Shown here: one piece after another, positions 1 through 64,000 of the stretch | Layout of the letters: every line of letters begins with the position of its first letter | Numbering within the stretch: position 1 is the first letter of the stretch | Source: Acidithiobacillus marinus | GTDB lineage: Bacteria > Pseudomonadota > Gammaproteobacteria > Acidithiobacillales > Acidithiobacillaceae | Length of the DNA stretch: 64,000 nucleotides | Direction: 5' to 3' | NCBI RefSeq assembly: GCF_002847505.1 | Contig: NZ_MXAV01000056.1 | Location: 1-64,000, forward strand | Translations under genes and position numbers: made by a program | Notes under the pieces: generated by a model | Database searches by the model: none | Told to the model about the DNA's origin: nothing | Seen by the model: only the letters and a program-made list of their open reading frames with translations

Positions 1-75
1 CCGGAAAAACTGCAAAAGGCGCTGGATGAGGTCAAATCCCAGATTGATGCCGCCGAAAAATCCGAGGAGAGATAA
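1..75 (+). CDS. C-terminal tail of an unidentified upstream gene (partial)
   Basis: An open frame enters from the left edge and stops at TAA (73-75), three bases before dhaK. The 24 visible residues begin PEKLQKALDE and end EKSEER: charged, helical and without a recognisable motif. The family cannot be named. The short gap suggests co-transcription with dhaK, and the GAGGAG that serves dhaK lies inside its last codons. Confidence 0.6.
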   Translation, partial: PEKLQKALDEVKSQIDAAEKSEER

Positions 76-78
76 AGC

Positions 79-1080
79 ATGAAAGCATTGATCAACCAAC
101 CCGATCAAGTGGTGACCGAGGCTTTGCAAGGTATGGTCATGGCCGCCCCTGATCTGATTCAGCTCCATGAAAATCCCCATTATGTGCTACGTGCCGATGC
201 TCCCAAAACCGGCAAAGTGGCCTTGGTTTCTGGCGGCGGCTCCGGACATGAGCCCATGCATGCCGGTTTTGTGGGTCGGGGAATGCTGGATGCCGCCTGT
301 CCCGGTGCGATTTTTACCAGCCCGACCCCTGATCAGATCCAAGCAGCCTCAGCTGCGGTAAATGGCGGTCAGGGAATATTGCATATCGTCAAAAATTACA
401 CGGGTGATGTGCTGAACTTTCAAATGGCTGCAGAGCTGTTACAGAACGACGGCATTGAAATACATAGTGTGGTCATTGATGATGATGTAGCCGTCAAGGA
501 CTCCTTGTACACGGCGGGAAGGCGGGGAGTGGGCGCCACCGTTCTGGCCGAAAAAATTTGTGGCGCTGCCGCCGAAGCCGGCGCCAACCTGAATGCCATC
601 ACGGCACTGTGTACATCCATCAATGATTCTGCCCGCTCCATGGGGCTGGCACTCAGCCCCTGTACCAATCCGGAAACCGGACAACCCAGCTTTACCCTGG
701 GAGAAAATGAAATCGAATACGGTATTGGCATTCATGGCGAACCGGGCCGGCAACGCATTCCCTGGCAACCGGCGGATAACTTGACGGAAAAGCTGATGCT
801 GCCCATTATCGAGGATCTGCCCTTCAAAAGGGGCGATGAGGTTCTGCTGTTTATCAATGGGCTGGGCGCCACCCCGCTACTGGAATTGAATATTGTCTAT
901 CGCGCTGCCGAAAAGCTGGCCAGTCAGCATGGTCTGAAGGTGTCGCGAAGACTGGTCGGCGCCTACATGACCAGTCTGGATATGGCCGGGGTTTCCATCA
1001 CCCTCCTGCGCTTGGATGAATCCATGCGTACCTACTGGGATGCCCCGGTCTGTACCCCCGCTCTGCGCTGGGGTTGCTGA
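79..1080 (+). CDS. dhaK: Dihydroxyacetone kinase subunit DhaK (PTS-dependent type)
   Basis: DhaK binds dihydroxyacetone covalently for phosphorylation by DhaL-ADP, giving DHAP in the cytoplasm. At 333 residues it is family length. Visible hallmarks are the N-terminal [15 protein letters not shown] loop, the Asp of NYTGDVLNF that acts as general base in characterised enzymes, and the substrate-binding His in [16 protein letters not shown] Shine-Dalgarno at 64-69 supports the ATG at 79. It is the first gene of a compact dhaK-dhaL-dhaM operon. The separate DhaL and the DhaM fusion indicate the PEP-dependent system rather than the single-chain ATP-dependent kinase. Confidence 0.95.
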
Positions 1081-1095
1081 AAAAGGAGCGGAAAT

Positions 1096-1704
1096 ATGGC
1101 CTATGCAGTTGCTTCCCTGATGCAGTGGATCACCTGTGCCGAAGAACAGTTCCAATCCCATCTGGCTGAGCTGAACGCTCTGGATGCGGCCATTGGCGAT
1201 GGCGATCATGGCAGCAATCTGGCCCGGGGCTTTGCCAAGGTCCGCGAAAAACTCCAGGCCAATCCCCCGGAAACGCCTGCCAGCCTCTTCAAACTGGTGG
1301 GTATGACCCTGATCAGTACGGTGGGTGGGGCTTCTGGACCGCTGTATGGCAGCTTTTTTCTAGAGGCCGGCAAAATAGCCGGGGAGCAGAAGGAACTGGA
1401 CAACGCCACCCTGGCCCGATGCCTGCAGGCGGGGCTGGTCGGCATCCAGCGGCTGGGCAAGGCCGAAGCGGGAGACAAAACCATGATTGATGCCTTGGAG
1501 CCTGCCATCCGCGCCTTGACCAATGAAGCCGATATGGGCGTGGCCACGCAAAAAGCCCGGGAGGGCCGGGACGCGACCATTCCCCTGATTGCCCGCAAAG
1601 GCCGGGCCAGTTATCTGGGCGAACGCGCCATAGGGCACGCCGATCCAGGTGCGACTTCGGCGTGTCTGCTGCTCAACTGCCTGGCGGGTGCATGTCCAAC
1701 GTAG
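1096..1704 (+). CDS. dhaL: Dihydroxyacetone kinase ADP-binding subunit DhaL
   Basis: DhaL carries tightly bound ADP, which in this system is rephosphorylated in place by DhaM and then passes the phosphate to DHA on DhaK. The 202-residue protein shows AIGDGDHGSNLARGF, whose aspartates hold the two Mg ions, and the later GGASGPLYGSFF and KTMIDAL segments typical of DhaL. AAAAGGAG just after the dhaK stop is the ribosome site, 15 bases downstream of dhaK. Its end overlaps the start of dhaM by 13 bases. Confidence 0.94.
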   Translation: MAYAVASLMQWITCAEEQFQSHLAELNALDAAIGDGDHGSNLARGFAKVREKLQANPPETPASLFKLVGMTLISTVGGASGPLYGSFFLEAGKIAGEQKELDNATLARCLQAGLVGIQRLGKAEAGDKTMIDALEPAIRALTNEADMGVATQKAREGRDATIPLIARKGRASYLGERAIGHADPGATSACLLLNCLAGACPT

Positions 1705-4025
1705 GAATTGTCCTGGTCTCTCATAGCCGTGACCTAGCAGAGGCCACCGCAACCCTCCTCCGTCAGGTTACCGGCGCGGATCTGCGTCTGGCGCTTGCCG
1801 CAGGCAGTGGTGAGGAGGGCGCTGAACTGGGCACTGATGTTCTGGCAATACAGGCCGCCATTGAGGCGCTGGACAGCCCCGCCGGAACCTTGATCCTGAT
1901 GGATATGGGGAGTGCGTTGCTGAGCACGGAAATGGCCCTGGACTTGCTGACTGATTCCCTGAGAGAACGGGTGCAGCTGAGCAGTGGGCCCTTTGTGGAA
2001 GGGGCCATGGCAGCCGCTCTGGCCGCCAGCAGCGGAGCGCCTTTGTCGGCCGTGCGGCAGGAAGCCGAAAATGGTCTGGGCATGAAGCAACAACAACTCG
2101 CCTCTGATCGCAACAGCACTGAACAGCCTCCTCCCCAGGAACACCCGGCAATTCCGGAACTACAGCGCCGCTTGCGCTTGTCCGATCCGGCGGGTTTGCA
2201 TCTGCGCCCGGCAGCGGCTCTGGCCAAGCTCGCTCTGGCCAGAGCCACGCCCAGCCGCATCCGCGCCGCCCGGCACCCCGAACAGGCGGCTTCTGCTACC
2301 AGCCTGACGGCCATGCTCGGCCTGGACCTGCGTCAGGGGGACGAGCTCATTATGGAGACTTCAGGTGCCGATGCCGCCGCCTTTTTCGACGCCGCAGCAC
2401 AGATCCTGGCAACACCCTCAGCACAAAAGCCGGCAGACCAGATCGTGCCAAGAGTCCCGTCGCGCCCAGGGGGTGCCGTTGCTGGTTTTGCCCAAGGGCC
2501 GCTCCTTATCCCGAAGGCCCTACTGGCTCGTGTTCCCGAAACCCACGATCCCGACAGCACAAAATCTCTCCAGCAATTTCAAGTGGCGCTGGAACAGGTC
2601 CAGCAGCAACTCAGTGAGCACCCCATAGTGGCCGCCCAGGCACTGCTCCTGCAGGATCCCGTCCTGCTGGAAAAAACCCGCAAACGCATCCAAGAAGACC
2701 ATCTGAAAGCGGCTCCAGCCTGGGCACAAGTCATTGCCGAGGCAGCAGCACGCATGGACACTCTCAGCGATCCGATCGTTCGCGCCCGTGCAGCAGATTT
2801 GCGCGACCTGGGTCAGCGTGTCCTGCAGGCCCTGGGCATCGCTGTGGAAAGTGCCATTTCTCCTGGTTCCCCGGCCATTTTACTGGTAGATGAACTGCTG
2901 CCTTCCGTCGCACTCCACCTCGATCCCCGGCAAGTGCTGGGCGTCATTGATCGCCATGGCAGCGCACACTCCCACGCGGCCATCCTCCTCCGGGGCGCAG
3001 GGATTCCCTATATCATCAACGCCGACAATCCCGCCCTGTCCAGCGCCCGCTCGGTGGCCATGGACGGCAGCAGCGGAGAGTTCTGGCTGGACCCTGACCC
3101 TGTGACACTGAAAAAACTGCTTGAACACGATGCCACCAGGTACACGCTGCCGGAACAGGGAAATTATGGCCAGATCAGCCTCAGCGATGACAGCCATCTG
3201 GAACTCTGGGCCAATGTGGCCAGCGCCGCCGAAGCCGAAACAGCCAGACGCCTCGGGGCCACGGGTATCGGCCTGCTCCGTACGGAATTCTTTTTTCTCG
3301 ATCAACAAACCCTGCCCGATGAAGAAAACCAGACCCGGGCCTTGAACCAGGTCATGGCTCCCATGCAGGGCCGGCCCATCATTGTCCGGGCGCTCGATGC
3401 CGGTGCCGACAAACCTTTAGGATTTATGCCCCTGGGAGACGAAGCCAACCCCGCCCTCGGCCGGCGCGGCCTGAGGGCGCTGCTCGCCTTTCCCGATATT
3501 TTTGCCCTGCAACTGCGCGCCATGCTGCGTGCTGGTCGGAACCACCAACTCTCGATCATGTTGCCCATGGTCACCAATCCCGAAGAATTGCGTAAAGCCC
3601 GGGGCATTCTTGAGCAGGCTCATTACACGCTGGAAGCTGCAGGACAAGCCCATCGCTGGCCAGTCCCCCTCGGCATCATGGCCGAAGTTCCGGCAGTGGC
3701 CTTGTGCATGGATGGCTTTAATGGCCTCGCGGATTTTGTCTCCATCGGCAGCAATGATCTGACCCAATACACCCTGGCCAGCGACCGCAGCAACGCACTG
3801 CTCGATCCCCTGGGGAATGCAGCGCATCCGGCGGTATTGGAACTCTGTCGAAAAATCGTCCGGGACAGTCAGGTTCCGGTTTCCATTTGCGGAGAAGCCG
3901 CCGGAGAGCCGGAAATCGCTCCATTATTGGTGGATTGCGGCCTTCGCCGTCTGTCCATGGCGCCGCGCCGACTCCCGGAGATTTTTACGCTTTTGTCTCA
4001 ACGCTCGTCACATCCGCAAGCATGA
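1692..4025 (+). CDS. dhaM: DhaM multiphosphoryl protein: EIIA(Man)-like, HPr and full-length enzyme I
   Basis: DhaM relays phosphate from PEP to DhaL-ADP. Domains in order over 777 residues are: an EIIA-mannose-like domain (about 1-130, His in VLVSHSRDLA); an HPr domain (about 155-245, His in GLHLRPAAA); and enzyme I (about 270-775), with its phospho-His in GSAHSHAAIL, PEP-site segments GLLRTEFFFLD and SIGSNDLTQY, and the Cys-bearing ICGEAAG. The E. coli DhaM has only a truncated enzyme I; here the PEP-binding half is present, so one chain could run the whole relay. ATG 1692 is preferred over an in-frame GTG at 1662. The 3' end overlaps the convergent gene at 3998 by 28 bases. Confidence 0.93.
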   Translation: MSNVGIVLVSHSRDLAEATATLLRQVTGADLRLALAAGSGEEGAELGTDVLAIQAAIEALDSPAGTLILMDMGSALLSTEMALDLLTDSLRERVQLSSGPFVEGAMAAALAASSGAPLSAVRQEAENGLGMKQQQLASDRNSTEQPPPQEHPAIPELQRRLRLSDPAGLHLRPAAALAKLALARATPSRIRAARHPEQAASATSLTAMLGLDLRQGDELIMETSGADAAAFFDAAAQILATPSAQKPADQIVPRVPSRPGGAVAGFAQGPLLIPKALLARVPETHDPDSTKSLQQFQVALEQVQQQLSEHPIVAAQALLLQDPVLLEKTRKRIQEDHLKAAPAWAQVIAEAAARMDTLSDPIVRARAADLRDLGQRVLQALGIAVESAISPGSPAILLVDELLPSVALHLDPRQVLGVIDRHGSAHSHAAILLRGAGIPYIINADNPALSSARSVAMDGSSGEFWLDPDPVTLKKLLEHDATRYTLPEQGNYGQISLSDDSHLELWANVASAAEAETARRLGATGIGLLRTEFFFLDQQTLPDEENQTRALNQVMAPMQGRPIIVRALDAGADKPLGFMPLGDEANPALGRRGLRALLAFPDIFALQLRAMLRAGRNHQLSIMLPMVTNPEELRKARGILEQAHYTLEAAGQAHRWPVPLGIMAEVPAVALCMDGFNGLADFVSIGSNDLTQYTLASDRSNALLDPLGNAAHPAVLELCRKIVRDSQVPVSICGEAAGEPEIAPLLVDCGLRRLSMAPRRLPEIFTLLSQRSSHPQA

Positions 4026-6679
4026 TTTTCTGCTTGCAACTCGCCTTCGTCATAGACAAGTTCACGCAACTCACCAATCATTTTGCCATTCTCAAGCTCC
4101 AAAAGAGAACCCAAAGACATGGCCTTGGCCTTCTCCCCGTTGTCCAGAAAATGTTTGGCCTGCCGCGCCAGCTGGTGGATTTTTTCGTGACGCTGCAAAA
4201 TCGGCAAGAATTCGGGCAGATCACCGAAGCGCAGGGATCCGTCTCCCTTCAGCCAGCGTCCCAGGTGACATTTGTCCTCAGCATCCTCATCCAGTACGTG
4301 CAGAGGAATGGTATTTTGCTCACACAAGGCCTGGAGAAAACTTTCCGTACGCTGTGCATGACCTTCCAGCAGAGTTGGCAAAATATCAATGGAAGAATGA
4401 CTAGGCAGCCCCAAGCCCAATCCTTTGAAGCGCTGCACCCAGAGGGGGATATCTTCTCCGGGCATGGGTTTGGCAAACAAATAGCCCTGCAAATGACTAC
4501 AACCCATTTTTGCCAGCAACTTGGCGTGGGCCTCTGTTTCCACCCCTTCTGCGATCACGTCCAGTCCCAACATCCGGCTGGCAGTAATCACCGCAGCCAC
4601 AATGGCCAAATCCTTGGGGTCATTGATCATATCGCGCACAAAACTCTGGTCCAATTTGACCGACTGCGCAGGCAATTGCTGAAGATAGGTCAATGAGGCG
4701 TTCCCCGTCCCGAAATCATCCAGAGCTATGCGCACGCCCAGTCTATTACAGGCATTCAGACGCTCCTGCGCCTGAGACAAATCATGAAGCGGTGCAGATT
4801 CAGTAATTTCAATTTCAATCTGTTCAGGAGCTAAGCCAGGATATTTAGCCAAGGCTGCCTCCAGATCACTCAAAAAACGGGCATCCAGCAAGTGATGGGC
4901 GCTGATATTAATGGAAACGCGCAAGGAGAGCCCCTGCTGCTGCCAGGTCTGGCCTTGCCGGAATGCCGCATCCATCACAAAAATCCCCAGATCCCGGGCA
5001 TAGCGGTGGTGATCCAGACCAGCCCAGAAAGCCGCAGGCCCCAGCAAGCCTTGTTCAGGATCGAGAATACGAATCAGCGACTCCACTCCGGACACTCCGC
5101 CAAAACTATTGATTATAGGCTGATAATACAGAACCAACGTATGGTTCTGCAGTCCCTTCTCCAGGGTTCGGCGCATTTTGGCCGCATTTTGTGCAGCCTC
5201 ATCCAGCGTCAGACTATACAGGCTGAGCTGATCCCCGCCCTGATTCTTGGCAGCGTAAAGCGCCAAGTCTGCATGGGCAAGAAGCGTCTCCACCGACACG
5301 TCATCCAGGGGATAAATGGTCACGCCGAGGCTCGCGCTGACATTCACTCGTTCGCCATCCATTTCAAGGGGCTTGCGCACAGCTTCCAAAATACGTGCGC
5401 AGACCATATCCAGATCATCGAGAGAACTGAGGGCGGGAAAAAGCAGACCGAACTCATCGCCACCCAATCTGCCCAGGGTGTCGCCAGAACGTAAGCATTG
5501 ACGAATGCGCTGAGTGATCGAAACAAGCAAACGATCGCCCGCACCATGCCCAAAACGATCATTAACGGGCTTGAAACCATCCAGATCGAGCAGGACCACG
5601 CCCAGTAAAGATTCTTCCCGACTGGCCTGACGGCGGGCGATTTCCAGACGATCCATGAAGAGCAGACGATTGGGAACCTTGGTCAAGGGATCGCGCAGCA
5701 TACGATTACGCAGCTGCAAAACGATTTCTCCCAAATGGGCAAAAGCCTCAAAATAATCTGAACCGATTCTCTGAAAATAGCCCTCCGCCCGGGCACCAAT
5801 GAAACCTACTCCTTGCAGATCACCAGACGCGAAAGGGAGAAAAACCAGCTCTTTGACCCGGGGCCGCAGCTGCTGAATCCACTGGGGCGCTGATGGATCA
5901 TCGGTTAACTGCACCACTATCTGATTTTGCTTGAGAGCTACCCAGCAAGGATCTTCCGAAGCGAAGGATAAAGTGGGTTTTGCCAACCGCATCCCTGCTG
6001 AAGCTTCCAGGGTAAGAACATCATGACCTTGATGGGAACACAAAAAATAACCCGCCAGCGTGATGTAGCGACTTTTCCGAGGTAACCGTTCGCAAAGCAC
6101 CTGCAACAGGCTGCTATTTTCCGTGTTGTTTTCCATGCGCGTGCTGGCCAGCGTATCCAGCAAAACATCAAAAACGGCACTGCGCTCACTATCGGTTTCG
6201 CGCGACGCCCGGGCGTAACCACTCAATTGACACATCAGATCACCCATCAACAGGCTGATCAAAATACGCCCCAGCTGAGAGCGATCCTGGGCCGGAACAA
6301 ATTTTTCCAGTACCGGCTGCCAGTGCCGCCAGTAAATGGTATATGCCCCGGCTAACCAGGCGGGATCAATACCCAAATAATGATGTTTTGCCCCCAATTG
6401 CTGCATGGCCATCTGCCAGGAAGCATCCAGGCGGTTATGCAACAAACCATAGCCATGCTCAGCCTGACGCTGAATTAGCGCTTCAATTTGCGCTTCCGAA
6501 TAGTCCCTGAAAGTAGCAGCTGTCGCCGGATGAGAAAACAGATAATGATAGAAATCCCGGGCCAGGGTTTCTGCGCCCTGGGCAAACAGCCCCCAATGTT
6601 GATCCAGCAGGCGGAGGTCATCCCGGCTTAGCCCTAAAAATTGCACCAGATTGTCTGGTTTGATGGGAATATTACTCAT
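3998..6679 (-). CDS. Globin-coupled sensor with GAF, GGDEF, EAL and CZB domains
   Basis: Predicted 893-residue cytoplasmic c-di-GMP enzyme. An N-terminal globin-coupled sensor (about 10-170) has the proximal-His pattern in KHHYLGIDPAWLAGAY. A GAF-like region follows. The GGDEF domain has an intact RLGGDEF (about 405). The EAL domain has its signature as ESL (about 531) but keeps NISAHH, EITES, DDFGTG, EGVET and QGYLFAKP. A C-terminal CZB zinc-binding domain shows CHLGRW (about 803) and HEKIH. Heme or O2 and zinc or redox state are the likely inputs. Both catalytic domains look active, so net direction cannot be read. ATG 6679 overlaps the preceding small ORF by 8 bases; an in-frame ATG at 6742 is less likely. 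Confidence 0.88.
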   Translation of the reverse strand: MSNIPIKPDNLVQFLGLSRDDLRLLDQHWGLFAQGAETLARDFYHYLFSHPATAATFRDYSEAQIEALIQRQAEHGYGLLHNRLDASWQMAMQQLGAKHHYLGIDPAWLAGAYTIYWRHWQPVLEKFVPAQDRSQLGRILISLLMGDLMCQLSGYARASRETDSERSAVFDVLLDTLASTRMENNTENSSLLQVLCERLPRKSRYITLAGYFLCSHQGHDVLTLEASAGMRLAKPTLSFASEDPCWVALKQNQIVVQLTDDPSAPQWIQQLRPRVKELVFLPFASGDLQGVGFIGARAEGYFQRIGSDYFEAFAHLGEIVLQLRNRMLRDPLTKVPNRLLFMDRLEIARRQASREESLLGVVLLDLDGFKPVNDRFGHGAGDRLLVSITQRIRQCLRSGDTLGRLGGDEFGLLFPALSSLDDLDMVCARILEAVRKPLEMDGERVNVSASLGVTIYPLDDVSVETLLAHADLALYAAKNQGGDQLSLYSLTLDEAAQNAAKMRRTLEKGLQNHTLVLYYQPIINSFGGVSGVESLIRILDPEQGLLGPAAFWAGLDHHRYARDLGIFVMDAAFRQGQTWQQQGLSLRVSINISAHHLLDARFLSDLEAALAKYPGLAPEQIEIEITESAPLHDLSQAQERLNACNRLGVRIALDDFGTGNASLTYLQQLPAQSVKLDQSFVRDMINDPKDLAIVAAVITASRMLGLDVIAEGVETEAHAKLLAKMGCSHLQGYLFAKPMPGEDIPLWVQRFKGLGLGLPSHSSIDILPTLLEGHAQRTESFLQALCEQNTIPLHVLDEDAEDKCHLGRWLKGDGSLRFGDLPEFLPILQRHEKIHQLARQAKHFLDNGEKAKAMSLGSLLELENGKMIGELRELVYDEGELQAENHACGCDER

Positions 6680-6878
6680 CTGCGCAGAAAACCTGACTGT
6701 TTCCCTGCTTGGATAAAACCGCATCCAGCACCAGGCTTTCAATCACTTCTGTCGGGCTCACGCCATAAAAGACGCCCAGCTCTTTCAGCATTATCCAGGT
6801 CCATCCGGAAATCGCGATATGCTGCGTTGTTGTTGATTTTTGTTCATTCTGGTTAACCACTGATTTTATAGTATTCAT
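6672..6878 (-). CDS. Small ribbon-helix-helix-like protein translationally coupled to the c-di-GMP enzyme
   Basis: A 68-residue ORF whose stop (TAA, 6672-6674) lies just inside the start of the globin-GGDEF-EAL gene, giving an 8-base overlap typical of translational coupling. The core has a short strand (QHIAIS) followed by two predicted helices around WTWIMLKELGVFYG and SPTEVIESLVLDAVL. This pattern resembles ribbon-helix-helix DNA-binding proteins, but the match is by eye. A GGGG stretch about 13 bases before ATG 6878 could be the ribosome site. Function is unknown; it could regulate its own operon or act on the sensor enzyme. Confidence 0.5.
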   Translation of the reverse strand: MNTIKSVVNQNEQKSTTTQHIAISGWTWIMLKELGVFYGVSPTEVIESLVLDAVLSKQGNSQVFCADE

Positions 6879-7075
6879 GATTATTCGTTTACCCCACGCC
6901 TCGGCACAAATGGCCACTTATGATTTTATGAAAATAAAGAACCGCTGATCGTCATACTGTACAACCATTGGGAACGCTTTGGAAGGAAACTATTGAAAGT
7001 TTTTTCTTATATATCATATAGGTAACAAATTGTAACGCCAAAACCCGCGCTAATGATGCCCTACCGAATTGCCGG

Positions 7076-7834
7076 TTAAAATATCCGCGTATTTCTGGAG
7101 TAATCAGGCCGCTTCTGGATTTCATCGGCTTTCTTACACAAATATAAATGTTCTGCGCGCTTTTTTTGATCTTTTGTCAGCGCCATACGGATCCCCACCA
7201 GGCACTGTCCTTCGGGCACCCCTTCTTCTTGCACACGAACAATGGTCACCACCGTTTCACAGGTGCCGCAATCCGCAATGGCAAATTCTGCCAGAACCTT
7301 TTCACCGGGTTGATAAATACCTTTGGGCGCCATGAAGCTGGCACCACTGGGACTGAAATCATGCAGGTGACCCACCTGTTCTGCGCCACCCATCTTGCGC
7401 AAAGTGATGGCGCCCTCTACCCGTACCCGTTTGGCCCCCCGCGAAGCTCTTCGATAAATCATGCGGGGCAGATCAAAATGATAGCGGCCCTCAAATACGT
7501 ATTTCATATCTGCAAAAAACATATAGATAAAGTCACCCATTTCTATAAATATCAGTGCCTTTTTATAATCCTCTGCAGCGATTGATCCCTTCAGACGAAA
7601 AACCAGCGCCTGAGAGTCACAGCCATCAAAATAAAAATGCGCACCGGAATCCAAACTATCTGAAGACAGAATCACCGCATCACCATGCTCACCGGTGCAA
7701 AGCATGGAGGCAATATCCTCAAACATAGGGTCGCCAAATTCCGCAACCATGAGTTGCTGATATTCGGCAATGCTGAGTGCGCTCCGCAGAGGTAGCATCA
7801 TGCCGAGCTCGGTATTATCTGATGTCAGACTCAT
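7076..7834 (-). CDS. PilZ-domain (YcgR-like) c-di-GMP receptor
   Basis: A 252-residue protein with an N-terminal YcgR-like half (about 1-120) and a C-terminal PilZ domain. The c-di-GMP signature is visible as the arginine-rich YRRASRGAKRVRV (about 127) and the downstream DFSPSGASF (about 158), matching RxxxR and D/NxSxxG. ATG 7834 is chosen over ATGs at 7837 and 7846 because GGAG lies six bases upstream of it. The gene is upstream of, and co-oriented with, the c-di-GMP enzyme block, which suggests a local signalling module. YcgR-type proteins usually act on flagellar motility or export; the target here is not shown. Confidence 0.85.
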   Translation of the reverse strand: MSLTSDNTELGMMLPLRSALSIAEYQQLMVAEFGDPMFEDIASMLCTGEHGDAVILSSDSLDSGAHFYFDGCDSQALVFRLKGSIAAEDYKKALIFIEMGDFIYMFFADMKYVFEGRYHFDLPRMIYRRASRGAKRVRVEGAITLRKMGGAEQVGHLHDFSPSGASFMAPKGIYQPGEKVLAEFAIADCGTCETVVTIVRVQEEGVPEGQCLVGIRMALTKDQKKRAEHLYLCKKADEIQKRPDYSRNTRIF

Positions 7835-8093
7835 CATCCTCTCCATATCGTCTGCATAAGCGCCACGAACTACCTCAGGTAGAACGACTTGCCATGTAGA
7901 CTCAATCGAAAATTTTCATATTATACTTTTTGACAAATAATTCTCAAAAATGTTACACCCCTCTGGCGGATTAAACAAATGGGCTATAACCGGGCACTAC
8001 CGATGCATTCTTGCCCCGATAGTCCACAAGCGTCCCGGTCTGCGTTACACTCCTCGACGATCCAGCCCTCCACGACTGCAAACGGAAAAAGCC

Positions 8094-9761
8094 ATGGCGC
8101 AATATGTTTTTACCATGAATCATTTGAGCAAAACCGTTCCCCCTAAGCGCGTACTGCTCAAGGACATCTCTCTCTCCTTTTTCCCCGGCGCGAAAATTGG
8201 CGTGCTGGGTTTGAACGGATCAGGGAAATCCACCCTGATGAAAATCATGGCCGGTGTGGATCGCGAGTTTGAGGGGGAAGCCCTGCCCATGCCGAACCTG
8301 AAAATTGGCTATCTTCCCCAAGAGCCCGACGTCGACCCCAACAAAACCGTCCGCCAGGTCGTGGAAGAAGGACTGGGTGATATCCTCGGTGCCCAACAAC
8401 AACTGGAAGCCGTGTATGCGGCTTACGCAGAACCCGATGCCGACTTTGACGCCCTGGCTGCGGAGCAAGGCCGCCTGGAAGCCATAGTCGCCGCTAGTGA
8501 TGGGCACCAGGCCGAACAGCAGATGGAAGTAGCCGCAGATGCCCTGCGCCTGGCCCCCTGGGATGCCCTGGTCGGACCGCTTTCCGGTGGCGAAAAGCGG
8601 CGTATTGCCCTATGTCGCCTGCTCATCAGCCGCCCCGACATGCTCCTGCTCGACGAACCCACCAACCATCTCGATGCCGAGTCGGTGGACTGGCTCGAGC
8701 AATATCTGCAACGCTTCAGCGGCACCGTGGTCGCCGTCACCCATGACCGTTACTTTCTGGACAACGCCGCCGAATGGATTCTGGAACTGGATCGCGGCCG
8801 TGGCTTTCCTTATAAAGGCAACTACTCCGCCTGGCTGGAACAAAAGGAAAAACGCCTGGAACAGGAGGCACGCAGCGAAGCTTCGCGCATCAAAGCCATG
8901 CAGCAGGAGCTGGAATGGGTGCGCCAGAACACCAAGGGGCGGCAAAGCAAAAGCAAGGCGCGCCTGGCCCGCTTTGAAGAGCTCAGTTCTTATGAATATC
9001 AGACCCGCAACGAAACCTCGGAAATATTCATTCCCGTCGCCGAAAGACTGGGTAATGAGGTCATTGAATTTACCGAAGTCAGCAAGGGCTTCGGCGACCG
9101 CCTGCTGTTTGAGAATCTGAGTTTCAAGATTCCCCCGGGGGCCATAGTCGGCGTCATTGGTCCCAACGGCGCGGGTAAATCCACTTTTTTCCGGATGATC
9201 ATCGGTCAGGAACAAGCTGACAGCGGCACGGTCAACATTGGCCCTACGGTAAAAATGGCTTATGTGGACCAGTCCCGCGATGCCCTAGCGGCCAAAAACA
9301 ACGTCTGGGAAGAAATATCGGGGGGTCTGGATATTCTCACCGTCGGCAAATTCGAGATTCAGTCCCGTGCCTATTGTGGCCGCTTCAACTTCAAGGGCAA
9401 CGACCAGCAGAAACTGGTCGGGCAATTATCCGGCGGTGAACGCGGCCGCCTGCATCTCGCCAAAACCCTGATAGCTGGCGGTAACGTCCTGCTGCTCGAT
9501 GAGCCCTCCAATGATCTGGACGTGGAAACCTTGCGCGCCCTGGAAGATGCCCTCCTGGAGTTTGCCGGCAGCGTTCTGGTGATCTCCCATGACCGCTGGT
9601 TTCTGGATCGTATTGCCACCCATATCATCGCTTTTGAAGGCGATGGACACGTCGAATTTTTTGCCGGTAATTATCATGAATATGAAGCCGACAAAAAACG
9701 CCGCCTGGGCGAAGAAGGGGCGAAACCCCACCGTTTGCGCTACAAGCCGATCATCCGTTAA
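8094..9761 (+). CDS. ettA: Energy-dependent translational throttle protein EttA (ABC-F ATPase)
   Basis: ABC-F protein that binds the ribosomal E site and gates entry into elongation according to ATP/ADP ratio. The 555-residue length is that of EttA. Two ABC cassettes are clear: Walker A GLNGSGKST and GPNGAGKST, signatures LSGGEKRR and LSGGERGR, and Walker B with DEPTNHLD and DEPSNDLD. There is no membrane segment. The open frame extends upstream to 7950, but family alignment and GGAAAAAG before ATG 8094 favour MAQYVF as the N terminus. It stands alone, convergent with the TonB receptor gene, with 20 bases between them. Confidence 0.93.
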   Translation: MAQYVFTMNHLSKTVPPKRVLLKDISLSFFPGAKIGVLGLNGSGKSTLMKIMAGVDREFEGEALPMPNLKIGYLPQEPDVDPNKTVRQVVEEGLGDILGAQQQLEAVYAAYAEPDADFDALAAEQGRLEAIVAASDGHQAEQQMEVAADALRLAPWDALVGPLSGGEKRRIALCRLLISRPDMLLLDEPTNHLDAESVDWLEQYLQRFSGTVVAVTHDRYFLDNAAEWILELDRGRGFPYKGNYSAWLEQKEKRLEQEARSEASRIKAMQQELEWVRQNTKGRQSKSKARLARFEELSSYEYQTRNETSEIFIPVAERLGNEVIEFTEVSKGFGDRLLFENLSFKIPPGAIVGVIGPNGAGKSTFFRMIIGQEQADSGTVNIGPTVKMAYVDQSRDALAAKNNVWEEISGGLDILTVGKFEIQSRAYCGRFNFKGNDQQKLVGQLSGGERGRLHLAKTLIAGGNVLLLDEPSNDLDVETLRALEDALLEFAGSVLVISHDRWFLDRIATHIIAFEGDGHVEFFAGNYHEYEADKKRRLGEEGAKPHRLRYKPIIR

Positions 9762-9781
9762 AGCGCAAAGGGGTAAGGTCT

Positions 9782-12049
9782 TCAGTGGTAATGCCAGCGC
9801 AGACTCAACACTACCGTCCGCGCCGGCAGCGGATAAAAGCTGGCACCACTGTCGAGGGTCAACCCGCCCGTACTGATCAGACCAATACCCCGGTTTTGCA
9901 ACAGATTATACACCCATAAATCGACATCTACAGATTGCTGCCGGCCCTTCCAGGTGTGCCCCAGATTCACGTCAGTCAGGACATAACCGGATATCCTTTC
10001 CCGGTGTAAACTATCCGCCCAGCGCGGGCCGATATATTTTTCCTGCACCGTCGCACGCCATTGATCGCGCGCATACTGGAAAAGGGCGTTGCCGGACCAA
10101 AGCGGCGTATCCGGCGTTTGTAAACCGCTTACTGGCAAGGGCACGCCGCCCATGCCTTGGAGATTCTTGGAAAAAATACTGCGTGTATAACTACTATTCG
10201 CGGCGATTAACCAGTGCCCATCGAGACGCCACTGGGTACTGACACTGGCGCCATAACTCTGCCCGTCTCCCACATTTTGCGGATAGGTTAAACCAGACAG
10301 AGGATCATAGACCGATACCGGTTTATGGCGAAAAGTGCCGTAGTAACCCAGCGCCTCCACATAGCCAGAAGCAAGCGCCCAACGCAGGGACAAATCTCCC
10401 TGATTACTGCGAATGAGGCGCTGGGCATCCCAGAGATGCTGGATCGATACCCCCGCGCGTTGAAAAGCAGCGAGATTCTGCTGGTAAGCCGGCCACAAAT
10501 CAAAGCCGGGGGAAGCCACATTGCTACCCGCATTGCCCCGCAAAAGCCAGTGATCATTGACAAGCCAGCGCAGGCCAATATATGGCAGAAAAGTCCCCAG
10601 AGTGCGTCCTTGCACCGATTGCCTCGGCATCAGTGCAGCCTGATTCAGGGCCTGAGCCAGAGAATCGCTGGTCAGATTACGCGGATCATAAGCCTGCAAT
10701 CCGGGAAGAGTATCCCAAAAATAGCGCCCGCCCCAATCTAGGCTGACCCGACCTCGATGCCAGTCTTGCTCCAGGTAAAGGCTGTCATAGCGTTCCGGAC
10801 TATCGGGAGCACTCAGCAGAGACCAGCGCAGAAATTGCAATCCTCCCATGACAGTAGCCTGATATAAGGCACTATTGGTCAACGGGTGCGGCGAAATTTT
10901 TTCATCATGCCAGTAACCTGAGCGCCATCGCCAATCACCGGACTGCTTCTCCCAATCAAGGCGTAGACCCCAGCGCCACGCATGGAGATCAGCACGCTGC
11001 ACAAGGCTCTTTCCGCTTTGGACTATTCCTCGCCAATACTCCCCATCTTCCTGCATGCCGTAAGGCGATAAGCGGATTTCCCCAAGACTTCCCAGATGCT
11101 GGCGCCATTCCAAAAAGAGGGCATGGTCGGCGAAGTGCTGATGGTTGTAACCTTGATAGAACGCAGCTTCGGGAGCAGCGGGATTATTGACCGGATCACG
11201 ACTGTACGCCAGACGATTAAAGCGCTGTAAATCCAGTGATTCAGAATAATTGAGAGGCCGATAGTTGGCACTGCGATAATCTTCATGCACAAAAAACAGC
11301 CGAAGCAATCCTGATTGATAAACCTGCTGCCAGCCTACAGCGATATTGCTTCGGCCTTCAGGAGTCGTCCCCCAGCCTCGCCACTGACCCGCCCGGGTAA
11401 AAGAACCCGAAACAAACAACCGCGATCCTCCTGGCAAGGACCCGCTATCCCAGCGCAGAAAACTGCGAGTAAATCCTTTGCTACCGATGCTCTGACTGAG
11501 TAGCCAGCGACTTTGCTGCAATGGCCAAAGAATCCGGCTATCTACTACTCCCGCCAAGCTCCCGGGACTGGGCAGCGAGGGCGGAATAGCGCCCTGAAAT
11601 AATTGTACGGACTGGATATCCTCCTGATCTACCAACCACTGACCCGGCCCGGAAAATCCCGCTATCAGCGACAAACCATCAAGCAAATCACCAGCGCCAT
11701 GCTGAGCCGTCTCACCCCGTACCCGCAAGCCTTTACCGGCGTTTTGCACATTGGCCAGATTGAGCGCGTCCGGCGCGTTATAAGAAACTCCCGGCAAAAA
11801 ACCGAGAGCCGCTTCACTGCTGGCGCCACCTGGACCCGCCAGTAACGCCATCTGTTGTTGATTCAGACTATAACTCGTAGCGCTCATGGTCGTTGCCTGA
11901 CCAGACTGTATAGGCATGCCGGCTGACGTCTCTCGCCGCACCGTTCCCAGATCCTCGGCTTCTGCATTTTCGTTGAGAGCAATATTTAACAAAGGGAAAA
12001 AACCACCCAGTAACCATAAATAATGCAGCTTACCCAAACGAACACCCAT
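9782..12049 (-). CDS. TonB-dependent outer-membrane receptor
   Basis: A 755-residue outer-membrane protein with a hydrophobic N-terminal signal (LWLLGGFFPLLNIAL), a plug region (LRVRGETAQHGAGDLLDGL, then VDQEDIQSVQLFQG) and a long aromatic-rich beta-barrel ending near RTVVLSLRWHYH, typical of TonB receptors. The ligand cannot be read from the sequence; siderophore, metal chelate or cobalamin are all possible. GGGAG lies seven bases before ATG 12049. A perfect 23-base palindrome sits just upstream, so expression is probably under a dimeric repressor. No TonB/ExbBD or periplasmic binding gene is nearby. Confidence 0.85.
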   Translation of the reverse strand: MGVRLGKLHYLWLLGGFFPLLNIALNENAEAEDLGTVRRETSAGMPIQSGQATTMSATSYSLNQQQMALLAGPGGASSEAALGFLPGVSYNAPDALNLANVQNAGKGLRVRGETAQHGAGDLLDGLSLIAGFSGPGQWLVDQEDIQSVQLFQGAIPPSLPSPGSLAGVVDSRILWPLQQSRWLLSQSIGSKGFTRSFLRWDSGSLPGGSRLFVSGSFTRAGQWRGWGTTPEGRSNIAVGWQQVYQSGLLRLFFVHEDYRSANYRPLNYSESLDLQRFNRLAYSRDPVNNPAAPEAAFYQGYNHQHFADHALFLEWRQHLGSLGEIRLSPYGMQEDGEYWRGIVQSGKSLVQRADLHAWRWGLRLDWEKQSGDWRWRSGYWHDEKISPHPLTNSALYQATVMGGLQFLRWSLLSAPDSPERYDSLYLEQDWHRGRVSLDWGGRYFWDTLPGLQAYDPRNLTSDSLAQALNQAALMPRQSVQGRTLGTFLPYIGLRWLVNDHWLLRGNAGSNVASPGFDLWPAYQQNLAAFQRAGVSIQHLWDAQRLIRSNQGDLSLRWALASGYVEALGYYGTFRHKPVSVYDPLSGLTYPQNVGDGQSYGASVSTQWRLDGHWLIAANSSYTRSIFSKNLQGMGGVPLPVSGLQTPDTPLWSGNALFQYARDQWRATVQEKYIGPRWADSLHRERISGYVLTDVNLGHTWKGRQQSVDVDLWVYNLLQNRGIGLISTGGLTLDSGASFYPLPARTVVLSLRWHYH

Positions 12050-12063
12050 CTTCTCGCTCCCTA

Positions 12064-12086
12064 TATATGCAACTTTGTTGCATATA
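12064..12086. promoter_or_regulatory. Perfect palindromic operator candidate before the TonB receptor gene
   Basis: Ten-base arms TATATGCAAC and GTTGCATATA separated by TTT form a perfect inverted repeat 15 bases upstream of the receptor ATG. On the minus strand a TTGAGC / TATTAT pair (16-base spacing) lies directly upstream, so a protein bound here would block transcription start. The sequence does not look like a Fur box. The cognate regulator, perhaps a metal-responsive one, is inferred and not identified in the window. Confidence 0.6.
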
Positions 12087-12167
12087 ATAAATTATTTTGC
12101 GCGCTGCTCAAGCATTCCTTTTCCTGAACCGGTGGCGCAAATCACAAAACCAGCGCGTCCCGACGCC

Positions 12168-12196
12168 TTGACTTTCGGCCAGCATCTCCTTATCTT
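12168..12196 (+). promoter_or_regulatory. Sigma70-type promoter of rpmH
   Basis: TTGACT (12168-12173) and TATCTT (12191-12196) are separated by 17 bases, about 37 bases upstream of the rpmH ATG. The -35 is one base off consensus and the -10 two off. Position and orientation suit the rpmH-rnpA-yidD-yidC transcript. Confidence 0.6.
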
Positions 12197-12232
12197 CTCA
12201 GCCCTTAGGATTTACCCGCAGGAAGTGTTCCA

Positions 12233-12367
12233 ATGAAGCGTACTTTTCAACCCAGCGTTACCCATCGCAAGCGTACTCACGGCTTTCGTGCCCGTATGGC
12301 CACCAAGTCTGGACGCCTTGTTCTGAAACGTCGGCGCGCCAAGGGCCGTCAACGTCTCTGTCCGTAA
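12233..12367 (+). CDS. rpmH: 50S ribosomal protein L34
   Basis: A 44-residue, very basic protein starting MKRTFQPS and continuing with [11 protein letters not shown] and a Lys/Arg-rich tail, unmistakably L34. It ends in LCP, a little unusual because most L34 proteins end in a short basic or Ser-rich tail. GGAAG lies ten bases before ATG 12233. It begins the conserved rpmH-rnpA-yidD-yidC-mnmE run. In many bacteria dnaA lies next to rpmH; here dnaA is about 16.8 kb away. Confidence 0.97.
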
Positions 12368-12371
12368 GCGT

Positions 12372-12722
12372 ATGCATCCGGTGGAGGCGCATCCTCATCG
12401 CTTTACCCGCGAGGATCGCCTCCGCCAGAAGGCGCTCATCCAGCGCACCATCCAACAGGGGCGCAAAAAAGTTTTTCCCGAATTAATCATGTATACCCTC
12501 CCCAATACCGTTTCTCATCCACGACTGGGGCTGGCTGTAAGCCGCAAGGTCGGAAATGCCGTAATGCGTAATCGGGTCAAAAGGCGTTTGCGGGAAGCAT
12601 TCCGCCTGCAAGAACAACGCTCGACGGCGCTGGACGTCATGGTTGTCGCCCGTAACGGGGCGAAAAAGCTCAGCATGGCTGCCATGGGGGCTTATTTCCG
12701 GCAACTGCTGAGGAAAACATGA
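12372..12722 (+). CDS. rnpA: Ribonuclease P protein component
   Basis: The 116-residue protein subunit assists RNase P RNA in maturing tRNA 5' ends. The diagnostic basic helix [13 protein letters not shown] is present, preceded by the [12 protein letters not shown] strand of the RnpA fold. It starts four bases after rpmH and its TGA overlaps the yidD ATG by four bases. Transcription would come from the rpmH promoter. Confidence 0.95.
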
Positions 12723-12934
12723 GTGCGCGTCGCGCCGCCATAATTGCGGTTCGCACCTATCAATACGCCATCAGCCCCTTGCTGGGTCATCATTGCCGTT
12801 TTTATCCAACCTGCTCTGAATATACTTGTCAGGCCATTGAACGCTATGGCGTTGCCAAAGGTTCCTGGCTAGGTATCAAACGCATCGGCCGCTGCCATCC
12901 CTGGCACGCAGGCGGTGTTGATCCTGTTCCTTAA
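12719..12934 (+). CDS. yidD: Membrane protein insertion efficiency factor YidD
   Basis: A 71-residue member of the UPF0161/YidD family, which supports insertion of inner-membrane proteins alongside YidC. The conserved core [20 protein letters not shown] and [12 protein letters not shown] is complete, including the cysteines. It overlaps rnpA by four bases (ATGA) and sits 18 bases before yidC, the usual arrangement. Confidence 0.95.
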
Positions 12935-12952
12935 AAAACACACTGGGGCTCC

Positions 12953-14551
12953 ATGGAAAATCAGAAAACCTTTCTTGTCATTGCACTGGCCGTGGTCTTT
13001 TTTTTGTTGTTTCAGGCCTGGCAAGAACAAAATACGCCGAAATCCGTGCCATCCTCTCCCAGCACAGTCAGCAAGGCGGTAACCCCCAGCACGACGCCGC
13101 AGACCGCCCCGACCGTTTCCACACCGCCCCGTGCTGCGCCGGTGACTCAGGCTATCGCCCCGGTCAATGGTCCAACGGTGCCCTTTACAACCCGGGTTTT
13201 TACCGGTCAGATCAGCCTTCACGGTGGTGATATCCAGAATCTGGGCCTGCGCGCTTATGCTACTGCCACCAACAATCCCAAGCCTTATCCTATTCTTGAT
13301 ACCACTCCGGCCAAACTGACCACCCAGCAAAGCGGCTTTATCGGTAGTCATGGACAGTTACTGATTCCCCAGTTTGCTGAAGCAACTCCGCATTCGGCTA
13401 ACGCCGGCACCGTGGTCCTGAAAGGCAAGGCCGGGCCTTTGGCGGTCCGCAAGACCTGGACTTTCCGGCCGGACAGCTACCTGGCGGAAGAGCACATCGA
13501 GATCACCAATACTGGTACCCAGGCCTGGAACGGCAGTTATTTTGACCAGATTCTGCGCAACGACCGCGCCGAAAGCCATATGTTCATGTCCATTTTTACG
13601 GGCGCCGTATTGATGCATAGCGGTAACTTCAGCGAAGTCAGCTTTGGGGACATGCGCGATCATCCTCGTCAGGAAGCGGGCCCCGGCTGGGCCGGCATGA
13701 TGGACCACTACTTTCTGGCAGCGGTCCTGCCTTCTGAGCAAGCTCATGTGCAGGTATATGCCCGCCCCTCAGGAAGTGATTATGTGGCCGGAGTGAACAT
13801 GCCACTGCCCACCCTGGAGCCGGGGCAAAGTACCCACATTACCCAGCAGGTGTTCCTCGGCCCCAAACAACAGAGTCGCCTGGCCGCTCTGGGTCGGGGC
13901 CTGGAGCAGACCGTGGACTATGGCTGGTTTGCCGTCATCGCCGAACCCATGCATCTGGTTCTCAAATGGTTTCATGGTCTGGTCGGTAACTGGGGTCTGG
14001 CCATCATTCTACTGGTCATTGTCATCAAGGCGATTTTCTTTTACCCCTCGGCCATCAGCTACCGGTCCATGGCCAATATGCGCAAGCTTCAGCCCAAACT
14101 GGAAAAACTGAAAAAAGAATGCGGAGATGATCGCCAGAAACTCGGGGCCGCCATGATGGAGCTCTACCGCACGGAAAAGGTCAATCCGATGGCAGGCTGT
14201 CTACCCATCCTGCTGCAAATGCCTTTTTTCATCGCCCTGTACTGGGTCCTGGTGGAAAGCGTGTCCCTGCGTCAGGCGCCGTTCATTCTCTGGATTCACG
14301 ACCTGTCAGTGCCCGACCCTTACTACATCCTGCCGCTGCTGATGGGCATTTCCATGTTTTTCCAGCAGCGTCTCAATCCCGCACCCGTCGATCCGATGCA
14401 GAAAAAAATCATGTCGGCGCTCCCGGTGATTTTCGCCGTGTTTTTCTCCTTTTTCCCGGCCGGTTTGGTGCTTTACTGGTTGACCAACAACGTCGTGTCC
14501 ATTGGCCAGCAATATCTGATCACCCGGCATATCATGGCGGCCAAGGACTAG
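12953..14551 (+). CDS. yidC: Membrane protein insertase YidC
   Basis: YidC inserts and folds inner-membrane proteins, alone or with SecYEG. The 532-residue protein has the Gram-negative layout: an N-terminal membrane anchor (FLVIALAVVFFLLFQAW), a Pro/Thr/Ser-rich linker, a large periplasmic beta domain (about 80-330), then the conserved C-terminal core of five membrane segments with WGLAIILLVIVIKAIFF, GCLPILLQMPFFIALYW and FPAGLVLYWLTNN. A GGGG lies just before ATG 12953. It is followed by mnmE. Confidence 0.96.
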   Translation: MENQKTFLVIALAVVFFLLFQAWQEQNTPKSVPSSPSTVSKAVTPSTTPQTAPTVSTPPRAAPVTQAIAPVNGPTVPFTTRVFTGQISLHGGDIQNLGLRAYATATNNPKPYPILDTTPAKLTTQQSGFIGSHGQLLIPQFAEATPHSANAGTVVLKGKAGPLAVRKTWTFRPDSYLAEEHIEITNTGTQAWNGSYFDQILRNDRAESHMFMSIFTGAVLMHSGNFSEVSFGDMRDHPRQEAGPGWAGMMDHYFLAAVLPSEQAHVQVYARPSGSDYVAGVNMPLPTLEPGQSTHITQQVFLGPKQQSRLAALGRGLEQTVDYGWFAVIAEPMHLVLKWFHGLVGNWGLAIILLVIVIKAIFFYPSAISYRSMANMRKLQPKLEKLKKECGDDRQKLGAAMMELYRTEKVNPMAGCLPILLQMPFFIALYWVLVESVSLRQAPFILWIHDLSVPDPYYILPLLMGISMFFQQRLNPAPVDPMQKKIMSALPVIFAVFFSFFPAGLVLYWLTNNVVSIGQQYLITRHIMAAKD

Positions 14552-14614
14552 GCAGCAACAGCGCATTGCCGGGCCGAGCCTCTCCCGACCCGGCCTTCAT
14601 AACAGGGTTCCGCG

Positions 14615-15976
14615 ATGTCCTATGTACAGGGAGACACCATTGTCGCCATTGCCACCCCGCCCGGAGAAGGCGGGGTGGGTATCATCCGCCTTTCCGGTCC
14701 CGAGGCCTTGCAGATTGGCCAGAGCCTCTGTGGTCAAATACCCTCCGGCAGCCAGCCCTGGCCAGCCCGACAAGCCCATTTTCGGCGCTTTTACAGTCCG
14801 GACGGACTGGTGATAGATCACGGGATTACCCTCTATTTTCCCGCGCCCCGTAGTTACACCGGAGAAGACGTGGTGGAGTTACAGGGACACGGTAGTCCTC
14901 TGGCCCTGGCCGCGTTGTTGCAGGCATGTGTAAAACACGGAGCCAGGGCCGCACGCCCCGGCGAATTCACCGAGAGGGCCTTTCTCAACGGGCGCCTGGA
15001 TCTGGCCCAGGCCGAGGCGGTAGCCGATCTCATCCATGCCCGCAGTGAAGCCCAGGTACGCGCCGCTGCGGCCAGCCTGGAAGGCGTTTTTTCCAATGCC
15101 GTAGCGGCCATACATGCCCAATTATTGCAGCTCCTTGCTCTGGTCGAAGCCGGTCTGGACTTCAGCGAGGAAGACCTCGGCGCTGCTCACGATATAGCCA
15201 TACATGAGGGGCTCATCGCTTTACAGCAGCAATTGCAACAATTGCTGCTGCAAGCCGGGCAGGGCGCCCGCCTCGCCCGGGGCGGGCGGGTGATTATTGC
15301 CGGTCGTCCCAATGTGGGCAAATCCAGCCTGATGAATGCTTTGGCTCAACGGGATGCCGCCATAGTCACCCCAGTTCCGGGAACCACCCGGGATCTGCTG
15401 CGCGAGGAAATCCTGCTCGACGGGCTGCCCATCGAACTCATCGATACGGCAGGGCTGCGCGACTCTGATGACCTGGTAGAGACCGAAGGTATTGCCCGTG
15501 CCCGGCAGATTCTCCACAGTGCCCAGCTGATATTAATGGTCGCTGATGCCCAGACGGGCTGGCAGCAGGACGATCAGATTATTCTCGACGAATTACCCAG
15601 TATCCCCAAGCTACTCGTCTGGAACAAGCTGGATCTGGTCGACACCCTCCCCGAAGCGCCTGCCGATGCCAGCGCCTGCGCCATTTCCGCTCTGACAGGG
15701 CTGGGGATGGCTGAGCTCAGGGCGCAGATCATGGTGCGGATGGGTATGGACCACAACGTCTGGGCCTTCAGCGCGCGGGAACGCCATGTGGAGGCTCTCG
15801 CCCGGGCAGGAGACAAGGTGACAGAAGCCGGATGCCTGCAAAAGGCCGCCGGTCACCCCGAACTGCTGGCACAAAGCCTGCGCGAAGCTGCCCATGCTCT
15901 GGCTCAGGTCACCGGTAAAATCGATGTAGAAGACTTGCTCGGAGAGATTTTTTCACGCTTCTGTATTGGCAAGTAA
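14615..15976 (+). CDS. mnmE: tRNA modification GTPase MnmE
   Basis: MnmE works with MnmG to add aminomethyl-type groups to U34 of certain tRNAs. The 453-residue protein has the N-terminal folate-binding domain (DTIVAIATPPGEGGVGIIR), the helical domain, and an inserted Ras-like G domain with GRPNVGKSS, DTAGLRD and NKLD. It ends with the C-terminal FCIGK, whose Cys is the conserved catalytic-type residue. MnmG, rsmG and parAB, which follow mnmE in many genomes, are absent here; an Hsp20 gene faces it across a terminator. Confidence 0.96.
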   Translation: MSYVQGDTIVAIATPPGEGGVGIIRLSGPEALQIGQSLCGQIPSGSQPWPARQAHFRRFYSPDGLVIDHGITLYFPAPRSYTGEDVVELQGHGSPLALAALLQACVKHGARAARPGEFTERAFLNGRLDLAQAEAVADLIHARSEAQVRAAAASLEGVFSNAVAAIHAQLLQLLALVEAGLDFSEEDLGAAHDIAIHEGLIALQQQLQQLLLQAGQGARLARGGRVIIAGRPNVGKSSLMNALAQRDAAIVTPVPGTTRDLLREEILLDGLPIELIDTAGLRDSDDLVETEGIARARQILHSAQLILMVADAQTGWQQDDQIILDELPSIPKLLVWNKLDLVDTLPEAPADASACAISALTGLGMAELRAQIMVRMGMDHNVWAFSARERHVEALARAGDKVTEAGCLQKAAGHPELLAQSLREAAHALAQVTGKIDVEDLLGEIFSRFCIGK

Positions 15977-15984
15977 GCCATAAA

Positions 15985-16014
15985 AAATGGGCCGGATAAG
16001 GCGCCGACCCATTT
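15985..16014. terminator. Bidirectional intrinsic terminator between mnmE and hsp20
   Basis: AAATGGGCCGG (15985-15995) pairs with CCGACCCATTT (16004-16014), an 11-base stem with one G-U pair and an 8-base loop. A-rich bases on the left and T-rich bases on the right let it serve both convergent genes. Confidence 0.7.
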
Positions 16015-16036
16015 ATGAAGGGATATTACTGCAGCA

Positions 16037-16492
16037 TTATTCTACGCTGATTTTGCGTCTTTTGGCGGATTCTGCCTTGGGTAGAACCAGTTCCAGAACA
16101 CCGTCCTTGTATGCCGCCTTGCTCTGGCTGGCATCCACATCCACAGGTAGTTGTACCGTGCGTGAAAACTCTCCATAACGACGTTCACGATAAATATATT
16201 TACCTTCTTCTTCCGTCTTGTTCTCTTCCTTGCTGCCGCTGATGTACACCTGGTTGCCATGCACCTGCACATCGAGCTTTTCCTTATCCATACCAGGAAC
16301 TTCCGCACGAATCACAATCTCGTTGTCCCGATCCAGAATATCAATGCGGGCAATATGGGCTCTCGCGGCAGCTGTCTGGTTGCCGTTATTTACCTGACGA
16401 AAAACGCCGGGCAGTAAAGAGTCAAAAAACTGTTCAACGGGATCTACAGAACGCATTGCCTGGGGGGCCGATTTCACATTTTCATCAACCAT
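16037..16492 (-). CDS. Small heat-shock protein of the Hsp20 family
   Basis: ATP-independent holdase that binds unfolding proteins. The 151-residue protein has the alpha-crystallin domain (about 45-140) with AEVPGMDKEKLDVQVHGN, a YGEFSRTVQLPVDVD segment and the GVLELVLPK motif, with a short basic C-terminal tail. AAGGAG lies six bases before ATG 16492. A sigma32-like promoter upstream indicates heat-shock control. It is monocistronic, bounded by a terminator. Confidence 0.94.
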   Translation of the reverse strand: MVDENVKSAPQAMRSVDPVEQFFDSLLPGVFRQVNNGNQTAAARAHIARIDILDRDNEIVIRAEVPGMDKEKLDVQVHGNQVYISGSKEENKTEEEGKYIYRERRYGEFSRTVQLPVDVDASQSKAAYKDGVLELVLPKAESAKRRKISVE

Positions 16493-16539
16493 GGGTATCT
16501 CCTTGTCTCAATCAGGGTGACCTACTCACCATGCCCATT

Positions 16540-16568
16540 TAATGGGGTCCCCCAAAAAATTTTTCAAG
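16540..16568 (-). promoter_or_regulatory. Sigma32 (RpoH) heat-shock promoter of hsp20
   Basis: On the minus strand CTTGAAA (16562-16568) is followed after 14 bases by CCCCATTA (16540-16547). This matches the enterobacterial RpoH consensus in both boxes and spacing. Transcription would give a leader of about 40 bases before the hsp20 ATG. Confidence 0.8.
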
Positions 16569-16597
16569 ACCCGGCAAATAAATTCCCGATACCTCTT

Positions 16598-17509
16598 TCA
16601 ATAAGGATAATCCCAACCTTCCGGCTGGTCCTTGAAACGGCGATGGACCCACCAGTACTGTTCCGGCGCCTTGCGAATGGCACTTTCCAGCACGGTATTC
16701 ATGGCCGTGGCGTCGGCCACCGCTTCGCCGGCCGGAAAGTTTTCGGGCATCGGCACAAATTCCAGACGAAATCCCTGCCCACGGGGCAGGCGATAGGCAA
16801 ACAGACCAAATACCGGACTCTGGCGACGCTGAGCCAGACGTCCCAGCAGGGGGGTAGTACAGGCCGGCCGCCCGAAAAATGGTGCATAATCACCTTCCCG
16901 GGGATCCACATTTTGGTCTGGCAAAATCCCCACCACCTGTTGACGCTGCAAAGCCTGCAAGAGGGGGCGGATGCCCTCTTCCTTGGCAGTCAAGTCGGCA
17001 CCGCTGCGCCCCCGGCCTGTCGCCATCAATTGATTCAGCGCTGGATTACGGGTTTCCATGTAGAGCACCGTCACCGGCCAGCGCTGACCAATATATTGCA
17101 CCGCAGCCTCCCAGGCCCCCAGGTGGGCGGTAAAGAGGATCACTCCGCGCCCCTGGGCCAGAGCCGCATCCACAGCCTCCACCCCGATGACTTCCCGAAT
17201 CAGGCCCGAAGCGCGGGGTAAGGGCCAGAACCATAAAGGGCCAAGCTCCAGGGCCGCCTGGCCCAGGGCGCGAAAATGCTGACAGAGCAGCGCCTGGCGC
17301 TGCGCATCAGATAAATCAGGAAAAGCAATGGCCAGATTGGCGGCAACCACCCGTCGGGGGCGGGACAACAGCCATCGCGCTGCATCGCCCAGCACCGCAC
17401 CCCACTGCTCCCGCCAAGTGGCGGGCAATAGTGCGGCACCGCGCAACATGCCCACAATTACCCACACTTGCACCCGCTGTCCGAAACTAGCCTTGACTGA
17501 ATTCCCCAC
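16598..17509 (-). CDS. Lipid A biosynthesis acyltransferase (LpxL/HtrB family)
   Basis: Inner-membrane enzyme that adds a secondary acyl chain to lipid A precursors. The 303-residue protein has the HxxxxE catalytic motif in FTAHLGAWE (about 130), a conserved [11 protein letters not shown] segment and a C-terminal [14 protein letters not shown], all typical of LpxL/LpxM proteins. The start is GTG 17509 with AGGA six bases upstream. Whether it is LpxL or LpxM cannot be decided by eye. It is divergent from nadD, 115 bases away. Confidence 0.88.
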
Positions 17510-17624
17510 TTGGATTCCTGATCGCTTATACCATCGTCCCCATCATAGCCGCCGGAGGGGCTTTTTGTCTGCCGCCCTTCCCGGCCGACTTTCCCCCGCC
17601 TTCGCCCTTCGCTATATTCAGAGC

Positions 17625-18281
17625 ATGAACAGAAGCAGAAACCATGATCTGGTGATTTTGGGGGGGACTTTCGATCCTATCCATTACGGGCATCTACGTG
17701 CCGTTGAAGAGGTCCGACAGGCCCTCAAAATTGCCGAAGTCATGCTGATTCCCGCCGGGCATCCGCCCCATCGCAAGAGCCCATGGGCTGCTGCACCGCA
17801 TCGCCTGGCCATGACCCGCATTGCCGTCGCCCACCACCCCCGTTTTACGGTCAGTGATCGGGAAGTCCATCGAGAGGGGCCATCCTATACGGTGGATACT
17901 TTGCGCAGCCTGCGCCAGGAGCGGCCCGATGCCCTGCTGGCCATGGTCATCGGCATGGATGCCTTCTTACGTTTTGATACCTGGCGCGACTGGCAGGAGA
18001 TTCTCGAGTTGACGCACCTGATCGTCACCGGACGACCCGGCTGGCCTGCGGCAGAACTTCCTGAGGCGCTGCGCCAAACCCTTTATCAGCGGCGTTGCGA
18101 CGATATTCAGCAACTGCGCCGGCAATCCGCCGGAGCCATTTTTTTTGAGACTATCACCGCTCTGGAGATATCCGCGACCAGCATTCGCAGCCTGCTGGCC
18201 AACGGTCAAAGTCCGCGTTTTCTGTTACCCGACGAAGTATTGGATTATATTGAACACGAGGGGCTCTATCAAAGCCCGTAA
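17625..18281 (+). CDS. nadD: Nicotinate-nucleotide adenylyltransferase NadD
   Basis: NadD adenylates nicotinate mononucleotide in NAD synthesis. The 218-residue protein has the nucleotidyltransferase start [16 protein letters not shown], the PPHR substrate loop, and the C-terminal EISATSIR motif matching SSTxIR. The reading frame is open well upstream, but conservation fixes ATG 17625. It heads the coupled run nadD-rsfS-rlmH, a common order in proteobacteria. Confidence 0.95.
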
Positions 18282-18304
18282 ATCGACATAAAGGACCTTA
18301 GCAC

Positions 18305-18661
18305 TTGGCGACAGCAGAAAACCTCCGCGATTTGATCGTGACCGTTCTTGATGAACACAAAGCCTTGGATATCAAAACCATTGACGTCCGCCAACAAACG
18401 GATATCACCGACTATCTGATTATTGCCTCCGGTACTTCCGACCGTCATCTCAAGGCACTGGCGGATCACGTCATGGCGCGCATGCGCGAAGAGGGAGTTC
18501 GTCCGCTGGGCAAGGAGGGGCTCAGCGTAGGGGACTGGGCCCTGGTGGATCTGGGCGATGTCGTGGTCCATGTCATGCGCCCCGAAGTTCGTGACTTTTA
18601 CCAATTGGAACGCCTCTGGGGAGAACTTCCGCAATTGCGCGGTCAAAAAGAACGTCACTGA
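18305..18661 (+). CDS. rsfS: Ribosomal silencing factor RsfS
   Basis: RsfS binds L14 and prevents subunit joining when nutrients are short. The 118-residue protein begins at TTG 18305, preceded by AAAGGACC, and shows the DUF143 core DIKTIDVRQQTDITDYLII, ASGTSDRHLKALAD and GDVVVHVMRPEVRDFYQLE. The rare TTG start may keep expression low. It lies 23 bases after nadD and 21 before rlmH. Confidence 0.95.
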   Translation: MATAENLRDLIVTVLDEHKALDIKTIDVRQQTDITDYLIIASGTSDRHLKALADHVMARMREEGVRPLGKEGLSVGDWALVDLGDVVVHVMRPEVRDFYQLERLWGELPQLRGQKERH

Positions 18662-18682
18662 ATTCATCATGCGGTTTTGACC

Positions 18683-19156
18683 ATGCGTTTACGGATTCTG
18701 GCTATCGGCACCAAAATGCCTGCCTGGGTAGATAGTGGCGTGGCAGAATACACCGCCAGAATGCCGCCGCAGTGTCGGGTAGAGTGGCTGGCCCTGCCCA
18801 TGGCCAAAAGAGGTAAAAGCGGAGATCCGCTGCGCTGGCGCAAAGAGGAAGGCGAGCGGTTACACCATGCTACACCCGCAGGCTCCGAAATTGTTGCCCT
18901 GGAAGTCGGGGGCAGAATGCTCAGTAGTGAAGCTTTGGCACAACGGATGGATGGCTGGTTTCTGGGGGGGCGCGATGTGACTTTCTGGATTGGCGGGCCG
19001 GACGGACTGGATCCCGATCTACGCGCCGACTGGCAGTGGTCCCTGTCCCATCTGACCATGGCGCACCCGGTAGTGCGGGTGGTGGTGGCCGAACAGTTAT
19101 ACCGCGCCTGGAGCATTCAGGCTGGATTACCTTATCATCGTGGCGCAGAGGAGTGA
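18683..19156 (+). CDS. rlmH: 23S rRNA (pseudouridine1915-N3)-methyltransferase RlmH
   Basis: SPOUT methyltransferase acting on helix 69 of 23S rRNA. The 157-residue protein matches family length when started at ATG 18683 (MRLRILAIGTKMP); an in-frame TTG at 18677 is possible. The AdoMet knot is seen in FWIGGPDGL and LSLSHLTM-like SLSHLTMAHP, and the C terminus carries EQLYRAW and PYHRG. Confidence 0.95.
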   Translation: MRLRILAIGTKMPAWVDSGVAEYTARMPPQCRVEWLALPMAKRGKSGDPLRWRKEEGERLHHATPAGSEIVALEVGGRMLSSEALAQRMDGWFLGGRDVTFWIGGPDGLDPDLRADWQWSLSHLTMAHPVVRVVVAEQLYRAWSIQAGLPYHRGAEE

Positions 19157-19163
19157 CGCTGAC

Positions 19164-19604
19164 GTGAAGCAATTATTGTGGAAAAAACCTCTAGTAATCC
19201 GGGCGGGGCTGGCCCTGTTTCTGAGTGTCGGGCTGAGCGCCTGTGCACAGATGGTGGAAGTCAGTCCCCAGCAGAGCAGTTCCGACGCCATTGCCGTGCA
19301 GGCGGGAAGGGAAAGAATTCTGGCCCTTTCACCGGCAGTCAATGACAGCGAGCTGGTTCCCGCCAAGCGCGCCTTGGCCGCAGCGCAATCTGCCCAGTCC
19401 CGGGGCGAATATCTCCTCGCCGAACGCCAAACCCTGCTGGCGAAAGTCCTGCTCGACAATATTCAGGCCCGCCTCAATGCTTCTCCCCAGGATAGCCAGC
19501 GCCAGGCACTGCAAGGTCAAATCGCCAATTTGCAAAGCCAGATCGCCTCGACCCATCAGCAAATCGACGCCACCAAGGCCCAAATCGCCAAGGAGTCCCA
19601 ATAA
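19164..19604 (+). CDS. Lipoprotein, probably DUF4398 family
   Basis: A 146-residue protein starting at GTG 19164 behind GAGGAG. The signal peptide (LALFLSVGLSACAQ) ends in an LSAC lipobox, so it should be acylated and exported. The mature part is helical, with Ala/Gln repeats including LAAAQSAQSRGEYLLAERQ that resemble DUF4398 proteins, and ends in a coiled coil. It overlaps the next gene by one base (TAATG). The pair may be envelope structural proteins; no enzymatic role is evident. Confidence 0.7.
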   Translation: MKQLLWKKPLVIRAGLALFLSVGLSACAQMVEVSPQQSSSDAIAVQAGRERILALSPAVNDSELVPAKRALAAAQSAQSRGEYLLAERQTLLAKVLLDNIQARLNASPQDSQRQALQGQIANLQSQIASTHQQIDATKAQIAKESQ

Positions 19605-20509
19605 TGCGCGCCCATGCCCTGATTGCCGCCACCCTGCTGATCACCTGGCCGGTGCTGGCCAGCGCCGATCTCGCGACCACCCGGGTATTACAACAATCCT
19701 TGCAGCGCCTGCACAATGCCCAGCGCAGCGGTCCGGCCATTCCTCCCGAGACACTGTCTCGCCTGCACGAAACGCTGCAAATGATGACCCGTGATCAAAT
19801 AGATTCCAGATTATTTCAGGTCGATAAAGCCATATTTGACGCGCGCATGGCGGGGCTGCAGGCACAACGCCAAAGAAGCCACCAGCAGACCAGTCTCCAT
19901 AAGCTTCAGGAGCAGGTGCAATCCCTGAGCAAACAGCATCAGGCGCTGCAGAGTGAATATGCCCAACTGCGTCAACAGCTGGCCAGCAAAACCATGACGG
20001 GTGCTCAAACCCAGCATTTGCAGGCAGAAATCCAACAGCAAAAACAGATGTTACAGGCCGAAGAACAACACTTGGCGAATCTCGCCAAACAACCGCAAAG
20101 CACTGTCAGTCCACCACCCAGCAGTTCCGTCAGCAGCAGTAATGCCGCTCTGCCGTCCTATGGTAAGGCCTTGACCGTGTATGCCCAGGTGCGGGCCGCC
20201 AGCGATGGGGTCCATGTCAGCATGCCCGCCGACAGCCTATTCGGCAGTGATAACCGTTTGAGTCAGGATGGCGAGCAACGCCTACAGGCTATTTCCCGAA
20301 TCCTCAAGCAAAGTAACGTTCGGGAAATCCTGGTCCGGGTCGCGCCGCAGCCCCTTGGTGCCAATGTGGCTACCCAGCGTGCGGAAAGTATTTTACGCAG
20401 CCTGCGCCGCAATGGCGTGCCGGATCAGTCTCTGGCCCTGGCAACGGGTTCCGGCCTGCCAGCCGGCAGTGCCGAACTGCTCCTGGTGAATACCAGTCCT
20501 ACTTCGTGA
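19604..20509 (+). CDS. Exported coiled-coil protein with degenerate OmpA-like C-terminal domain
   Basis: A 301-residue protein with a signal peptide (LIAATLLITWPVLASA), a long Gln-rich coiled coil (about 70-165), a Ser/Pro linker and a C-terminal domain (about 190-300). That domain resembles OmpA/Pal peptidoglycan-binding domains: MPADSLFGSDNRLSQDGEQ, then NVATQRAESILRSLRRNGVP. The usual Asp and Arg that bind diaminopimelate are not clearly conserved, so binding is uncertain. It is coupled to the upstream lipoprotein and to maf (four-base overlap). No closer name can be given. Confidence 0.65.
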   Translation: MRAHALIAATLLITWPVLASADLATTRVLQQSLQRLHNAQRSGPAIPPETLSRLHETLQMMTRDQIDSRLFQVDKAIFDARMAGLQAQRQRSHQQTSLHKLQEQVQSLSKQHQALQSEYAQLRQQLASKTMTGAQTQHLQAEIQQQKQMLQAEEQHLANLAKQPQSTVSPPPSSSVSSSNAALPSYGKALTVYAQVRAASDGVHVSMPADSLFGSDNRLSQDGEQRLQAISRILKQSNVREILVRVAPQPLGANVATQRAESILRSLRRNGVPDQSLALATGSGLPAGSAELLLVNTSPTS

Positions 20510-21105
20510 GTCGCCTGATTCTGGCATCTGCCTCGCCGCGTCGTCTGGCGCTACTCCAACAACTGGGCTATGCCCCGGAGGTGCAGATTGCCAATGTGGA
20601 TGAAACACCCCACGCCGGTGAGGCTCCAGAAGTGTTGGCGCAGCGCCTGGCGCGGAGCAAAGCCCTGGCGGTGGCCACAGCGTACCCCAAAGATCTGGTA
20701 CTGGCGGCGGACACCGTGATAGCTCTGGGGGAACAGGCCTTTGGCAAAGCCCGGGATGCGGCGGCGGCTTATGCCATGTACGAACAGCTTGGTGGTCGGG
20801 AGCATCAGGTATTTACAGCCATTGCCCTGGTACAGGATGGCCAGATTCATTCGCACCTGCAGAGCAGCAGCGTCCAGCTGCGTGCGCTAACCGACCAGGA
20901 AATGCAGGCTTACTGGGCCAGTGGAGAACCCGCCGACAAGGCTGGTGCCTATGCCATCCAGGGACTTGGTGCCATCTTCGTGGAAAACCTGCAGGGCTCT
21001 TTCAGCGGGGTCATGGGCCTACCCCTTTTTGAAACGGCCCGACTTTTGTCTCGCTGTGGTTTGCCGCCCCCCGCACTGACGCCCGCATGGGCAGGTTCTG
21101 TATGA
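20506..21105 (+). CDS. maf: Maf-family nucleoside triphosphate pyrophosphatase
   Basis: Maf proteins hydrolyse dTTP/UTP or m7GTP and are linked to septum control. The 199-residue protein has LILASASPRR, LVLAADTVIAL and the GAYAIQGLGAIFV segment; the last favours the dTTP/UTP (YhdE-like) group. The start is GTG 20506, overlapping the preceding stop by four bases, and its TGA overlaps the rng ATG by four. The maf-rng order is typical of proteobacteria, although mreBCD is missing upstream. Confidence 0.93.
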   Translation: MSRLILASASPRRLALLQQLGYAPEVQIANVDETPHAGEAPEVLAQRLARSKALAVATAYPKDLVLAADTVIALGEQAFGKARDAAAAYAMYEQLGGREHQVFTAIALVQDGQIHSHLQSSSVQLRALTDQEMQAYWASGEPADKAGAYAIQGLGAIFVENLQGSFSGVMGLPLFETARLLSRCGLPPPALTPAWAGSV

Positions 21106-22592
21106 GCGAAGAACTCCTCATTAATGTTACCCCCCAGGAGATCCGCGCTGCTCTGGTAGATAACGGCGTCCTCCAGGAACTGCAGGTGGAACGCAGCGGT
21201 CATCGCGGCCTCGTCGGAAACATCTACAAAGGCGTGGTCCGCCGGGTACTACCGGGGATGCAAGCGGCTTTTGTCGACGTCGGACTGGATCGCACGGCTT
21301 TTCTGCACGCCGCCGACATTCAGGATGACAGCGAAGAACTGCAGGGTGAAACCGATATCGAAACCCGCCCCGGCCATCATGAAATTCGCAATGTGTGTAC
21401 GCTGCTGCATGAAGGTCAGGAAGTGCTGGTGCAAGTCATCAAGGATCCCGTCGGCAGCAAGGGGGCTCGCTTGACCACCCGCATCACGCTGCCCGGAAGA
21501 TATCTGGTGTATATGCCCTTTGTTCCTCGTCTTGGAGTTTCCACCCGCATTGAATCGCCGGAAGAACGCACCCGTCTTAAGGAAGAACTCAAAGCCGTCA
21601 TCCCTGGAGCTGAGGCGGGAGGCTATATTATCCGAACCCTCTCCGAAGGCGTTGAGCGTCAGGATTTTGCTGGCGACATTGACTTTTTGCGGCGCTTGTG
21701 GAGCTCCATCTGCCGGCAACTGGAGAACCATTCGGCACCCTGCCAGATTCATACGGACCTCAACCTCGCCATGCGCATGATGCGGGATGTCATGTCCGAC
21801 AATATCGAGCGGGTGCGTATCGACTCCCGGGAAACCTATGATGCGGCGTTACATTTTTGCCAGGGTGTCATTCCCGAAGTCGCTGATCGTATAGAACATT
21901 ACAGCGGGGAAAGACCTCTTTTTGATTTGTACAATGTGGAAGACGAAATCGAAAGAGCCCTGCAAAGTCGGGTCACCCTCAAATCCGGCGCCTATCTGAT
22001 TATCGACCAGACCGAGGCGTTGACCACCGTGGATGTGAATACCGGCGGTTTTGTCGGGCGGCGCAATCAGGAAGACACCATTTTCAAAACCAATCTGGAA
22101 GCGGCCGCCGCCATCGCCCGACAAATGCGCTTGCGCAATATCGGCGGAATGATCATCATTGATTTCATTGACATGGATGATGACGAGCACAAAAGACGGG
22201 TGCAGCGGGCCCTGGAAAAAGCCATTCAGAATGATCGCACCCGTTGTAACATCACCCAGATTTCGGCCCTTGGCCTGGTGGAAATGACACGCAAGCGGAC
22301 CCGCGAAAGCCTTCGCCAAACTCTCTGCGAACCCTGCTCCTACTGCCACGGCCGGGGTTTTCTCAAAACCGCCGAAACCATCTGCTACGAAATTCTGCGG
22401 GAAATTGTCCGGGAAAGCCGGGCCTATCCCGCCGAACGCTTCGTCGTCCTCGCTTCACAAATGGTCATGGACAAACTGCTGGACGAAGAAAGCACCAGTC
22501 TTGCCGCCCTGGAGGAATTCATCGGCCGCCCCATCAAGGTTCAGGCCGAAGCCACCTACACTCAGGAGCAGTACGACATCATCCTGATGTAA
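21102..22592 (+). CDS. rng: Ribonuclease G
   Basis: RNase G processes 16S rRNA 5' ends and some mRNAs. At 496 residues it lacks the long C-terminal scaffold of RNase E. It shows the S1 region (GNIYKGVVRRVLPGMQAAFVD), the catalytic DNase I-like region with VDVNTGGFVG and IIDFIDM, and the Zn-link CEPCSYCHGRG. ATG 21102 overlaps the maf stop (ATGA); an in-frame ATG at 21087 is inside maf and less likely. It ends the operon that begins with nadD. Confidence 0.95.
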   Translation: MSEELLINVTPQEIRAALVDNGVLQELQVERSGHRGLVGNIYKGVVRRVLPGMQAAFVDVGLDRTAFLHAADIQDDSEELQGETDIETRPGHHEIRNVCTLLHEGQEVLVQVIKDPVGSKGARLTTRITLPGRYLVYMPFVPRLGVSTRIESPEERTRLKEELKAVIPGAEAGGYIIRTLSEGVERQDFAGDIDFLRRLWSSICRQLENHSAPCQIHTDLNLAMRMMRDVMSDNIERVRIDSRETYDAALHFCQGVIPEVADRIEHYSGERPLFDLYNVEDEIERALQSRVTLKSGAYLIIDQTEALTTVDVNTGGFVGRRNQEDTIFKTNLEAAAAIARQMRLRNIGGMIIIDFIDMDDDEHKRRVQRALEKAIQNDRTRCNITQISALGLVEMTRKRTRESLRQTLCEPCSYCHGRGFLKTAETICYEILREIVRESRAYPAERFVVLASQMVMDKLLDEESTSLAALEEFIGRPIKVQAEATYTQEQYDIILM

Positions 22593-22626
22593 GTCCCTCA
22601 GGTTGTGGTGCTGGCCGCTGGCCGCC

Positions 22627-22905
22627 TCAATCTGCCGGCTGGGTGATGATCTGGGGACGCAGGCGGGCCACGATTTTCGGGCTCAGCACCGCACCCAGAG
22701 CGGCGGGCCCCGGAAAGGGGCCGTGAGCCTCACGAAAAGCGACAATGGCGGCCGCCCGTTTTTTACCCACGCCTTTCAAACAGCGCAACTGCTCGGCATT
22801 GGCCTGATTGATATTGACCTGGGCCGGACAGTTTTTGCCCTTGGCCCAAGCCAGATGGCTGCTCGACAGCAGCATCAGAACCAGCAAGAGAATGCCGCGC
22901 AGCAT
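22627..22905 (-). CDS. ComEA-like helix-hairpin-helix DNA-binding protein
   Basis: A 92-residue secreted protein with a signal peptide (ILLLVLMLLSSSHLAWA) and a single helix-hairpin-helix domain: VNINQANAEQLRCLKGVGKKRAAAIVAFR. Periplasmic proteins of this type bind incoming DNA during natural transformation. A dprA gene elsewhere in the window (46185-47282) fits a transformation pathway. It is the last gene of the minus-strand run from thiD, two bases after the HIT gene. Confidence 0.85.
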   Translation of the reverse strand: MLRGILLLVLMLLSSSHLAWAKGKNCPAQVNINQANAEQLRCLKGVGKKRAAAIVAFREAHGPFPGPAALGAVLSPKIVARLRPQIITQPAD

Positions 22906-22907
22906 AT

Positions 22908-23303
22908 TCAGTCCTGTAACGCCCTGCGAATCTGCTCGCCCATGGCGGCCAGGTCCTGCGCCGAAGTGTCCTTGGCATGGGCAAAATTCAGGTCGGGAAT
23001 GGCATTCATGGGAATCAGATGCACATGGGTGTGGGGCACTTCCAGACCGGCGACCATCACCCCGACCCGCTTGCAGCCCGTAACCTTTTCCAGGGCCGGG
23101 ACCACCCGCTTAGCAAAGGGGAGCAGCCCTGCCAGGGTGGGATCATCCAGGGTAAATAGATAATCATGCTCTTTTTTGGGGATGACCAGGGTATGTCCGG
23201 GGCGTACCGGGCGGATATCCAGAAAGGCCAGATAATGCTCGTCTTCCAGCAGTTTCTGGGCAGGGATTTCTCCCTGGATGATGCGGGTAAAGAGGGTCGT
23301 CAT
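22908..23303 (-). CDS. HIT-family nucleotide hydrolase (HinT-like)
   Basis: A 131-residue histidine-triad protein. The catalytic HxHxH is in [10 protein letters not shown], and the N-terminal [19 protein letters not shown] is typical of HinT-type purine nucleoside phosphoramidases. Its ATG overlaps the hemL stop by four bases, so it is translated with hemL. The physiological substrate is not evident. Confidence 0.9.
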
Positions 23304-24592
23304 TGCTTCTCCTTCAACTCAGCCAGAACCTGTTCCGCCGCATCCAGGGTGGCGGCAATTTCAGCATCACCGTGGGCGGCGGAAACAAAGCCCGCTTCAT
23401 AGGCGCTGGGGGCCAGATAAACCCCTCGCGCCAGCAGGCCATGAAAAAATTGCGCATAGCGCTGACTATCGGCACGCATCACCGCGTCAAAACTGCGGAC
23501 CGGCTCGTCACTGAAAAACCAGCCGAACATGGCTGGCACCTGATTGATTTGCATAGGAATCCCAGCTGCCTCGGCGCGCTCGGCAAGGCCCGCGCACAAT
23601 TTTTGGGTTTGCCGGGCCAGTTGTTCGTGAAATCCGGGAGCGGTCAACAGGCGCAGGGTCTGCAGACCAGCCGCCATGGCCACCGGATTTCCCGACAGGG
23701 TTCCCGCCTGATACACCGGACCATTGGGAGCCAGATATTCCATGATGTCGCGGGGCCCTCCTACCGCTCCCACCGGTAATCCGCCTCCGATGATTTTACC
23801 GAAAGTCGTCAAATCCGGACGAACCCCATAAAGACTTTGGGCACCCCCCAAAGCCAGCCGGAAACCGGTCATGACTTCATCAAATATCAACACGCATTCG
23901 TACTGATCACAGAGCGCTCGCAGCCCCTCCAGAAAACCCGGCTCGGGCGGGACGCAACCCATATTCCCGGCGACGGGCTCGACAATGATGGTGGCTATAT
24001 CAAAGCCATATTGATGCATCATGGCTTCTACGGCGGAAAGATCATTATAGGGAAGCACCAGGGTATCCTGACTGACCTCACGAGGAATCCCGGCGCTGGA
24101 GGGCTGACCCAGGGTCAGCGCACCGGAACCGGCCTTCACCAGCAGGCTATCGCTGTGTCCATGATAGTTTCCTTCAAATTTGATGATTTTATCGCGCCCG
24201 GTATAGCCTCGCGCCAAACGGATGGCGGTCATGACCGCTTCGGTACCACTGGAAGTCATACGCACCGACTCCAAGCCGGGAACCAGTGAACAGACCATCT
24301 CGGCCATATCCACTTCAATGGCCGTAGGGGCACCAAAACCCAGACCCTTATCGACCTGGGCATGCACTGCAGCGCGAACTTCGGGATGATTGTGTCCGAG
24401 AATCATCGGCCCCCAGGAGCCGACATAGTCAATGTAGCGCTTGCCTTCCACGTCCCAAAAATACGCCCCTTCGGCGTGATCCATGAATACCGGATCTCCA
24501 CCCACACCACGAAAGGCGCGCACCGGAGAATTCACGCCCCCAGGAATACACTGCTGGGCTGCCTGAAACAAATCGTGTGAAGTCTGTGTCAT
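23300..24592 (-). CDS. hemL: Glutamate-1-semialdehyde 2,1-aminomutase
   Basis: PLP enzyme that turns glutamate-1-semialdehyde into 5-aminolevulinate for heme, siroheme and cobalamin. The 430-residue protein has the PLP lysine in [11 protein letters not shown], the glycine-rich [10 protein letters not shown] and FDEVMTGFR. Two adjacent ATGs exist (24595, 24592); GGAG lies five bases from the second, which is used here. It sits between thiE and the HIT gene on the minus strand. Confidence 0.96.
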
Positions 24593-24600
24593 CATTTCTC

Positions 24601-25269
24601 CTATGATTCCTTTCCTGAATCATCAAACAAGGCTGCAAAGCGCCGGGCTGCCAGCTCTACCGCCCCGGTCTGCTCCGGAGCAAACACTCCGGAGATTACC
24701 GCCAGGGCATTCGCACCAGCGGCGATTAGTTGGCTACCATTATCCTCTGTAATGCCGCCGATGGCGACCAAGGGAATATCCAGCTCGGCCCGCGCCTGTT
24801 GCAAAACCTGCAGATCCACCGGTGTTGCCTGGGGTTTGCTGGGCGAAGGGAAAAAAGCGCCGAAAGCGACATAATCGGCGCCATCCCGGAGCGCCTGTCG
24901 GGCTTTGTCCAGGGAGGCATAGCAGGACACGCCAATGCACAGTTGCGGACCGAAAGTCTGCCGTAAAGCCGCCACAGGGGCATCCTCTGCGCCCACATGC
25001 AGAGCGGGCGCCTGCACGGCCCGGGCCAGCTCCGGGTCATCATTGACCACAAACAGAGCATCGTGTTGCGCGCACAAATCCCGAAGCGCGCTGGCCTGCT
25101 GGCGTCGCCGCAGTCCATCCCGCAGGGGATCCCCTTTATCCCGATACTGGAGGATACGCGCCCCGCCGCGCAAGGCCGCTTCGGCTTTTTCCAGAAAAAC
25201 CGGCTCCGGCATCCAATGCGCGTCAGTAATGACATATAAACCGGCGATGGTATGTTTATCCCTGTTCAT
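24601..25269 (-). CDS. thiE: Thiamine-phosphate synthase
   Basis: ThiE couples HMP-pyrophosphate and thiazole phosphate to give thiamine phosphate. The TIM-barrel protein (222 residues from ATG 25269, 224 from ATG 25275) has [34 protein letters not shown] with its diphosphate-binding residues, and [13 protein letters not shown] five bases before 25269 favours that start. It overlaps the end of thiD by 14 bases. No TPP riboswitch is visible upstream of the run. Confidence 0.94.
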
Positions 25270-26059
25270 GGGCATCCTGTGTGGCTTCGCGCTGATAAAA
25301 GCGTCGGGGAAAATACTGACCGCGTCCCAGAGGATAGGCCTGACGCAAGGCTGCGTGGGTAAAGTCGAGGGCTTCCTGCACCGCCTGCTGCAGTTCTATC
25401 CCCTTGGCCAGCCCTGCAGCAATGGCCGAAGCCAAGGTACATCCCGAACCATGATAATGCTGTGGCAGCCACTGCTGTACATACATCTGCTGCTGGCGCC
25501 CGTGATGATACAGGCGGTTTTCCAGTTCCGGCGTATCTCCATGCCCCCCGGTGATCAGCACCCAAGTCGCACCGTGCTGGTTGAGCCACGCAGCAGCGCT
25601 TTCCAGATCCGGAACGGCAGCCAGCAACAGCGCCTCCGGTGCGTTGGGGGTGAGGATGGTGATTTTAGGCAGGAGCTCGTGAATCAATGTCTCACGCAAT
25701 CCCGCCAACGCCAGGGAAGTACCCCCTCCAGCCGCCATGACCGGATCCAACACCACGGGAATATCTGGATACTGCTCCAGCCAATCTGCCAGCGCAGCAG
25801 CCATTTGCGCAGATCCCAACATGCCAATTTTGATCACCCGCACCGGGATATCGTCCATAATGGCCTGGGCCTGTTGCAAGCATTCTGCCGGTGGCACCAG
25901 ACTGAAGCACTGGACATTGACGGAATCCTGCACCGTCAGTGCGGTAATGGCCGTACAGCCATGCACGCCCAAACTGGCAAGGGTCAGCAGATCCGCCTGA
26001 ATACCGGCACCCGCGCTGGGATCCGAACCACCAATACTGAGAACTACCGGGGGATGCAT
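25256..26059 (-). CDS. thiD: Hydroxymethylpyrimidine/phosphomethylpyrimidine kinase
   Basis: ThiD phosphorylates HMP and HMP-phosphate to the pyrophosphate used by ThiE. The ribokinase-fold protein (267 residues) shows SIGGSDPSAGAGIQADL, VLDPVMAAGGG and the C-terminal HGSGCTLASAIAAGLA anion hole with its catalytic Asp region. ATG 26059 is favoured; an in-frame TTG lies at 26065. Overlap with thiE implies coupled synthesis. The product thiamine diphosphate is the cofactor of the large ThDP enzyme at 55.5 kb. Confidence 0.95.
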   Translation of the reverse strand: MHPPVVLSIGGSDPSAGAGIQADLLTLASLGVHGCTAITALTVQDSVNVQCFSLVPPAECLQQAQAIMDDIPVRVIKIGMLGSAQMAAALADWLEQYPDIPVVLDPVMAAGGGTSLALAGLRETLIHELLPKITILTPNAPEALLLAAVPDLESAAAWLNQHGATWVLITGGHGDTPELENRLYHHGRQQQMYVQQWLPQHYHGSGCTLASAIAAGLAKGIELQQAVQEALDFTHAALRQAYPLGRGQYFPRRFYQREATQDAHEQG

Positions 26060-26145
26060 GGACAACCCGCAAAACCGGCAGGAAAATTGCTTTTATTTGC
26101 CACGCAGATCCTATCCTAACGACATACTTCATGGAGGAAAAACAC

Positions 26146-26880
26146 ATGCGGCAATTGCCGGAATTGAGTCTATCAGAAAAACTGGTCCATACGGGATTTA
26201 TTTTCCTGGTGGGGTTGGGCCTTTTGGTCGCAGAAGCCTATGTATACATTACAGTAGGTGGTAAAAATGGGCTAACTGTTCAAGCAGTTGCCCAACACTA
26301 TTATGGCAATCGCAGTTCCAGTACCTTGCAAAGCGTGTTGCCGCGCATGATGGGTTACGCAGGCATGTCAGCGGCTGATAAACCGAAAATGGTCGCGGCG
26401 GTCAATCACTGGATTGCCTCAGGCGAAACAGAAGCCGACTACAACGCGGCTATCAAACCCCTGATTGCTGGAAACTGTCTGAAATGTCATAGCGTAGCCA
26501 TGAGCAAGGTGCTGCATAATCCGCCTCTGGTGACTTATGGGGACGTTAAAACCGTGGCTAAAGTGGATACGGGCATGAGCCTGAGTACCATGCTGCTAAA
26601 TGGCATGATCCATCTCACCACCCTCGGCGTTATTTTTTGGATCGCTGGCTGGATTTTCAGCAGGTCACGTTTCCCCAACCGTCTCAAATACACCCTGATC
26701 ATCCTGCCTTTCATTGCCATGCTGGTAGATTTCAGTGGTTGGTTCCTGACCCACCAGAATCCTGCTTTCGTCTGGCTGGTGCTGATTGGCGGAGCGCTGT
26801 CTTGTCCCATTGCCCTGCTGGAGATGTTCTTGAGTTTGATTCAGATGTGGTTGGTGAAACCCCGTCTACAACCAGCCTGA
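26146..26880 (+). CDS. Membrane-bound monoheme cytochrome c protein
   Basis: A 244-residue inner-membrane protein. An N-terminal membrane helix (about 15-35) is followed by a periplasmic segment holding one CxxCH heme c site, NCLKCHS (about 110-116). Three or more hydrophobic helices come next (about 145-240), with sequences such as TLGVIFWIAGWIFS and LVLIGGALSCPIALLEM. ATG 26146 has GGAGG eight bases upstream and is preferred over the ATG at 26131. No partner oxidase or reductase gene is adjacent, and a terminator follows. It may pass electrons to a quinone or oxidase, but this is inference. Confidence 0.72.
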   Translation: MRQLPELSLSEKLVHTGFIFLVGLGLLVAEAYVYITVGGKNGLTVQAVAQHYYGNRSSSTLQSVLPRMMGYAGMSAADKPKMVAAVNHWIASGETEADYNAAIKPLIAGNCLKCHSVAMSKVLHNPPLVTYGDVKTVAKVDTGMSLSTMLLNGMIHLTTLGVIFWIAGWIFSRSRFPNRLKYTLIILPFIAMLVDFSGWFLTHQNPAFVWLVLIGGALSCPIALLEMFLSLIQMWLVKPRLQPA

Positions 26881-26905
26881 AAAGCCCTGTTCCACCAGCT
26901 TTCCT

Positions 26906-26926
26906 AACCCCCGCAAGGGGGTTTTA
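26906..26926 (+). terminator. Intrinsic terminator after the membrane cytochrome gene
   Basis: AACCCCC (26906-26912), loop GCAA, GGGGGTT (26917-26923) and a short T run form a compact rho-independent terminator, 25 bases after the stop codon. Confidence 0.85.
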
Positions 26927-26937
26927 TAAATTGTACA

Positions 26938-27135
26938 TCCTTTAGATCCTGTGGATAACTTTGTGGATATAAATGTCAGCCACCGGATTTTACTGCCCTG
27001 TTTCAGAAACGCAACAGTTTTTATCCTATTTTGAAGTGTTATTTCTTTTTTTATTCATAAAGTTGTGAAGATTACCAAAAGCTTCTTCATAGAAAGTGCG
27101 GCTAAGCCAATCATCAACAGTTTGTGGAAAACTTA
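26938..27135. other. Candidate replication origin: DnaA boxes around an AT-rich core
   Basis: This part of a 396-base gap between the cytochrome and host-attachment genes holds a perfect DnaA box (TGTGGATAA, 26950-26958), a one-mismatch box (TGTGGATAT, 26962-26970), an AT-rich stretch (about 27005-27065, runs of T and TTATT) and another one-mismatch box (TGTGGAAAA, 27123-27131), all in the same orientation. It is about 2 kb upstream of dnaA and close to two parS sites. Beyond 27135 the gap holds no supportable gene. The dnaA-dnaN gap is the rival origin. Confidence 0.45.
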
Positions 27136-27276
27136 TTCTGCTCTGCATCACAGCCATGACAAGAAGGTGAATTACCGCGCTTTACGCTACGGTCGCAAAG
27201 GGCACGCCTGCGACCAGGATCTGATCCAGCATCTGAGGACCAGGATGTCCCTGATCGCCAATGAACGAGCGTGGTG

Positions 27277-27726
27277 CTAGTTGCGACAAAACATATCGCC
27301 AAGATGCTCGACCAGAGCAGAAACGGTTTCCTGTGTATAATCCTTGTCCAGAGTCTCCCGCAGTAATTTACGGGTAGGATCATCCAGTTTTTCCCGGAGT
27401 AGCCCGAGGAAATGCGGAGGAGAAACGATAATCAGTTCTTCAAAAACCGCTTCCAAGCGTGATCTTTGCAGATAGTCCACTAGTTCGGCAGCAAAATGTT
27501 GCATTTCCGTTTCCTTTGGACTGGTCTTCCACTCGATGCCAGGCCTTGCACCATGACCATAACTTTGCTGAACACGACCCGCGCTGCCCGTAATAAAATC
27601 TCCCTCGTGCTTGCGGCTGTCGGGATGCTCCCAGTCCGTAACCAGATTCATGCCCTTTCCACAACCCTCATTCCGAAAAAAACGGGCTGTAGAAGCATTA
27701 CATACCAATATTCCTGTGTTGCTCAT
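27277..27726 (-). CDS. Host-attachment-family protein
   Basis: A 149-residue protein resembling the family annotated as required for attachment to host cells. It opens TGILVCNASTARFF and has DSRKHEGDFITGSAGRVQQS, MQHFAAELVDYLQ, then LIIVSPPHFLGLLREKLDDPT and a C-terminal LDKDYTQ. These are the ordered motifs of that family, whose fold is related to release-factor-like domains. The family name is historical; in a free-living organism its role is unknown. It stands alone, between the candidate origin and the SDR gene. Confidence 0.75.
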   Translation of the reverse strand: MSNTGILVCNASTARFFRNEGCGKGMNLVTDWEHPDSRKHEGDFITGSAGRVQQSYGHGARPGIEWKTSPKETEMQHFAAELVDYLQRSRLEAVFEELIIVSPPHFLGLLREKLDDPTRKLLRETLDKDYTQETVSALVEHLGDMFCRN

Positions 27727-27921
27727 CGTCCATCTCCCTTTAAATTAATACATACACATACTTATTATAGACCAAATAAATATACCAGGGAAATTCACAA
27801 AAAGGATCAAAATATTTTCTAGGCGACTTACGTTGGCGAATAATCAAGGCATCACCTTATTATTACTTCACGATTTTCAGGAATTTTATTGTATCCGCCG
27901 TAAATATGACGTTCCTCATGA

Positions 27922-28692
27922 TCATTTTACTTTTCTTGCTTTACCAGCAACGCCTGTAAATATGCGATCATAAATGAAATCGGGCAAATGCCGAAGAATC
28001 ATGCCGACCAGGGCCATTTGCCAAGGAACCACCAACCATGCCTGGCCACGATCGATGGCCCGCCGTATTTTTTGAGCAGCCTTATCGGGATCCATCAACC
28101 AGGGCATGGGATAATGATTTTCCGCCGTCATGGGCGTGGCAATATAACCAGGAGAGATGCAAGAAACCTTTGTTCCACGATTTTTCAATTCCAGGCGCAG
28201 GCTCTCCAGATATGCAATGACTCCCGCCTTGGATGCCGAGTAGGCCGCAGCCCCAGGTAAACCTCGAAAACCTGCCACACTGGCTATTCCGGCAATGCGA
28301 CTATCCAGCGTCAAATAAGGGAGAAAAGCCGTACAGGTATTATCCATCCCCAGAAGATTGGTGGTAATAATCTCAGCAAACACCGGACGATCTGCCCGCT
28401 CCAAAGCCAAAGTCCCATGACTGATACCCGCGTTGGCAATGACTATCGAGATATTACCAAAAGTTGCTGAAAAATCGCGAGCAATTCCATCGAGGGCCTG
28501 GGCATTACAAACATCCACACTGATTGCGCTCACCACTGCTCCTCGGGACCGCGCCTGCTCTGCCGTTACGTCAAGAGGCTTTTGTCGGCGGCCCAGCAGC
28601 AAGATCGGTCGACCGGGTTCGGCATATACCAGTGCCAGAGCCCGGCCAATTCCACTCCCCGCTCCAGTGATCACAACAGGACCTGTAATCAT
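27922..28692 (-). CDS. Short-chain dehydrogenase/reductase
   Basis: A classical SDR of 256 residues. It has the nucleotide motif TGAGSGIG, the stabilising NAG in VIANAGIS, and the catalytic YxxxK in AAYSASKAG with the Ser in SVAG. The Rossmann start and GRR after the second strand suggest NADP(H) preference. The substrate is not evident; the C-terminal region is hydrophobic, as in SDRs acting on lipids. It is separated from dnaA by an AT-rich gap. Confidence 0.88.
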   Translation of the reverse strand: MITGPVVITGAGSGIGRALALVYAEPGRPILLLGRRQKPLDVTAEQARSRGAVVSAISVDVCNAQALDGIARDFSATFGNISIVIANAGISHGTLALERADRPVFAEIITTNLLGMDNTCTAFLPYLTLDSRIAGIASVAGFRGLPGAAAYSASKAGVIAYLESLRLELKNRGTKVSCISPGYIATPMTAENHYPMPWLMDPDKAAQKIRRAIDRGQAWLVVPWQMALVGMILRHLPDFIYDRIFTGVAGKARKVK

Positions 28693-29009
28693 AAAAGTTC
28701 TTTCCTTGCCAGATCAGAAAGATAACTGTTGCATTTGGAATGCATCATCGTAAAAACGCATATTAAATTATCTCCTCCTGAAAATATTAATAAAAATATA
28801 GGTGATTTTCTTGTAAAAAAAATATCACCTTCTATATTTTTTAAAGCATTTTAATGATTAAATAAAAAGTCAACAATCTTTGCAGACGACAGATTCTGGA
28901 ATACGCAACTATATACTGGCGCAGATCGCGTCACTTGGCTATACTGCTGCAACTGACTGTCGTGTCTAAACATCACGATTTTGCCGCCCAGCACTAGACC
29001 AGGTTACGT
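28693..29009. other. AT-rich intergenic region upstream of dnaA with a hairpin
   Basis: This 317-base gap between the divergent SDR and dnaA genes holds no gene that can be supported. It is strongly AT-rich at 28745-28880. It contains an inverted repeat of AGGTGAT (28800-28806) and ATCACCT (28824-28830) around an A/T-rich loop. TATACT hexamers at 28912-28917 and 28940-28945 could be -10 elements for dnaA, but neither has a good -35. No clear DnaA box was seen here, so dnaA autoregulation from this side is not supported. Confidence 0.5.
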
Positions 29010-30368
29010 ATGCGCCGTGATTCAATGATACCCGCCCTGCGCGATGGAGATGCCCTCTGGGATGCGCTCTGTGTGCAGTTACAAGAGCAAACCACGCCCC
29101 AGCAGTTCAACACCTGGTTAAGGCCTCTACGCGGCGAACTCCATGGAAACGAGTTTCATTTGTTTGCGCCGAATCCTTTTGTCATGCAATGGGTGCGGGA
29201 AAGACTTCTAGACCTCCTCGAAGCCGTTCTTGCCGAGCTGGCGCCGGGAATGCTGCTGCGTTTTGATCTGGATACAGCAGCTGCCGCCGTGCTGACAGAG
29301 CCACAAAACCCCGCCAGCCCGGCGCAGGTCAGCACCGATCCGCGTAACGGCAATCGCCTCAATCCGGGTTTTTCCTTTCAGTCCTATGTCGAAGGCAAAT
29401 CCAATCAACTCGCCGTGGCGGCCGCGCGTCAGGTTTCCGAACATCCGGGTAAATCCTATAATCCTTTATACATTTACGGGGGTGTCGGTCTGGGGAAAAC
29501 CCACCTCATGCAGGCTGTCGGCAATGCGATTCTCCAGCGCAGCAGCGATGCCAAGGTACTGTATGTCAGCGCCGAGGGTTTCATCATGGATATGGTGCGG
29601 TCTCTGCAACATAACACCATTAATGAATTCAAGCAGCGCTATCGTAAACTGGATGCTTTACTAATTGATGATATTCAGTTTTTTGCCGGAAAGGATCGCA
29701 CCCAGGAAGAATTTTTCCATACTTTCAACGCTCTCTTTGACGGTGGCCGGCAGATCATCATCACTTGCGATCGCTACCCCAAGGAAGTGGAGAATCTGGA
29801 AGAACGCCTGCAATCCCGTTTTGGCTGGGGACTGACAGTAGCTATCCAGCCCCACGATCTCGAAACCCGCATGGCCATCGTTCTTTGCAAGGCCGAAGAG
29901 ATCGGCATCCAGCTTCCTGAAGAGGTGGCTTTTTTCATCGCCGAGAAAATTCGCTCCCATGTCCGGGAACTGGAAGGTGCTTTGCGACGCGTGGTCGCGC
30001 ACGTCAACTTCACCCATAAACCCTATAATCTGGACACCGCCCGGGAAGCACTGCGCGATCTGATCGATGTTCAGAAACGCATGGTCAGTCTGGAAAATAT
30101 TCAGAAAGTCGTTGCTGAGTATTTTCATATCCGGGGTTCTGACATGCAGTCCAAACGGCGCAGTCGCAATATTGCCCGACCTCGTCAAGTGGCGATGTCA
30201 CTGACGAAAGAACTGACCAACCACAGTCTCCCGGAAATTGGCGAGGCCTTCGGTGGTCGCGACCATACCACGGTCCTGCACGCCTGCCGTCAGATTGAAA
30301 AACTGCGTCACGAAGACTCTCAACTCAATGAAGATTATAACAACTTATTACGGATTCTAGGCGCATGA
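29010..30368 (+). CDS. dnaA: Chromosomal replication initiator protein DnaA
   Basis: DnaA binds origin boxes and melts DNA for replication start. The 452-residue protein has the N-terminal domain I (FNTWLRPLRGE), a short linker, the AAA+ core with YGGVGLGKTHLMQAV and LLIDDIQFFAGK, and the C-terminal box-binding domain with ARPRQVAMSLTKELT and GGRDHTTVLHA. ATG 29010 has AGG nine bases upstream; ATG 29025 is an alternative. It starts the dnaA-dnaN-recF-gyrB block. Confidence 0.97.
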   Translation: MRRDSMIPALRDGDALWDALCVQLQEQTTPQQFNTWLRPLRGELHGNEFHLFAPNPFVMQWVRERLLDLLEAVLAELAPGMLLRFDLDTAAAAVLTEPQNPASPAQVSTDPRNGNRLNPGFSFQSYVEGKSNQLAVAAARQVSEHPGKSYNPLYIYGGVGLGKTHLMQAVGNAILQRSSDAKVLYVSAEGFIMDMVRSLQHNTINEFKQRYRKLDALLIDDIQFFAGKDRTQEEFFHTFNALFDGGRQIIITCDRYPKEVENLEERLQSRFGWGLTVAIQPHDLETRMAIVLCKAEEIGIQLPEEVAFFIAEKIRSHVRELEGALRRVVAHVNFTHKPYNLDTAREALRDLIDVQKRMVSLENIQKVVAEYFHIRGSDMQSKRRSRNIARPRQVAMSLTKELTNHSLPEIGEAFGGRDHTTVLHACRQIEKLRHEDSQLNEDYNNLLRILGA

Positions 30369-30621
30369 GTCAGAAAATGATTAACCTGTGGAAAACCCCC
30401 GGGATAAGTTCTGAGCTGATCATGTATGAAAATCACGGCCCTTTTTTATCCCCGATCATACCCCTTTATCCACAGCTTCACAGACTCTTTTACATCTGGA
30501 AAAATCAGCATATAACAAATAGATATAACGGTTTCCCACAGGCTCTCCGGGCCTTAATAATAATAGCAGTTAAAAAGAAGAAAGCATTTTATTTAATAAA
30601 ACCAGCAAGGAGTATTTCCTG
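30369..30621. other. dnaA-dnaN intergenic region with DnaA boxes (alternative origin)
   Basis: The 253-base gap contains a perfect DnaA box TTATCCACA (30466-30474), a one-mismatch box TGTGGAAAA (30387-30395) and a two-mismatch box TTTCCCACA (30532-30540), then an A/T-rich run (about 30555-30605) before the dnaN ribosome site. In many bacteria the origin or a DnaA-titrating site lies here. It may also serve to regulate dnaN. Confidence 0.45.
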
Positions 30622-31719
30622 ATGAAACTCACCATGGATCGTGAAGATATCCTGCCGGTACTGGCAAACATGGCTAATATTGCCGACCGTCGCCCAGTGC
30701 AGCCCATATTGGCCCACGTACTCATAGAAGCCACTGAGCAACACTGTCGCTTCATCGCCACCGACCAGGAAGTCCAACTAAGTGTCGAAAAGGATCACCC
30801 CGTCGATCACCCAGGCAGCTGTGCTGTTCCAGCACGTAAACTTTATGACATCTGCCGGGCCTTACCGGAACATACCCCACTGGAACTGCACAAAGAGGGT
30901 GAAAAACTCCTGCTCAAAGCGGTCAAAAGTCGTTTTACACTCCATGTTTTACCGGCTGAACAATTTCCTTATCTCAATATCCATAGCAGTCGTTGCCAAG
31001 GAAACTGCGATGCTGCCCAGTTCCGGGAAGCACTGGCAGTCACTGCTAACACCATGGCGCAAAACGATGCCCGCGTTTTTCTGAATGGCGTCCTCCTGGA
31101 AATTCAGGAACAGGAAATGCGTCTGGTAGCCACTGACGGACACCGCCTGTCGATGATGTCTTTGCCCTTCGCCAATAGCCTGGAAGGAGATACCTTCCAA
31201 TGCATTCTACCACGCAAGGCCGTCATGGAATTACTGCGCATTATTCACTCAGGAGATATACAACTCTCTCTTTCGGATACCAGTTTTGTTTTAGATGATG
31301 GTTCGCAGCAGTTTGCCTGCAAGTTGATTGACGCCAAATATCCAGATTATCGTCGGGTTATACCCCAGGGACACCCATTTTTCGCCATTCTCGATCGTCA
31401 GGGTTTCAAAAGTGCCTTACAGCAAAGCGAAGTACTGGTCAGTGATCGTAATCCAACGACACAGGTTCGTCTGGCCGAAAATCTCATGATTTTGCGAAGT
31501 CGCAATGAAGAGCAGGAAGAAGGCGAAATCGAACTGACTATCCAGTATCAGAATGAAGTGATCGATATTGCTTTCAACAGTCGCTATCTCACCGACACCA
31601 TTCAGATATTCAACCAAGACGAAATTCGGATGCGGGTCAAGGACGGGAACAGTGCCGCTGTTTTCACCCCCATGGATGCCGATAATCCTCTCTATATCCT
31701 GATGCCGGTGCGTTTGTAA
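30622..31719 (+). CDS. dnaN: DNA polymerase III beta sliding clamp
   Basis: The ring clamp that tethers polymerase III. The 365-residue protein has the three-domain repeat and typical motifs LANMANIADRRPVQPIL, VATDGHRLSMM and the C-terminal YILMPVRL. AAGGAG lies nine bases before ATG 30622. It is one of four genes in the replication block, following dnaA after a box-containing gap. Confidence 0.97.
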   Translation: MKLTMDREDILPVLANMANIADRRPVQPILAHVLIEATEQHCRFIATDQEVQLSVEKDHPVDHPGSCAVPARKLYDICRALPEHTPLELHKEGEKLLLKAVKSRFTLHVLPAEQFPYLNIHSSRCQGNCDAAQFREALAVTANTMAQNDARVFLNGVLLEIQEQEMRLVATDGHRLSMMSLPFANSLEGDTFQCILPRKAVMELLRIIHSGDIQLSLSDTSFVLDDGSQQFACKLIDAKYPDYRRVIPQGHPFFAILDRQGFKSALQQSEVLVSDRNPTTQVRLAENLMILRSRNEEQEEGEIELTIQYQNEVIDIAFNSRYLTDTIQIFNQDEIRMRVKDGNSAAVFTPMDADNPLYILMPVRL

Positions 31720-31744
31720 TCCATTCCTCAATTGTATTGAAAAC

Positions 31745-35199
<3,455 letters not shown>

Positions 35200-35210
35200 T
35201 CCAGTAACGG

Positions 35211-35241
35211 TTTTGATCAGGCTGCTACATCCTGATCAAAA
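35211..35241. terminator. Convergent terminator between gyrB and the LpxH-like gene
   Basis: TTTTGATCAGG (35211-35221) pairs perfectly with CCTGATCAAAA (35231-35241) around a nine-base loop. The A/T ends let it act for both strands. It overlaps the 3' end of the minus-strand gene. A second, smaller stem, ACTGGAC/GTCCAGT, spans the gyrB stop codon. Confidence 0.7.
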
Positions 35242-36005
35242 CGCAGCACGACCGGCCAGTGAATGATTTCCATCTGGCCGTCCATGTGTTCTACCAGCGC
35301 CGTACAGCTTTCCACCCAGTCACCATCATTGTAATACAGGATGCCATCAATGGTTTTCTGTTCGGCATGGTGAATGTGGCCGCAAATGACCCCGGCATAA
35401 CCCCGCCGGGCCGTTTCTTCGGCCAGCAGATGTTCATAGTCATTGATAAATTGTACGGCTTTTTTGACGCGATATTTGATGTAGGCGCTCAGGGACCAGT
35501 GGCGACGCAGACCCAGGCGGCGGAACAAGCCTTGCAGCAAGCGATTGAACCAAAGCAGCAGGGTATAACCATGATCGCCCAGATGGATCAGCCAGGTGGC
35601 ATAGCGCATGGCCGCATCAAACTGATCACCATGAATGACCCAGAGCTTTTTCCCGTCGGCCGTTTCATGGACGGTTTCACGGAGAATGGCTATGTCGCCC
35701 AGGGAAATAATCTCATCCTGGCGCTGGACATAATCGGAGAGCAGTTCATAGACGGGATCATGGTTACCCCGAATATATCGGACACTGACCCCGGAACGGG
35801 CGAGACGCAGAATTTTCTGTACCACCGTGTTGTGGCTGCGCGGCCAGTACCAGCGAATCTTGAGGCGCCATAAATCAATGATGTCGCCCACCAGATATAA
35901 TTGCTCACAGGAATTATGGCGCAGAAAGTCCAGCAGACTTTCTGCCTGACAGCCTCGGGTACCGAGGTGAACATCGGACAGGAAAATACTGCGGTATTGA
36001 GGCAT
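35217..36005 (-). CDS. LpxH-like metallophosphoesterase (UDP-2,3-diacylglucosamine hydrolase family)
   Basis: A 262-residue calcineurin-fold phosphoesterase. The metal ligands are seen in FLSDVHLG, LVGDIIDLW, YIRGNHDP, VIHGDQFD and CGHIHHAE. The family includes LpxH, which removes UMP in lipid A synthesis, but close relatives with GCQAESLLDFL are often annotated only as UDP-2,3-diacylglucosamine hydrolase-like. ATG 36005 (MPQYRSIFLSDVH) with AGGA seven bases upstream is preferred over ATGs at 36029 and 36077. Confidence 0.82.
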   Translation of the reverse strand: MPQYRSIFLSDVHLGTRGCQAESLLDFLRHNSCEQLYLVGDIIDLWRLKIRWYWPRSHNTVVQKILRLARSGVSVRYIRGNHDPVYELLSDYVQRQDEIISLGDIAILRETVHETADGKKLWVIHGDQFDAAMRYATWLIHLGDHGYTLLLWFNRLLQGLFRRLGLRRHWSLSAYIKYRVKKAVQFINDYEHLLAEETARRGYAGVICGHIHHAEQKTIDGILYYNDGDWVESCTALVEHMDGQMEIIHWPVVLRFDQDVAA

Positions 36006-36108
36006 AAAATCATCCTGAAAACGTGACATGGGTCTATAATGCCAGCAAAATGTGACAGTTTGATGAAAGTGGGCCACCTATTTGGGCCTGCGCGAATGGG
36101 AGAATAGG

Positions 36109-39100
36109 GTGCTGAATCTAGTAGGTTTTGAATATAAAGAACTTTTTACAGATGCGGGGATTGCCCGCCTCGATCAGGTGTTTCTGCAGAATCTCAAGGC
36201 TTCTGACCCGGAGCTGGCCGATGCGCTGTGCACCTACCGTGCCCAGGGTGTGCTCCCGGCCAGCAAGGAACAAAGCGAATTCCTGCTGCAGCTCGCCCCC
36301 CATCTGGAAAAGTTCATTGCCGGCCTGTTCAGCCTGGAGAAAGAAGTCTCCGAATTGCAGGCGCAAACCCGCAGCCATGATGTGGTCATGGATTTCAAAA
36401 AACATTTTGTGCTGCGCCGCGCCCGTCGCTATCGGGGCGAATTTCCCGAAACCTTTGCCGATCTGGATCAGTGGCTGGATAGTCAGATTCGCCAACGGGC
36501 CTGGCCCGAGGAAGACCGGGAATGGGCGATTTCCCGACTCGGCGAACAATGGCTCCAGGATGAAAGCGTCCATGCCGAGGACATACAGCGCCTGACCCAA
36601 TGGTGTGCCCTGATTTTGCAGAATCCCCAGGCAGCCTTGGCGGTGACGGGCTGGTCGAGTTTCAGGCTGCCGCAACGGGTGGACCATGAAGCCCTCGTGC
36701 CCCTGAAAAAACTGGATCAGGTACCGGGAGCTCCCTACGTGGCGCCGGATGGTACCCTGCGTCGCCGCGACAGCTTCCATCTGACGGATTTACGCATGGA
36801 CTCGCGCAGTGTCCAGAGTGAAGTCCATTATTGTCTGTATTGCCACGATCATGATGGTGATTTCTGTTCCCGGGGTTTTCCTGAGAAAAAGGGCGTCCCG
36901 GAACTGGGTCTGAAGGTCGATCCCCTGGGCGTGACGCTGACGGGCTGCCCTCTCGAAGAAAAAATCTCGGAAATGCAGATACTCAAGCGCGATGGCCTGA
37001 ACCTCGCTGCACTGGCCATGGCCATGGTGGACAACCCCATGGTTCCGGCCACCGGCCACCGGATTTGTAATGACTGCATGAAAGCCTGTGTGTATCAGAA
37101 GCAGGATCCCGTCAATATTCCCCAGATTGAAACCCGGATTCTTACGGATGTTCTGAATTTGCCCTGGGGCATTGAGATTTATGATTTGCTGACCCGCTGG
37201 AATCCTCTGCGGGCCGTACAATTTGCTGCACAACCTTACAATGGCCGCAAGGTGCTGGTGGCGGGCATGGGCCCGGCGGGCTTCACCATGGCCCATCATC
37301 TGCTTCAGGAAGGCTGCGCCGTGGTGGGTATTGACGGCCTGAAAATCGAACCCCTCCCCGAGGCCTGGCTGAGCGCACCCATTCGTGACTGGAACACCTT
37401 GCAGGAAGATCTGGATGACCGGATTTTGCTGGGTTTTGGCGGTGTAGCCGAATATGGCATCACGGTGCGCTGGGACAAGAACTTTCTCAAACTCATTTAT
37501 CTGACCTTGGCGCGGCGTCCTGGCTTTCAGATCTTCGGTGGCGTGCGTCTGGGCGGTACCATCACCCTGGAAGATGCCTGGTCGCTGGGTTTTGATCATG
37601 TGTGTATTGCCACTGGTGCGGGTTTGCCCAGGGTGGTGCCCATGGGAGAAAGTCTGGCGCGGGGCATGCGTCAGGCCAGCGATTTCCTCATGGCTCTGCA
37701 ACTGACCGGTGCCGGAAAAAAGAGCAGCCTCGCCAATTTGCAGGTGCGTCTGCCCGCCGTGGTCATTGGCGGTGGACTCACCGCAGTGGATACGGCCACC
37801 GAAGTGCAGGCCTATTACATCCGTCAGGTGGAAAAAGTCCTGGACCGCTATGAACAGATGTGCCAGCGCCTGGGCGAAGAGAAAATGCGCGCCGGACTTT
37901 CTGCCGAGGATACGGAAATTATGGAAGAGTTTCTCGCCCACGGGCGTTTGGTCCGTGAAGAACGGACGCGGGCCCAGACAGCCGGAGAAGCTCCGGATTT
38001 TGTGCCGCTGATTCAGTCCTGGGGTGGGGTCACCCTGGCCTATCGCAAGGGTATGCGCCAGTCTCCGGCCTATACCCGCAATCATGAAGAACTGATCAAG
38101 GCCATGGAAGAAGGGCTGTACTACGCCGAAGGTCTGGACCCATTGCGGGCGGAACTGGATGGCTATGGGCACATTGCCCAGATGGTTTTCCGGCAGATGC
38201 GCGAGGCCGAAGGCCGTTGGTTGAGCAGTGATCAGGAAGTCCGCTTGTCCGCCCGGGCCGTGTTCATTGCGGCAGGGACTGTCCCCAACACCATTTACGA
38301 AAGGGAATATCCCGGCACTTTGCAACTGGACGGCGATCACTTCCAGACCCATGTGGCCCACGGCAAGAGTGCCCTGCAAGCGGTGCAGGTGGCCGAACAC
38401 TGCAAAGCACCAGAATCCGGACCATTTACGTCCTATACCGATGCGCAATCCCATCGGGTCAGCTTTATCGGCGATACCCACCCGGTATTTCATGGCAGTG
38501 TCGTCAAGGCTATTGCTTCCGCCAAGGCTAGTTATCCCCAGGTCATGCAAAGCCTGGCCGTCCTTGCTCCGAAGGGTGCAGAAGGACTGGACGCCTTTCA
38601 GGAATCCCTCCGGGATCTTCTGAGCATGCGGGTACTGCGCGTGGACCGCAGTAATCCGGCGGTGACGGAAATGTGGATCAAGGCACCCCTGGCCGCACGC
38701 AATTTCCGTCCGGGTCAGTTTTTCCGCCTGCAGACTTTTGAGACGCATAGCCCGGTGCTCCAGGGCACCCGTTTGCAGATACCCGTCTTGACGGTCAGTG
38801 GCGCCGGCGTGGAGGGTGATGCCATTCGCCTGATGGTCTTGCAGTGGGGGACGGGTCCGCGTTTGGTGGGCAGTCTGGAGCCGGGAGATCCTCTGATTTT
38901 GATGGGCCCCACCGGCGCCCCCACCGATATTCCCCAGGATAAAACCATTCTGGTGGTGGCGGGACGCTGGGGTGCTGCGGTCATGCTGGATATCGGTCCC
39001 GCGCTGCGTGCTGCGGGTAATCGGGTTCTGTATGTCGCCGCCCTGGGAAAGGCCAGCGAACTGGATAATCAGGCAGAACTGGAAGAGGCGGCCGATCAGA

Positions 39101-39588
39101 TTATCTGGTGTACGGGTAGCGGTCCTCTCATCGAGAGCCATCGCCCCCAGGACCTGAGCGTGGAAGCCAGTGATATGGTCGAGTTATTACGGGCTTACGG
39201 TGCCGGTGAACTACCTGGTCAACAGGCGTTAACATTCGGGCTTTCACTCGCGCAGGTGGATCGCCTGATGGTCATGGGCTCCACCGGTTTGCTGAAGGGT
39301 TTCCAGCAAGCACTGAAGGGAACTCTGGGTCATTTCTTCCGCGCAGACCTGGAAGCGGTAGCCACGGTAGGCAGCCCCATGCAGTGTATGCTTAAAGGCG
39401 TCTGCGCCCAATGTTTGCAGTGGCAAATTGATCCGGAAACCGGCAAACGCACCAAAGCGGTATTTTCCTGCGCCGGCCAGGACCAACCCTTAGCCTGGGT
39501 GGATCTGGATAATCTTACCGCCAGACAAAGTCAGAATCGCTTGCTGGAACGGATTTCGAGCCAGTGGCTGGATCATTTGCGCGCATAG
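36109..39588 (+). CDS. Single-chain NfnAB-like flavoprotein: GltD-type plus PyrK-type modules
   Basis: A 1159-residue oxidoreductase. Residues 1-240 match no domain I know. Cysteine motifs follow for Fe-S clusters as in GltD/NfnB: CLYCHDHDGDFC (about 242), GCPL (280) and ICNDCMKAC (320). Two Rossmann segments come next, VAGMGPAGF (about 382) and VIGGGLTAVDTATE (about 551). The C-terminal third resembles PyrK/NfnA, an FAD/NAD(P) reductase with GPTGAPTD and ILVVAGRWGAA, ending in a [2Fe-2S]-type CMLKGVCAQC (1093) and FSCAGQ. NfnAB catalyses electron bifurcation between NADH, NADPH and ferredoxin; activity here is inference. GTG 36109 has GGAG six bases upstream; an in-frame TTG lies at 36082. 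Confidence 0.75.
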   Translation: MLNLVGFEYKELFTDAGIARLDQVFLQNLKASDPELADALCTYRAQGVLPASKEQSEFLLQLAPHLEKFIAGLFSLEKEVSELQAQTRSHDVVMDFKKHFVLRRARRYRGEFPETFADLDQWLDSQIRQRAWPEEDREWAISRLGEQWLQDESVHAEDIQRLTQWCALILQNPQAALAVTGWSSFRLPQRVDHEALVPLKKLDQVPGAPYVAPDGTLRRRDSFHLTDLRMDSRSVQSEVHYCLYCHDHDGDFCSRGFPEKKGVPELGLKVDPLGVTLTGCPLEEKISEMQILKRDGLNLAALAMAMVDNPMVPATGHRICNDCMKACVYQKQDPVNIPQIETRILTDVLNLPWGIEIYDLLTRWNPLRAVQFAAQPYNGRKVLVAGMGPAGFTMAHHLLQEGCAVVGIDGLKIEPLPEAWLSAPIRDWNTLQEDLDDRILLGFGGVAEYGITVRWDKNFLKLIYLTLARRPGFQIFGGVRLGGTITLEDAWSLGFDHVCIATGAGLPRVVPMGESLARGMRQASDFLMALQLTGAGKKSSLANLQVRLPAVVIGGGLTAVDTATEVQAYYIRQVEKVLDRYEQMCQRLGEEKMRAGLSAEDTEIMEEFLAHGRLVREERTRAQTAGEAPDFVPLIQSWGGVTLAYRKGMRQSPAYTRNHEELIKAMEEGLYYAEGLDPLRAELDGYGHIAQMVFRQMREAEGRWLSSDQEVRLSARAVFIAAGTVPNTIYEREYPGTLQLDGDHFQTHVAHGKSALQAVQVAEHCKAPESGPFTSYTDAQSHRVSFIGDTHPVFHGSVVKAIASAKASYPQVMQSLAVLAPKGAEGLDAFQESLRDLLSMRVLRVDRSNPAVTEMWIKAPLAARNFRPGQFFRLQTFETHSPVLQGTRLQIPVLTVSGAGVEGDAIRLMVLQWGTGPRLVGSLEPGDPLILMGPTGAPTDIPQDKTILVVAGRWGAAVMLDIGPALRAAGNRVLYVAALGKASELDNQAELEEAADQIIWCTGSGPLIESHRPQDLSVEASDMVELLRAYGAGELPGQQALTFGLSLAQVDRLMVMGSTGLLKGFQQALKGTLGHFFRADLEAVATVGSPMQCMLKGVCAQCLQWQIDPETGKRTKAVFSCAGQDQPLAWVDLDNLTARQSQNRLLERISSQWLDHLRA

Positions 39589-39631
39589 GAAGTATGGCGT
39601 TCAAATTTTGTTGCGCTGATATTGCAATTTA

Positions 39632-39659
39632 TCCAGCCTGTGTGTAAGCGCAGGCTGGA
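39632..39659. terminator. Hairpin after the NfnAB-like gene
   Basis: TCCAGCCTG (39632-39640) and CAGGCTGGA (39651-39659) form a perfect nine-base stem with a ten-base loop, 44 bases after the stop. There is no long T run on either side, so termination may be weak. It lies between convergent genes. Confidence 0.5.
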
Positions 39660-39703
39660 AATATAGTTTAATGTGACTTTTTTCGAAAAGGAGCTAGGAC
39701 CAA

Positions 39704-40078
39704 TTAAGCTACGGAATCATGATAGGGACCATATTTTTCACCGCTCGGCTTTGACGGTAAAATTTCCATGATCAGCAAGGCAATGCCGCCTACATAGGGC
39801 ACCAGTCCGATAAGCAGCCACCATCCTGACAGGCCAATATCATGCAATCTTCTGACCTGGGCACCCAGGGTTGGTAGCAATAATGCCAGATAATAAATAC
39901 CCAAAAGGATGATACCGGTATTTTTCATCTTGAGTAACATGATAATGATGATAATTATACCCAGAGCGACCAAAAAATTCATCAGGGCAAACCACCAGAA
40001 CTCCGCCCGATGCATCCGTCCTTGAAACTGGAAGTAATTATTCTGGATGACATTGAGATACGCATTGACCATCCGCAT
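39704..40078 (-). CDS. DUF805 membrane protein
   Basis: A 124-residue inner-membrane protein with three or four hydrophobic segments (including ALMNFLVALGIIIIIIMLL and LLIGLVPYVGGIALLIM) and the DUF805 hallmarks FQFQGRMHRAEFWWF and VRRLHDIGLSGWW. GGAG lies eight bases before ATG 40078. The family has no established function. It stands between the NfnAB-like gene and the carbonic anhydrase and may be transcribed with the latter. Confidence 0.88.
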   Translation of the reverse strand: MRMVNAYLNVIQNNYFQFQGRMHRAEFWWFALMNFLVALGIIIIIIMLLKMKNTGIILLGIYYLALLLPTLGAQVRRLHDIGLSGWWLLIGLVPYVGGIALLIMEILPSKPSGEKYGPYHDSVA

Positions 40079-40150
40079 GAGACTCTCTCCTGAAATTGTA
40101 GTGGTACCACCATATTCAAAATCAATGCTGGTCTGGAAAAGGGTGCTTCT

Positions 40151-40918
40151 TTAGGCTTTGAGAACCGTTACTTCACCCGTGGCGAGGCTGTAGTAAGCAG
40201 GGACGATTCGAAGAGTACCCTCGGAAATGCTTTTCGCTAGGAGAGGTGAGGATTTCGCCAGCAGTTTTGCTTGAATTCTCGCGTTATCATGGATGGCTGC
40301 ACCAAGATGCTGGCCAGACTCCTGGATTGCTGGACGGATAAATTGATAGAGTGAAGTGATTTGACCGGGCGCATCGAAATCTGTCATTGCCGACTTGACT
40401 GCCCCGCAGTTACTATGACCGATTACCATGATCAACTTGGTGCCAAGGACGGCCACACCATACTCGAGGCTGGCTACCATTTCCGGGGTCGCGATATTGC
40501 CAGCAACGCGGGCAACGAAAACGCGTCCCAATTCCTGATCAAATATGGACTCAATAGGCACTCTGGAGTCTGAGCAGGAAAGGACTGCTGCAAAGGGTGT
40601 TTGTCTGTTGACAGTTTCTTCCAGCAGCACACCGATGGGTGCCTTGCAGGAAACCATTTTCCCGGACCTGAAGCGGCGGTTACCGTCCATCAAAGCGGCC
40701 AGTGCTGCCTCTGGTGTATCAATGTTAACGGGTTCGGGCGATTGGTCTAACACAGGTTTTGCTGTTTCTGCCAGAGCCACACCAGGTAGTGCGACGCCTG
40801 CTGATGCTACAGCCATTGCTTGCAAGAATTGGCGCCGCGAGTTCGTGTCAGATTTTTTTGCTTTTTTTGCAGTTGTGGTGGCTACCAATTCAATCGGTTT
40901 TTTAGATGCATCGTTCAT
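40151..40918 (-). CDS. Tat-exported beta-class carbonic anhydrase
   Basis: A 255-residue enzyme interconverting CO2 and bicarbonate. Zn ligands and active residues are seen in LSCSDSRVP (CxDxR) and GHSNCGAV (HxxC). Unlike most beta-class enzymes it has a twin-arginine leader: SRRQFLQAMA followed by a hydrophobic stretch and an ALA-type cleavage site near residue 50. It should therefore be folded with zinc in the cytoplasm and exported to the periplasm. In an autotroph it could help supply CO2 across the envelope. An alternative is a leader kept as a membrane anchor. Confidence 0.88.
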   Translation of the reverse strand: MNDASKKPIELVATTTAKKAKKSDTNSRRQFLQAMAVASAGVALPGVALAETAKPVLDQSPEPVNIDTPEAALAALMDGNRRFRSGKMVSCKAPIGVLLEETVNRQTPFAAVLSCSDSRVPIESIFDQELGRVFVARVAGNIATPEMVASLEYGVAVLGTKLIMVIGHSNCGAVKSAMTDFDAPGQITSLYQFIRPAIQESGQHLGAAIHDNARIQAKLLAKSSPLLAKSISEGTLRIVPAYYSLATGEVTVLKA

Positions 40919-41041
40919 GATGACTCCTTGGTTTTAAAAGAGATTTTAAGCAGGTTTGGCCTGCCAGCTTTTCATGCGGACTGCGGGTAAACTATTTGTT
41001 TGGCACTTGCCATGCAGGCCAACTTGTTTAGTGCAAATTTC

Positions 41042-41293
41042 TTAATGCTGGTCAGGAAAGAGAATATTCAGCTCCAGAACTTCAAAGTCACCTTTTCTTT
41101 CCATGCTGACCTTGATGTTGTTTTTATCTACTGGAATATATTTGGCAATCACCGTCAGTAATTCTTCTTGCAGGGCGGGCAAAAAATCAGGGCCCCCTTC
41201 CTCTCTTTCATGGGCAAGAATGAGCTTTAAACGGTCTTTGGCCACATTGGCCGTTTTTTTACGGGAACCGAGAATATAATCTAATATGGACAT
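41042..41293 (-). CDS. minE: Cell division topological specificity factor MinE
   Basis: MinE stimulates MinD ATPase and drives Min oscillation so division is placed at midcell. The 83-residue protein begins MSILDYILGSRKKTANVAKDR at ATG 41293 and has the MinD-contact helix RLKLILAHER and the dimer domain with LLTVIAKYIPVDKN. It starts one base after the minD stop. Confidence 0.95.
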   Translation of the reverse strand: MSILDYILGSRKKTANVAKDRLKLILAHEREEGGPDFLPALQEELLTVIAKYIPVDKNNIKVSMERKGDFEVLELNILFPDQH

Positions 41294-41294
41294 A

Positions 41295-42104
41295 TCAGCC
41301 TCCAAACAGTTTCTTGAAAAACCCCACTTTCGGAGCCTGAATAAATCGGAGGGGTTTTTCTTCACCAAGGAAGCGGGCGACCACATCCTTGTAGGCTTCT
41401 GCTACATCGGTATTGCCCATATGGACGGCGGGAATCCCCTGATTGGAGGCTTGTAGTATGACTTCTGATTCTGGAATGACCCCCAGCAGCGGCGTACGTA
41501 ACAATTCCTTGACGTCCTCCAACGAGAGCATTTCTCCCTCTTCCACCCGTTTGGGTGAATAGCGGGTGAGAAGCAAGTGCTCCTTGACCGGCTCTTCGCC
41601 CTGTTCGGCGCGGCGGGAGCGTGCGGCCAGAATTCCAAGGATACGGTCGGAGTCGCGTACGGAAGAAACTTCGGGGTTGGTCACGACAATGGCTTCATCC
41701 GCATGATACAGGGCCATGAGCGCGCCGGATTCAATACCTGCCGGAGAATCGCATACCACATAGTCAAAGTCCTGACGCAGTTCGTCCATGACCTTGGTGA
41801 CGCCTTCCACGGTGAGTGCGTCCTTGTCCCGGGTTTGCGAGGTGGGGAGCACATAGAGGTTTTCGCAGTGCTTGTCTTTGATTAGGGCTTGCTGGAGTTT
41901 GGCTTCACCCTGAATGACATTGATGAGATCGTACACCACCCGGCGCTCACAACCCATGATCAAATCGAGATTACGCAAACCCACATCAAAATCGATGACC
42001 ACGGTTTTAAAGCCGCGCAAGGCCAGACCGCTGGCAAAAGCTGCGCTGGTGGTGGTTTTACCTACCCCACCTTTGCCGGATGTGATGACAATTATTTTGG
42101 CCAC
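41295..42104 (-). CDS. minD: Septum site-determining ATPase MinD
   Basis: Membrane-cycling ATPase that recruits MinC and MinE. The 269-residue protein has the deviant Walker A KGGVGKTT, VVCDSPAGIE (switch/Walker B) and the amphipathic C-terminal tail GFFKKLFGG that binds membrane. It lies between minC (18-base gap) and minE (one-base gap). Confidence 0.96.
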   Translation of the reverse strand: MAKIIVITSGKGGVGKTTTSAAFASGLALRGFKTVVIDFDVGLRNLDLIMGCERRVVYDLINVIQGEAKLQQALIKDKHCENLYVLPTSQTRDKDALTVEGVTKVMDELRQDFDYVVCDSPAGIESGALMALYHADEAIVVTNPEVSSVRDSDRILGILAARSRRAEQGEEPVKEHLLLTRYSPKRVEEGEMLSLEDVKELLRTPLLGVIPESEVILQASNQGIPAVHMGNTDVAEAYKDVVARFLGEEKPLRFIQAPKVGFFKKLFGG

Positions 42105-42122
42105 GTTTGTTTCTCCCGATCA

Positions 42123-42848
42123 TTATGAATTTAAGGGGGTAATATGCAGTTGCTCATCCCGGCTGTAAATCTGTGCGGCTTTTCCCCAGAGGGGATGGTC
42201 GCGTTCCAGGGTCCGGTACAAACCGGCAATGGAGACGAGTTCCGCCTCCAGGGACATACAGAAAATACGGGCATTTTCATCGCCATTAACGCCCGCAAGA
42301 GCGCGGCCCCGGAGCGGTCCATAGACGTGAATATTGCGGTCGGCAATGATTTCCGCACCGGCATTGACCGTCGCCAAACAAACCAGATCGCCGTTGCGGG
42401 CATAATTACGTTGGCCGCTGCGCACGGGATGATCAATCAGCAATCCGCCTCGCACATCGGCTGGCGGAGAGATATTTTGGGCGGGTGCCTCTGCGGGTGA
42501 TGCCTGCGCTTGTCCCCTTAATAGGGGCAAATGCAGTGATAGGGCTAGTGCCTGTTGCGTAGCCGAGGCATTGCGTATGCCTACGGGCAACCATCCTGAT
42601 TCCCGGAGGACGGTGATGATTTCTGTCAGGGCACCAGCTTCGGGAGTGGCGCGAAGGTCCAGCACTAAAGGTGAGGACTGGTGAAAAGCGACTGCTGAAG
42701 GGTGGCGACGATGTTCTTCATCAATGCGTGCCTTCAGCAAGGCGGGATCCTGTTGGTCCAGTTCCAGTACCGAGAGCGTAAATACACCCCCACTTATACG
42801 GAGAGGGGCTGGTGCAGGATGGTCTTGGTCAGGTATTTTGGCTGACAT
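42123..42848 (-). CDS. minC: Septum site-determining protein MinC
   Basis: Inhibitor of FtsZ polymerisation. The 241-residue protein has an N-terminal MinC domain, a Pro/Ala linker (about 115-130) and the C-terminal beta-helix with [24 protein letters not shown]-type turns, GRALAGVNG and [18 protein letters not shown] 42848 is forced, because an in-frame TGA lies two codons upstream. No Shine-Dalgarno is visible: the space is taken by a parS-like 16-mer. It begins minCDE, 30 bases after the fdxA stop. Confidence 0.93.
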
Positions 42849-42863
42849 GTTTCACGTGAAACA
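42848..42863. promoter_or_regulatory. parS site (ParB-binding centromere sequence), perfect
   Basis: TGTTTCACGTGAAACA is the exact 16-base palindrome recognised by chromosomal ParB/Spo0J. Its first base is also the first base of the minC ATG (minus strand), so the site occupies the place where a minC ribosome site should be. parA and parB are not in the window. Confidence 0.9.
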
Positions 42864-42878
42864 TTTCATGGGGTCTGT

Positions 42879-43205
42879 TTACGCCTCTTTCAGAAGGGGT
42901 CGTTTGTCGGTCTTCCCGTTCCAGGCCTCGGCATCGGGCAGGGCGCTTTTCTTGCGTAAAATAACGGGCCATTTTTTGGTCAGCTCGGCATTGATGGCGG
43001 TGAAATCCCGTTGGTCTTCGGGGACTTCATCTTCGGCAAAAATGGCATCGGCCGGACACTCGGGAATACATGCGGCACAGTCAATACATTCGTCGGGATC
43101 AATGACCAGAAAATTGGGTCCTTCATGAAAACACTCGACGGGACACACTTCGGCACAGTCCGTATATTTGCATTGGATACAGTTTTCGGTGACAACGTAA
43201 GTCAT
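42879..43205 (-). CDS. fdxA: Seven-iron ferredoxin FdxA
   Basis: A 108-residue [3Fe-4S][4Fe-4S] ferredoxin. Cysteines are at [20 protein letters not shown] for the first cluster region and [12 protein letters not shown] for the second, with the long C-terminal extension of FdxA ([10 protein letters not shown]). Its ATG overlaps the topA stop by four bases, so it is translated with topA. It may supply low-potential electrons, for instance to the NfnAB-like protein, but no link is shown. Confidence 0.93.
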
Positions 43206-45733
43206 GCGCTGGTTACTTTTTTGCTGGCGCGCTTCCGTGGCGCGGGATTTGCGGATTTGTCCTTTTCGGTGGTGGCTGTCGTCTTTGCCGATTTTCGTGA
43301 GGCCGATTTTTTGGCCCCGGTAGTGGTGCTGGTTTCCTTGGCAGTACTTTTCGCCGCTTTCTTGGGAGCTTTACGTGCTGGTGCTGTTTTTTTTGCGGGC
43401 GTGGCACGTTTTTCCCGGGGCGGCGGGGGGGTGTAATTTGCCAGGAGGTCGGCGATTTCGGCTTCGCTCGCCGTCACCTGAAAATGAAACCCACATTCAG
43501 GCTGTGGGCAGGCAAGTTGTTCGCCCAGCCGCTTGCCACTTTTTTCGATCATGATGGGCCAAGCACAACGCGGGCAGGCTTTGGCAACGGGTGGACCCCA
43601 AACAGCATACGTACATTTAGGATAGGTGTTGCAGGAATAAAACACCTTGCCATAACGGCTGCGTTTTTCCACCAGCTCACCTTCGCCACAGAGAGAGCAA
43701 GCGACACCGGAAGATTTTGGTTGGGTCAGAGGTTCAATATGCTTGCATTCGGGATAACCACTGCATGAAATAAATCGTCCATAGCGTCCTGTCTTGTAAA
43801 CCAGAGGCTTACCACAGTCCGGACAGTCTCGGCCCACCGGCTCGGGAGCTTCACGAGGCCCGTCCACAGGGCGGGTGTAATTACAATCAGGATAACCGGA
43901 ACAGGCCACAAAACGACCATGCCGACCAAGCTTCAGGAAAAGGGGCTTGCCGCATTGGGGACAAGCTTCATCCAGGGCCTCGCTGGTCGCTTCGGCGCGG
44001 CTGACGCTGGCTTTTTCGTCCAGCAAGGCGCGAAAGGGGCCCCAAAATTCGTTGAGCACCGGCTGCCACTGTTTTTCCCCTCGGGAGATGGCATCCAGTT
44101 GGTCTTCCATGCCCGCCGTAAAATTATAATCCACATAGCGTTCAAAGTGGTTGGAGAGAAAACGGCCGACTACCCGACCAAGATCGGTGGGACGAAAACG
44201 GCGCTGCTCGGTTTCCACATATTCGCGATTCTGCAAGGTCTGAATAATACTGGCGTAAGTGGAAGGCCGACCAATGCCATGGGCCTCCAGGGTTTTCACC
44301 AGGGTAGCATCACTGTAGCGCGGCGGCGGCTCGGTAAAATGCTGTTCCGGATCAATGCCATGTACCTGGGGTTGATCGCCTTTTTTCAGGGGTGGTAAAA
44401 GCCGATGGTTATCGTCTTCGTCGTTCTCGTCCTTACCTTCCTGATACACCGCCATGAATCCTGGAAAAGTAACGGTGGAACCATTGGCGCGCAAGGTCCA
44501 GTGGGTGCCGGCATCCATATCCACGGCGACCATGTCCAGACGGGCGGCGGCCATTTGACAGGCCACACTGCGTTTCCAGATCAGGTCATACAGGCGCCAG
44601 AGATCCTTGTCGAGAATGTTTTGCAGTTTGTCGGGGGTGCGGGTGATATCCGTGGGGCGCACGGCTTCATGGGCTTCCTGGGCATTTTTGGTTTTGGTTT
44701 TGTAGCGACGCGGGCTTTCGGGGACAAATTCATCCCCGTACTGATGGCCGATGAATCCGCGAATCTCGGTAATGGCTTCTTCTGAAAGATTGACAGCATC
44801 AGTACGCATGTAACTGATGAGGCCGACGGTTTCGCTGCCGATATTGATGCCTTCATACAATTGCTGGGCTACGCGCATGGTCCGGCTGGCATTGAAACCG
44901 AGCTTGCGCGAGGCTTCCTGCTGCAGGGTGGAAGTGGTAAATGGCGCCGCAGGCTGACGCTGGCGATTTTTACGCTCGACTTCACGCACCTGCAGGGGTT
45001 GCCGCAGGATGTCGGCTTCCATCTCCTGGCGCATGCTTTCGGCCTGCTCCTCCCGGGTGATATCAAACTGTTCGAGTTTTTTCTGCTGCCAGTGGGTCAG
45101 CCGGCCGGCAAAGTCGCTGTCCTGGTGTTGCAGGCGTGCCGCAATGGTCCAGTATTCCTGGCTGACAAACGCTTCAATTTCATCTTCCCGTTCGCAGATC
45201 AAGCGCAGGGCCGCACTTTGTACACGCCCGGCTGAAAGACCGGGACGCACCTTGCGCCACAGCAACGGCGATAAATTGAAGCCCACCAGATAATCCAGGG
45301 CGCGGCGGGCCTGTTGGGCGTTGACCAGGTCCATGGCAATTTCGCGGGGATTGGCGATGGCTTCCTGAACGGCCTTTTTGGTAATTTCGTGGAAAACCAC
45401 GCGCTGCGCCGGCTTTTTACCCAGTTGCTGGCGTTCCCGCAGAAGCTCGACCAGGTGCCAGGAAATCGCCTCACCTTCGCGGTCCGGGTCAGTGGCGAGC
45501 CAGAGCTTGTCGGCTTTGCGCAGTGCCTTGATGATGGCTTCTACATGCCTTTCATTGCGTTCAATGGCTTCGTAGCGCATGGCAAAATCATGTTCGGGAT
45601 CAACAGCCCCTTCTTTGGGGCGCAGATCGCGAACGTGTCCATAGGAAGCCAGCACCTCAAAATCATCCCCCAGATATTTCTGGATGGTTTTGGCTTTGGC
45701 GGGAGATTCAACGATGACGAGTTGATGAGCCAT
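43202..45733 (-). CDS. topA: DNA topoisomerase I
   Basis: Type IA enzyme relaxing negative supercoils. The 843-residue protein has the Toprim start [31 protein letters not shown], the catalytic Tyr in [14 protein letters not shown] and HEAVRPTDI. Four C-terminal zinc-ribbon repeats follow (about 590-760, each with CxxC pairs such as CPQCGKP and CPDCGKP). It ends in a Lys/Ala/Thr-rich tail of about 80 residues resembling histone H1, which may add DNA affinity. It lies in the run LysM-dprA-smg-topA-fdxA. Confidence 0.96.
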
Positions 45734-45736
45734 AGA

Positions 45737-46174
45737 TCAGTGCAGTATCCGGGTTCCGTCGGTATCCAACAAGGCATCCACCCAATAGGCTTCAGGGCCA
45801 GGATCATTGGCCATGACCATGAAGGCTACCCAGTCGAGGGTTTCCATATCCATATCCTCAAGATCGAGGGCCAGCAAGCGATCAATGATGCGTTCCCGCA
45901 TGGCGCCATTGATCACGCCGAGGCGCTCCCAGTCGTGCAGTTGCCCCCGCGCCGCTACGGAAAGATTCTGCAGTTCATAGGGATGATAGGCGCGCAAGGC
46001 CCGGGGACTGGTGTCGTCCTGCTCTTCCACGGCAAAACCTTCCATCCAGTCGAGGGCGCGTTGAATATCCGCATCGGGAAAACCCACCGCACGCAGATGA
46101 TCTTCGATAACGTCGTCATCCTCGTCGTCGAGATGGTCCAGTAGGTAACTGATAATGTCTATAACGTCTTCCAT
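45737..46174 (-). CDS. smg: Smg protein (DUF494)
   Basis: A 145-residue acidic helical protein starting MEDVIDIISYLLDHL and containing AVGFPDADIQRALDWMEGF, hallmark of the Smg/DUF494 family that lies between dprA and topA in many proteobacteria. Its function is not established. It is three bases upstream of topA and ten downstream of dprA. Confidence 0.93.
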   Translation of the reverse strand: MEDVIDIISYLLDHLDDEDDDVIEDHLRAVGFPDADIQRALDWMEGFAVEEQDDTSPRALRAYHPYELQNLSVAARGQLHDWERLGVINGAMRERIIDRLLALDLEDMDMETLDWVAFMVMANDPGPEAYWVDALLDTDGTRILH

Positions 46175-46184
46175 GCCAGAGCCT

Positions 46185-47282
46185 TCAGGATACCGGAGGG
46201 AGGCGACAGAACCGGCCGCCGGGGCTGGCCGTAAGATAACCTGATATTTCCATTTCCAAGAGGATGGCCGAAAGCTCGCCCAGCGTCAATCCACATCGCG
46301 TGGCAATTTCTTCGGCGCTCAGCGGATCAAAGTCCATAGCGGCCCAAACCCGGGCCTGGCGGGGGTCTTCAGGTGTCCAGTTATCCGGAGCTGCAACGGG
46401 CCGCGCCTGACGTAAGGCTCCATAAAGCGGACCCAGCTCGCTGAGCACGTCCTCAGCACTTTCCACCAGTTTGGCGCCTTCGCGAATCAGACGATGGGGG
46501 CCTCTGGATAAAGGAGAATGAATTGAGCCTGGAACTGCAAACACTTCTCGCCCCTGCTCCATGGCCAGTCGGGCGGTTATCAGCGAACCGCTGTTTTCGG
46601 CCGCCTCGACAATGAGTACGCCCAGGCTGAGGCCGCTGATGATGCGATTGCGGCGCGGAAAAAGACCGCTATGGGGACCGGTTTCAGGAGCTTGCTCGCT
46701 GATAATCAGGCCGTGCTCGATGAGGCGATGGGCCAGTTGCAGATTGGCGCGGGGATAAATCAGATCAGCGCCCGTGCCCAGGACTGCTACGGTGCCACTG
46801 GCCAAAGCACCGCGATGGGCTGCCGCATCAATGCCCAGGGCCAGACCGCTGGTAATGCACAGGCCGGATTCTCCCAGACTGCGGGCAAAAGCCTCCGCCG
46901 TGATAGCCCCGCTCGCGCTGGCCGAACGACTGCCGACAATGGCAAGCATGGGCTGTCCCAGACAGGAACGTTGACCACGGATAAACAGGAGTGGTGGTGG
47001 GTCAGGGATTTGTCGCAACAAGGGCGGGTAGTCAGCATCCGTCCAGCGACATAAATCCGTATCTGGACTATTCAGCCAGCGGCAATCGGCAGCCGTGAGC
47101 AAATCTTCAGGTTCCTTTTGCAGGGCCTGAATTTGTTTTGCCGACAAGCTCAGGTCCTGCAACATACTGGCACCCGTTTGAAAACAGGCGGCGGCCGTGG
47201 TGAAACGCGCCAGTAAGGCCTGCTGCCGAAGGGGTCCCAGACCGGATATTCGGCAGAGCGCCAACCAGGCCGCATCAGACAT
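46185..47282 (-). CDS. dprA: DNA processing protein DprA
   Basis: DprA binds incoming single-stranded DNA and loads RecA in transformation. The 365-residue protein has an N-terminal SAM-like part, the Rossmann-like core (AIVGSRSASASG, ITSGLALGIDAAAH, AVLGTGADLIYPRAN, IISEQAPETGP, FPRRNRIISGLS) and a C-terminal winged-helix-like domain. It overlaps the LysM gene by one base. Together with the ComEA-like gene it suggests natural competence. Confidence 0.95.
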   Translation of the reverse strand: MSDAAWLALCRISGLGPLRQQALLARFTTAAACFQTGASMLQDLSLSAKQIQALQKEPEDLLTAADCRWLNSPDTDLCRWTDADYPPLLRQIPDPPPLLFIRGQRSCLGQPMLAIVGSRSASASGAITAEAFARSLGESGLCITSGLALGIDAAAHRGALASGTVAVLGTGADLIYPRANLQLAHRLIEHGLIISEQAPETGPHSGLFPRRNRIISGLSLGVLIVEAAENSGSLITARLAMEQGREVFAVPGSIHSPLSRGPHRLIREGAKLVESAEDVLSELGPLYGALRQARPVAAPDNWTPEDPRQARVWAAMDFDPLSAEEIATRCGLTLGELSAILLEMEISGYLTASPGGRFCRLPPVS

Positions 47283-48349
47283 TATTTTGCTGCAGAAGCA
47301 GTAGTCTGACCGGGACTGTGGATTTCATCCCCCACAGTGATGTCACGACTGGCCGTAGTGATCACCGCATAAGATACGTGCGGGAACAAACGAAAAACCA
47401 TAAGGCTACCGATGGTCTGGGCGGGAAGGGCAAAGGGCTTGCCGGTAACGGCATTGCGCGCTACCGCACCGCCACGCTGGATTTGCAGGATATTACCGAG
47501 CTTGAGTTCATTGTCGCTGCCCTGATCGATGACGACGACCTGACCAACGGTGAGCGCCGGATTACTCTCCAGTTGCGCGATGATGTGTCCTTCTATGGAT
47601 TGTTGCGGTGCGCTCGGAAAATAATGGGGGATAGCGGTTTTAGCCATAGGCACAAGGCGTTCACCCAGATCAATTTCCCGGTGAACTTTGGTGATCTGCA
47701 CCGCCGCGTGGTGGCCGCTTTGGGTGACCGTCACTTCGCCCAGATCTTCCAGAGCAAAACCCAAAGAGCGATGGGTTTTGGCCTGGAATAACTCCGGCCC
47801 CAGAGCGACAATCTGGAAGTGTTTGCCAACAGCGACATTTTTCAATCCGACGGTGTACAGCGTATTGCCGGTCACATAGGTAGGCCTTTGCTTGGCCGCA
47901 GCTGCCAGATAGGGCAGTTTGGCGAAGTCTTTTTTACTGGCGATGACGCCGGGGCTGCCCAGAAAGGGCATGACTTCGCCGGTAGACACCGAAGGTACAG
48001 GTTCTGACGTCATCTGCGGGCGCAGTTCCACAAAATGGGAGCCGCTGCTGAAGGGTGATTCGAGGCTGAGCTCAGGCTCACCATTGGCGCCATAGCGCAG
48101 CACAATCCGATCGCCAGGGTAAATCAGGTTGGGATTTTTGATGTAGGGATTCTTGTGCCATATCTGCGGCCACTGCCAGGGGTGTACCAGAAAATGACCA
48201 GCGATGCCCCATAGGGTATCACCGGGCTTGACGGTATAAGTTTGCTGGGTACGCAGTTGTATGCTGGCAGGTGCTGCCTGGGCTATGACCGGGGTCAGGG
48301 CGCTTATACCGAGGCTGAAAACAAGGGTGCGCCATCTATGTTTGTGCAT
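47282..48349 (-). CDS. LysM-domain exported protein
   Basis: A 355-residue protein with a signal peptide ([18 protein letters not shown]) and one LysM domain near the N terminus ([17 protein letters not shown], then IYPGDRIVL), which binds peptidoglycan. The remaining 260 residues look beta-rich and carry a YPG-like repeat-free region of unknown fold. This LysM protein next to dprA is common in beta and gamma proteobacteria. ATG 48349 has GGAG eight bases upstream and is preferred over the ATG at 48376. It is divergent from def. Confidence 0.87.
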
Positions 48350-48438
48350 GTAATGATCTCCACTGGACTTCCGCAAGGGATAGTATTAGTCCAAGATACG
48401 TTTTTTGCCGGAAAGTCCTGACATCAATTGGTGGTAAT

Positions 48439-48942
48439 ATGTCCCTTCTGAAAATACTCGAATTTCCCGATACCCGCCTCAAGGACATGGCGCAGCCCAT
48501 CGTCCGGGTGGATAAACAGGTCCAGCAACTCGCCGATGACATGGCGGAAACCATGTACGACGCCCCGGGTATCGGTCTCGCCGCCCCCCAGGTGGCGGCC
48601 GGACAACGACTGATTGTCGTGGATGTCTCGGAAAATCGCAATGATCTGATGGTACTGGTAAATCCAGAAATTATCGCCCGCAGTGGTGAAGAAGAAATGA
48701 AAGAGGGTTGCCTGTCGGTCCCGGGGGTACTGGAAACGGTCCGGCGTGCGGAAAAAATCACCCTGCGGGCTTTGACAGTGCAAGGAAAAACCATTGAACT
48801 GGAGGCGGATGGCTTGCTGGCTGTGTGCATACAGCATGAGATTGATCATCTGAACGGCACCCTGTTCGTGGATCATCTCTCACGTCTTAAACAGAATCTG
48901 ATCCGCCGCAAGGCGGAAAAGCGAGCGCGGCAAAGTGAGTAA
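48439..48942 (+). CDS. def: Peptide deformylase
   Basis: Removes formyl from nascent proteins. The 167-residue metalloenzyme has all three motifs: [18 protein letters not shown] with its metal-binding Cys, and [14 protein letters not shown] with both His ligands. It starts the def-fmt-rsmB operon, overlapping fmt by eight bases. Confidence 0.96.
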
Positions 48943-49870
48943 GCGCCTGGTATTTGCGGGGACTCCGGCATTCGCCCGTATGATCCTGGAGGAATTGCTG
49001 GCCGGACCGGAAACCCTGGTGGGGGTGTTCACCCAGCCAGATCGTCCCGCCGGGCGTGGCCGTCATTTGCAGGAAAGTCCGGTCAAGCAGCTGGCCCGGG
49101 AGGCCGGTATCCCGGTATTCCAGCCGGAGTCCTGCAAAACTCCGGAATCTCTGGAACTGCTGCGCAGCTTGCAGCCGGATCTTTTGATTGTGGTGGCCTA
49201 TGGACAGATTCTGCCCCAGGCCATTCTCGATGTTCCGCGTTTCGGTGCTCTCAATGTCCACGCCAGTATCCTGCCCGCCTGGCGGGGTGCGGCGCCCATC
49301 GCCCGGGCCATTGCCGCCGGAGATACGGAAACTGGCGTGGCCATCATGCAGATGGAGGCCGGACTGGATTCCGGACCGGTGCGGCATGTGCTGACTTGCC
49401 CCATACATCCCGATGACACGGCGACCAGTCTCCATGACCGCTTGGCCGTGCTGGGTAAGACCGCCCTCCGCCAGGCGCTGGATGATCTCTGGGCGGGCCG
49501 TTCCGTGGCGGTCCAGCAGGATGAAAGCCGGATGACTTATGCCCGTAAACTCAAAAAAGAAGAAGCTTTGCTGGACTGGCAGTTGCCCGCCACACAACTA
49601 GATCGGCAAATCCGCGCCTTCAATCCCAGCCCTGTGGCCCACACCCAGTTCCGTGAAAAAAGTCTGCGCGTCTGGCAGGCGCGGCCTCTGGACGAGCCGG
49701 CAGACCTGCCCCCCGGAAGTATTACCGCCATTCACAAGGAGAGCCTCCGGGTAGCCTGCGGGAAAGGGCAGCTCGAATTATTGCTCTTGCAACCGGCGGG
49801 TAAAGGGAAGCTCGCGGCGGGTGATTTTATCCGAGGCTATCATCCCAGCAGGGGAGAATCGTTAGGATGA
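48935..49870 (+). CDS. fmt: Methionyl-tRNA formyltransferase
   Basis: Formylates initiator Met-tRNA. The 311-residue protein has [18 protein letters not shown], the catalytic-region [17 protein letters not shown], and [17 protein letters not shown]. The start is GTG 48935, inside def. Its stop overlaps the rsmB ATG by four bases. Confidence 0.96.
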
Positions 49871-51165
49871 GTAAAAAAACAACGCCGAAACGTAATACCG
49901 GTATGGCCGATGGGACATTGCTGCGGCGCACCGCCATTCAGGTGCTGGCGGCTGTGGATGAAGGCGAAAAAGTTGACCAGGCGCTGGCCGGAAGCCCGGT
50001 CAGTGGCCCGGAGCGGGCGACCTTGCAGTGGCTGGTATTGGGGACCTTGCGGGAATATCTGTTACTACAAAAATTATCGGGCTTGTTGCTGCGCAAAAGC
50101 TGGCGCGAAGAAGACCGCGATCTGGGATTCCTGCTGCATCTGGCGCTCTTTGAATTGCGCCATGGTCAACGACCCGCTTTTGCGGTGGTGAACGACTGGG
50201 TAGAGATGGTCGAAACGCTGCAGAAATCCTGGGCCAAGGGATTGATGAATGCCGTCCTGCGGCGCTTTCTGCGTGAGCGCGAGGCCCTGGAAAGGCAGCT
50301 GGCCGATCCAGATCTGGGTCATCCAGCCTGGCTGGCGGCACGCCTGCGCGCGGCCTACCCTGAGGAATGGCCGGAGATTGCCGCCGCCAATAATCAACCG
50401 GCCCCGCTCTGGTTGCGGGTGAATACCCTGCGGATCAGTCCAGAAGATTATCGCGAGGCGCTTGCAGCCCAGGGTTTGTCCTGTCGGGGGGTCGAATGGA
50501 GTGAAGCCGCCCTCTGTCTGCCCGAAAGTATTCCGGTCGCCACCCTACCGGGCTGGGATGCTGGCTGGGTGGCTGTTCAGGATGCGGCCGCCCAGATGGC
50601 TGCTCATATACTGGCACCCCAGAGTGAGGAGCGGGTGCTGGATGCCTGCGCGGCCCCTGGCGGAAAAACTGCCCATCTCTGGGCAGTGGGCGCGCGCCGC
50701 CTGGATGCCCTGGATCGCTCTGCAGAGCGTTTGCAGAGGGTGCGGGAAGCGCTCTACCGGCAAGGCGCTATTGCTCACTTACAGGTAGCCGATGCTGGAG
50801 AGCCGCAGAGTTGGTGGAATGGCGAGTTCTATGACGCCATTCTTCTGGATGCTCCCTGTACGGGTATTGGCGTGATTCGCCGCCATCCCGATATCCGCCT
50901 GCGACGGCAGGAAGAGGATGTAGTGCATGCCGTAGCCCAGCAACGCCAGCTCCTCGACGCCTTGTGGACTTGTCTGCGTCCGGGTGGGCGTCTGCTATAT
51001 GCGACCTGTTCGATTCTGCCGGAAGAAAATTTGCTGCAGATTCGCGCTTTTCTGGAGCGACACGAGGATGCCCGCCAGCAGTACCATCCCCTCACCGGCC
51101 AGCACTTGCCCGGTCAGCAGGATATGGATGGTTTTTACTATGCACTGCTGGTAAAAGCCGAATGA
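49867..51165 (+). CDS. rsmB: 16S rRNA (cytosine967-C5)-methyltransferase RsmB
   Basis: A 432-residue enzyme with an N-terminal NusB-like domain (RRTAIQVLAAVDEGEKVDQ) and a C-terminal AdoMet domain with DACAAPGGKTAHL, the catalytic Cys region LDAPCTGIGVIRRHPDI and YATCSILPEEN. It is coupled to fmt and to the next gene by ATGA overlaps. Confidence 0.95.
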   Translation: MSKKTTPKRNTGMADGTLLRRTAIQVLAAVDEGEKVDQALAGSPVSGPERATLQWLVLGTLREYLLLQKLSGLLLRKSWREEDRDLGFLLHLALFELRHGQRPAFAVVNDWVEMVETLQKSWAKGLMNAVLRRFLREREALERQLADPDLGHPAWLAARLRAAYPEEWPEIAAANNQPAPLWLRVNTLRISPEDYREALAAQGLSCRGVEWSEAALCLPESIPVATLPGWDAGWVAVQDAAAQMAAHILAPQSEERVLDACAAPGGKTAHLWAVGARRLDALDRSAERLQRVREALYRQGAIAHLQVADAGEPQSWWNGEFYDAILLDAPCTGIGVIRRHPDIRLRRQEEDVVHAVAQQRQLLDALWTCLRPGGRLLYATCSILPEENLLQIRAFLERHEDARQQYHPLTGQHLPGQQDMDGFYYALLVKAE

Positions 51166-51773
51166 TTTTTTCGCCGGCTGTCGCTATGGCCCGGGGAAGG
51201 ACCGCAGCCAGGGGGAACCGAGCTTTCTGGTCAAGCCTTGTTCTGGGCTTGTTTTTTTGCCTTGGCCCCGGCTGGGCGTTGGCGGACACCGCGTTTCACG
51301 TGAAACATTTGCAGGCCATCCCGGAAATGAACCGGGTCAATATCAGTGCCCAGGTGCAGATCAGCAAGGAAGCCTTGCTGCAGGACATCCTCGATCAGGG
51401 GCAGACCATCATCTGGGTCATCAAGGTACAATGGCGGGAGCCGGAGCCCTTTTCTTTCATTTCCGGGCTGGGAACCCATGCCCAAAAGGAAGAGCGCTGG
51501 CAGATACATTATTATCCGCTCACCAATGAATATGCCTTGAGCAATGGCGCGGGTGCGCTCCGCCTCTTCCATCACTGGCAAGATCTGGTCCGTGTTTTAG
51601 AACAGATTCATGACTTTATCCTGCCTTTGCAGCAGGGTGCGGCGCGGGGCCAGGTGGCCCTGCGGGTTTATGTGGATATTCAGGCCTTGCCGCTCCCGCT
51701 GCGCCTGCGCGCCCTTCTGGATCATTGGAAACTGGAGTCCCCATGGATCGTCAGCGCCCCCCTTTCAAGCTGA
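51162..51773 (+). CDS. DUF4390 exported protein
   Basis: A 203-residue protein with a hydrophobic N-terminal segment (LVLGLFFCLGPGWALA) that looks like a signal peptide. The body is beta-rich and contains VNISAQVQISKEALLQDIL, WREPEPFSF and GARGQVALRVYVDI-like strands, consistent with DUF4390, which sits between rsmB and ntrY in many betaproteobacteria and relatives. A parS-type site lies in its coding sequence and encodes FHVKH. ATG 51162 overlaps the rsmB stop; its end overlaps ntrY by 31 bases. Confidence 0.82.
   Translation: MIFSPAVAMARGRTAARGNRAFWSSLVLGLFFCLGPGWALADTAFHVKHLQAIPEMNRVNISAQVQISKEALLQDILDQGQTIIWVIKVQWREPEPFSFISGLGTHAQKEERWQIHYYPLTNEYALSNGAGALRLFHHWQDLVRVLEQIHDFILPLQQGAARGQVALRVYVDIQALPLPLRLRALLDHWKLESPWIVSAPLSS
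51292..51307. promoter_or_regulatory. parS-type ParB site inside the DUF4390 gene (one mismatch)
   Basis: CGTTTCACGTGAAACA differs from the ParB palindrome only at the first base. It lies within a coding region about 8.4 kb from the perfect site at 42848. Two such 16-mers this close are very unlikely by chance. Confidence 0.85.
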
Positions 51774-53959
51774 GAAACTGGTTGCGTGCCCTCAATGCCG
51801 GAGCGGCACCGGAAAAGCAGCGGGTGGGTCCCCGCTGGGGAGCTATTTTACTCCTTCTGGCCATTTTGGGTTTTCTGGCGATCAACTTTTTCACCAGTGC
51901 TGGTGGGCCGTTAAGCCGTTATTTTGTGCCCATGCTGGTGATTTCAGCAGGTATTGTGCTCTTTTTACTGATTCTGGTACTGGTGTCGGTGGTGGCGCTG
52001 CTGATTCGGCTGCGGCGCGGGGAGGTGGGTAGTCAGCTGGCTACCCGTCTGGTGGTGATTATTACCCTGCTCAGTTTTCTGCCCGCCGCCGTGGTGTTCG
52101 GGTTTTCCTGGCAGTATCTGAACCGGGGCGTCGATTCCTGGTTCAGTTCCGCTGTGCAAAGCGCCCTGGACCAGGCACTGAATGTGGCCAAGGCGGGCAT
52201 TGACCGGTATCGCAATTCGACGCTGCTGGCAGCCGAAAGTATTGCCCAGGCGCTGGTGGGTGAATCGGACAGTAATGCCATCCTCACCGTCATTGCTCTG
52301 CGGGATCAATACCATTTGAGCAGCGTGACCCTGTTTTCTAGCGACAACCGGATTATTGCCACCAGCAGTAATAACCTGTCCCTGGCGCCACGCTTGCCGC
52401 GTCAGGAAATCCTGGCTATGGAAGAAGGCCGACCCACGGCCAACATTGAACCCGAAGCGGATGGCAGTTTACTGGTCAAGGCGCTGATTCCGGTGCTCAG
52501 TCCCCATCTGGGGCAAAGTAACCGGATGCTCTATGTCGAACAGCCCATTCCGGAGCAACTCACCAAGGCAGCAGAAGCCGTGCAGGTGGCGTATACCCGA
52601 TATCATCAACTGATGCTGATGCGTGAGCCCATGAAAACGGCCTTTCAGCTCAGTCTCGCCGTGGCCCTCCTGTTGGCGGTGCTCTCTGCGGTGTGGATGG
52701 GCCTGCATCTGGCGCGGCGCCTGACCGCACCCATTGCCCGGCTGGCGGCGGGTACCCAGGCGGTGGCCCGGGGCGAGTTCATCCCCCTGCAGACCATTGC
52801 CAGCCAGGATGAGTTAGGTGTGTTGTTGCACTCCTTCAACAATATGACCCGGCAACTCGCCCGGGCCAAGCAGCAGGCTGCCGCCGCCCAGGAACAGGCC
52901 GAACAGCGTCGCCTTTATCTGGAAACCATGCTGGGCCAGCTCTCCAGCGGAATTCTTACTTTTGATGGCGAAAACTGTCTGGCTGAGGTGAATGCCGCCG
53001 CCGCCCAGATTTTGCAGGAAGATTTAGCCAGGGGCAGTGCTCTGGCGGAACTGCAGGACGGGGCTATTCTCGAACCCCTCTGGAAGCTGGTGACGGAGTG
53101 GGTGGAACATCCGCGCAGCGCCATGCAGAAAGAGCTGCAATTGGAGCGTAGCGATGGTCCGCAAACCCTGATTGTGCATGGTGCACAATTTTCCGATGAC
53201 GCCGGCAGCAAGGGCTTTGTCGTGGTTTTTGATGACATCAGCACCCTGGTTTCTGCCCAGCGCAGCGCTGCCTGGAGCGAAGTGGCCCGGCGCCTGGCCC
53301 ATGAAATCAAAAATCCCCTGACCCCCATCCAGCTTTCCGCCGAAAGGCTGCGGCGCAAGTACTTGGAAAAACTGGGCGACGAAGGAGAAACCCTGGATCG
53401 GGCGACACGCACCATCATTCATCAGGTGGATGCCCTGAAAGTGCTGGTAGATGCCTTTTCCGAATATGCCCGGCAACCGCAAATCGAAATGCGGCCGCTG
53501 GATATCAATCAGTTGATTCTGGATGTCATGGACCTCTATCGTGGCCAGGAGAATGGTATAGAAATCCGTGCCGAACTGGGGGCGGATTTGCCGCCGGTCC
53601 GGGCTGACGTGCACCGTCTGCGACAGATTCTCAACAATTTACTGCGCAATGCCCTGGACGCCCTGCAAGGCAAGGAAGAAACCCCGGCGACAGGCAAACA
53701 TATTGTGATTCATACCGGCTTGACGGACAGCGGTCCAGCAAAGATGCTAGAGTTGAGCGTGAGTGATGATGGTCCCGGTTTTCCCGCCGATCTGCTGGCA
53801 AGAGTTTTTGAGCCCTATGTGACCAGCAAGGTCAAAGGCTCAGGTTTGGGGCTGGCCATTGTCCGTCGCATTGTCGAAGAACATGGTGGCGTGATTGTGG
53901 CCGACAATCAGGGCCTTAATGGTGGCGCACGCATTGTAATGGATTTTCCCCTGGTTTGA
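51743..53959 (+). CDS. ntrY: NtrY-like sensor histidine kinase
   Basis: A 738-residue membrane kinase. It has two or three N-terminal membrane helices (about 25-120), an extracytoplasmic sensor region, another helix (about 295), HAMP, a PAS-like domain (about 390-490), the HisKA His in RRLAHEIKNPLTPIQ and an HATPase domain with DDGPGFPADLL and GSGLGLAIVRRIVEEHGG. This is the NtrY layout. ATG 51743 has GGAG five bases upstream. It pairs with the response regulator 21 bases downstream. NtrYX may sense nitrogen or redox state; the signal here is unknown. Confidence 0.88.
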   Translation: MDRQRPPFKLRNWLRALNAGAAPEKQRVGPRWGAILLLLAILGFLAINFFTSAGGPLSRYFVPMLVISAGIVLFLLILVLVSVVALLIRLRRGEVGSQLATRLVVIITLLSFLPAAVVFGFSWQYLNRGVDSWFSSAVQSALDQALNVAKAGIDRYRNSTLLAAESIAQALVGESDSNAILTVIALRDQYHLSSVTLFSSDNRIIATSSNNLSLAPRLPRQEILAMEEGRPTANIEPEADGSLLVKALIPVLSPHLGQSNRMLYVEQPIPEQLTKAAEAVQVAYTRYHQLMLMREPMKTAFQLSLAVALLLAVLSAVWMGLHLARRLTAPIARLAAGTQAVARGEFIPLQTIASQDELGVLLHSFNNMTRQLARAKQQAAAAQEQAEQRRLYLETMLGQLSSGILTFDGENCLAEVNAAAAQILQEDLARGSALAELQDGAILEPLWKLVTEWVEHPRSAMQKELQLERSDGPQTLIVHGAQFSDDAGSKGFVVVFDDISTLVSAQRSAAWSEVARRLAHEIKNPLTPIQLSAERLRRKYLEKLGDEGETLDRATRTIIHQVDALKVLVDAFSEYARQPQIEMRPLDINQLILDVMDLYRGQENGIEIRAELGADLPPVRADVHRLRQILNNLLRNALDALQGKEETPATGKHIVIHTGLTDSGPAKMLELSVSDDGPGFPADLLARVFEPYVTSKVKGSGLGLAIVRRIVEEHGGVIVADNQGLNGGARIVMDFPLV

Positions 53960-53980
53960 GCTGGATTTTCTGGAGGTGGC

Positions 53981-55384
53981 ATGGAAGCGGCAAGATTGAA
54001 GATTCTGATCGTCGATGATGAACCCGATATCTGCCAGACCCTGGCAGATATTCTCGAAGATGAGGGCTATCAGGTAGAAACGGCGGGCAGTGCCGCCGCT
54101 GCCGAGACGTTTTTGCGCGACCAGATGGTCGATCTGGTGCTCCTTGATATCTGGATGCCGGGCGAAGATGGGATTACCTTGTTGCGGCGCTGGGCGGACG
54201 CAGGTCTGGAGCAGCCGGTGGTCATGATGTCCGGCCACGCCACCATCGAAACGGCGGTGCAGGCCACCAAGCTGGGTGCCTATGATTTTGTCGAAAAACC
54301 CCTATCTCTGGACAAAACCCTGCTGACCGTGGCCCATGCCCTGGAGGCGAGCCGTCTGCAGCGGGAAAACCGCGATCTGCGCGCGCAAACCGGCTGGGTG
54401 GATCGGCCCAGCGGTGAGAGTACCGCCATCCGTCAGTTTCGTGAACAACTCACCCGGGTTGCTGCCGTGGATTCCTGGGCCCTGTTACTGGGTGAGGCTG
54501 GCAGCGGCAAGGAAGTCGCGGCGCGCTATCTGCACCGGCAAAGTCGCCGGGCCCAGGGGCCTTTTGTGGACCTGCGGGCGGCGGCCATTGCCCGACCCAA
54601 TGTGGCCATTGAGCTGTTTGGTAACGAAACCCAAGGCAAGCTGATTCGTGGCCGTCTGGAGGTGGCGCACGGCGGCACCTTGTTCATTGACGAAATTGCC
54701 GATATGGATCTGGAAACCCAGGCCCGCCTGTTCTCGGCCCTGCAGGAAAAGCGCATCATCCGGGTGGGCGGAACCACCCCGATTCCCGTGGATGTGCGCG
54801 TCATTGCCGGCAGTGCCCAGGATTTGTCCCAGGCGGTACAAAACGGCCAGTTTCGCAGTGATCTCTACTACCGCCTCAGTGCCCTGCCCCTGCGCGTCCC
54901 GCCACTGGCGGCCAGAACCCCGGACATTCCCGTACTTATTGAAGAGTTTGTGCATTTTTATGGGGCACGGGATGGCCTGCCCGGGCGGCGCTTCTCCCCC
55001 GATTCCATGGATGTGCTCAACCATTATCCTTGGCCCGGTAACATCCGCGAGCTGCAAAATCTGGTCGAGCGCCTGCTGATTCTGGCGGAAGGCCCGGAAA
55101 TCAGTGCCGAGGAAATCGAGGGTGCCCTCGGTCTGGATAACCGGATGGCCCTTGCCAACAGCAGCTTTGATGAAGAAGATTTTGGCGGCACCCTGAAACG
55201 CGCCCGGGAACGCTTCGAGCGCGCCTTTCTCGAATATCATCTGGCGCGGAATGACTGGAATATTGCCCGTACCGCCGAAGTGGTCGGTCTTGAACGTACG
55301 CACCTGTACCGCAAGCTGAAAAATCTCAATATTGCCCTGAAGGGGGAGCGCCGGGTAGGCGATGAGGGTGAAGACGAGGATTGA
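53981..55384 (+). CDS. ntrX: NtrX-like response regulator lacking the GAFTGA loop
   Basis: A 467-residue regulator with a receiver domain (phospho-Asp in VLLDIWMPGEDG), an AAA+ domain (GEAGSGKEVAARYLH, GTLFIDEIADMD) and a Fis-type helix-turn-helix (DWNIARTAEVVGLERTHLYRKL). The GAFTGA loop that contacts sigma54 is missing: ELFGNETQGKLIRGRLEVAHGG runs straight on. It therefore probably acts without sigma54, as reported for some NtrX proteins. GGAGG lies before ATG 53981. It pairs with ntrY. Confidence 0.88.
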   Translation: MEAARLKILIVDDEPDICQTLADILEDEGYQVETAGSAAAAETFLRDQMVDLVLLDIWMPGEDGITLLRRWADAGLEQPVVMMSGHATIETAVQATKLGAYDFVEKPLSLDKTLLTVAHALEASRLQRENRDLRAQTGWVDRPSGESTAIRQFREQLTRVAAVDSWALLLGEAGSGKEVAARYLHRQSRRAQGPFVDLRAAAIARPNVAIELFGNETQGKLIRGRLEVAHGGTLFIDEIADMDLETQARLFSALQEKRIIRVGGTTPIPVDVRVIAGSAQDLSQAVQNGQFRSDLYYRLSALPLRVPPLAARTPDIPVLIEEFVHFYGARDGLPGRRFSPDSMDVLNHYPWPGNIRELQNLVERLLILAEGPEISAEEIEGALGLDNRMALANSSFDEEDFGGTLKRARERFERAFLEYHLARNDWNIARTAEVVGLERTHLYRKLKNLNIALKGERRVGDEGEDED

Positions 55385-55545
55385 TCTGATAGTCTTTCCG
55401 GCTGCAATCCGGCAAGGCCCAGTAACGGCGTTGATCGGCACGCTTCCTGGTCGAACAATGGGGTAGACAAAAAGCCAATGCTATTGCGGATTCCAGTGAT
55501 CCTGCTTAGAGTGGAAACAATTTTGATCTCTATAGGAACGCCGTT

Positions 55546-57765
55546 ATGACCCAGCAACAGGATTTGCCCGCCAACGCCCCGGATTTTTGTGCGGGGATGC
55601 TCTACTTTGGTGAAAACTGGCCGGATTTTGATCAGTATGGCAAAGCATCGGCCATTGCTGCGGGTCAGAAGGGCGTTACCAATCCTCAGGCTCGGGAAGC
55701 CGTATATCAGTCGCTGCTGCTGGCGGATGCCCTGCGCTACTGTACCTTGCAAGTATGTACGGCCAAGTCTTCCGGTCACCCGGGAGGCTTTGCTTCCAGT
55801 GCCGAGGCCTATGCCGCCATGGTCATGCTCGGGCATACCAACATTGTCACTGAAGTTGGGCATCATGCTCCGGGCTTTTACAGTGCCATGTTCCTCGACA
55901 GCTCCCTCGAAGCCATGGGCATTCACAACATGAACGACATGATGGCGCGTTTCCGCGAACAGCATGGCCTGCTCGGTCATCTGTCCGGTGCCATCCCGGG
56001 TCTGCTGGCGCCCGCCGGACCGCTGGGACAGGGGCAGCACTTTGCCATGGCTGGCGCACTGCTGCATCCGGGCACCCTGTTTCCGGTGACCATCGGTGAT
56101 GGCGGTTTTGGTGAGCCCTATGTGCTGAGTTCCATGAAACATTTCCATTTTGCCTATCCCCAGGTGACCAATTACCTACCCATCCTGGTCTGGAACGGCT
56201 TCAGTCAGGAACATCATTCCATGGTTTCCTTGATGAGCAATGAAGAAATGGTGGCCTACTGGCGAGCCCATGATTTTGATGAGGTCATCCTGATCGATGC
56301 CAAGGACTATGATGATGCCGGGCAGGAAGGCGCCTATGTCGACTCCACGCGCTTTTCCTTCGGACAACGGATGGCTTTCATGGAGGCTGTGCTCAGTGGC
56401 GCGGCCAAGGCGGCGCAAGGTGCTTTGACGGGTCGGCACACGGCATTCATTTTGAAACAGTTGAAGGGTGCCGGGGTGCATGTTTCCGGAGCCAAATCCC
56501 ATAACCTGTATCCCAAGGACACTTTCGAGTCCCCGGAAATCAAGGCGGCCCTGGAAAAACGCGCATTGAGTCCGGAAGCCTGGGCTTTGGTCCGCGACAA
56601 TTTCTCCCGCGCCGGGGGTGGACCTGCGGCACAGACGGCGGTCACTGAGCATGTGCTGGAAATCGCCCGCCTGGGTGAATTCCCTTTGCAGGACTTTGCC
56701 GTCGGCGAACAGGCGGTACCCGCCACCGCCATGGGTGCTCTGGTTGCCTGGCTAGGGCAGCAGGATCGGCGCTTTGTGGTGAGCAATGCCGATGGGAATG
56801 AAGCCTCGGCCATGAAAAACATCAATGACGCCCTGAAAATCCGTCACCCCACGGAAGACCCCCTCTACAACCAGCAGCCGGGCGGGCAGGTTTATGAACC
56901 CCTCAACGAGGATGCCTGTGCGGGACTGGCGGCGGGACTGGCGCTGTTTGGCAGTCGTTCCCTGTGGCTGTCCTATGAATCCTTTGCCATCAACGGCTGG
57001 CCGATCATGCAGACCGTAGGCCAGGCCATGGCGGAACTGCGTCGTACCACGCCCTCTGCCGTCTGCATGTTCACGGCAGGGGCACTGGAACAGGGGCGCA
57101 ACGGCTGGACCCATCAACGTCCGGAAATCGAAAACTACTTTGCCGCGCAAATGCGCAACGGCAATGTATTCCTGCTTTACCCCACGGATGCCAACGTCAT
57201 CCAGGCTGCCTATGAATATGCGGTGAACAGCGTCAACAAGGTGATGATCCTCATTGCCTCAAAAAGCCCGTTGCCGGTGCATCTGGATATGGCCCAGGCC
57301 CGTACGGCAGTGCGTAAGGGTGCCGCCGTGCTGTACGAAGGATCGGCGGGCAAGCGTGGCACCGTGACCCTGGCTGTGACCGGTGATATGGTCCTGCTGC
57401 CGGTATTTGCGGCTCGGGAAGTGCTGGAGAAAGAAGGTTATGGTGTGCGCATTGTCAGTGTCATCAATCCCCGGCAGTTGTATCGGCCCTCGGATGTGGC
57501 CGCTCACACCGTCTCCGAGCCTGATACGAATTTCATGACAGATGCGGAATTTCAGCAGCTCTTTGCCGGCGATATGCTTCTCACTATCGGTGGTGGCAGT
57601 TCCGCTGCCCTGGAGCCGGTGCTCCTGCGCAGTCGTGCGGCGCAGCGCGATACCCTGGCCTGGCAGCGCGGTGAAACCACAGCCACTGCTGGTGAACTGA
57701 TGGCTTTCAATGGCATCACGGCCGAGGCCATTCTCCACAAGGTTCGGGGTTTTAGTGGGCATTAA
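55546..57765 (+). CDS. Thiamine-diphosphate enzyme of phosphoketolase/transketolase type
   Basis: A 739-residue ThDP-dependent enzyme. The N-terminal part has SSGHPGG (76-81), GPLGQG and the ThDP-binding GDG (184) ending near ILVWNGF. The middle has ADGNEASAMKN, with the Glu expected to activate ThDP, and GWTHQRPE, like phosphoketolase SHQDPG. The C-terminal part has SKSPLPVHL and GGGSSAALEPVL. Overall it is closest to phosphoketolase but shorter than usual, and GPLGQG is transketolase-like. Phosphoketolase cleaves xylulose 5-phosphate to acetyl phosphate. Its place before a DUF1537 kinase and glcDEF suggests another acceptor; this is inference. Confidence 0.72.
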   Translation: MTQQQDLPANAPDFCAGMLYFGENWPDFDQYGKASAIAAGQKGVTNPQAREAVYQSLLLADALRYCTLQVCTAKSSGHPGGFASSAEAYAAMVMLGHTNIVTEVGHHAPGFYSAMFLDSSLEAMGIHNMNDMMARFREQHGLLGHLSGAIPGLLAPAGPLGQGQHFAMAGALLHPGTLFPVTIGDGGFGEPYVLSSMKHFHFAYPQVTNYLPILVWNGFSQEHHSMVSLMSNEEMVAYWRAHDFDEVILIDAKDYDDAGQEGAYVDSTRFSFGQRMAFMEAVLSGAAKAAQGALTGRHTAFILKQLKGAGVHVSGAKSHNLYPKDTFESPEIKAALEKRALSPEAWALVRDNFSRAGGGPAAQTAVTEHVLEIARLGEFPLQDFAVGEQAVPATAMGALVAWLGQQDRRFVVSNADGNEASAMKNINDALKIRHPTEDPLYNQQPGGQVYEPLNEDACAGLAAGLALFGSRSLWLSYESFAINGWPIMQTVGQAMAELRRTTPSAVCMFTAGALEQGRNGWTHQRPEIENYFAAQMRNGNVFLLYPTDANVIQAAYEYAVNSVNKVMILIASKSPLPVHLDMAQARTAVRKGAAVLYEGSAGKRGTVTLAVTGDMVLLPVFAAREVLEKEGYGVRIVSVINPRQLYRPSDVAAHTVSEPDTNFMTDAEFQQLFAGDMLLTIGGGSSAALEPVLLRSRAAQRDTLAWQRGETTATAGELMAFNGITAEAILHKVRGFSGH

Positions 57766-59095
57766 TCCAGCAGCCCGGCCCGGCAAAATCATCGTCATTG
57801 ACGATGATCCCACCGGCTCGCAGACTGTCCACTCCTGCCTGCTGCTGACCCGCTGGGATCCCGATACCCTGCGCGAGGCTCTGGAGGATGCGGCACCGCT
57901 CTTCTTTGTACTGAGCAATACCCGGGGCATGACGGCGGCGCGTGCCGAACAGGTCACCCGGGAAATCTGCCGGAATCTGCATAGTGCCCTGGAGCGACTG
58001 GCCCTTACCGGACAGGAGGTGCAACCCTTGCTGGTGAGTCGTTCCGATTCGACCCTGCGTGGTCACTATCCGGTGGAAACCGATGTGATTGCTGAGGAGC
58101 TAGGCCCTTTTGATGCCCATTTTCTGGTCCCGGCATTTTTTGAAGGGGGCCGCATTACTCGGGACAGCACCCATTACGTGATACAGAACGGCGTGGAAGT
58201 CCCGGCCCATGAGACGGAATTTGCCCGGGATTCGGTATTTGCCTTTCAACACAGTTATCTGCCTGATTATGTGGCCGAGAAAACCCACGGTCGCATCCCG
58301 GCTGAACAAGTGCAGCGTTTTACCCTGGAAGATCTGCGTGCCGGTTGTCTGCCGCGCCTGTTGGCTCTGGAAAATAATGCCTGTGTGGTCGTGGACGCCG
58401 TCGAGCCTGCGGATTTGCAGGCTTTTGCCCGGGATTTACGGGCGGCTGCCGGGCAGGGCAAGCGGTTTCTATTCCGCAGTGCCGCCAGTTTGTTGACGGC
58501 CCTGGCCGATTTGCCACCCCAGCCGGTGTCTGCCGAAAACATGGTGCAACTGCGACGCGGGGACAAGGCGGGAGCTATCCTGGTAGGTTCCCATGTGCGT
58601 AAAAGTACCGAGCAGCTCAAACGCTTGCTGGAGGAACCGGGTCTGGAAGGGCTGGAGGTGGACGTGGATGCCTGTAGTGGCGAGGCCGGCATCAGGCAGC
58701 TATCGCGCTTGCTGGAGCAGGCCGCCAAAATCCACGACCAAGGCCGGGATCTGGTGATATTTACCAGTCGCAGCGAACGCCAGTTTTCCGATCAGGCGGC
58801 GCGTCTGGCTTTTGGTGAGAGCGTGTCGGCCTTTCTCATGAAGGTATTGCAGGGACTGCCCGAAGACATCGGCTTTCTCATCAGCAAGGGGGGCATCACC
58901 TCCAATGATGTATTGAGTAGTGGATTGGCTTTGCGCAAGGCGCGGGTGATGGGGCAGATTCTGCCCGGTTGTTCGGTGGTGTGCTGCCCTCCAGATCATC
59001 CCCGCTATCCGGATCTGCCCGTGGTCATTTTCCCCGGCAATGTGGGCGATGTCGAAAGTCTGGCGGTGGCCCGGCAACGCCTGCGCGGTCATTGA
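57755..59095 (+). CDS. DUF1537 four-carbon acid sugar kinase family protein
   Basis: A 446-residue protein of the family that includes OtnK, DtnK and DenK, which phosphorylate 3-oxotetronate, threonate and erythronate. It starts IIVIDDDPTGSQTVHS (the substrate-binding part, of the DDDPTGSQTVH subgroup) and ends with the nucleotide-binding ISKGGITSNDVLSSGL and VIFPGNVGD. GTG 57755 with GGGG five bases upstream overlaps the previous gene by 11 bases; an in-frame ATG lies at 57710. No dehydrogenase or aldolase partner of the known pathways is adjacent. The substrate is unknown. Confidence 0.82.
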   Translation: MGINPAARPGKIIVIDDDPTGSQTVHSCLLLTRWDPDTLREALEDAAPLFFVLSNTRGMTAARAEQVTREICRNLHSALERLALTGQEVQPLLVSRSDSTLRGHYPVETDVIAEELGPFDAHFLVPAFFEGGRITRDSTHYVIQNGVEVPAHETEFARDSVFAFQHSYLPDYVAEKTHGRIPAEQVQRFTLEDLRAGCLPRLLALENNACVVVDAVEPADLQAFARDLRAAAGQGKRFLFRSAASLLTALADLPPQPVSAENMVQLRRGDKAGAILVGSHVRKSTEQLKRLLEEPGLEGLEVDVDACSGEAGIRQLSRLLEQAAKIHDQGRDLVIFTSRSERQFSDQAARLAFGESVSAFLMKVLQGLPEDIGFLISKGGITSNDVLSSGLALRKARVMGQILPGCSVVCCPPDHPRYPDLPVVIFPGNVGDVESLAVARQRLRGH

Positions 59096-59106
59096 AGGCA
59101 CCGGCT

Positions 59107-60579
59107 ATGGCGGGCGATGGCGGTTCAGGGCAGGACGCATTTCTCGATGCCCTGCGCGCCGCACTGCCCGACGATGCCCTCCTCATTCACGAAGAAGATC
59201 TGCATCCCTACGAGTGCGATGGTCTTTCTGTCCTCAAGGCGTTGCCTCTGGCGGTGGCTTTGCCCCACAACCGCGAACAAGTGCAGGCGGTGCTGAAAGT
59301 CTGTGAGCAATTCGGGATAGGGGTGGTGCCCCGGGGGGCAGGGACCGGCCTCTCCGGTGGCGCGCGTCCCAATGCCGGAGCCATCGTCCTGTCCCTGGCG
59401 CGACTCAAGCAGATGCTCGCGGTGGATACCCGCAATCGTACTGCTCAGGTGCAGCCGGGAATGCGCAATCTGGCCATCAGTGAGGCGGTGCGCCCCCTGG
59501 GTTTGTACTATGCCCCGGACCCTTCCTCCCAGATCGCCTGTACCATTGGTGGTAATGTGGCGGAAAACTCCGGGGGAGTGCATTGTCTGAAATACGGCTT
59601 GACGGTCCACAACGTGTTGGCTCTGGAAGTCCTGGATGCCTCCGGCGAGCTGCTGCACATCGGCAGCCAAGCCCCGGACAGTCCCGGCTACGATCTGCTG
59701 GCACTGATGATGGGCTCGGAGGGTTTGCTGGGCGTGGTCACCGAATGCACGCTGCGCTTGTTGCCAATTCCGGAAAATACCCTGGTGATCCTGGCGGCTT
59801 TTCCCAGTGTGGGGGCTGCGGCAGATGCGGTGAGTGCCATTATTGCGGCAGGGATTATCCCTGCGGGCCTGGAAATGATGGATCAGTTGGCCATTGCGGC
59901 GGCCGAGGATTTTGTCCATGCCGGTTATCCCCGCGATGCGGCTGCCATTTTGCTCTGCGAACTGGATGGGAGCGAGGCGGAACTGCAGGTGCGACTCCAC
60001 GCTGTCGAAAATCTGCTAGAGCAGCATGGGGCCGGCAGTATCCGCATCGCCAGAGATGCTGAAACCCGGTTGCTGCTCTGGAAGGGCCGCAAGGCTGCTT
60101 TTCCGGCAGTGGGGCGCCTGGCGCCGGATTATTACTGCATGGATGGGACCATCCCGCGCAAACGTCTGGCGGAGGTGCTGGAACAAATCGCCGCCTGGTC
60201 TGCGGAATATGGGTTACAGGTGGCCAATGTGTTTCATGCCGGAGATGGCAACCTGCATCCCCTGATTCTCTATGACGCCAATATCGAGAGTCAGTTACAG
60301 GCGGCAGAAGCCTTCGGCCAGGGTATTCTGGAACTTTGTGTGGCAGTGGGGGGCAGCATTACCGGAGAACACGGCGTCGGCGTCGAAAAACTGGACAGCA
60401 TGTGTGCCCAGTTTACGCCAGCCGAGCTGGCCCAGTTGCATCGCATCAAGGCGGCTTTTGATCCCGAAGGACGGCTGAATCCGGGCAAGGCCGTCCCCAG
60501 CCTGCATCGCTGCGCAGAACTGGGGGCCATGCATGTCCACCACGGCCAGTTGCCCTTTCCCGAGCTGGAGCGCTTTTGA
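59107..60579 (+). CDS. glcD: Glycolate dehydrogenase subunit GlcD (FAD-linked)
   Basis: A 490-residue catalytic flavoprotein that oxidises glycolate (or D-lactate-type acids) to the 2-oxo acid. The PF01565 FAD domain shows [20 protein letters not shown] and [13 protein letters not shown]; the C-terminal FAD-oxidase domain has [14 protein letters not shown] and [14 protein letters not shown] 59107 (MAGDGG) is used, 11 bases after the kinase stop. It is first of glcD-glcE-glcF, with glcE one base after its stop. Confidence 0.94.
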
Positions 60580-60580
60580 T

Positions 60581-61639
60581 ATGGACCAGAGCGTGATCTT
60601 GCAGGAACAGGTCCGCGAGGCCTACGCCCAGTCGCGTGCCCTCCATATTCAAGGATCTGGCAGCAAGCATTTTTACGGCCGCAGCGTTCGTCACGGCGAG
60701 CCTCTGCGGATGCGAGCACATCAGGGGGTAGTGGATTACGAGCCCAGTGAATTATTTATCACCCTGCGTGCCGGCACCACCCTGCAAAACCTCCAGGAAC
60801 AGTTAGCTGAAGCCGGACAGATGTTGCCTTTTGAGCCGCCTTTTTTCGGAACAGAGGCCACCATTGGCGGGACCCTGGCCTGCGGTTTCTCCGGGCCACG
60901 CCGACCTTACGCCGGTTCCGCCCGGGATTATGTGCTGGGAGTGCAGCTGCTGAATGGACAGGGTGAAATCCTGCGTTTTGGCGGACAGGTCATGAAAAAT
61001 GTGGCGGGCTATGATGTTTCCCGCCTACTGGTAGGTTCCTTGGGGACCCTGGGCGTTCTTCTGGAGGTCACCCTCAAAGTTCTGCCGCGTCCGGAACAGG
61101 AGCTGACCCTGGTGCAGGAGCTTCCCATGGCTGCGGCTATTGACCAGATGAATCAATGGGCTGCTCAGCCCCTGCCGGTGTCGGCCAGTGCCTGGTATGA
61201 CAACTACTTATATTTACGCCTTTCGGGAGCGACCAAGGCGGTGGAGGCCGCAGGTCGCAAAATCGGTGGAGAAATACTCACCGGCGCAGACGCATTCTGG
61301 ACGGATTTGCGGGAGCATCGGCATGAATTTTTTCAGGGCGATGCTCCCCTCTGGCGTCTGGCGGTAGCTCCGGCCAGCCCACCGCTGCCCCTGCCGGAAG
61401 CCACTCTCATTGAATGGGGCGGCGGGCAACGCTGGCTGCGCGGCCATCAGGATGCCGAAGCCTTGCAAGCGCTGGCGGCAAAACACGGCGGACACGCCAC
61501 CCTGTTTCGTGGTGGGGATGGCAGCGGTGAAGTCTTCCATCCCCTGTCCCCGCACTTGCTGGCGCTGCAGCAACGCCTGAAAAAGGCCTTTGATCCACGC
61601 GGCATTTTGAATCCCGGCCGCCTGTACGCTGCCCTGTAG
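60581..61639 (+). CDS. glcE: Glycolate dehydrogenase subunit GlcE
   Basis: A 352-residue FAD-binding subunit with the PF01565 start (IQGSGSKHFYG) and GTLACGFSGPRRPYAGSARD and MKNVAGYDVSRLLVGSLG, which are characteristic GlcE segments. It lacks the C-terminal oxidase domain of GlcD. ATG 60581 is one base after glcD; glcF follows after eight bases. It probably acts as part of the membrane-associated GlcDEF complex that passes electrons to quinone. Confidence 0.94.
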   Translation: MDQSVILQEQVREAYAQSRALHIQGSGSKHFYGRSVRHGEPLRMRAHQGVVDYEPSELFITLRAGTTLQNLQEQLAEAGQMLPFEPPFFGTEATIGGTLACGFSGPRRPYAGSARDYVLGVQLLNGQGEILRFGGQVMKNVAGYDVSRLLVGSLGTLGVLLEVTLKVLPRPEQELTLVQELPMAAAIDQMNQWAAQPLPVSASAWYDNYLYLRLSGATKAVEAAGRKIGGEILTGADAFWTDLREHRHEFFQGDAPLWRLAVAPASPPLPLPEATLIEWGGGQRWLRGHQDAEALQALAAKHGGHATLFRGGDGSGEVFHPLSPHLLALQQRLKKAFDPRGILNPGRLYAAL

Positions 61640-61647
61640 AGACGCCC

Positions 61648-62946
61648 ATGCAAACCCGTATCGCTCCGCGTTTTGAGAATACTGCCGAAATGGCTGAAGC
61701 CGACGCCATTCTCCGCAGTTGCGTGCATTGCGGGTTTTGTACGGCCACATGTCCGACCTATCAGCTACTGGGTGACGAGCTGGATGGTCCGCGTGGCCGT
61801 ATTTACCTCATCAAGGAGTTTTTGGGCGGGGCTCCGGCCAGCCATGAAAGCCTGAAGCATCTGGATCGCTGTCTGACCTGCCGCGCCTGTGAGAGTACCT
61901 GTCCCTCGGGCGTACGCTACGCCCGGCTGGCGGAAATTGGCCGCGAACAACTGGAAAAAGATATTTCGCGTCCGGCCTTGGAGCAACTGCAGCGTTCCGT
62001 ACTGCGTGCCGTCATTCCCCATCCAGAGCGCTTTCGGCTGGCCTTGCAGTTGGGCAACCTGTTCAAACCCTTTCTGCCCGAAGCGCTGGCCCGTAAGGTC
62101 CCGGACTTGCCCCGTATAGCACCGGTTTCTGCCCCGGCAGCGGTTTCGGCAGCGACGGTTCCGGCAGAAGCGTTCGCGGCCACAGAATCTCTCACGGCTG
62201 CGCCGGTACGGCAGCCCAGCGTAATTGCCCTTGCTGGTTGCGTACAAAGTGTGCTGACGCCGCAAACCGGAGTCGCGCTGGAGCAGATTCTCGACCGGCT
62301 GGGTTATGTCATGACCACGCCCCCGGAAGCGGGCTGCTGTGGAGCCCTGAGCCTGCACCTCAACGCCCGTACCGAGGCCCATGATTACATGCGCCGCAAT
62401 ATTGATGCCTGGTGGCCCTATATTGCGGCCGGCGCCGAGGCCATTCTGGTCAGTGCCAGCGGCTGCGGCAGCATGGTCAAGGAATATGGAGAGGCCCTGC
62501 AAGAGGACCCTGATTATGCCGAAAAGGCCCGGCAGGTAGCAGCACTGGCACGGGATCCCAGCGAATGGTTGCTGGAGCATCTGCAGCAGTTGCCCCTGGA
62601 GCATCAAGAGCGCGGAACCCTGGCCTTTCATGCCCCTTGTTCACTCCAGCATGCCCAGCGCGTGCAGGGCAGTGTCGAAAAACTCTTGCAACGGGCGGGG
62701 TATACATTGACCGCAGTGGCCGATGGGCACCTCTGCTGCGGCTCGGCGGGTACTTATTCTATTTTACAGCCGGAATTATCCCGGCAACTGCGTCAACAAA
62801 AACTGGATGCCCTCCAACAGGGACAACCCTGCTCCATTGCCACTGCCAATATTGGCTGCCAGCTCCATTTGCAAGGCGGCACCGATTTACCGGTGCGGCA
62901 TTGGCTGGAATTGCTGGCGGAGGCGTTGTTGCCTGAGAAGACTTGA
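61648..62946 (+). CDS. glcF: Glycolate dehydrogenase iron-sulfur subunit GlcF
   Basis: A 432-residue protein with two [4Fe-4S] motifs (CVHCGFCTATCPTY, CLTCRACESTCPSGVRY) and two CCG domains (EAGCCGALSLHL and GHLCCGSAGTYS) like those of HdrB/GlpC proteins. It should transfer electrons from GlcD/E to the membrane. It is the last intact gene of the cluster; a remnant and a SIR2 gene follow. Confidence 0.94.
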   Translation: MQTRIAPRFENTAEMAEADAILRSCVHCGFCTATCPTYQLLGDELDGPRGRIYLIKEFLGGAPASHESLKHLDRCLTCRACESTCPSGVRYARLAEIGREQLEKDISRPALEQLQRSVLRAVIPHPERFRLALQLGNLFKPFLPEALARKVPDLPRIAPVSAPAAVSAATVPAEAFAATESLTAAPVRQPSVIALAGCVQSVLTPQTGVALEQILDRLGYVMTTPPEAGCCGALSLHLNARTEAHDYMRRNIDAWWPYIAAGAEAILVSASGCGSMVKEYGEALQEDPDYAEKARQVAALARDPSEWLLEHLQQLPLEHQERGTLAFHAPCSLQHAQRVQGSVEKLLQRAGYTLTAVADGHLCCGSAGTYSILQPELSRQLRQQKLDALQQGQPCSIATANIGCQLHLQGGTDLPVRHWLELLAEALLPEKT

Positions 62947-63043
62947 AGGTTGTAACGAAATATAAGCGCCTGCTCGCCAGCAAGGATAAAGGCCGTCGTC
63001 GAAGCCGAAGCAAGGGAGCAAACCGCCCCCCCGGGCCGAAACA

Positions 63044-63229
63044 GCGAAAGACTTTCTGCACGATCCCTATGTGTAGGATCTTCTGAATCTGAACGCCAGC
63101 CGCTTCCTGGAAGGTGATCTGGAGCAGGCTATCATGGACTATCTGCAAAGCTTCCTGCTGGAATTGGGCTTTGCCTTCGTCGCCGGCCAGCAGCAGGTCG
63201 AGGAGCGCACCCTGTTTACCGTGGAATAG
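63044..63229 (+). pseudogene. Remnant of a DUF1016/YhcG-type nuclease gene
   Basis: A frame reading AKDFLHDPYV, then a stop (TAG 63074-63076), then DLLNLNASRFLEGDLEQAI and DYLQSFLLELGFAFVAGQQ matches the conserved core of DUF1016 (YhcG, PDDEXK) proteins. The homology ends abruptly; the frame continues as VEERTLFTVE and stops at 63227-63229. With no start, an internal stop and no nuclease half, it is a degraded fragment. The 94 bases before it (62947-63040) hold nothing recognisable. Confidence 0.65.
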
Positions 63230-63240
63230 GAGTTGAAATA

Positions 63241-64000
63241 ATGTCAGACAAGGCCGAGAAAATGCCCGCCAACATATTGAAGGTTCGTGATGACCATCAG
63301 CCAGTGCGTTTTGAAAAAGAGGGCGAAGACGGCAGGTTCAAGATTTGCGATGGTATCGAGTGCTCGTGGGCAGATAAAGAATTTGGTCCGAAGGAACTGC
63401 GCGGTCGGATCGAGCCTTGGCTCACCGCACTGTTCCAGTCTGAGCACCTTTCGCTACTGGCCGGCTCCGGGCTGACCCATGCGGTGCATTACCTTGCCTG
63501 CGGGAAAGGCGCCGCTGGCATGAGCGCCCTGACTCTGAGCAATCACCGGGCCGAAATCGATCAAGCCGCAGAGAAAGCAGCGAAAGCGGCCGGGCGCAAT
63601 AAGGGCAATCTGGAAGATCAACTGCGTGTTGCCAACGAATTATTGCGTGGGTTGGAAATCCTCGGCGAGCAAGACAAAGCCAACTCTCTTGCGAAGGAGC
63701 TTTCCAAGTGCATGGAATCCTTTGCCCAGAAGATTCTGGAAAGTGAAACCAGTATTGTCACGGCCGGACAGGAAAACCGAGACAAGGCGTTCAGTGCTCT
63801 TGTCACCTTCTTGATGAGCTTTGCCAGCCGCACCGGGATGCGCGATCGCCTAAATATTTTCACCACCAACTACGACCGGCTGATCGAGGCCGGGGCGGAG
63901 CTGGCTGGCCTGCATCTGCTGGATCGCTTTCTCGGCAACCTGATGCCCATCTTTCGGTCATCCCGGCTCGATCTGGACATGCACTACAACCCGCCTGGCA
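63241..64000 (+). CDS. SIR2-family protein, N-terminal part (partial at window edge)
   Basis: The first 253 residues are visible; the frame stays open to the end. AGGAG lies before ATG 63241. SLLAGSGLTHAV and IFTTNYDRLIEAG are the NAD-binding and TNYD motifs of SIR2-like proteins. The middle is helical and charged. SIR2 proteins of this type act in phage defence, often paired with a HerA ATPase or acting alone by degrading NAD. The rest of the gene and any partner lie beyond the window. Confidence 0.72.
   Translation, partial: MSDKAEKMPANILKVRDDHQPVRFEKEGEDGRFKICDGIECSWADKEFGPKELRGRIEPWLTALFQSEHLSLLAGSGLTHAVHYLACGKGAAGMSALTLSNHRAEIDQAAEKAAKAAGRNKGNLEDQLRVANELLRGLEILGEQDKANSLAKELSKCMESFAQKILESETSIVTAGQENRDKAFSALVTFLMSFASRTGMRDRLNIFTTNYDRLIEAGAELAGLHLLDRFLGNLMPIFRSSRLDLDMHYNPPG

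Follow-up and report, generated by a model that had tools for sequence, protein, structure and literature searches.

The operon at 55,546 to 62,946 of the window (the whole 64,000-nucleotide stretch of Acidithiobacillus marinus DNA that was analysed) places a ThDP enzyme and a DUF1537 kinase ahead of the three subunits of glycolate dehydrogenase, GlcDEF. These make glyoxylate, which arises as waste when Rubisco reacts with oxygen. The initial annotation had proposed a glycolate-salvage route through 3-oxotetronate.

Operon layout and enzyme families

We found five tightly packed open frames on the same strand (Table 1), as the annotation had described, and their domains were confirmed by Pfam and NCBIfam. 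Among the three glycolate dehydrogenase subunits, GlcE and GlcF scored above their equivalog cut-offs and GlcD slightly under; Pfam matches were FAD_binding_4 and FAD-oxidase_C for GlcD and GlcE, and CCG and Fer4 for GlcF. For the kinase, whose ORF extends up to 57710, GTG 57755 is the probable start, so that the gene overlaps the end of the ThDP frame (stop at 57765). GlcD likely starts at ATG 59107 (its ORF extends up to TTG 58969). The identical five-gene order recurred in nine further loci from the same bacterial order as the window, and at all 70 loci with enough flanking sequence to tell, the kinase gene directly followed the ThDP gene, with a median gap of 51 bp. Hence, the arrangement is far beyond chance.

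Table 1. Genes of the operon, with the evidence for each assignment.
Feature	Coordinates	Strand	Evidence and proposed role
ThDP enzyme, phosphoketolase-like distinct family, 739 aa	55546..57765	+	Pfam/NCBIfam, fold, catalytic residues; proposed ketol transferase on glyoxylate
DUF1537-family sugar-acid kinase, ~446 aa	57755..59095	+	Pfam SBD_N and NBD_C, fold; proposed 3-oxotetronate 4-kinase
GlcD, glycolate dehydrogenase FAD subunit	59107..60579	+	NF008408 751 bits (cut-off 897), TIGR00387 517 bits (cut-off 568), both just under cut-off
GlcE, glycolate dehydrogenase subunit	60533..61639	+	NF008439 524 bits (cut-off 284)
GlcF, glycolate dehydrogenase iron-sulfur subunit	61648..62946	+	NF008434 580 bits (cut-off 333)

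The ThDP enzyme exceeded the Pfam gathering scores for XFP (45.8 bits; 22 required), XFP_N (35.3; 23.7) and XFP_C (24.1; 23.4), and Transket_pyr was also above its cut-off. Against the curated NCBIfam models it fell short, reaching at best 110 bits for phosphoketolase (cut-off 777) and 42.5 bits for transketolase (cut-off 682). The first label, phosphoketolase/transketolase-like, is right but loose. Judged by sequence, the enzyme is a separate conserved family, neither a recognised phosphoketolase nor a recognised transketolase. Identity across 40 members is 67-97%, and the family occurs in chemolithoautotroph-type proteobacteria; a model of the family scored full-length members above 1300 bits, phosphoketolases at 70-86 and transketolases at 25-33. 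Several relatives encode a true phosphoketolase besides this enzyme, and the ThDP gene was in no plasmid record. The family cannot be placed by a tree that also included phosphoketolases and transketolases, since this was saturated, its branches reaching 4-10 changes per site.

Fold comparison gave Z 36.7 with phosphoketolase (18% identity) and about 30 with transketolase; enzymes of these folds transfer ketol units. The catalytic His and Glu of the ThDP site are kept. Phosphoketolase residues H64, H97, H142, H320 and E479 align with H78, H106, H145, H319 and E455, and Y501, N549, H553 and K605 with Y477, N519, H523 and K573 (by MAFFT and mostly by HMMER too), with roles that we take to be those known for the family. 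Xylulose-5-phosphate/fructose-6-phosphate phosphoketolase thus has its fold and catalytic residues in common with the ThDP enzyme, whereas the sequence of the latter lies far outside the curated families and its gene context is its own. Phosphate-site residues (the transketolase Arg and His are absent) were dropped as a guide to substrate specificity, since the same positions vary among phosphoketolases.

The kinase matched the DUF1537 domains SBD_N (195 bits) and NBD_C (129 bits), and its best fold matches were 3dqq (Z 33.9 over 383 residues, 20% identity), 5dmh (Z 31.3) and 1yzy (Z 28.7). Known members of this family and fold phosphorylate C4 sugar acids. Its sole NCBIfam match, even at E ≤ 10, was D-threonate kinase (DtnK), at 69.2 bits against an equivalog cut-off of 450. 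The earlier term OtnK-type holds for the fold (3dqq) but not for the sequence: the classical OtnK signature is absent (IDDDPTGSQT here, IADDFTGATD in the otn-type cluster of L133), and the closest model, D-threonate kinase, matches weakly. By these signatures and scores, the kinase is a different DUF1537 subfamily from classical OtnK. Neither OtnC nor OtnI neighbours were found at the window operon or the ThDP loci.

Genomic association and regulation

In a sample of 321 genomes, 29 carried the ThDP gene and 292 did not; 51 Rubisco genomes without it formed a comparison set. All 29 carriers of the ThDP gene had a DUF1537 kinase, against 1/51 of the comparison set (p = 6e-21), and 28/29 had Rubisco, against 132/292 genomes lacking the gene (p = 2e-8). 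Hence, the tie to CO2 fixation proposed in the annotation was borne out by co-occurrence. GlcF was present in 28 of the 29 genomes carrying the pair, and of the 38 loci for which long flanks were available, 31 had GlcDEF or Lut-type genes within them. The combination named beforehand as speaking against the proposal, the pair without glcDEF, occurred in a single genome of the 29, G226, which is incomplete and fragmented.

Other neighbours varied among the ThDP loci. A malate synthase gene joins the locus in L120, L132, L063 and L107, and a Tsr gene is found at these four as well as at L044 and L048. An aminotransferase at L119, L047 and L057 is related to one beside gcl in L118. Glycerate kinase occurs at some Acidithiobacillus-type loci, and many loci of Gallionella or Thiobacillus type have TRAP or branched-chain-type ABC importers beside the pair.

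Known glyoxylate routes were largely missing. Gcl-Hyi-Tsr with glycerate kinase, the glycerate pathway, is the main phosphoglycolate salvage route in Cupriavidus necator, and the malate cycle is an alternative in chemolithoautotrophs, among which Acidithiobacillus is listed (PMC7486775); malate synthase stood at 0% in the nine Acidithiobacillales genomes surveyed there. In our sample, Gcl (TIGR01504 above cut-off) was found in 0/29 genomes with the pair, malate synthase was absent in 22/29, and the window genome had neither. Tsr was above cut-off in 4/29, with four more just under, and the window genome had none at E ≤ 1e-60. Comparing Rubisco genomes that have the pair with those that lack it showed no significant difference in Gcl, malate synthase or Tsr, which are scarce in both sets.

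An IclR-type regulator, divergent and with BhcR as best match, was found in 73/80 ThDP loci. Since the regulators of related loci scored 169-177 bits against the NCBIfam BhcR cut-off of 350, by score the regulator is a relative of BhcR, not BhcR. Glyoxylate operons are under the control of BhcR, AllR and IclR (PMC11323563). All 64 regions tested had a palindrome, TTTCACAATGTGAAA, which may be the operator, between the IclR and ThDP genes. Of the 93 strong sites in 1.24 Mb, 81 lie in this interval, and several of the others are there too but were missed by the coordinate rule. In L069, such sites also precede a TRAP operon. Neither regulator nor palindrome is present in the window genome and its closest relatives, so that the evidence on regulation is drawn from related loci.

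Locus L118 of one genome, G106, has gcl-hyi-tsr-glcF preceded by an IclR of the type seen at the ThDP loci and by a palindrome resembling theirs; in G323, which belongs to the same family, the ThDP-kinase pair is found instead (L119). The L118 regulator shares a median 58% identity with the ThDP-locus IclRs, equal to the value among those regulators themselves, and the similarity of its palindrome to the ThDP-locus operator was reached in 0/1000 shuffles. The proposed tie to glycolate and glyoxylate thus gained support from GlcF and from this exchange. Given the Rubisco and GlcF association, the lack of Gcl, the shared regulator type and palindrome, and the swap with gcl-hyi-tsr-glcF, the pair most probably stands in for the Gcl route: we conclude with high confidence that the ThDP enzyme and kinase form an obligate module that consumes GlcDEF-made glyoxylate and returns the carbon to the Calvin cycle in place of Gcl-Hyi-Tsr.

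Like the glycerate pathway, this module would consume glyoxylate from glycolate dehydrogenase, and in G106 the genes of that pathway follow a regulator of the ThDP-locus type and an operator resembling that of the ThDP loci; Gcl is an acetolactate-synthase-type ThDP enzyme, whereas here a phosphoketolase-like enzyme is joined by a DUF1537 kinase and Tsr is not obligate. The malate cycle has the salvage role proposed for the pair, but its malate synthase is missing from most pair genomes and from the window genome. In the beta-hydroxyaspartate cycle (PMC11323563), a regulator of a related IclR-type group, BhcR, stands before a glyoxylate-consuming operon, as in the ThDP loci, but the enzymes are wholly different.

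Proposed chemistry and its alternatives

The kept His and Glu of the ThDP site and the kinase's fold, that of C4-sugar-acid kinases, favour ketol-transfer chemistry. The ThDP enzyme would transfer two carbons, as a ketol unit, from a ketose phosphate of the Calvin cycle (xylulose 5-phosphate, for example) to glyoxylate, giving 3-oxotetronate and glyceraldehyde 3-phosphate. The kinase would phosphorylate the 4-hydroxyl of 3-oxotetronate, and the resulting beta-keto acid phosphate would yield DHAP and CO2, spontaneously or by a further enzyme. The net reaction would be glyoxylate + xylulose 5-phosphate + ATP to glyceraldehyde 3-phosphate + DHAP + CO2 + ADP, drawing on neither NAD(P)H nor nitrogen metabolism. 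The 3-oxotetronate chemistry rests on what is known of these families. This chemistry fits best, and for the whole statement, module and chemistry together, we put the chances at even. The route would lose more carbon than the glycerate route, and Tsr and glycerate kinase at some loci are superfluous for it; we count both points against it.

Two further elements of the initial annotation were not supported. It had noted a complete PEP-dependent DHA kinase at 79-4025, and indeed DhaK, DhaL and DhaM all scored above cut-off, DhaM also carrying fused HPr and enzyme I domains. The branch is not supported as a general component of the route, however: DhaK was found in 2/29 pair genomes and in 1/51 of the comparison set. 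OtnC was rejected as the decarboxylase because none is recognisable in the window genome: the two class II aldolases found there score 77 and 21 bits for OtnC (NF043034, cut-off 250), one of them being MtnB (216 bits, cut-off 137) and the other an adducin-like protein. Hence, decarboxylation would be spontaneous or due to another enzyme. Among pair genomes, 28/29 have class II aldolases, as do 40/51 of the comparison set; G225 has none at all.

The pair may instead let mixotrophs grow on glycolate, lactate or a related hydroxy acid taken up from outside, possibly by the same chemistry, rather than serve salvage after Rubisco oxygenation. The importers beside many loci and the operator sites ahead of the TRAP operon point this way, yet Rubisco is nearly universal in these genomes, the operon has no internal transporter in the window and its nine related loci, and Acidithiobacillus is listed as chemolithoautotrophic (PMC7486775); we regard this reading as unlikely. 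Rather less likely still is a glyoxylate carboligase role for the ThDP enzyme, non-homologous to Gcl: one glyoxylate would be decarboxylated and its remainder joined to a second, giving tartronate semialdehyde, which is then reduced to glycerate, with the DUF1537 protein acting on one of these C3 acids. The replacement of gcl-hyi-tsr behind the same regulator type and the Tsr and glycerate kinase genes at some loci would suit it. The scarcity of Tsr, its lack in the window genome, the ketol transfer and C4 sugar acids typical of the two families, and the near-confinement of the pair to Rubisco genomes would not.

It is very improbable that the pair degrades a threonate- or erythronate-like acid sugar, with the kinase acting first and the ThDP enzyme in reverse to release glyoxylate. 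D-threonate kinase is the closest curated model and importers adjoin some loci, but LtnD, OtnI and OtnC do not recur beside the pair as in the classical otn cluster of L133, the Rubisco and GlcF links are strong, and the regulator type elsewhere precedes gcl. The LtnD-OtnI-OtnK-OtnC route shares the kinase family and fold and, as proposed here, the intermediate 3-oxotetronate; it makes this from threonate or erythronate, whereas the ThDP enzyme would use glyoxylate, and OtnC is missing from the window genome. Equally improbable is an ordinary phosphoketolase making acetyl phosphate, linked to glyoxylate by malate synthase: the closest fold, the aligned active-site residues and a few adjacent malate synthase genes agree with it, but the low identity and score, the separate true phosphoketolase in several relatives, the usual lack of malate synthase and the obligate kinase do not.

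Significance for chemolithoautotrophs

We found no description of the ThDP-kinase pair in the literature searched; preprints and most subscription journals lay outside the search, and earlier publication is possible. Returning to salvage by ketol transfer, the pair could, at a little under even chances, be a natural photorespiration bypass in which a ThDP ketol transferase and a new kinase subfamily pull an unstable product to DHAP, recycling 2-phosphoglycolate with no need for NAD(P)H, acetyl-CoA or amino acids. Malate synthase was absent from the Acidithiobacillales genomes of the published survey (PMC7486775), and all 29 pair genomes lack Gcl. If the proposal is true, a single conserved operon accounts for how iron and sulfur oxidisers of several proteobacterial groups salvage glyoxylate; it would define two new families of enzymes and give engineering a photorespiration bypass that is short and redox-neutral.

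The operon and its first enzyme

The initial annotation had described a five-gene operon, and we found all five genes where it placed them, with neighbours that overlap or stand 8-11 bp apart, in a 2.9-Mb genome whose closest named relatives are Acidithiobacillus. The NtrY/NtrX-type and sigma-54 regulator genes immediately upstream of the operon recur there in loci L032-L034, from which the IclR gene is absent, as it is from the window. Directly downstream of glcF, a defence cluster starts with SIR2 and HerA genes (PADLOC 541 and 888 bits), followed by a type III methyltransferase, a PDC-S02 nuclease-like gene and a type III restriction enzyme.

Features in and around the operon
Feature	Position	Strand
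PEP-dependent dihydroxyacetone kinase, all parts present (DhaK-DhaL-DhaM; DhaM carries fused HPr and enzyme I domains)	79-4025
NtrY/NtrX-type sensor and sigma-54 regulator	51725-55384
ThDP enzyme, phosphoketolase-like	55546-57765	+
DUF1537 kinase with two domains (second gene)	~57755-59095	+
GlcD, GlcE, GlcF, glycolate dehydrogenase subunits (genes three to five)	59107-62946	+
Defence cluster (locus L022 1242-10197; contig C52 63241-72196)	63241-64000

The first protein has phosphoketolase domains above Pfam cut-offs and scores far under the cut-off of all curated phosphoketolase and transketolase models. It is 67-97% identical to its orthologues (40 diverse members), and the family model gives full-length members more than 1300 bits, true phosphoketolases 70-86 and transketolases 25-33. 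By sequence, the ThDP enzyme is a separate enzyme family. The top match of its predicted structure (mean pLDDT 81) is phosphoketolase 6lxv (Z 36.7, rmsd 3.8, 653 residues, 18% identity), and transketolases are next-closest (Z ~30). Since the phosphoketolase catalytic residues are retained, the enzyme is likely active.

The conserved pair and its regulator

We compared the best 80 loci from GTDB genomes, which include Acidithiobacillus, Gallionella, Sideroxydans, Thiobacillus, Sulfuriferula, Mariprofundus, Sedimenticola and others. The kinase is the next gene after ThDP in 70/70 of these loci with downstream room (median distance 51 bp). A correction to the five-gene picture is that GlcDEF falls outside the conserved core; it follows the pair in many loci, is upstream or divergent elsewhere, and in some is replaced by Lut-type hydroxy-acid oxidation genes. 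The conserved core is ThDP and kinase, joined by the regulator except in the window's own group. Across 80 whole genomes, DUF1537 is present in 29/29 with the ThDP gene vs 1/51 Rubisco genomes without it. That single genome holds a classical otn-type cluster (L133, G128:C1:63000-72000), made up of a DUF1537 kinase, a class II aldolase, a Hyi-like isomerase and a HIBADH-type dehydrogenase. Gallionella-type loci (L044, L048, L051-L054, L060, L071, L091, L099 and others) have a branched-chain-type ABC importer and an MMSDH-type aldehyde dehydrogenase behind the pair, and some also Tsr.

A divergent IclR-type gene stands in front of the pair in 73/80 loci. Its top curated match is BhcR (169 bits, under the 350 cut-off), followed by PcaR, KdgR, IclR and AllR. 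BhcR controls the glyoxylate-consuming BHAC operon, and IclR and AllR are glyoxylate-responsive (PMC11323563). The putative operator, a 15-bp palindrome with consensus TTTCACAATGTGAAA, matches at ≥14 bits in 64/64 intergenic regions tested, the same 64 regions on which the model was trained. As an unbiased check, we scanned 1.24 Mb of these loci. A strict coordinate rule put 81 of the 93 strong sites inside the regulator-ThDP interval. Among the remaining 12, several occupy that same place and escaped the rule, and two are found in front of a TRAP operon in L069. This operator evidence comes from relatives' loci rather than the window. The window genome appears to have lost both regulator and operator: the palindrome was not found there, and the genome search returned no regulator match, an empty answer that is weak evidence.

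Rubisco and probable glyoxylate consumption

We sampled 321 genomes evenly from one class; Rubisco occurs in 28/29 genomes with the ThDP gene vs 132/292 without (p=2e-8, a value that overstates the strength given kinship among genomes). The 29 genomes span 22 families, and the sole exception, G058, is an assembly 86% complete. GlcF is above cut-off in 28/29 vs 39/51 Rubisco genomes without the ThDP gene (p=0.03). None of the 29 has true Gcl (glyoxylate carboligase) and 7 have malate synthase, absence counts that rest on assembly completeness; neither was found in the window genome, in agreement with a published survey giving malate synthase as 0% in Acidithiobacillales (PMC7486775). Both counts show no difference from other Rubisco genomes; therefore they mark a gap to fill, not exclusion. 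Malate synthase accompanies ThDP and kinase in L120, and lies by the pair with GlcDEF and Tsr in L063 and L132.

Of the evidence for glyoxylate consumption by the pair, the strongest single piece is an apparent swap behind the same regulator type in one genome pair, relatives of the window genome. G106, which lacks the pair, has an IclR whose median identity to ThDP-locus IclRs is 58%, equal to that found within the ThDP-locus set. Its IclR gene is followed by the operator-like TTTCGTATAATGAAA (0 better scores in 1000 shuffles) and, beyond it, by gcl, hydroxypyruvate isomerase, tsr and glcF; all four score above their respective cut-offs. In G323, of the same family, the locus holds IclR, ThDP, kinase, GlcD and GlcE, and an aminotransferase is 76% identical to the gcl-adjacent one of G106.

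Proposed pathway

DUF1537 kinases phosphorylate C4 sugar acids, and the window kinase has their fold (3dqq, Z 33.9). From ketol-transfer chemistry, this fold and the near confinement to Rubisco genomes, the best single explanation is the originally proposed route from glyoxylate through 3-oxotetronate to DHAP, in which we infer every catalytic step. Its suggested side route through DHA is not general, with DhaK in 2/29 genomes with the pair; PEP-dependent dihydroxyacetone kinase is rare in the autotroph genomes tested (3/80). The proposal is weak in three places: OtnC (3-oxotetronate 4-phosphate decarboxylase) is missing from the window genome, the kinase sequence is not that of OtnK, and some loci hold Tsr or glycerate kinase. 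These points leave room for a carboligase-type reaction.

In the ketol-transfer route, the ThDP enzyme would move a two-carbon ketol unit onto glyoxylate, transketolase-type, to yield 3-oxotetronate; the kinase would phosphorylate this, and the beta-keto acid phosphate would lose CO2 to give DHAP. The balance would be glyoxylate + Xu5P + ATP -> GAP + DHAP + CO2 + ADP. With a Calvin-cycle ketose phosphate as its presumed donor, this route would account for the pair's near confinement to Rubisco genomes.
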